A DNA stretch of 64,000 nucleotides from Thermoanaerobaculum sp. (GTDB lineage: Bacteria > Acidobacteriota > Thermoanaerobaculia > Multivoradales > UBA5704). The stretch lies in the NCBI GenBank assembly GCA_021154885.1, contig JAJKHS010000031.1:1-64000 (forward strand), in the 5' to 3' direction. The position numbers were made by a program, and so were the translations under genes. Positions 1-64,000 of the stretch are shown here, piece after piece. The notes under the pieces are model-generated. The model did not search any database. It was not told the DNA's origin and worked only from the letters and a program-made list of their open reading frames with translations. Position 1 is the stretch's first letter; the number at the start of each line of letters is the position of its first letter.

Positions 1-50
1 CCCGTCTCTGAGGGGAAGAGCTTAGGGGACAAGCGTTTACGAGGACCGGA

Positions 51-96
51 ACCCCGCAATTCTAATTGTCGTCACCCCGCAGTTCTAATTGTCGCC
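51..96. repeat. two 23-bp direct repeats
   Basis: Two adjacent copies (51-73 and 74-96) share the core CTAATTGTCG and differ at two positions. Because 23 is not a multiple of three, the two copies are read in different frames by the overlapping minus-strand gene. Copy 2 encodes the last sense codons and copy 1 supplies the TAG stop. It looks like a local duplication that reset the 3' end of that gene. Confidence 0.8.
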
Positions 97-274
97 CAAC
101 AACGCCCCGCCGTCGCCACCCCAAAGGGACCGCTTTCCCCATCCTGGCAACGGCGTCTAGGTGGCGGTCGGCCGCTTCCCCGAGCCAGGAGCCGACCGAA
201 GCATGGCCGTCGTGGTCTGCCGCCCGCTTCCAACGAAGCGCTTGCTTCTCGGTTCCCCGGACGGTAAAGGCCAT
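62..274 (-). CDS. small basic protein of unknown function, 70 aa
   Basis: No function recognised. The protein starts MAFTVRGTEKQALRWKRAAD and continues with SVGSWLGEAADRHLD and a basic C-terminus. This pattern recalls short, RHH/antitoxin-sized hypothetical proteins seen in high-GC soil bacteria, but that comes from memory, not a search. ATG at 274 is chosen, 5 nt after the stop of the upstream gene; a GTG at 292 would overlap that gene. The tight spacing suggests translational coupling. The C-terminus runs into a 23-bp repeat that supplies the stop, so the end may be altered relative to relatives. Confidence 0.6.
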   Translation of the reverse strand: MAFTVRGTEKQALRWKRAADHDGHASVGSWLGEAADRHLDAVARMGKAVPLGWRRRGVVGRQLELRGDDN

Positions 275-279
275 CGTCT

Positions 280-765
280 TCAGAGCCGCCACTTGGCCAG
301 CTCCTCATTCAGGCGGAAGCCCATGTCTGCGAGGTCCGAAGCGAGCCCTCCAGCGAAGCGGCACAGCTCTTCCACCTTGGGCGGCAGGGAGGAGACGCGG
401 TGTTCCTCGAAGACGCTGGTCAGGAAGCCCTCCAGGAACCGCAACTCGGAAAGGACGGCCACCAGCTCCCATCGTGTCTCCGGTGGCGGATAGGCGTCCG
501 GCGCCAGTCGGGGCGTTTCGAGCACCATGCTGTAGAGGAGCTGGGCGGTGCCCCGGAGTGCCGCCACGTCTTCCGGGTTGAAGTAGCGCAGGAACGTGAA
601 GCGGAAGCCCTCCCAATCTTCCCAATCGGACACGATGATTCTGGGCGGGGGCTCCGGCGGGAGTGGCGGCATCGGACGGCGGGGCGGTGAGCCCGCAGAG
701 GGTGAAGCGGGGAACAGCTTCGGCGGGAGCGGTACCGGCGGGGTAAAATCAGACAGCTCGTGCAT
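280..765 (-). CDS. proline-rich hypothetical protein, 161 aa
   Basis: No family recognised. Residues about 5-50 are very rich in Pro (repeated PP and PLPP runs) and likely disordered. The rest (from about residue 50, IIVSDWEDWEGFRFTF) looks like an alpha-helical globular part with many Leu, Glu and Trp. The ATG at 765 is preceded by a good GGAGGA ribosome site, which decides the start; an in-frame extension to 876 lacks one. It is followed directly by the 70-aa gene (62-274), so the two are probably co-expressed. No signal peptide or membrane segment is seen. Confidence 0.6.
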   Translation of the reverse strand: MHELSDFTPPVPLPPKLFPASPSAGSPPRRPMPPLPPEPPPRIIVSDWEDWEGFRFTFLRYFNPEDVAALRGTAQLLYSMVLETPRLAPDAYPPPETRWELVAVLSELRFLEGFLTSVFEEHRVSSLPPKVEELCRFAGGLASDLADMGFRLNEELAKWRL

Positions 766-1239
766 GGACTTATCCTCCGTGCTCGGGTCAGGTCCGGCGG
801 ACGTGTTGCTGCACCCCGCCGGGCCGCTTGGTTTGGATGCGAGGAGAGGACAATTCCGCTCCCCGTCCAAGTCCAAGAGATTACCCCGCCTGAAGGATGG
901 AAGTCAAATAGAATCAGCGAGTTACGGGCTTTTACTCAAACTGACCCACTACCCCCAAGTGAGGGCCAAGGCTGCCCTCATCGGGGCTATGACTGCCCTC
1001 ACCAGGGCAGCGGCGGCCCAACTGAGGGCTGTCATCGCCCAAGTGAGGGCAACCGCTGCCGGGCCACGACTGCCCAAGCGGGGGCCAGTGCTGCCCTCAT
1101 CAGGGCCACGGCGGCCCAGGTGAGGGCCAACGCTGCCCTCTGATCGGGAATGACTCGCGCCGGCGGGTGCGACACCGCGAATCGTCCGGGGAGGAGCCCG
1201 AATCTCGCCGGAACCGGGCCGCGCCTTCTCGGAGAAAGC
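766..1239. other. non-coding stretch carrying tandem repeats
   Basis: About 470 bases with no convincing gene. It must contain the promoter of the minus-strand gene starting at 765, and the part from 766 to about 950 is less GC-rich than its surroundings. From 953 to 1149 it is filled by imperfect 21-bp repeats. Open frames crossing it are antisense or repeat-driven and lack plausible starts. Confidence 0.6.
953..1149. repeat. imperfect 21-bp tandem repeat, about nine units
   Basis: Units at 953, 974, 995, 1016, 1037, (short 14-bp unit at 1058), 1072, 1093, 1114 and 1135 follow the pattern GCCC(T/A)(C/A)(A/G)T(C/G)AGGGC plus about seven variable bases. Each unit is itself partly palindromic (GCCCTCA...TGAGGGC), so single strands could fold into a series of small hairpins. 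There are no spacers of constant length with unique content, so it is not a CRISPR array. Function unknown. Confidence 0.8.
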
Positions 1240-2103
1240 TCAGTACTCCGGGTGCAACGACCTCGGCGGACCTTCGACGGCGCCGTCCGGGTGGGGGAGG
1301 ATCTGGCGCAGGTAGGGCTCGATGCCGCGGCCGGCGTCCCAGTTCTGGGGGTAGCCCAGGGAGCACTCCTCGCAGCGGATGCCATCCCGGTAGTGGGTGG
1401 CGCGGATGTGGAGATGGCCGTAGATGACGGCCTCGGCGCGGTAGCGCAGATGCCAGTCCTCGGTGAGGCGGGTGCCGCACCAGATGGAGAAGCGGGGGAT
1501 GCGGGGGAGCACGGCGAGGTCCTGGCGCAGGGGGAAGTGGTTGACGAGGATGAGCGGCCCTCGGCTCGCGGCCTCGGCCAGGCGGGGCTCGGTGAGGCGT
1601 ACCCGCTCGTGGCACCAGTCGATCTTGGAGGCGAAGGGATCGGGGTGGAGGAGCACCTCGTCGGAGCACAGGAGGTTCTCCTCGGCCGCCCACTCCAGCG
1701 CCTGCTCGACGGGCACGTCGTCCGGCCGGAAGGTGTAGTCGTAGAGGACGAAAGTTGGCGCCAGGATGCGGCCGGCCCCATCCCCCGGCCAGGTGACGTA
1801 GGGGTCCTCAGGCGTGAGCACGCCATGGTCGCGGCAGATGGCCACCAGCCGCTCGTATTTGGCCTGCCCTCGCGGCTCGTGAGGCTGGGTCGGGATGGTC
1901 CACAGGTCGTGGTTGCCTGGAACCCAGAGGACGCGGGCGAAGCGGCGGGTGACGAGGGCGAGGGCGAAGCGGAGGTGGTCCTCGGTCTCGCCCACGTCCC
2001 CGGCCAGGATGAGCCAGTCGTCGGGGTGGGCCGGCAGCTCCTTGAGCGCTTGGCGCGTCACTTCGTAGCGGAGGTGCAGGTCCGCCAGCGCATAGAGCTT
2101 CAT
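1240..2103 (-). CDS. calcineurin-like metallophosphoesterase, 287 aa
   Basis: Predicted binuclear-metal phosphohydrolase of the calcineurin-like superfamily; substrate unknown. All motif blocks are visible: DLH at residues 8-10, GDVGE at about 35-39, GNHD at 63-66, a VNHFP block near 190 and GHLH near 233. No signal peptide, so cytoplasmic. It lies 34 nt downstream of the S51-like gene on the same strand and is probably in its operon. The ATG at 2103 has only a weak ribosome site, consistent with coupling to the upstream gene. Confidence 0.9.
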   Translation of the reverse strand: MKLYALADLHLRYEVTRQALKELPAHPDDWLILAGDVGETEDHLRFALALVTRRFARVLWVPGNHDLWTIPTQPHEPRGQAKYERLVAICRDHGVLTPEDPYVTWPGDGAGRILAPTFVLYDYTFRPDDVPVEQALEWAAEENLLCSDEVLLHPDPFASKIDWCHERVRLTEPRLAEAASRGPLILVNHFPLRQDLAVLPRIPRFSIWCGTRLTEDWHLRYRAEAVIYGHLHIRATHYRDGIRCEECSLGYPQNWDAGRGIEPYLRQILPHPDGAVEGPPRSLHPEY

Positions 2104-2137
2104 CGCGGGATCTTCGCCGGAGACTGAAGCGGGAGAC

Positions 2138-2935
2138 TCAGTTGACGGGGTCGCCGGGCTCGGGTCCGCCGAGGTCCCGCAGCACGCGGTCCACGAGCTC
2201 GTCCTGGGACATCACCCGCGGTGAATCGCCGGCCTCTTCCTCCCGCCCCGCGCCAGGCATGAGCAGGGCCTGGCGCATACCGCTCCCGGCGGCCTCGACC
2301 TCGGTCAGGGGATGGCGGACGGGCTCCACCGAATAGTCCGGATGGTAGAGGGCGCCACCGCCGGAGGGAATGCCGAACCCCCGCGCGTGCTCGCCCGACT
2401 GGGGGACGGCCTTCAACAGGCCGGTCCACGACGGCTCGTCGTGGACGTCGACGACGAACGGCACCAGGCGGAAGGTGTCGAAAACCTCGTCGCCGTCCTC
2501 GCTCCACCCTTTGAGGCCGAGTTGCACGGCGCCGGCCGAGACGCCTACCAGGATGGCGCCGGCGTAGTAGCGCTCCGCGACTTTGTCCTTGAGGCCCGTC
2601 TCCGTGAACACCTGCCACCCCCGGCGCACGTCGCCCCCGGCCAGTAGGATGAGGTCGGCCTCGGCGAGGAACTCCAGGTCCCCGGGGGCCGGCTGGGACG
2701 GGATCTGGCGGCAGTCGCGGATGTCGATCTCGGCCATGGCGCCGAGGAACAGGTCATAGAACTCCGGCAGGTCGCCGTTCGAGGCGCCCAGGTAGGCGGC
2801 CTTCGGCGCGCGGCCGGCCGCGTCGGCGTCGATCAGCGCCCGCGCCCGGTCGAGGAAGCGCTTCCCCTCCTCGTCGCGCCAGAAGAGGAGTTGGCTGTCG
2901 GCCAAAAGGAAGATGGGTTTGAGGGTCGTGGCCAT
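2138..2935 (-). CDS. peptidase S51 / class I glutamine amidotransferase-like protein, 265 aa
   Basis: The motif LVGVSAGAV places a Ser nucleophile at about residue 133 on the G-x-S-A-G-A elbow typical of peptidase E and cyanophycinase-like S51 enzymes. Upstream, LILLAGGDVRRGW (about 95-107) matches the conserved GG(D/N) loop of the same fold. Such enzymes cleave Asp-containing dipeptides or related acidic peptides; the substrate here is unknown. No signal peptide. It is the first gene of a likely two-gene operon with the metallophosphoesterase and is divergent from the PrsW-type gene across about 117 bp. Confidence 0.8.
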   Translation of the reverse strand: MATTLKPIFLLADSQLLFWRDEEGKRFLDRARALIDADAAGRAPKAAYLGASNGDLPEFYDLFLGAMAEIDIRDCRQIPSQPAPGDLEFLAEADLILLAGGDVRRGWQVFTETGLKDKVAERYYAGAILVGVSAGAVQLGLKGWSEDGDEVFDTFRLVPFVVDVHDEPSWTGLLKAVPQSGEHARGFGIPSGGGALYHPDYSVEPVRHPLTEVEAAGSGMRQALLMPGAGREEEAGDSPRVMSQDELVDRVLRDLGGPEPGDPVN

Positions 2936-3052
2936 GATGAGGTCTCCCGACGAGAGAAGATATCGGATTCGGAGGCCGGACCCAACAGCGCCGGCAAATC
3001 AGGGGGTGAGGGCCTCCCCGTGATATCGTTCCGTTCTTCACCCCCTCACCCC

Positions 3053-4042
3053 ATGGCCTTCCTGCTCGCCGTCCTCCTGAGCTTCGTCCCCGCCTTCCTC
3101 TGCGCCAGCTTCCTCTATTGGATCGACCGCTACGAGAAGGAGCCGAAGCTGCTGCTGGGGCTCGTCTTCTTCTGGGGCGCAGTGGTGGCGGCGGCCGGCT
3201 CCCTGGGCTCCCAGCTCATCCTCGAAGGGGCGGTCACCGGCCTGACCGGCTCACGGCAGGCCGCGGATGTCGCGGGGACGACGCTGTTCGCACCCCTGAC
3301 GGAGGAGAGCCTCAAGGGTTTCGCCGTGCTCCTGGTCTTCCTCCTCTTCCGCCGGGAGCTCGACTCGGTGATGGACGGCCTGGTCTACGCCGGCGTCGCG
3401 GCCCTGGGTTTCGCGGCCACGGAGAACACGCTCTATCTCTTCGGCCAGTCCACGCAGAGCGGCATCCAGGGGATGCTGGGGCTGTGGTTCGTCCGGGTCT
3501 TCCTCGGGGTTTGGGATCATCCGTTCTACACGGCCTGGACGGGACTGGGGCTGGCGGCGGCGCGGCTGTCGCGGTCTGCCGTCGTGCGCTGGCTGGCGCC
3601 GCCCGCGGGTTGGGGGCTCGCGGTGGCGGCCCACGCCCTTCACAACGGCCTCGCCACGGGCGCCTCCCGGGCCGCCGAGCTCGGGGCGGCGATGTTCCTG
3701 CTCGACTGGCTGGGGTGGGGCCTGATGACCGTCGTCGTGCTGGCGGCCCTCTGGCGGGAGCGCAGGATGCTCCAGATCCAGCTCGCCGACGAGGTGACGG
3801 CGGGCGCGCTCGACCCGCGACAATACCGCACCGCCACCTCTCTCTTCGCCCAGACCGGCGTCCGCCTGCGCGCCCTGGGCTCCGGCCGCTTCCTCGCCAC
3901 CCGGCGTTTCTACCACCTCTGCGGCGAGCTGGCCCACAAGAAGCAACAGCTCGCCCGCCTCGGCGACGAAGGCGGCACCGTCCAGTTGATCGAGAGCGTG
4001 CGGGACGAGCTGCGGCGGCTGGCGCCGGAGGCGATGGCCTGA
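3053..4042 (+). CDS. PrsW-family intramembrane metalloprotease, 329 aa
   Basis: Multi-pass membrane protein starting MAFLLAVLLSFVPAFLCASF. It has the PrsW hallmarks: a WIDRYEKEP segment after the first helix, an E-E-S-x-K-G motif (TEESLKG, about residue 82), FAATEN, and HALHNG late in the membrane domain, which together supply Glu and His metal ligands. About eight hydrophobic helices are visible, followed by a soluble tail of about 80 aa. PrsW proteins cleave membrane anti-sigma factors in Bacillus; the target here is unknown. ATG at 3053 is used; an in-frame GTG at 3020 is an alternative. Confidence 0.85.
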   Translation: MAFLLAVLLSFVPAFLCASFLYWIDRYEKEPKLLLGLVFFWGAVVAAAGSLGSQLILEGAVTGLTGSRQAADVAGTTLFAPLTEESLKGFAVLLVFLLFRRELDSVMDGLVYAGVAALGFAATENTLYLFGQSTQSGIQGMLGLWFVRVFLGVWDHPFYTAWTGLGLAAARLSRSAVVRWLAPPAGWGLAVAAHALHNGLATGASRAAELGAAMFLLDWLGWGLMTVVVLAALWRERRMLQIQLADEVTAGALDPRQYRTATSLFAQTGVRLRALGSGRFLATRRFYHLCGELAHKKQQLARLGDEGGTVQLIESVRDELRRLAPEAMA

Positions 4043-4052
4043 GGAGGAGCGC

Positions 4053-4577
4053 TCAAGCCTCCCGCCGTCGTCGCCGTGCCGTGAATCCGAGCTGCACGGC
4101 GACCCCCACCCCGAAGAGGACCAGGATGAGGATCTGCCCCAGGTGCGGCGCGGGGTGGAGGGCGTCGGCGATCAGCCCGGCTCCGGCCAGCGAGGAGAGC
4201 AGCACCAGGGCGAGGTCGAAGACCTTGACCGCCAGGATGGCGGCGAGGATCCCCGCGACGGCGAAGATCACCAGGTCCATCCCCCGCGGATGCGCCATGT
4301 GCAGCCCCAGGAGCTGGGCCACGAACCAGCCGCCCACGAAGAACCCCGCCAGGGCCACGGCCACCTTCTGGAGGAAGATCGCCAGGAAGATCCCCACCAC
4401 GCCGGCCAGGACGGCCACCAGCAGGCGGACGTTCGGCGCCGCGCCGTAGGGCTCGAACCACTGGTAGACGGTGAAGAAGCCCACCAGCCCGACGAACAAC
4501 CAGAAGAGCCGCCGGCCGGCCAGCAGCAGGGCCGCGCCAGCCAGGAGAAGGAAGATGGGCGTCTCGTGTCCGCTCAT
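4053..4577 (-). CDS. multi-pass inner-membrane protein, 174 aa
   Basis: Six or seven hydrophobic segments separated by short loops, a short N-terminus (MSGHETPIF) and a positively charged C-terminal end (ARRRRREA), which suggests a cytoplasmic C-terminus. It resembles small TMEM198/DUF4203-type membrane proteins of unknown function; this is by pattern only. The ATG at 4577 has an AGGGGG ribosome site at good spacing, preferred over a GTG at 4586 that would overlap that site. It is convergent with the PrsW-type gene, with only 10 bases between the two stop codons. Confidence 0.75.
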   Translation of the reverse strand: MSGHETPIFLLLAGAALLLAGRRLFWLFVGLVGFFTVYQWFEPYGAAPNVRLLVAVLAGVVGIFLAIFLQKVAVALAGFFVGGWFVAQLLGLHMAHPRGMDLVIFAVAGILAAILAVKVFDLALVLLSSLAGAGLIADALHPAPHLGQILILVLFGVGVAVQLGFTARRRRREA

Positions 4578-4636
4578 GACAAACACCCCCTGAGCAAGAA
4601 GTACGGCCGGCAGGGAGAGGAGTTTCCGCCCCCCGG

Positions 4637-4924
4637 TCAGGCCAGCAGGTCCCGGTACTGGGCGTGGCGGTCGATATACACGCGGACGTACCAGCAGGAG
4701 GGGATCAGCTTGTAACCGCGCCGGCGGACATCTTCCAGCGCCTGCCGCACCAGCTCCTCCGCGATCCCCTTGCCGCGCAGCTCCGGCGGCACGTAGGTGT
4801 GCCAGAAATCGAGCGTCTTGTCCTCCGCCGGCCCCGCCAGCCCGTACTCGCAGACCGCCTCGCGGTTCTCCACCACGGCGTAGTACCTCCGGCCCGGCTC
4901 GTCGTGCTTGACTTCGAGGTTCAT
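4637..4924 (-). CDS. small GNAT-like N-acetyltransferase, 95 aa
   Basis: Short Gcn5-related fold. The acetyl-CoA loop RGKGIAEELV (about residues 50-59) is followed by a helix and the strand YKLIPSCWYVR, the arrangement of the YidJ/YjdJ-type single-domain GNATs of about 95 residues. The Cys after IPS is a conserved feature of this subfamily as I recall it. Acceptor unknown. A GGAG site upstream of the ATG at 4924 supports the start. It sits 59 nt upstream of the membrane-protein gene on the same strand. Confidence 0.85.
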   Translation of the reverse strand: MNLEVKHDEPGRRYYAVVENREAVCEYGLAGPAEDKTLDFWHTYVPPELRGKGIAEELVRQALEDVRRRGYKLIPSCWYVRVYIDRHAQYRDLLA

Positions 4925-4961
4925 GACTGCTCCATCACGCGATTGTCACAGAAAATTGGAG

Positions 4962-5066
4962 CCAGGGACAGCAGGGACAGCAGGGACACCAGGGACAACA
5001 AGGACAAGAAGTCTTGGTCTTGGCTGTGTCGTCCCTGTCGTCCCTGGTGTCCCTGTCGTCCCTGGT
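4962..5066. repeat. 9-bp minisatellite arranged as a long inverted repeat
   Basis: The left arm (about 4962-5009) is five tandem copies of a CAGGGACA(G/C/A) 9-mer. The right arm (about 5022-5066) carries the complementary TCCCTGTCG/GGTGTCCC units. The arms can pair over roughly 40 bases with a loop around AAGTCTTGG. The position, right after the stop of the EamA gene (5071) and before the GNAT gene, fits an attenuator or terminator hairpin, or a mobile minisatellite. No run of T follows. Confidence 0.8.
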
Positions 5067-5070
5067 TTTA

Positions 5071-5946
5071 TCACTCCACCGCCCGGGGAGTCGCCTGCAG
5101 CCAGACGACGCCGATCACGCCGGCGAGGGTGAGCAGGCTCCCGACGATCTGGATCGGCGCCGGCCGGTCGCCCAGGAACGCGGCTCCGAAAAGGAGGGAC
5201 AGCACCACCGTGAGCTGCGACAGGACGCCCGCCTGGAGATTGGTCACCCACCGATAGGCGTAGGTCATGAGGAGCTGCGCGGCGATCGAGCCCAGCCCCA
5301 CGCCGGCGAGGAGGAGCCACTCGCGGGGCGTGGGGAGCTTGAAGTCCGCGACGGCGAAAGGGGCGGTCGCGAGCAGCCCGAAGAGGGTCAGACTGCCGTA
5401 GATCGCCCACGAGCCCTCGGTGCGGCGGGCGGCGCGGATGGCGGCCACGGCCGCCCCGGTGAGCACCGCCGAGGTCATCCCCGCGATCTCCCAGCGGCTG
5501 AAGCGCAGGAGCTGGCCGGCCCCCCCGGCACCGCCGCCGCCCGCGGCGAGCACCATCCCGATCAGCGCGGCGGCCAGGGGGAGCAGCAGCCGGCGGTCCA
5601 CCCGCTCGCCGAGGAAGAGCGCCGCGAAGGCGACGCTGAACACCGGCGAGACGTAGTTCAGCAGCGTCGCGATTCCCACCGGGATGTGGGCGATGGCCAG
5701 GAAGTAGAGGAGGATGGCGAGGCCCCCGAACACCCCGCGATAGATCAGCAGATCGACGCGCTGGAAGTCGAGCGCCTGGCGCAGCAGCCGGGGCACGGCG
5801 AGCACCGGCACCGCCATGACGGCGAAGCGCATGAAGGCGACCTCGACGCCGGAGAGCCGCGCCGAGGCGAGCTTCGCCGCCAACGCCATGAGGGCGAAGC
5901 AGACCGCGGAGGCGGCCATGATCAGCAGCGGGCGCCGGGTGGACAC
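5071..5946 (-). CDS. EamA/DMT-family transporter, about 291 aa
   Basis: Ten hydrophobic helices in two repeats are visible, with the conserved ends of the drug/metabolite transporter superfamily: ...FMRF in repeat 1, NYVSPVFSVAFAALFLGERV closing repeat 1, and a matching QLTVVLSLLFGAAFLGDRP closing repeat 2. Substrate unknown; relatives export amino acids, nucleotides or drugs. The start is uncertain. GTG at 5946 gives a normal-length protein. A strong GGGAGG site lies 6 nt before an out-of-frame ATG at 5957. In-frame ATGs farther upstream (the frame is open to 6057) are alternatives. Divergent from the M49 peptidase gene. Confidence 0.8.
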   Translation of the reverse strand: MSTRRPLLIMAASAVCFALMALAAKLASARLSGVEVAFMRFAVMAVPVLAVPRLLRQALDFQRVDLLIYRGVFGGLAILLYFLAIAHIPVGIATLLNYVSPVFSVAFAALFLGERVDRRLLLPLAAALIGMVLAAGGGGAGGAGQLLRFSRWEIAGMTSAVLTGAAVAAIRAARRTEGSWAIYGSLTLFGLLATAPFAVADFKLPTPREWLLLAGVGLGSIAAQLLMTYAYRWVTNLQAGVLSQLTVVLSLLFGAAFLGDRPAPIQIVGSLLTLAGVIGVVWLQATPRAVE

Positions 5947-6042
5947 GGGCGGATCATGTCGTACCTCCCTTACAATGGCCATAATGGCCATCCGGAGCGC
6001 GCCGGTCGCCTCCCCTTTATTGAATATTGAAAGCGAGACCTT

Positions 6043-8049
6043 ATGAACCTTCGTCACCTCCTGACCCCGCTCGCCGTGCTCCTGGCGGCTCCCCTTTCCG
6101 CCCAGTCATCGCAGCCGCCCTCCCCCCTGGCCGGCCGGATCGGCGACCGCGGCTTCCTCCAGGTGGAGGCGCCGAGCTTTGCCAGGCTCCCCCTCCAGCA
6201 GAAGCTGCTCGCCTGGCACCTGACGCGGGCGGCGGTCCAGCTCGATCCCGTCTTCTACGACCAGATGTCCGCCTATGGCCTGACGGCCAAGCGCCTTCTG
6301 GGCGCCCTGGTCGAACGTCCCGAGCGGCTGCCGGAGGCGTCGCGCCAGGCGGTCGTCGAGTACGCGACGCTCTTCTTCGGCAGCGACGGCAACCACAACG
6401 AGACCACGGGCAAGAAGTTCCTGCCCGGGATCTCCTTCGAGGAGCTCTCCCGGGCCGCCGAGGCGGCACGGGCCAAGGGCGCCCGCCTGGGGACCCGGGA
6501 GCAGCTCGCCAGGACCCTGCAGGAGCTGCGGACCCCTCTCTTCGATCCCAACTTCGAGCCCAACATCACCGAGAAGAATCCGCCGGCGGGCGAGGACATC
6601 CTCACCGCCTCCAGCAACAACTATTACCAGGGGGTGACGCTCAAGGACCTCACGGGCTTCGTCGAGAAGCACCCCCTGAACTCGCGGCTGGTGAAGAGGA
6701 ACGGCCAGCTCGTCGAGGAGGTCTACCGCGCCGGGACGCCCGACGGCGCTCCCGGCGAAAAACTGCCGCCCGGGCTCTACGCCAAGGAGCTCGCCGCCGT
6801 CAATCGCGAGCTGGAGGCCGCCGCGGGCCTCGCCGACCCCGACCAGGCCAAGGTCCTCCGCGCCCTCGTCCGCTACTACCAGACCGGCGATCCCAAGGAC
6901 TGGCACGACTACAACGTCCTCTGGCTGCGCAACGACGCCACGGTCGACTTCGCCTCCGGCTTCATCGAGGTCTACCGTGACGCCCGCGGTGCCAAGGGCT
7001 CGGCGCAGATGGTCGTGGCCGTGGTCGACCAGCAGCTCGCGCCGCTGATGCACAAGCTCGCCGACAACGCGGTGTACTTCGAGAAGAAGGCGCCGTGGGA
7101 CGACCGTTTCAAGAAGCTCGACGTCAAGCCGCCGGTGGCCAAGGCGATCGAGACGCTGGCGGCGACCGGCGACTTCCACGTCGGGACGATCGGCGACAAC
7201 CTCCCGAACGAGCAGGATGTCCGCGAGCAGTACGGCACCAAGAGCATCCTGCTGACCTCGTCGGTCAACGCCTTCACCGGCACGCGCGGCGCCAAGGTGG
7301 CCGTCGAGTTCCTGCCCAACGCCGACGCAGGGGAACTCTTCGCGAAACACGGCGCCTGGGCCGACAACCTGCACACGGCGCTGCATGAGATCATCGGCCA
7401 CGGCTCGGGCAAGGTGATCGTCCCCAACGATCCGCCGACCTACCTGCGGGAGTTCTACTCGACCCTGGAGGAGGCGCGGGCGGACCTCGTCGCCTACTGG
7501 AACATCTATGACCCGAAGCTCGCCGAGCTCGGCGTGCCCGACGTCCCCGAGGTCGGGCGCGAGCTCTACCGGCAGGCGGCGCGGGCCGGGCTGGTGGCGC
7601 TCAAGAACTACCCCACGGGCGACACGGCCGCGGAGGACCACGACCGCTCCCGGCTGCTGGTGGCCAACTACCTGATCGAGGCCGGCGCCTTCGAGCGCGT
7701 GCAGCGGAACGGCCACTGGTACATCACGGTCAAGGACTACGACCAGGCGCACGCGGCCGTGGGCAAGCTGCTGGCGGAGGTGATGCGCATCAAGGCCACG
7801 GGCGACTACGCGGGGGGCAAGGCCCTGGTCGACAAGTACGGCGTCCACTTCGATCCGGCCGTGCGCGACGACGTGGCAGCCCGCTACAAGAAGCTCCAGC
7901 TCCCCATCTACAGCTCGGGCATCTACGCGGACCTGGCGCCGGTCAAGGACCAGGCCGGCAAGGTGACCGACGTGGCAATCTCCTATCCCCGCGACTTCCT
8001 CGCCCAGCAGCTCGCCTGGGCACGGGAAAACGGTACGCTGGGGTTCTGA
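6043..8049 (+). CDS. exported M49-family (dipeptidyl peptidase III-like) metallopeptidase, 668 aa
   Basis: Signal peptide MNLRHLLTPLAVLLAAPLSA with cleavage near residue 20, so periplasmic or secreted. The zinc motif HEIIGH (448-453) is the H-E-x-x-x-H form specific to peptidase M49, and the third ligand Glu is in LEEARADLVAYW (476-477). M49 enzymes remove dipeptides from peptide N-termini; bacterial exported members are less studied. Length is normal for the family. Likely takes part in peptide scavenging. Monocistronic; the next gene on the strand starts 61 nt later. Confidence 0.92.
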   Translation: MNLRHLLTPLAVLLAAPLSAQSSQPPSPLAGRIGDRGFLQVEAPSFARLPLQQKLLAWHLTRAAVQLDPVFYDQMSAYGLTAKRLLGALVERPERLPEASRQAVVEYATLFFGSDGNHNETTGKKFLPGISFEELSRAAEAARAKGARLGTREQLARTLQELRTPLFDPNFEPNITEKNPPAGEDILTASSNNYYQGVTLKDLTGFVEKHPLNSRLVKRNGQLVEEVYRAGTPDGAPGEKLPPGLYAKELAAVNRELEAAAGLADPDQAKVLRALVRYYQTGDPKDWHDYNVLWLRNDATVDFASGFIEVYRDARGAKGSAQMVVAVVDQQLAPLMHKLADNAVYFEKKAPWDDRFKKLDVKPPVAKAIETLAATGDFHVGTIGDNLPNEQDVREQYGTKSILLTSSVNAFTGTRGAKVAVEFLPNADAGELFAKHGAWADNLHTALHEIIGHGSGKVIVPNDPPTYLREFYSTLEEARADLVAYWNIYDPKLAELGVPDVPEVGRELYRQAARAGLVALKNYPTGDTAAEDHDRSRLLVANYLIEAGAFERVQRNGHWYITVKDYDQAHAAVGKLLAEVMRIKATGDYAGGKALVDKYGVHFDPAVRDDVAARYKKLQLPIYSSGIYADLAPVKDQAGKVTDVAISYPRDFLAQQLAWARENGTLGF

Positions 8050-8110
8050 CCCTCGCCCAGAACGGGAGGGGACGGGCGAAGAGGGCCGGCAGGCGTATGA
8101 TCGAGCCCTT

Positions 8111-9220
8111 ATGAGACTCGAGATTCGCCTCGGGATCGCGGCTCTCCTCGCCCTCCTCGTCCTGCCGCTGCGTGTCCCGGCGGCCTCTCCCGCGCCCTCG
8201 CGCCTGGAGGCGAACGCCGACCCGATCGTGCGGGCCGCCATGGCCCGGCATGGCACGCCGGGTCTGATGCTCGCCGTCGTCGACGCCGGACGGGTGGTGC
8301 TCGCGAAGGGCTATGGCGTGCGCTCGCTGCCGTCGGGGCCGGTGCCGGACGCGGACACCGTCTTCGCCATCGGCTCCATCTCCAAGGCGGTGACCGCCGT
8401 CGGTGCCATGCTGCTGGTCCAGGACGGCAAGCTGCAGCTGGACGAGCCCGCCGCGAGCTACCTCCCCGACCTGCCGGAGCGGTGGCGGAACATCACCGTC
8501 CGCCAGTTCATGACCCACACCAGCGGCGTCCCTCAGGTCCCCAGGGCGACGTCCTTCGCCGCCGCCCTGCGGCGGGCGGCCGGCGAGCCCATGACCTTCA
8601 GGCCCGGCTCCGACCAGGAGTACAACAACTTCAACTTCGCCGTGATCGGCAAGGTCGTCGAGGCGGTGAGCGGCCAGCCGTACCTCGACTTCATGCGCCT
8701 GCGGGTGTTCGGTCCGCTGCACATGAGCTCGACGGGCGTGCGGGTGGAGAGCGCCGACCGGGCGACCGGGTACACGGCCGGACCCGGCGGCGGCCTGCGG
8801 TCGGGCGCGCCGGGCTTTGCCGCCGGCGACTACGGCGTCCCCTCGGGCGGGCTGGAGTCGACCGCCGCCGACCTGCTCAGGCTCGAGGCGGGGCTGCGGG
8901 ACGGCCGGCTGCTCCGGCCGGAGGCCACCTGCCAGATGTGGACCCCCGCCGTCCCCCCCGGCACCCACTACACCTGGAACTTCACCCCCGGCTGGCAGCG
9001 CCGGGTAGCCGGCGGCACCCTGGTGATCGCCAAGAACGGCGCCGTGACGGGCTTCACCAGCATGATCCAGATGGTGCCCAGCCGCGGCGCCGCGGTGATC
9101 CTGCTGTGGAACCTCAAGCAGCCGGGCAACGATTTCTGGGCCCCCACTGCCGACCTCCTCCAGCGCGCTTTCGGCACCCCGCGGCCGGCCCGAGGCGAGG
9201 ACGGCGCAGGCGGGGAGTAG
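8111..9220 (+). CDS. exported beta-lactamase-fold serine hydrolase, 369 aa
   Basis: Signal peptide up to about residue 25 (LPLRVPAA). The class C beta-lactamase/DD-peptidase (PF00144) motifs are present: S-I-S-K at 89-92 with nucleophile Ser89, and Y-N-N at 171-173 as the second motif. A clear KTG is replaced by a KNG-like segment near the C-terminus, so it is probably an esterase or D-peptidase rather than an antibiotic-resistance enzyme. It is followed by a perfect hairpin that separates it from the convergent Kazal-like gene. Confidence 0.85.
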   Translation: MRLEIRLGIAALLALLVLPLRVPAASPAPSRLEANADPIVRAAMARHGTPGLMLAVVDAGRVVLAKGYGVRSLPSGPVPDADTVFAIGSISKAVTAVGAMLLVQDGKLQLDEPAASYLPDLPERWRNITVRQFMTHTSGVPQVPRATSFAAALRRAAGEPMTFRPGSDQEYNNFNFAVIGKVVEAVSGQPYLDFMRLRVFGPLHMSSTGVRVESADRATGYTAGPGGGLRSGAPGFAAGDYGVPSGGLESTAADLLRLEAGLRDGRLLRPEATCQMWTPAVPPGTHYTWNFTPGWQRRVAGGTLVIAKNGAVTGFTSMIQMVPSRGAAVILLWNLKQPGNDFWAPTADLLQRAFGTPRPARGEDGAGGE

Positions 9221-9237
9221 ATTGCTGTCGCGGGTGA

Positions 9238-9268
9238 GGTGCGGGGCCGCGCCATGCGGCCCCGCACC
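9238..9268. terminator. perfect 13-bp hairpin between convergent genes
   Basis: GGTGCGGGGCCGC (9238-9250), loop GCCAT, then its exact complement GCGGCCCCGCACC (9256-9268). It lies between the stop codons of the serine hydrolase (9220) and the minus-strand Kazal-like gene (9283), where a bidirectional terminator is expected. No T-run on either side, so termination could be hairpin-only or Rho-assisted. Confidence 0.75.
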
Positions 9269-9282
9269 GGCGCTCAGGGGCT

Positions 9283-9510
9283 CTAGATGGTATTGCCGTA
9301 CGGCACGCAGCCGGTGGCGCAGTCCAGAGAGGCGAAGCAGGCGTTGGAATAGACGTGGCCGTTCGAGCAGATCACCGGAGCGTAGTTTTCGGGGCAGAGG
9401 CAGCGCGGACAGCAGCCGCCGCCGAAGGAGGCCTGCGAGGACGCCGGGATGGCGAGGGCGCCCACCACCAGCGTTGCCGCCAGAGCGAGCTTCAGAACCA
9501 TTTTCTTCAT
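9283..9510 (-). CDS. small secreted Kazal-like Cys-rich protein, 75 aa
   Basis: Signal peptide MKKMVLKLALAATLVVGALA with cleavage near ASSQA. The mature part of about 48 aa has the Kazal serine-protease-inhibitor spacing: C-x-C-P-x-N-Y-x-P-V-I-C-S-N-G-x-x-Y-x-N-x-C, ending in DCATGC. The classical second Cys after PV is followed by the usual SNGHVYSNAC block. Probably an exported protease inhibitor or a Kazal-fold structural peptide. The AAAGGAG site 6 nt before the ATG supports the start. Its neighbours are three exported hydrolases or peptidases. Confidence 0.8.
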   Translation of the reverse strand: MKKMVLKLALAATLVVGALAIPASSQASFGGGCCPRCLCPENYAPVICSNGHVYSNACFASLDCATGCVPYGNTI

Positions 9511-9634
9511 TTGGAGCTCCTTTCACGAAGAGTGGATGAGGAGCCGGAGCTATCCGCCGGGGGTTGGGGGAGCTCCGGGCTCACTCATGTAGACATTGTA
9601 ATGAATTCAGGCTTCGTTCTCACCCTGACCACCC

Positions 9635-11737
9635 TCACCAGACGCGGCAGGCGTTCTCGCGCACCATCGGCGACTTGGGTGCGCAATTGTAAGCTTTCTG
9701 AAACTCGGGCATGTTCGCCAAGACGCCGTTGACGCGGTAGCGGCCCGCCGAATGGGAGTCGGTCTGGGCTCGCAACCGGGCGTTCTCGTCGGTGGAGTTC
9801 TCGCACCACCCCTGGCCCCAGCCCAGGAACAGGCGCTGCTCGGGAGTGAAGCCGTCGCGCAGCGGCGGCGTCGATCCCTTGAGGGTGTCTTCGAGCGCCA
9901 TGAGGGCGATGCGCACGCCGCCGTTGTCGGCGGTGTTCTCGCCCAGAGTGAGGCGGCCGTTCAGGTGCACGCCCCCGGCGACGGTGAAGGCCGAGTACTC
10001 GTCGGCGAGGCAGGTGGCGCGCTTCTCGAACTCCTTGGCGTCCGCCTCCGTCCACCAGTCGGCGAAGTTCCCCTTGGCGTCGAATTTCCGTCCCTGGTCG
10101 TCGAAGCCATGGGTCAGCTCGTGGCCGATGACGGCGCCGATGCCGCCGAAGTTCAAGGCGTCGTCCGCGGACTTGTCGAAGAACGGCGGCTGCAGGATGC
10201 CGGCCGGGAAGTTGATGTTGTTTTCGAAGGGGCTGTAGTACGCGTTCACGGTGGGCGGCGTCATGTTCCACTCCGACGGATCCACCTTCCGGCCGATCTT
10301 CGCCCGGTTGCGCGCCTCCTCGAAGGCGATGGCGCGCTTGGCGTTGCCGAAGGCGTCGCCGCGAACGATCTTCACCGTCGAGTAGTCCCGCCAATGCTCG
10401 GGATAACCGATCTTGTTGGCGACGGCGGCGCGCTTCTCGAGCGCCTTCTGCTTGGTGGCATCCGTCATCCACGGGAGGTCGCGGATGTCGCGGTCGAGAG
10501 AGGCTTCGATCGCGGCCACCATCTTCGCCATGCGCGCCTTGCCCTCGGGCCCGAACGTGGCCTCGACGTAGCGCTGGCCCAGGGCCTCTCCGAGCTGCCG
10601 GTTGGTGAGCTCGACACACCGCTTCCAGCGCGGCCTGAGCTCCTTGGTCCCCGACAGGGCCTTTTCAAAGAAGTTGAAATTCTCGTTGACGAAGGCCGCG
10701 GGCAGGAGCGGCGCCGCTTCATGGACGGCGTGCCACCGCAGGTAGGCCTTCCAGTCGTCGAGGCTCCGCGCGTCGACGACCTCGTTCACACCTTTGAAGA
10801 AGTCCGGCCAGCCGACGTTGACGTCCGTGAAGGCGGGCGCGCCGCTGGCCGCGAAGTACGCCGCCCAGTCGAAGTGGGGCGCCAGGGCGCTGAGCTCCTG
10901 GCGGGTCATCTTGTGGTCGCGGTTCGCGGGGTCCCGCCGCTTCACGCGCTCCAGCGAAGCCTGGGCGAGGGCCGTCTCGATGTCGAGCACGCTCCGGGCG
11001 TCTTTGGCCGCCGCCGCCGCCGGCTCACCCAGCAGCTCGAGCATCTTCTGGACGTGGACGGGGAACTGCTTGCGCACGTCCGCGAACCGCGCCTCGTCCT
11101 TCAGATAGTAGTCCCGGTCGGGCAGGGAGAGCCCGGCCTGGTCCACCCCCGCGATGTAGAGGCTGGCGTTCTTCAAATCGGGCTGAGAGTTGAAGCGGAA
11201 GAGCGCGGGGACCCCGTCCGAGTGCAGCCGGGCCAGGGCCGCCGCGATCTCCTCCTTCGTCTTGAGGGCGGCTATGCGGTCGAGCTGCGGCTTGAGGGGG
11301 GTGGCACCCTTCGCCTCGATGGCGGCCTCGTCCATGCAGCTCGCATAGTAGTCGCCGATCTTCTGGTCGATGGCCCCGCGCTTGGGATCGGGCTTCGCGA
11401 CCTTCTCGAGGATGTTGCGCAAGGCGGCCTGGTTGTGCTCCTGGAGCTCGTCGAAACGGCTCCAGCGCGGCCGGTCCGGCGGCACGGGGCTCCTCTTGAT
11501 CCAGCCGCCGCAGGCGAACTGGTAGAAGTCGTCGCAGGGCTGGACCGAGCGGTCGAGCGCGGACAGGTCGAAGCCCGGAATGGCACGGGGCTGGTTCGAG
11601 TCGGTCAGGTCCGGGGCGGTCTGGCCGGCCGGCGGGGCCGGGTTCTGCGCCAAGGCGGTCACAGAGGACACAGCGAACAGGGCGGCGATTGCCGCGGGCA
11701 TTGCGGTCAGGCGGAGCAGGCGGAGGATATGGCGCAT
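9635..11737 (-). CDS. exported M13-family (neprilysin-like) metalloendopeptidase, 700 aa
   Basis: N-terminal signal peptide (MRHILRLLRLTAMPAAIAAL..., cleaved near residue 30). Zinc site HELTH at 539-543 in GHELTHGFDDQG, third ligand Glu600 in GENTADNGG, and the C-terminal CRVW typical of M13 enzymes. The family cleaves oligopeptides of up to about 40-50 residues outside the cytoplasm. An AGGGGAG ribosome site precedes the ATG. It starts 56 nt after the stop of the radical SAM gene on the same strand with no obvious terminator between, so it may be the last gene of the NRPS operon. A housekeeping role is equally possible. Confidence 0.93.
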   Translation of the reverse strand: MRHILRLLRLTAMPAAIAALFAVSSVTALAQNPAPPAGQTAPDLTDSNQPRAIPGFDLSALDRSVQPCDDFYQFACGGWIKRSPVPPDRPRWSRFDELQEHNQAALRNILEKVAKPDPKRGAIDQKIGDYYASCMDEAAIEAKGATPLKPQLDRIAALKTKEEIAAALARLHSDGVPALFRFNSQPDLKNASLYIAGVDQAGLSLPDRDYYLKDEARFADVRKQFPVHVQKMLELLGEPAAAAAKDARSVLDIETALAQASLERVKRRDPANRDHKMTRQELSALAPHFDWAAYFAASGAPAFTDVNVGWPDFFKGVNEVVDARSLDDWKAYLRWHAVHEAAPLLPAAFVNENFNFFEKALSGTKELRPRWKRCVELTNRQLGEALGQRYVEATFGPEGKARMAKMVAAIEASLDRDIRDLPWMTDATKQKALEKRAAVANKIGYPEHWRDYSTVKIVRGDAFGNAKRAIAFEEARNRAKIGRKVDPSEWNMTPPTVNAYYSPFENNINFPAGILQPPFFDKSADDALNFGGIGAVIGHELTHGFDDQGRKFDAKGNFADWWTEADAKEFEKRATCLADEYSAFTVAGGVHLNGRLTLGENTADNGGVRIALMALEDTLKGSTPPLRDGFTPEQRLFLGWGQGWCENSTDENARLRAQTDSHSAGRYRVNGVLANMPEFQKAYNCAPKSPMVRENACRVW

Positions 11738-11793
11738 CGGTTCTCCCCTTGTTTTGGACTGGCGTAAGGTTCTACCAGGACTCCATGCGACGC

Positions 11794-13707
11794 TTACGTT
11801 ACGCGGGTGTCATATCCGAAAGAGGCCTGGACGGCAAGAGCCAATACGTTCTCTCGGCCTGCGGGTTGCAGCACGAGACTCAGATAATAGCCGTTCTCCT
11901 CAAACAGGAGCCCGCGCTCCCGCAGGGCCGCGACCTCTCTCGTCACTGCATCGACCGACAGGTCCCCCAGGATGTCGACCAGCCGCGGAATCTTGTGATT
12001 CTGGCGGAGCGCGTGCAGCACCCGCAGAGCCGGCGGGCTGATCCTGTGCTCGACACGGCTGCCACTTCGGCTGTCGCTGACCAGGGTGTCGCCGCCGCTC
12101 TCCTCAAAGACCAGCTCCGGCTTCGGGCTGCGTTCCCACAACGCCCACCACTGGGCGACTCGCTCGCGCAGCTTCCCCAGCCAGCGCGAGGTGTTCACAA
12201 GGTAAGCAGCGCTCAGGTCCTCGTCGCGGAAGAAGTATGCGAAGTCTTCCAGGTCTTCGCTCGGGAAGGGGTAGATCATGGAATAGAAATCGCTCGACCG
12301 CAGTTTGAGGCCGTACTCGGAAGCCAGTTTGTGGTATGGGCTGAAGCGGTCGAAACGGATGGGGAAGACCCCGCCGGGCGGGTAGAGATGGGTGAGTAAA
12401 GGGATGTCCTTATAATATTTCTCGTAAACCGATTCCGGTTCTCCCGGGAAGCCGACCAGGAGGTTCCAGTTCGGCGTGATCCGAAAACGGTGGCAATGCA
12501 TCAGGAACTGCAGGTTTTGGAAAGACGTCGTACCTTTCTTCATCAACTTGAGCGTCGAGGTCGAGAGCGCCTCGATCCCCGGCTGGATCCGAGTCACGCG
12601 CGCCCGCTCCAGGACCGCCATCTCGTGCTCCTTGAGGTCGGCCTTGATCTCATAGAACAGGCTCGTGTTGCCCGGCGGATTCAGGTGGGGGAGCACGTCT
12701 GTCAGGTACTCGCGAGGCAGGATATTGTCGACGGACTCGAACTCCTCCACCCGCGAGCCGTAGCGGTCGAACAGCTCCTGCATGTGCTCGACGGCCAGGC
12801 TCGGCGCCATCGCTCGATATTTCATCGTGGTCCCGTTCAGTCCGCAAAAGGTGCAGTGGGACCGCTCCCCCCACCAGCAGCCCCGTGAGGTCTCGAAGGG
12901 GAGGCGCGGCTTGAACTGCGAGCCCCTGACCTTGCTGCCCAAGGCGGTGAAATAGTCTTCGTAGTCGAGCGGCAGCTTCTCGTCGATGCTGAGCTCTTCG
13001 CCGATTTCCCGGCATTGGCCGGCCGGCGTCAGGGCCAGCTTGCGCCGCGACAGGACCCCGGGGATCCGATGACAGCTCTCCATCTCCCCGGCCAGCAAAT
13101 GCTCGACGAACTGAGGGAAGCTGCTCAGAGCCGGCCCTGAGAACACGAAGTCGACCTGTTTGACATGTCTCGCGATGACGGCGCCCATCGGCGCCTCGCA
13201 GTTGGCGCCGCCCATGACGATCAGCGTCTCGGGACGCTTCTCCTTCAAGCGCTTTGCCACCGCGAAAGATGCGATGTTCTGGGAGAACATCGACGTCAGC
13301 CCCACGAGCGGGTAGTCGGAGAGGCGATAGCGGTCGATCAGGCCGCGGAGGAACTGCCCGACGGTCCGCCGCTTGGCAAGAAGCTGCGGCTTGACCAGCG
13401 CGAGCTGCGTCCGTTGTTGGGAGAAGTGGCGATTGAGGTACAGCTCCGATTGATCCGGCAGCTCGGGAAAGGCATCGGCGCTGAAAAACCAGTCGCCGAG
13501 GCCCGCCGTGTTGGCCTCCACGGACTGCGAGATCATGTGGTACAAGGGCAGTCCCAGGTAGTTCACCAGGTCGAGATTGAGATAGAAGATGTCACAGCTC
13601 ACCCGGTCTCCCAGCTTCCGTGTGACGGCGGCCTTGAGCTGGGTAAGGGCGATGGAGGGGATATCCGCCGCCGCAAACGGCATGCTGACGAGAGCCACCC
13701 TGTACAT
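11794..13707 (-). CDS. cobalamin-type radical SAM enzyme of the RiPP-maturation C-methyltransferase family, 637 aa
   Basis: The N-terminus (MYRVALVSMPFAAADIPSIAL, about 1-200) matches the B12-binding-like start of the 'RiPP maturation radical SAM protein 1' family. The [4Fe-4S] motif is the unusual C-x7-C-x2-C (Cys277, 285, 288, in SRGCWWGERSHCTFCG) rather than C-x3-C-x2-C, as in that family. Members are predicted to C-methylate unactivated carbons of peptides using methylcobalamin and SAM. Here the gene starts 51 nt after the stop of the last NRPS gene, with an AAAGGAG ribosome site, so it is probably a tailoring enzyme of the NRPS product. No RiPP precursor gene lies next to it. The family call is firm; substrate and reaction are inferred. 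Confidence 0.85.
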   Translation of the reverse strand: MYRVALVSMPFAAADIPSIALTQLKAAVTRKLGDRVSCDIFYLNLDLVNYLGLPLYHMISQSVEANTAGLGDWFFSADAFPELPDQSELYLNRHFSQQRTQLALVKPQLLAKRRTVGQFLRGLIDRYRLSDYPLVGLTSMFSQNIASFAVAKRLKEKRPETLIVMGGANCEAPMGAVIARHVKQVDFVFSGPALSSFPQFVEHLLAGEMESCHRIPGVLSRRKLALTPAGQCREIGEELSIDEKLPLDYEDYFTALGSKVRGSQFKPRLPFETSRGCWWGERSHCTFCGLNGTTMKYRAMAPSLAVEHMQELFDRYGSRVEEFESVDNILPREYLTDVLPHLNPPGNTSLFYEIKADLKEHEMAVLERARVTRIQPGIEALSTSTLKLMKKGTTSFQNLQFLMHCHRFRITPNWNLLVGFPGEPESVYEKYYKDIPLLTHLYPPGGVFPIRFDRFSPYHKLASEYGLKLRSSDFYSMIYPFPSEDLEDFAYFFRDEDLSAAYLVNTSRWLGKLRERVAQWWALWERSPKPELVFEESGGDTLVSDSRSGSRVEHRISPPALRVLHALRQNHKIPRLVDILGDLSVDAVTREVAALRERGLLFEENGYYLSLVLQPAGRENVLALAVQASFGYDTRVT

Positions 13708-13758
13708 GATTGCAGACTCCTTTTTTCTACGGACCGATTATTAGGGCGCCCAGGTGCC

Positions 13759-52291
<38,533 letters not shown>

Positions 52292-52295
<4 letters not shown>

Positions 52296-55200
52296 ACCTC
52301 TCCCGTCGAACGTCCTCTGTGTCGCACGGTCGTCTGCTTCAGCCGACGATTTTCGCGGGCTACCGGGGTGATCCCCGGGAGCGCCGTGCTCAGGCCACCG
52401 GCCTTGACCCGCCCGATCTCGCCCGAGAGCCCCTCCACCGTAGGGGCGTCGAACAGGGTACGGAGCGGGAGGTCCACGGCGAAGGCCTCGCGTACCCGGG
52501 CGATAACACGCGTGGCCAGCAGCGAATGCCCCCCCAGATCGAAGAAGTTGTCGTGGATCCCCACCCGCTCGATCCCCAGCATGTCGGCCCAGATGGCCGC
52601 CAGGACCTCTTCCTCCGCCGTGCCGGGCGCGACGAAGCCATCGTCGAGGTCGGGGCGGACCCGCTCGGGCTCGGGCAGGGCGCGGCGGTCGACCTTGCCC
52701 TGGGGAGTGCGCGGCAGGCGCTCCAGAGGCATGAAGCTCGCGGGAACCATGTGCTCCGGCAGCTTCGTCAGGAGGAAACGGCGCAGCTCGCTCGTGGTCG
52801 GTGCCGGATCGCCTGCGGGCACCAGGTATCCCACCAGACGCTTGCCGTCGACGGCATCCGCCCAGGCCACCACGACGGCCGCGATCACACCCGGATGCTG
52901 GCTCAGCGCCACCTCGATCTCTTCCAGCTCCACCCGGAAACCGCGGACCTTGACCTGGTGATCGAGGCGGCCGAGGAACTCGAAGAGGCCTGCCGGCGTG
53001 CAGCGCGCGAGATCGCCGGTGCGGTACAACCGCGATCCGGGCTCGCCGCCGAACGGGTCGGGAATGAATCGCGCGGCGGTCAGGTCGGGGCGGCCGAGAT
53101 AGCCTCTCGCCAGGCTTCCACCCCCGATGGCGAGCTCGCCCGGGATGCCGATCGGCAGAGGCTCGAATCGGGGGTCGAGCACATGGACGCGAGCTCCGGT
53201 CAGCGGCCTTCCCAGCGGCAGGACGTTGGAGCCCGGCGCCGCAACGGGCTCGTCCGCCCGATAGGTGAGCACGCCCACCGTGGTCTCGGTGGGGCCGTAG
53301 TGATTGAGATAGATGCAGCCAGGGGACGACCGGCGGATCTCCTGCACCCGATCCCAGTACGATGCCTCACCGCCGACCAGCAGCAGGCGCCGCGGCAGGA
53401 TCCGCTCGCCGTAACCGCTCGCCATCAGCACGGCCAGGTGCGAAGGGGCGACCTTCAGGTAGTCGACCGGCTGGCGGCCGAGGAGGTCCGCCAGCGCCGC
53501 GGGCTCGCTCAGCCGCTCCGGGGTGATCAGGTGCAGGACCCCACCATGGCAGAGCGAGGCGAAGAGATAGGTGATCGGCGCGTCGACGGCGAGGCTCTGC
53601 TGCAGGGCGAACGAGGCCCCGGCCGGCGGCCCCAGGCGCTCCAGGATCCCGTGCAGATAGGCGCGGAGCTGAGAGTGCTGCCCGGCGACCCCCTTGGGCT
53701 CCCCGGTCGAGCCCGAGGTGTAGATGACGTACGCGAGGTGGTCTGGCGTCGCGCCGGCGACCGGATCGGCCTCGCTCTCGCGGTCGAGCCCCTCGCCGGC
53801 CGTCTCGATGCTCACCACCGCCACCCCCAGGCCGGCCAGGCGCCCGGCCAGGCCCTCCCGGGTGACCACTGCCGGCACGCGGGCGTCGGCGAGCAGGAAG
53901 GCGAGACGTTGCCGGGGGAGGGCCAGGTCGAGCCCGAGGTAGCCCCCGCCCGCCTTGTGGATGGCCAGCATGGCGACGACCATTTCGATCGAGGGCTCGA
54001 TCAGGATCCCGGCCACCGTCTCCAGCCCGACGCCGAGCCGGCGCAGGCGATACGCCAGCCGGTTGGCGAGCCGGTTCAGCTCGGCGTAGCTCAACCGCCG
54101 GTCCTCGCACACCACCGCGGGCGCGTCGGGCGTGGCCGCGGCCTGCCGCTCGAAGAGCTGATGGACGCACAGGTCCCAGGATCCCGGTGAGCCGCCGTCG
54201 TTCCACTCGACGGTGAGCTGTTGCCGCTCGGCTTCGCCGAGCAGAGGAAGGTACGACAGGGGGAGCTCGGGATCGGCCATTGCCTGCTCCACGAGCCGGA
54301 CCCAGTGCGCGCCCAGGCGGGCCACCGTGGGACGGTCGAAGAGGGCGGTGCGATAGCGCAGCATCCCGCCCAGCCGCCCGTCCCCCTCCACGAGCGACAG
54401 GACCAGATCGAACTTCGTCGTCGCCACCTCCCCCTCGAGCAGCCGCAGCGTGAGGCCGGGCAGCTCCACGGGGGCTCCGCCGGCGTTCTCGAGGGCGAAC
54501 ACCACCTGGAAGAGCGGCGTGTGGCTGAGGCTGCGCTCCGGCCGCAGCTCCTCCACCAGCTTCTCGAACGGCAAATCCTGATGCGCCTGCGCCCCCAGGG
54601 CCGTCTCCCGCACGCGGCCGACCAGCTCACGTAAGCCCGGATCACCCTCCAGGTCGCCGCGCATGACGAGAGTGTTGACGAAGAGGCCGATCAGGCCTTC
54701 GGTCTCCACATGGTGCCGGCCCGCGATGGGCGTGCCGACGGCGACCACCGGCTGGCCGGAGTAGCGCGAGAGGAGTGCCTCGAAGGTTGCCAGGAGCGTC
54801 ATGAACAGGGTGACCCGCTGGTGACGGCTCCACTCCTTCAGCCCTTCGGCGAGGCCGGGCGGCCAGGACAGGCTCTCCGCGGCGCCCTCGAAGCTGGCCA
54901 CGGGTCCGCGCGGCCGGTCGGTGGGAAGGTCGAGGACCGCCGGCACGCCCGCCAGGCGGTCCCGCCAATAGGCGAGCTGGCGCTGCAGGACCTCATCCCG
55001 CAGCCAGGATCGCTGCCAGGCCGCGAAGTCGGCGTACTGGACGGGCAGCTCCGGCAGGGGAGAGGAACGGCCGGTGGAGAAGGCGGAGTAGAGCTCCGCC
55101 AGCTCGCGCAGGAAGACCTGGATGGACCAGCCGTCGCTCGCGATGTGGTGCGTGGTGACCAGGGCGACGTGCTCCCGCTCGCCGAGCCGCAGGAGACGCA

Positions 55201-58200
55201 GGCGCAGCAGCGGCCCTGTCGCGAGGTCGAACGGCCGCTCCGCCTCCTCCCGCGCCAGGCGGGCGACCTCGGCAGCGCGCTCTGCCATGGGCTGATCGCT
55301 CAGGTCCAGCGGCCGCAGGTCGAAAGGCTCCGGAGGGTGGATCTCCGGGACCGGCCGGCCGGCGTCGACGCGGAAGGTCGTGCGCAGCACCTCGTGCCGG
55401 CGCGCGATCTCCCCCAGGACGGCTGCGAGGGCGGTGCCGTCCAACGGCCCGTCGAGCTGGAGCGCGGCGTGGACGTTGTAGGCCATGGTTCCGGGCTCGA
55501 GCTGCTCGAGAAACCACAGCCGCTCCTGGGCGAACGAGAGCTGCGGCTCCGCATCCCGCGGCAGGCGTGTGATGGGCGGAGGCACCAGCCCCGCCCCCGC
55601 CTGAGCCGCCTCGGCCACCGCTGCCGCCACCTCCGCCACCGTGGGACCGTCCAACAGACGACGCAGGGTCAGCTCCACCCCGAACGTCTCGCGCACCCGC
55701 GCCACGAGGCGGGTGGCGATCAGCGAGTGCCCGCCCAGCGTGAAGAAGTTGTCGTGCACTCCGACGCGGTCGAGGCCGAGCACCTCGGTCCACGTGGCGG
55801 CCAGGAGCTCCTCGGCGGCGTTGCGCGGCGCCACGAACCCCTCTCCATCCGCCGCGCGCGAACGCTCCGGCGCCGGCAGCGCCTTGCGGTCCAGCTTGCC
55901 ATTGGCCGTCACCGGCATGGCGTCGAGGAAGACGAAGGCCGCGGGCACCATGTATTCGGGCAGCCGCTCCCGCAGGTGGACCCGCAGCTCCCCGGCTTCC
56001 ACCGCCTCCTCCCGCGGCACCACGTAGGCCACCAGCCGCCGGTCCCCGGGCGCGTCCTCCCGCACCAGCACCACCGTCTCGCGGACCTTCGGGTGCTCGC
56101 CCAGCGCCGTTTCGATCTCTCCCAGCTCGATGCGGAAACCCCGAACCTTGACCTGGGTGTCCAACCGGCCCAGGAACTCCAGCAGGCCGTTGCCCCAGTA
56201 CCGCGCCCGGTCTCCCGTCCGGTACAGCCGCGCTCCCCGCCCCTCGCCACAGCCGTCCGGCACGAGTTTCCAGGCCGTCAGGGCGGGGTCCTGGAGATAG
56301 CCCAGGGCGAGACATTCGCCCCCGATGTAAAGGTCGCCCCCGACGCCGATCGGGCACGGGTCGAGGCTCCGGTCCAGCACGTGGTAGCGGGCGTTCTGGA
56401 TGGGCCGGCCGTACGGGATGCTCGTCCAATCCCGCTCCACCTCCTCGACCGGGAACCGGTTCGACCAGACCGTCGCCTCCGTGGCGCCTCCCAGCGCCAC
56501 CACCCGGGCGCGCGGGAACGCTTTTCTCACCTCACCCGGGAGTCCCAGCGGCACCCAGTCGCCGCTGAGGAACACCAGGCGCAGAGGGCTGCGGCCCTCC
56601 GCCCGGGAGGCCCGGGAGAAGAACGGCACCAACTGCTGCAGGGCCGCCGGCGCCGAATCCCAATAGGTGATCGCTTCCTCCTCCAGGGCGCGCACCAGCA
56701 ACGCCGGATCCTGCAGCTCCGCTTCCGAGGCCACCCGCACCGATCCCCCTGCGGACAGCAGGCCGAAGACGTCGTAGACCGACAGATCGAAGCTCAGGGC
56801 GGTGACGAACAGCACCCGGTCCCCGGGGCCCATCCGGAAGCTCGCGTTGACCCATTCGATCAGGTTCACCACCGGCCGGTGCCGCACCATGACGCCCTTG
56901 GGCGTTCCCGTCGATCCCGAGGTGAAGATCACGTAGGCCAGGTCTTCCGGACCCGGCGGGGCCTGCGGCGTCGCCACGAGCCCGCGCCGGCTCTGCCGTC
57001 CCCAGAGACGCAGGCGGCCGTGCGCCGCGGGCTCGTGGTCCTCGACCAGCAGGAGGTGCTCGAGCCGTGGCAGGTCCAGCTCGGCCAGCGCCTCCACCCG
57101 CCGCCCCTGGGTCACCGCGCAACGGATCCCCAGCGTCGACAGGAGCCAGCTCACCCGCGCCGGTGGCAGGCTCACCTCCACCGGCACATAGGCCGCTCCG
57201 CTCTTCAGGATGCCCAGCAGAGCCGGCACCATCTCGGCGCACCGGTGCAGGTGCACCGCCACGAGGTCTCCCGGCCCGACCCCCAGCTCCCGGAGTTGGA
57301 GCGCCAGCCGGCTCGCCTCTTCCTCCACCTCGCGATAGCTCCAGATGGCTTCTCCGCACAGCACCGCCACCGCCTCCGGCTGCTCGGCCGCCCGCTCTCC
57401 GATCGCGTCGAGGATCGAGCGGCTGCGGCCGTATGCAGAGGCCGTGTCGTTCCACTCCGTGAGGATCTGATGGCGCTCCGTGTCGGCCAAGAGGCGCAGA
57501 TCCGAAAGCCGGGCGCCCGGGCTCAGAGACAGGCTCTCCAGGAGGGCCGTGAGGTGGCCGAGGAAACGGTGGATCGTCGCCCGTTCGAAGCGCCCGCTCT
57601 CGTAGCGCAGCTCCAGCGGGAGCTGCCGGGCGGGCCAGGAGCCCAGGCTCAGCGCGAAGTTCGTACGGTTGAAGAACTGGAAATCCGCATCCGCCTCGAT
57701 GCCGGCGCCGAAGTCGCCGACCATCTCGTCCACCGGGAAGTTGTCGAAGACCACGAGGCTCTCGAACAGCGGCAGGCCCCGAGGCACGTCGCTCCAGCCC
57801 TGGATCTCGATCAGGGAGGTGTGCTGATGGAGCCGAAGCTCCGCCTGTCCATCCTGAAGCCCACGGAGCCAGGGGACGACCGGAGCGCCGGGATCGATGA
57901 CCACCCGGACCGGCAGAGTGTTGATGAACAGGCCGATCATGGACTCGACGCCCGCGAGCTCCGGCGGCCGCCCGGAATTGGTGGCTCCGAAGACCACGTC
58001 GGGCTCGCCGCTGTAGTGGTGGAGCAGCAGGGCCCAGGCCCCCTGCACCAGGGTGTTGAGTGTGAGGCGGTTCTGCCGCGCCAGCGTCCGCAGCCGGTCG
58101 GTGGTCTCGCCTCCCAGCCGGGCGGCCATATCGGCATGGGGTCTTTCCCCCGGTGGGTGAAGGCCCGGACGGAACGGCAGGGGCGTCGGCGCCGTGAAAC

Positions 58201-61200
58201 CCTGGAGGGCCCGCGTCCAGACGGCCTGCCCCGCACGCGGATCCTGCGTCTGCAGCCAGCGGATGTAGTCGCCGTACGGGCGGCTCGGGGCGAGGCCGGC
58301 CTCCCGGCCTTGCGCGAAGGCCTTGTAGAGCACGGAGACTTCGCTCAGCACCCGCGCCACCGACCAGCCGTCGAGCACGACGTGGTGGAAGGTCCAGATC
58401 AGCTTGTAGACCGTCTCCGCCAGGCGCACCAGGGCGACGCGCACCAACGGTGCGCGTCCGAGATCGAACCCCCGGCGGCGGTCGGCGGCCAGCCAGGCCT
58501 CCAACTGGTCCCGCTGCGCCTCCGGCCGAAGGTGGCGCCAATCCTCCTCCTGCCAGGGCAGCTCCGGATGCTGCTCCACGGCTTGGAGCGGCTCGTCCGA
58601 CCCTGCCCAGCGGAAGCCGGTCCGCAGCGCCGCGTGCCGCGACACGACCCCCTCCCAGGCATGTCGAAAGGCGACAGCATCGAGGTCGCCCCGGAGGGTG
58701 TACACCGCCTGGTCGAGGTAGATGCCGGCTGCCGGGGCGAGCTGGGCGAAGAACAGCATGGCGCGCTGCATCCGCGAGGCGGGGTAGACGTCCTGCGCGG
58801 CTGCGGCGAAAGGAACGGCCGGAGCGAGCTCCACCGGTGCGGAAGGCGCCGCGGCCAGTGCGGCCAGCTCGGCGATCGTCTGGTGCTGGAAGACCTGTTG
58901 GGGCGTGAACGTCAGCCCCGCCTGGCTCGTCCGGGCGAGGACCTGGATGCTGACGATCGAATCCCCGCCCAGCTCGAAGAAGTTGTCGTGCACGCCCACG
59001 CGGTCCAGCTCGAGCACCTCGCCCCAGATCCGCGCCAGCGTCTCCTCGACGGGGGTCCGGGGCGCCACGAAGCGGCCCCCCCCGGCTTCCTCGTCCGGCG
59101 GTGGCAGAGCCCGGCGGTCGAGCTTGCCGTTGGTCGTCAGCGGCATTGCGTTGAGGAACACGTAGGCCGAGGGGTTCATCGGCTCGGGCAGGCGCTCGCG
59201 GACGAACCGGCGCAGGGCCGCGGCGTTCAGGTCGTAGCGCGACCGCAGGACCACGTAGGCGGCCAGGTGTTTCTTGCCTGCCGGCCGCTCGTAGACGGTC
59301 ACCACCGCCTCGCGGATGCCGGCGTGGCTCTCGAGGACGGCCTCGATCTCCCCCAGCTCGATGCGAAAGCCCCGGAGCTTGATCTGGTGGTCCACCCGGC
59401 CGAGGAACTCGACGTGGTCCCCCGGGACGAAGCGGACGAGGTCGCCGGTGCGATAGAGGCGGGAGCCTCTTTCCGGGTCGAAGGGGTTCGGGATGAACCT
59501 CTCCGCGGTGGCTTCCGGATTTCCCAGATAGCCTCTCGACACGCCGCCGCCACCGACGTACAGCTCGCCCGGCACGCCGACCGGCACCGGCTCGAGCCGG
59601 CCATCGAGGACGTAGACGCGGCTGCCGGGAAGCGGAGCCCCGAGGGGGACACCGGCCGTCCCGGGAGCGCCGCGATCTGCCGCCGGGGCCGCCGGGCCGG
59701 TCATCACTCCGACGGTGGTCTCGGTCGGACCGTAGTGGTTGAGGATCTGAAGCTCCGGCGCCGATTCCCGAATGTCGCGGACCAGGTCCCAGCCCAGAGC
59801 CTCGCCGCCGACGACGAGCCGGCGTTGCGGCAGGATCTCCTCGGGCCGCTCGTGCGACATCAAGGCCACCAGGTGAGAGGGGACGATCTTGAGGCAGTCG
59901 ATCCGGTGGCGGCGGCAGTATTCGGCGAACGCGGCGGGATCGGACGCCCGCTCCTGGGAGATGAGGTGCAGCGTGCCGCCGGTGCAGAGGGCCGGGTAGA
60001 TCGCCGTGTTGCCCAGGTCCGCCGCCAACGTCGAAACCGTGGCGAACGAGGCGCCGGACGGCAGGTCGAGCCGGCGCAGGATCCCCTCCAGATAGTGGAG
60101 CAGGTGCCGGTGCTCGATCGCCACCGCCTTCGGACGGCCCGTGGACCCTGACGTGAAGAGGACGTAGGCCAGGTTCTCCGGCTCGGTGAGCGGGAGAGGG
60201 TCGGTCTCGCTTCGGGACGACAGCTCGGGGTCGCCGGGCAGGACGGTCGGGATGCCGGTGTCCGGAAGGCTGCCGCCGGCGGCCCCGAGGATCGCCTTCG
60301 CCCCGGCCTGCGCGAGCATGGCCGCCAGGCGCGCCGCGGGATACGCCGGATCGAGAGGCACGAAGGCGGCGCCGGACTTGAGGACCCCCAGCAGGGCCAC
60401 GACGACGTCCAGCGAGCGTTCCAGGCCGATGGCGACGCGGTCCTCGGGGCCGATCCCCAGGGCGCGAAGGTGGTGGGCCAGGCGGTTGGCCCGCCGGTTC
60501 AGAGCGTCGTAGGTGACCGCATCGCCTTCGAACACCGCGGCCGTCGCCGCGGGCGTGAGCCGGACCTGCCGCTCGAACCTCTCCTGGACGCTGCGGGCCG
60601 TCACGACGGGAGCTGCGGACGCGTTGAACGACACCAGCAGCCGGTCCCGCTCCTCGGGCCCCAGCAGATCCAACTCGGCGCAGGTCCGGCCGGGGTCCGC
60701 CAGCGCGTCCTGCAGCAAGGCGAGGAACCGCCGGGCGACTCCCCGCGCCGCGGGTTCGCTCAGCACGGCCGCGTCGTAGTGGAGATCGACGGTGAGCCCG
60801 TCGGGCCGCAGCAGGCAGTCGAGCTGCACCCTGAACGGCTCGAGGGCGATCCGGCGCTCGAGCAGGCGGCCGGGGCCGCCCCCCGGAGCTGCTGCCGTCC
60901 AGTCCTCGAAATCGAACCCCGCCGCATGGGACGCCGCCTCCCGGGAGTCGCGGCCTCCCTCCTCCCAATCGGCGTAGTCCTGCCACTCTGCGACCTCGGC
61001 CCGGGCGTCCGCCACCTGCCGCAGGACTTCATGGAAACGCTGCCGCGGATCGAAACGCCCGCGCACGGGCAACCAGCGCGCAAAGAGCCCCAGGGCGTCC
61101 GCCATCTCGGCGTGCCTTCTGCCGTCGAAGACGACGCCTGCCGAGGTCCGGTCGCCTCCTCCCAGGCGCCAGAGGAGGGTCATCCAGCCGCCCAGGAGGA

Positions 61201-61975
61201 CGTCGGACAGCGTGACTCCGTGCGCCCGGGCGCAGCTTGCCAGCGCGGGCAGGTCGGGGGTCAGGTCGAGCCGCACCGAGCGGGGCTCGAAGCCACCCTC
61301 CGCCACGGCCGGCCGCTCTCCGGGAAGCGGCGGCAGATCGCCCCCGCCGAGTCCCTGCCGGCGCCAGAACGTACGGGCGGCGTCCACGTTCTCGTCCTCC
61401 GAATCGGCCCGGAACAACTCGTTCTGCCATGCGGACACGTCGGCATACTGGAGGGGTTCCTCCGACCGGGGAGTCCCCGGACCGCAGGCCCCCAGGAGCT
61501 CGAGCACGAGTTGGCGCAGGCTCCGGGAATCGGCGCAGAGGACGGGCAGGGTCACGACCAGGGCGTAGCGGTCCGGCCCGAGCCCGACGGCGAGCAGGCG
61601 CAGGAGGGGGCCGTGGGCCAGATCGGCCCCGGCATCGCGCTCGTCGTCCAGGAGCCGGCGCAGAGACGCCCCCTGATCCGCGGCAGGGAGGTCCGCCAGC
61701 GAGAGCTCCCGCCAGGCGGGCTCCAGGTGCTCGTGGACGACCTGGAAGGGCACCTTGACGCCCTGGCCCTCGGGACTCTGGAAGGTGGTGCGGAGGATCT
61801 CATGGCGGGCCACCACCCGTTGCGCCGCGTCCCGCAGCGCCGGAGGCCGGAGGCGGCCCTCGATCGCAACCGCGCACTGCGCGGCCGCGCCGGACCCTCC
61901 GGCTCGCAACCAGAGCCGCCTCTGGAGGGGGGACAGCCGGAAACCCACGACGCTCGGGCTCGCCATCGGCTCCAT
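52292..61975 (-). CDS. three-module NRPS beginning with an inactive C-like domain, 3227 aa
   Basis: First complete NRPS in the window. Order: C-like*-A-T, C(D-type)-A-T, C-A-T. Approximate residues: module 1 10-1045, 2 1061-2120, 3 2145-3195. Predicted residues: Asp (probably beta-hydroxylated by the TauD domain of the preceding protein), X1, Asp/Asn. It starts 8 nt after the stop of the C-TauD gene with GAGG about 6 nt upstream; ATG at 61966 is an alternative start. The C-terminal tail of about 30 aa is basic (RRLKQTTVRHRGR) and may dock to the next protein. No epimerase, MT or TE. Confidence 0.95.
52391..55543 (-). other. NRPS module 3 of the 3227-aa protein (Asp or Asn)
   Basis: C 2145-2595 (HHIASDG at 2276-2282), A 2601-3100, T 3115-3190 with Ser3151. 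Pocket code D-A-T-K-L-G-H-V-G-K is close to the Asp code DLTKVGHIGK. His322 favours Asp over Asn, which usually has Glu there; Ala236 is unusual. Its LAVDAPIT segment belongs to the same clade as the Asp A domain of module 1. Confidence 0.8.
55616..58795 (-). other. NRPS module 2 of the 3227-aa protein (D-type C; Cys-like code, X1)
   Basis: C 1061-1510 is of the D-type class: DVYPASRMQRAMLFF start, FHHVVLDGW (motif 1197-1203), PYGDYIRWLQTQD. A 1520-2033, T 2045-2115 with Ser2084. Pocket code D-L-Y-D-F-S-L-V-W-K, identical to module 4 of the 5152-aa NRPS. No epimerase precedes this C domain. Confidence 0.8.
58841..61948 (-). other. NRPS module 1 of the 3227-aa protein (inactive C-like domain, Asp)
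   Basis: C-like 10-455, in which HHxxxDG is replaced by LPVLCADS (143-150), so no catalytic His. A 465-955, T 968-1040 with Ser1006 in ELGGDS. Pocket code D-L-T-K-V-G-H-V-G-K is essentially the Asp code. The C-like domain resembles non-condensing 'interface' C domains described beside beta-hydroxylases of T-bound amino acids (from memory). The active C domain for this residue would be the one on the preceding C-TauD protein. Confidence 0.85.
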
Positions 61976-61983
61976 GGGCGACC

Positions 61984-62994
61984 TCAGCTCGCCTGCTGCG
62001 GGTAGAGCTCGCCCATGGCCACCGCAATCTTGCGGGGTCCGGCGAAAGGATTACGGGCGTGCGCGACCAGCATGTTGTCGAGCAGCAGCAGGTCCCCGGG
62101 TTGCCAGGGGAAGCTCACCGAGAGGCGCCAGTACAGGTCGAGCACCGCGCGGACGACGTCCTCCGCGATCGGCGAGCCGTCGCCGTAGAAGACGTTGCGG
62201 GGGAGCCTCTCCTCGGGGAAGAGGGCGAGGAGCGACGCCCGGATCTCGGGGTCGAGGCAGGCCGGATGGTGGAGCTGCAACTGGTTGAAGAAGATCTTCT
62301 CGCCGGTCCGCGGATGCACCGTCACGGCGGGGCAGATCTGCCGCGTGGTCAGCCCATCCTGCCGCCACTCGAGCTGCATTCCGGCCTGCCGGCAGGCCGC
62401 CTCCACCGCGGCCTGGTCCGCCGTATGGAAGAAGTCGCGCCAGTTGACGTCGAGCCCGTCCGTGAAGTTGCGGACGTACATGAGACCCTTCTCCTCGAAC
62501 GGCCGGGTGATCGCCGGGTCGAGCCGCCGGTACACCTCGCGGCAGTCGACGATCGGCGTCTCGCCGCCGGCCTGGGCCGGCTGGACGCAGAAGAACATCT
62601 GCCGCAACGGCCAGCGGCCGAGATGAGAGCTCTCGTTGTGGAAGAGGATCGCCTTGTCCGCCGGGTAGGGCGTCGAGTGGTAGATCCGCTCGGCCCCCTC
62701 CTGCCGGGGGAGATCGCCGTAGTCGGCGAACAGGTTCGGGCAGATGGCCGACGCGCTCCGCTCGAACTCCGCCACCGAGCCCAGGCCGAAGCCGCGGAGC
62801 AGGATCGCCCCATGCGTCGCGAGCCAGGCCTCCAGGTCGGCGCGGTGGGCCACCGCCCAATCGGCGAGGTCGACCTCGGCCCCCGCGGGCTCGACGAGAA
62901 GCGGCCAACCCGGGTCGGGCAGCAGGGGGCGGCTCCGGACCGGGTTCAGGTTGGATAGATCGACCGACTGGCGTTGCAGCGTCCGCTTCTTGAA
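61984..62994 (-). other. SyrP-like Fe(II)/2-oxoglutarate hydroxylase domain
   Basis: C-terminal domain of about 335 aa at the end of the C-domain protein. HxE and distal His ligands and the C-terminal Arg are all present, so it should be active. By family, the product would be a beta-hydroxy-amino acid on a T domain; the adjacent Asp-loading module makes beta-hydroxy-Asp the best guess. Confidence 0.88.
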
Positions 62995-64000
62995 CGGCGA
63001 CTCCTGATGCGGCTTGGTTTCCACGTTTCTGGGCTCCTTTTCTCTTTGGACGACGAGCTCGAGCCGGCTCACGCGTGTGTCCGGTTGGGCGACGACCTGC
63101 TCGAGCAGGCCCTCCAGGCGGCTGGCGAACCTGTCGATCGTCCCCGGGTCGAACAGCTCGGTGCTGTAGTTCCAGGACATTGCCAGGCCCTGCTCCGTCT
63201 CGCTGACGAACAGTGCCAGGTCGAACCGCGACGTCGCGAAGTCGAAGTCGACCGCCTGGAACCGCAGGCCACCCACCTCCGGCGCGGCCGCCGGCGCGTT
63301 CTGCAGGACGAACAGCGCCTGGAACAGCGGCATGTGGCTGAGGCTCCGCTTCGGGCTCAGCGCTTTGACGAGACGGACGAACGGCAGGTCCTGGTGGGCA
63401 TAAGCGCCGAGGCAGGTCTCCCGGACTCCCTGGAGCACCTCGCGGAAGGTGGGGTTGCCGGAGAACCGCGTCCGCAGGACCAGGTGGTTGATGAAGAAGC
63501 CGACCTGCGCCTCGAGCTCGGTGCGGTTGCGGCTCGCGACGTCGGTGCCCACGACGACGTCCTCCTGCCGGGTCAGGACGTGGAGGAACGTCTGGAAGCC
63601 GGCCAGCAGCGTCATGAAGAGCGTTGCGCCCTCCTGCCGGCTGAGCGCGCGGAGCGCCCGGGAGAGGCCGTCCGGCAAGCCGGAGACCCGGTGGGCGCCG
63701 CGGAAGGTCCGGCTCTCGGGCCGGGGCCGGTCGGTGGGCAGAGCGAGGACCTCGGGGGCCCCCGCAAGCTGACGCCGCCAGTAAGCGAGCTGAGCCTCCG
63801 CCGTCGGCCCCGCCAGCCAGCGCCGCTGCCACGCGGCGAAGTCGGCGTACTGGAGGGGAAGCTCCGGCAGGGGCGATGGCCGGCCGGCGGCGAAGGCGGT
63901 GTAGAGAGCCGTGACCTCGCGGACCAGGACCCCCAGCGACCAGCCGTCGGCGACGATGTGGTGGACCGTGAGCAACAGCACGTGCTCCTGAGGCCCCTGC
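61984..64000 (-). CDS. C domain fused to SyrP/TauD-like beta-hydroxylase (3' part of an NRPS gene)
   Basis: The reading frame runs off the right edge, so the start and any upstream modules are missing; at least 671 codons are visible. Numbering from the first in-frame GTG codon at 63981: C domain to about 300 with intact HHIVADG (7-13), then TauD-like domain 330-665 with the Fe(II) facial triad H448-x-E450 (FHNESSH) and His641 (LLDNMLVAHARNPF), and the 2-oxoglutarate-binding Arg650 (GPRKIAVAMG). The last segments match the SyrP subgroup, which beta-hydroxylates Asp on a carrier protein. No A or T domain lies between them. It is followed after 8 nt by the NRPS whose first A domain reads Asp. 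Confidence 0.92.
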   Translation of the reverse strand, partial: QGPQEHVLLLTVHHIVADGWSLGVLVREVTALYTAFAAGRPSPLPELPLQYADFAAWQRRWLAGPTAEAQLAYWRRQLAGAPEVLALPTDRPRPESRTFRGAHRVSGLPDGLSRALRALSRQEGATLFMTLLAGFQTFLHVLTRQEDVVVGTDVASRNRTELEAQVGFFINHLVLRTRFSGNPTFREVLQGVRETCLGAYAHQDLPFVRLVKALSPKRSLSHMPLFQALFVLQNAPAAAPEVGGLRFQAVDFDFATSRFDLALFVSETEQGLAMSWNYSTELFDPGTIDRFASRLEGLLEQVVAQPDTRVSRLELVVQREKEPRNVETKPHQESPFKKRTLQRQSVDLSNLNPVRSRPLLPDPGWPLLVEPAGAEVDLADWAVAHRADLEAWLATHGAILLRGFGLGSVAEFERSASAICPNLFADYGDLPRQEGAERIYHSTPYPADKAILFHNESSHLGRWPLRQMFFCVQPAQAGGETPIVDCREVYRRLDPAITRPFEEKGLMYVRNFTDGLDVNWRDFFHTADQAAVEAACRQAGMQLEWRQDGLTTRQICPAVTVHPRTGEKIFFNQLQLHHPACLDPEIRASLLALFPEERLPRNVFYGDGSPIAEDVVRAVLDLYWRLSVSFPWQPGDLLLLDNMLVAHARNPFAGPRKIAVAMGELYPQQAS

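Follow-up and report, generated by a model that had tools for sequence, protein, structure and literature searches.

The gene at positions 11794 to 13707 on the minus strand of the window (the whole 64,000-nucleotide stretch of DNA that was analysed) encodes a cobalamin radical SAM C-methyltransferase and stands at the end of a large operon of nonribosomal peptide synthetase (NRPS) genes. The protein is a member of the TIGR03975 family, carries the family's cluster motif, and belongs to a branch that is tied to NRPS genes and has no RiPP precursors. Very probably, an operon for a nonribosomal lipopeptide has this as its last biosynthetic gene, whose product would add one or more methyl groups to unactivated carbons of that peptide. 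We also consider it rather likely that the branch, which occurs in at least five phyla, is a dedicated NRPS partner that has diagnostic residues of its own and can do without a leader, and that its signature alone predicts C-methylated nonribosomal peptides, for example those with tert-leucine. The dedicated NRPS-partnered branch is what is new here.

The enzyme gene and its NRPS operon

The enzyme gene and the operon consist of the following features.

11794 to 13707, minus strand: TIGR03975-type cobalamin radical SAM C-methyltransferase of the NRPS-linked branch (637 amino acids; 546.5 bits; motif CWWGERSHCTFC; 28-sequence clade, support 100)
13708 to 13758, minus strand: 51-nt spacer between the NRPS stop codon and the enzyme ATG, in which the ribosome-binding site AAAAAAGGAG precedes the ATG by nine bases
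13759 to 36840, minus strand: NRPS gene 4 (7693 amino acids; seven modules and a C-terminal thioesterase, from seven HHxxxD motifs, seven carrier sites, one GWSMGG and the A-domain codes)
36837 to 52295, minus strand: NRPS gene 3 (5152 amino acids; four modules, of which the third contains a methyltransferase domain, from motifs and Pfam)
52292 to 61975, minus strand: NRPS gene 2 (3227 amino acids; three modules, from motifs and Pfam)
61984 to 64000, minus strand: NRPS gene 1, cut by the window end and running on to position 80631 of contig C31 (6215 amino acids; AMP ligase, carrier domain, four modules and a C-terminal TauD-type oxygenase domain)

The open reading frame of the enzyme begins with ATG. 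TIGR03975, the profile named 'RiPP maturation radical SAM C-methyltransferase', matches residues 4-613 over its entire length (model positions 1-606 of 606, E=7.8e-164), scoring 546.5 bits where the curated cut-off is 281.85 bits; the protein is a full-length family member. Pfam Radical_SAM is clear (E=7.7e-11), and the B12-binding domain PF02310 gives a weak match that stays under the gathering score (17.4 bits, E=0.004). The motif CWWGERSHCTFC reads C277-W-W-G-E-R-S-H-C285-T-F-C288, which is C-x7-C-x2-C, and C277, C285 and C288 do not vary across 59 aligned family members. Both the family and the motif had been named in the sequence-only reading, and these results bear them out. Solved structures matched by profile include the remote cobalamin radical SAM enzymes TokK and OxsB, of which TokK is the best match. 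The observation is not due to chance, because the profile score far exceeds the cut-off and the NRPS linkage recurs in homologues of several phyla.

The surroundings of the gene also agree with the sequence-only reading, which had described a thioesterase-terminated NRPS gene 51 nt away, a ribosome site belonging to the enzyme gene, and no adjoining precursor peptide. The NRPS gene is co-directional and ends with the GWSMGG-bearing domain. No terminator-like or promoter-like site was found in the spacer. On the far side, 56 nt separate the enzyme gene from an M13 peptidase gene; with gaps of 51 and 56 nt, therefore, no precursor gene can directly adjoin it. Within 3 kb, a single small open reading frame was called (9283-9510, minus strand), and it matches no RiPP family. 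It encodes a secreted, Cys-rich protein of 75 amino acids, Kazal-like by eye, without a Pfam or NCBIfam match, and it was rejected as a precursor on its lack of a family match and its resemblance to a secreted Cys-rich protein. The M13 peptidase gene was likewise rejected as part of the system, as no homologue lies near any other family member.

From the first NRPS gene through the enzyme gene, the operon gaps are 8, -4, -4 and 51 nt, NRPS genes 3 and 4 overlapping by 4 nt. The whole line consists of four genes with 18 A domains and reaches beyond the window to 80631. NRPS gene 1 begins with Pfam AMP-binding and AMP-dom_DIP2-like followed by PP-binding, read as a fatty acyl ligase with its carrier, that is, a fatty-acid loading start. 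Because of this start and the 18 A domains, the predicted product should be a lipopeptide of about 18 residues. In the third module of NRPS gene 3, Pfam Methyltransf_12 follows the A domain and precedes the carrier domain. Judged by the nearest published codes, the A domains would select Thr, Gly, Leu, Asp, Ala, Gln, Ile and other residues; none of the codes points plainly to a branched unusual amino acid. An Ile/Val-type module (DAFFLGVTFK) holds the fourth A domain counted from the thioesterase end, in the last NRPS gene. The TauD-type oxygenase part of NRPS gene 1 occupies 61984-63981 (minus strand) of the window. A further NRPS gene of 1796 amino acids (contig C31, 94430-99820, plus strand; L009) lies upstream of the operon and is divergent from it.

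The NRPS-linked branch of the family

The family sample comprised 91 sequences, brought together by scanning the genomes of 84,980 species with a pattern and by searching related genomes; the 63 control sequences were collected for their similarity to the query. In a 90-sequence tree, the window's enzyme falls in a clade of 28 sequences with support 100 on a stem of 0.85 changes per column, and the remainder of the family lies on the opposite side of that stem. The branches are also separated by a bit-score gap (492 vs 358). Members of the clade come from Acidobacteriota, Gemmatimonadota, Myxococcota, Actinomycetota and Pseudomonadota, together with one contig labelled Phycisphaerae and binned also as KSB1 (L028/L029). 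The window itself probably comes from an Acidobacteriota genome, judging by named members of its order and phylum. When the phyla to which L035 and L030 belong were searched for more members, only loci already known came up. The DscE/Entotheonella sequence was sought in a plasmid collection as well, where the matches among the records listed reached just 34-37% identity, as other-branch sequences do.

At thirty positions, conservation within the clade reaches 85% or more and the other branch differs. They include P192 and L194 (GPAL in the window's enzyme, GEAD in the other branch), M300, which is lysine in every sequence of the other branch, P331 (D in the other branch), Q23 and G69. The C-terminal region, at about residues 545-615, is conserved to about the same degree in both branches and therefore, by that measure, is not a lost leader-binding part.

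NRPS genes are the regular neighbours of the clade. A condensation domain lies within 5 kb of 14/18 decidable clade members vs 0/33 others (Fisher's test, p=2e-9), within 10 kb of 14/16 vs 4/23 (p=2e-5), and within 20 kb of 16/17 clade members, where a positive locus counts as decidable on any flank length but a negative one needs long flanks, a rule that favours linkage, and where the p values are uncorrected for kinship. The linkage state changes six times on the tree. Wider sampling added five members, and C or A domains link 22 of the resulting 33 to NRPS genes; the unlinked members lie mostly on short contigs. Two further members have NRPS helper genes, namely MbtH and a thioesterase at L049, and a type II thioesterase, a phosphopantetheinyl transferase and a TauD oxygenase near L142, which has no C or A link. 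The sole exception with long flanks on both sides is L094 (genome G029, contig C48), where 29 kb on each side hold no NRPS gene. The genome-context survey thus finds the additional NRPS-linked homologues for which the sequence-only reading had proposed to look.

The enzyme gene lies before, between or after the megasynthase genes, depending on the lineage, and often at about 55 nt or less (L028, L030, L035, L090, L091). The order is PKS-like gene, enzyme and NRPS at L028, and NRPS, enzyme and NRPS at L035. The small open reading frames differ as well: those within 3 kb of other-branch enzymes include Nif11 leaders (six), members of the NHLP leader family (five) and related families, whereas none of the 19 near clade members matches a RiPP family. 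This linkage, compared with that of the other branch, gives good support to the predicted NRPS partnership, and we infer the function of the branch from it. Across the partial clade clusters, the A-domain codes have no residue common to all, and no common target emerged.

Other genes accompany the enzyme in some clusters. TauD-type oxygenases adjoin the enzyme gene at L048 (5050-6048) and L142 (7922-8881), and in the window a domain of this type forms part of the first NRPS gene; these oxygenases may possibly contribute a paired hydroxylation step. In three distant genomes, a second cobalamin radical SAM enzyme lies beside the NRPS-branch enzyme (L030, 12031-13998; L045, 3384-5291; L138, 14090-16006), and the two that were compared, those of L030 and L138, resemble KedN5. 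The Kutzneria sp. 744 homologue (L045) is in a small NRPS cluster with this second radical SAM enzyme; a kutzneride link was considered and dropped, as nothing ties the cluster to kutzneride.

Annotation pipelines label such enzymes as RiPP maturases, and an NRPS branch with diagnostic residues would correct these labels. It would also point to clusters making C-methylated nonribosomal peptides, in which tert-leucine-like residues are hard to explain otherwise. The two branches form a natural pair for studying the change from leader-bound ribosomal peptides to assembly-line peptides.

Predicted reaction and substrate

By analogy with studied relatives, the 4Fe-4S cluster would split SAM to a 5'-deoxyadenosyl radical, which would abstract a hydrogen from an sp3 carbon. 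The resulting radical would then receive a methyl group from methylcobalamin, and a second SAM would remethylate the cobalamin. The substrate is probably the finished or nearly finished peptide rather than a free amino acid, which would place the enzyme late in the pathway, as DscE suggests. As a guess from the A-domain codes, the likeliest target would be the beta carbon of Ile/Val at the DAFFLGVTFK module; the Leu and Ala modules are alternative targets. C-methylation of a nonribosomal peptide had been proposed in the sequence-only reading, and as a prediction it is well supported. Of the conditions named there as refuting it, neither held: the homologues do show NRPS linkage, and the TIGR03798 leaders elsewhere in the genome have no family member near them.

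An enzyme of this kind could instead methylate a free amino acid or other building block prior to NRPS loading, which we regard as unlikely. In its favour, small molecules are the substrates of some other cobalamin radical SAM enzymes, and at L045 and L138 the second such enzyme (KedN5-like in L138) and an AMP ligase are close by. Against this, the studied relatives of the TIGR03975 family use peptides, the C-terminal region is kept in both branches, and the operon lacks an A-domain code clearly suited to a branched unusual amino acid. The substrate of DscE is likewise the released peptide (PMC12858407).

Maturation of a RiPP precursor encoded elsewhere in the genome, with the NRPS adjacency incidental, is very unlikely. 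The family is named for RiPP maturation, and leader-like peptides are indeed present on contigs C69, C81 and C144, but the genome itself is a good internal control for the pairing of branch and partner. Its two clade members are both on contigs with NRPS genes, which are immediate neighbours on C31 and 14-17 kb away on C19, and its one other-branch enzyme lies on contig C69, beside precursor-like open reading frames with a shared leader. The leader search that had been suggested earlier gave the same division: the precursors on C69 adjoin their own other-branch enzyme, and the TIGR03798 leaders on C81 and C144 have no family member near them. A search of the genome for NHLP leaders, run without a positive control, found none. 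Together with an NRPS linkage that is found again and again in the clade but seldom elsewhere, and with clade members that no precursor adjoins, these results count against a RiPP precursor as the substrate.

The C69 locus (L005, minus strand) is likely a RiPP system of the same genome. Its precursor-like open reading frames are at 9022-9225, 9254-9478 and 18613-18825 and share the leader K-x-LxLxRETLRxL; two are directly beside the other-branch enzyme, and two of the three have weak similarity to class I lanthipeptide leaders. The orphan leaders of Nif11 type (TIGR03798) are at L120 (9750-10055, C81) and L121 (9796-10044, C144).

The least probable alternative is a non-methylation step in the NRPS cluster, such as epimerisation or a ring change as in OxsB, for which OxsB among the remote solved relatives and clade-own residues at sites invariant in the other branch (for example M300 for K300) could speak, and against which stand TokK, a methylase, as the best solved match, the full-length match to a C-methyltransferase family, and the methylation by DscE (PMC12858407).

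Relation to known enzymes and pathways

The window's enzyme resembles the TIGR03975 RiPP enzymes in its full-length match, cluster motif, length and conserved C-terminal region, and differs from them in its separate branch, its NRPS neighbours in place of leaders, and about 30 diagnostic residues. PoyB and PoyC use radical chemistry to C-methylate valine and other residues during the biosynthesis of polytheonamides, compounds that are also discussed in PMC12858407. Unlike the substrate proposed here, theirs is a leader-bearing ribosomal precursor. TokK of the carbapenem pathway and CysS of the cystobactamid pathway are cobalamin radical SAM methylases of other subfamilies; CysS also serves an NRPS product, and the substrate of TokK is a small molecule. 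TokK, although the best solved profile match, aligns with the window's enzyme over part of the protein only.

A search of the open-licence literature found no paper on a dedicated NRPS branch of TIGR03975. In a sponge-microbiome survey, TIGR03975 calls were discarded as likely RiPP false positives (PMC9426513). The closest known case is DscE of the discodermin NRPS pathway in the sponge symbiont 'Candidatus Entotheonella monilis', which was shown in vitro to turn discodermin D into methylated congeners, a C-methylation of a nonribosomal peptide after its release (PMC12858407, Nat Chem Biol 2025). DscE had been expressed in E. coli together with helper plasmids for iron-sulfur clusters and cobalamin uptake. 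The same paper terms the combination of a cobalamin radical SAM methyltransferase with an NRPS unusual and gives two such clusters (PMC12858407). C-methylation of an NRPS product by such an enzyme is therefore not a first case, and none is claimed, because DscE was shown in 2025 (PMC12858407). The wider substrate range of the family, which the sequence-only reading had offered as the novelty, is largely pre-empted by it. As with DscE, the window holds a cobalamin radical SAM C-methyltransferase gene in an NRPS cluster, the two being compared by description; unlike the discodermin NRPS, which has a formyl start and 14 modules (PMC12858407), the line described here comes from another organism, begins with an acyl ligase and has 18 A domains.
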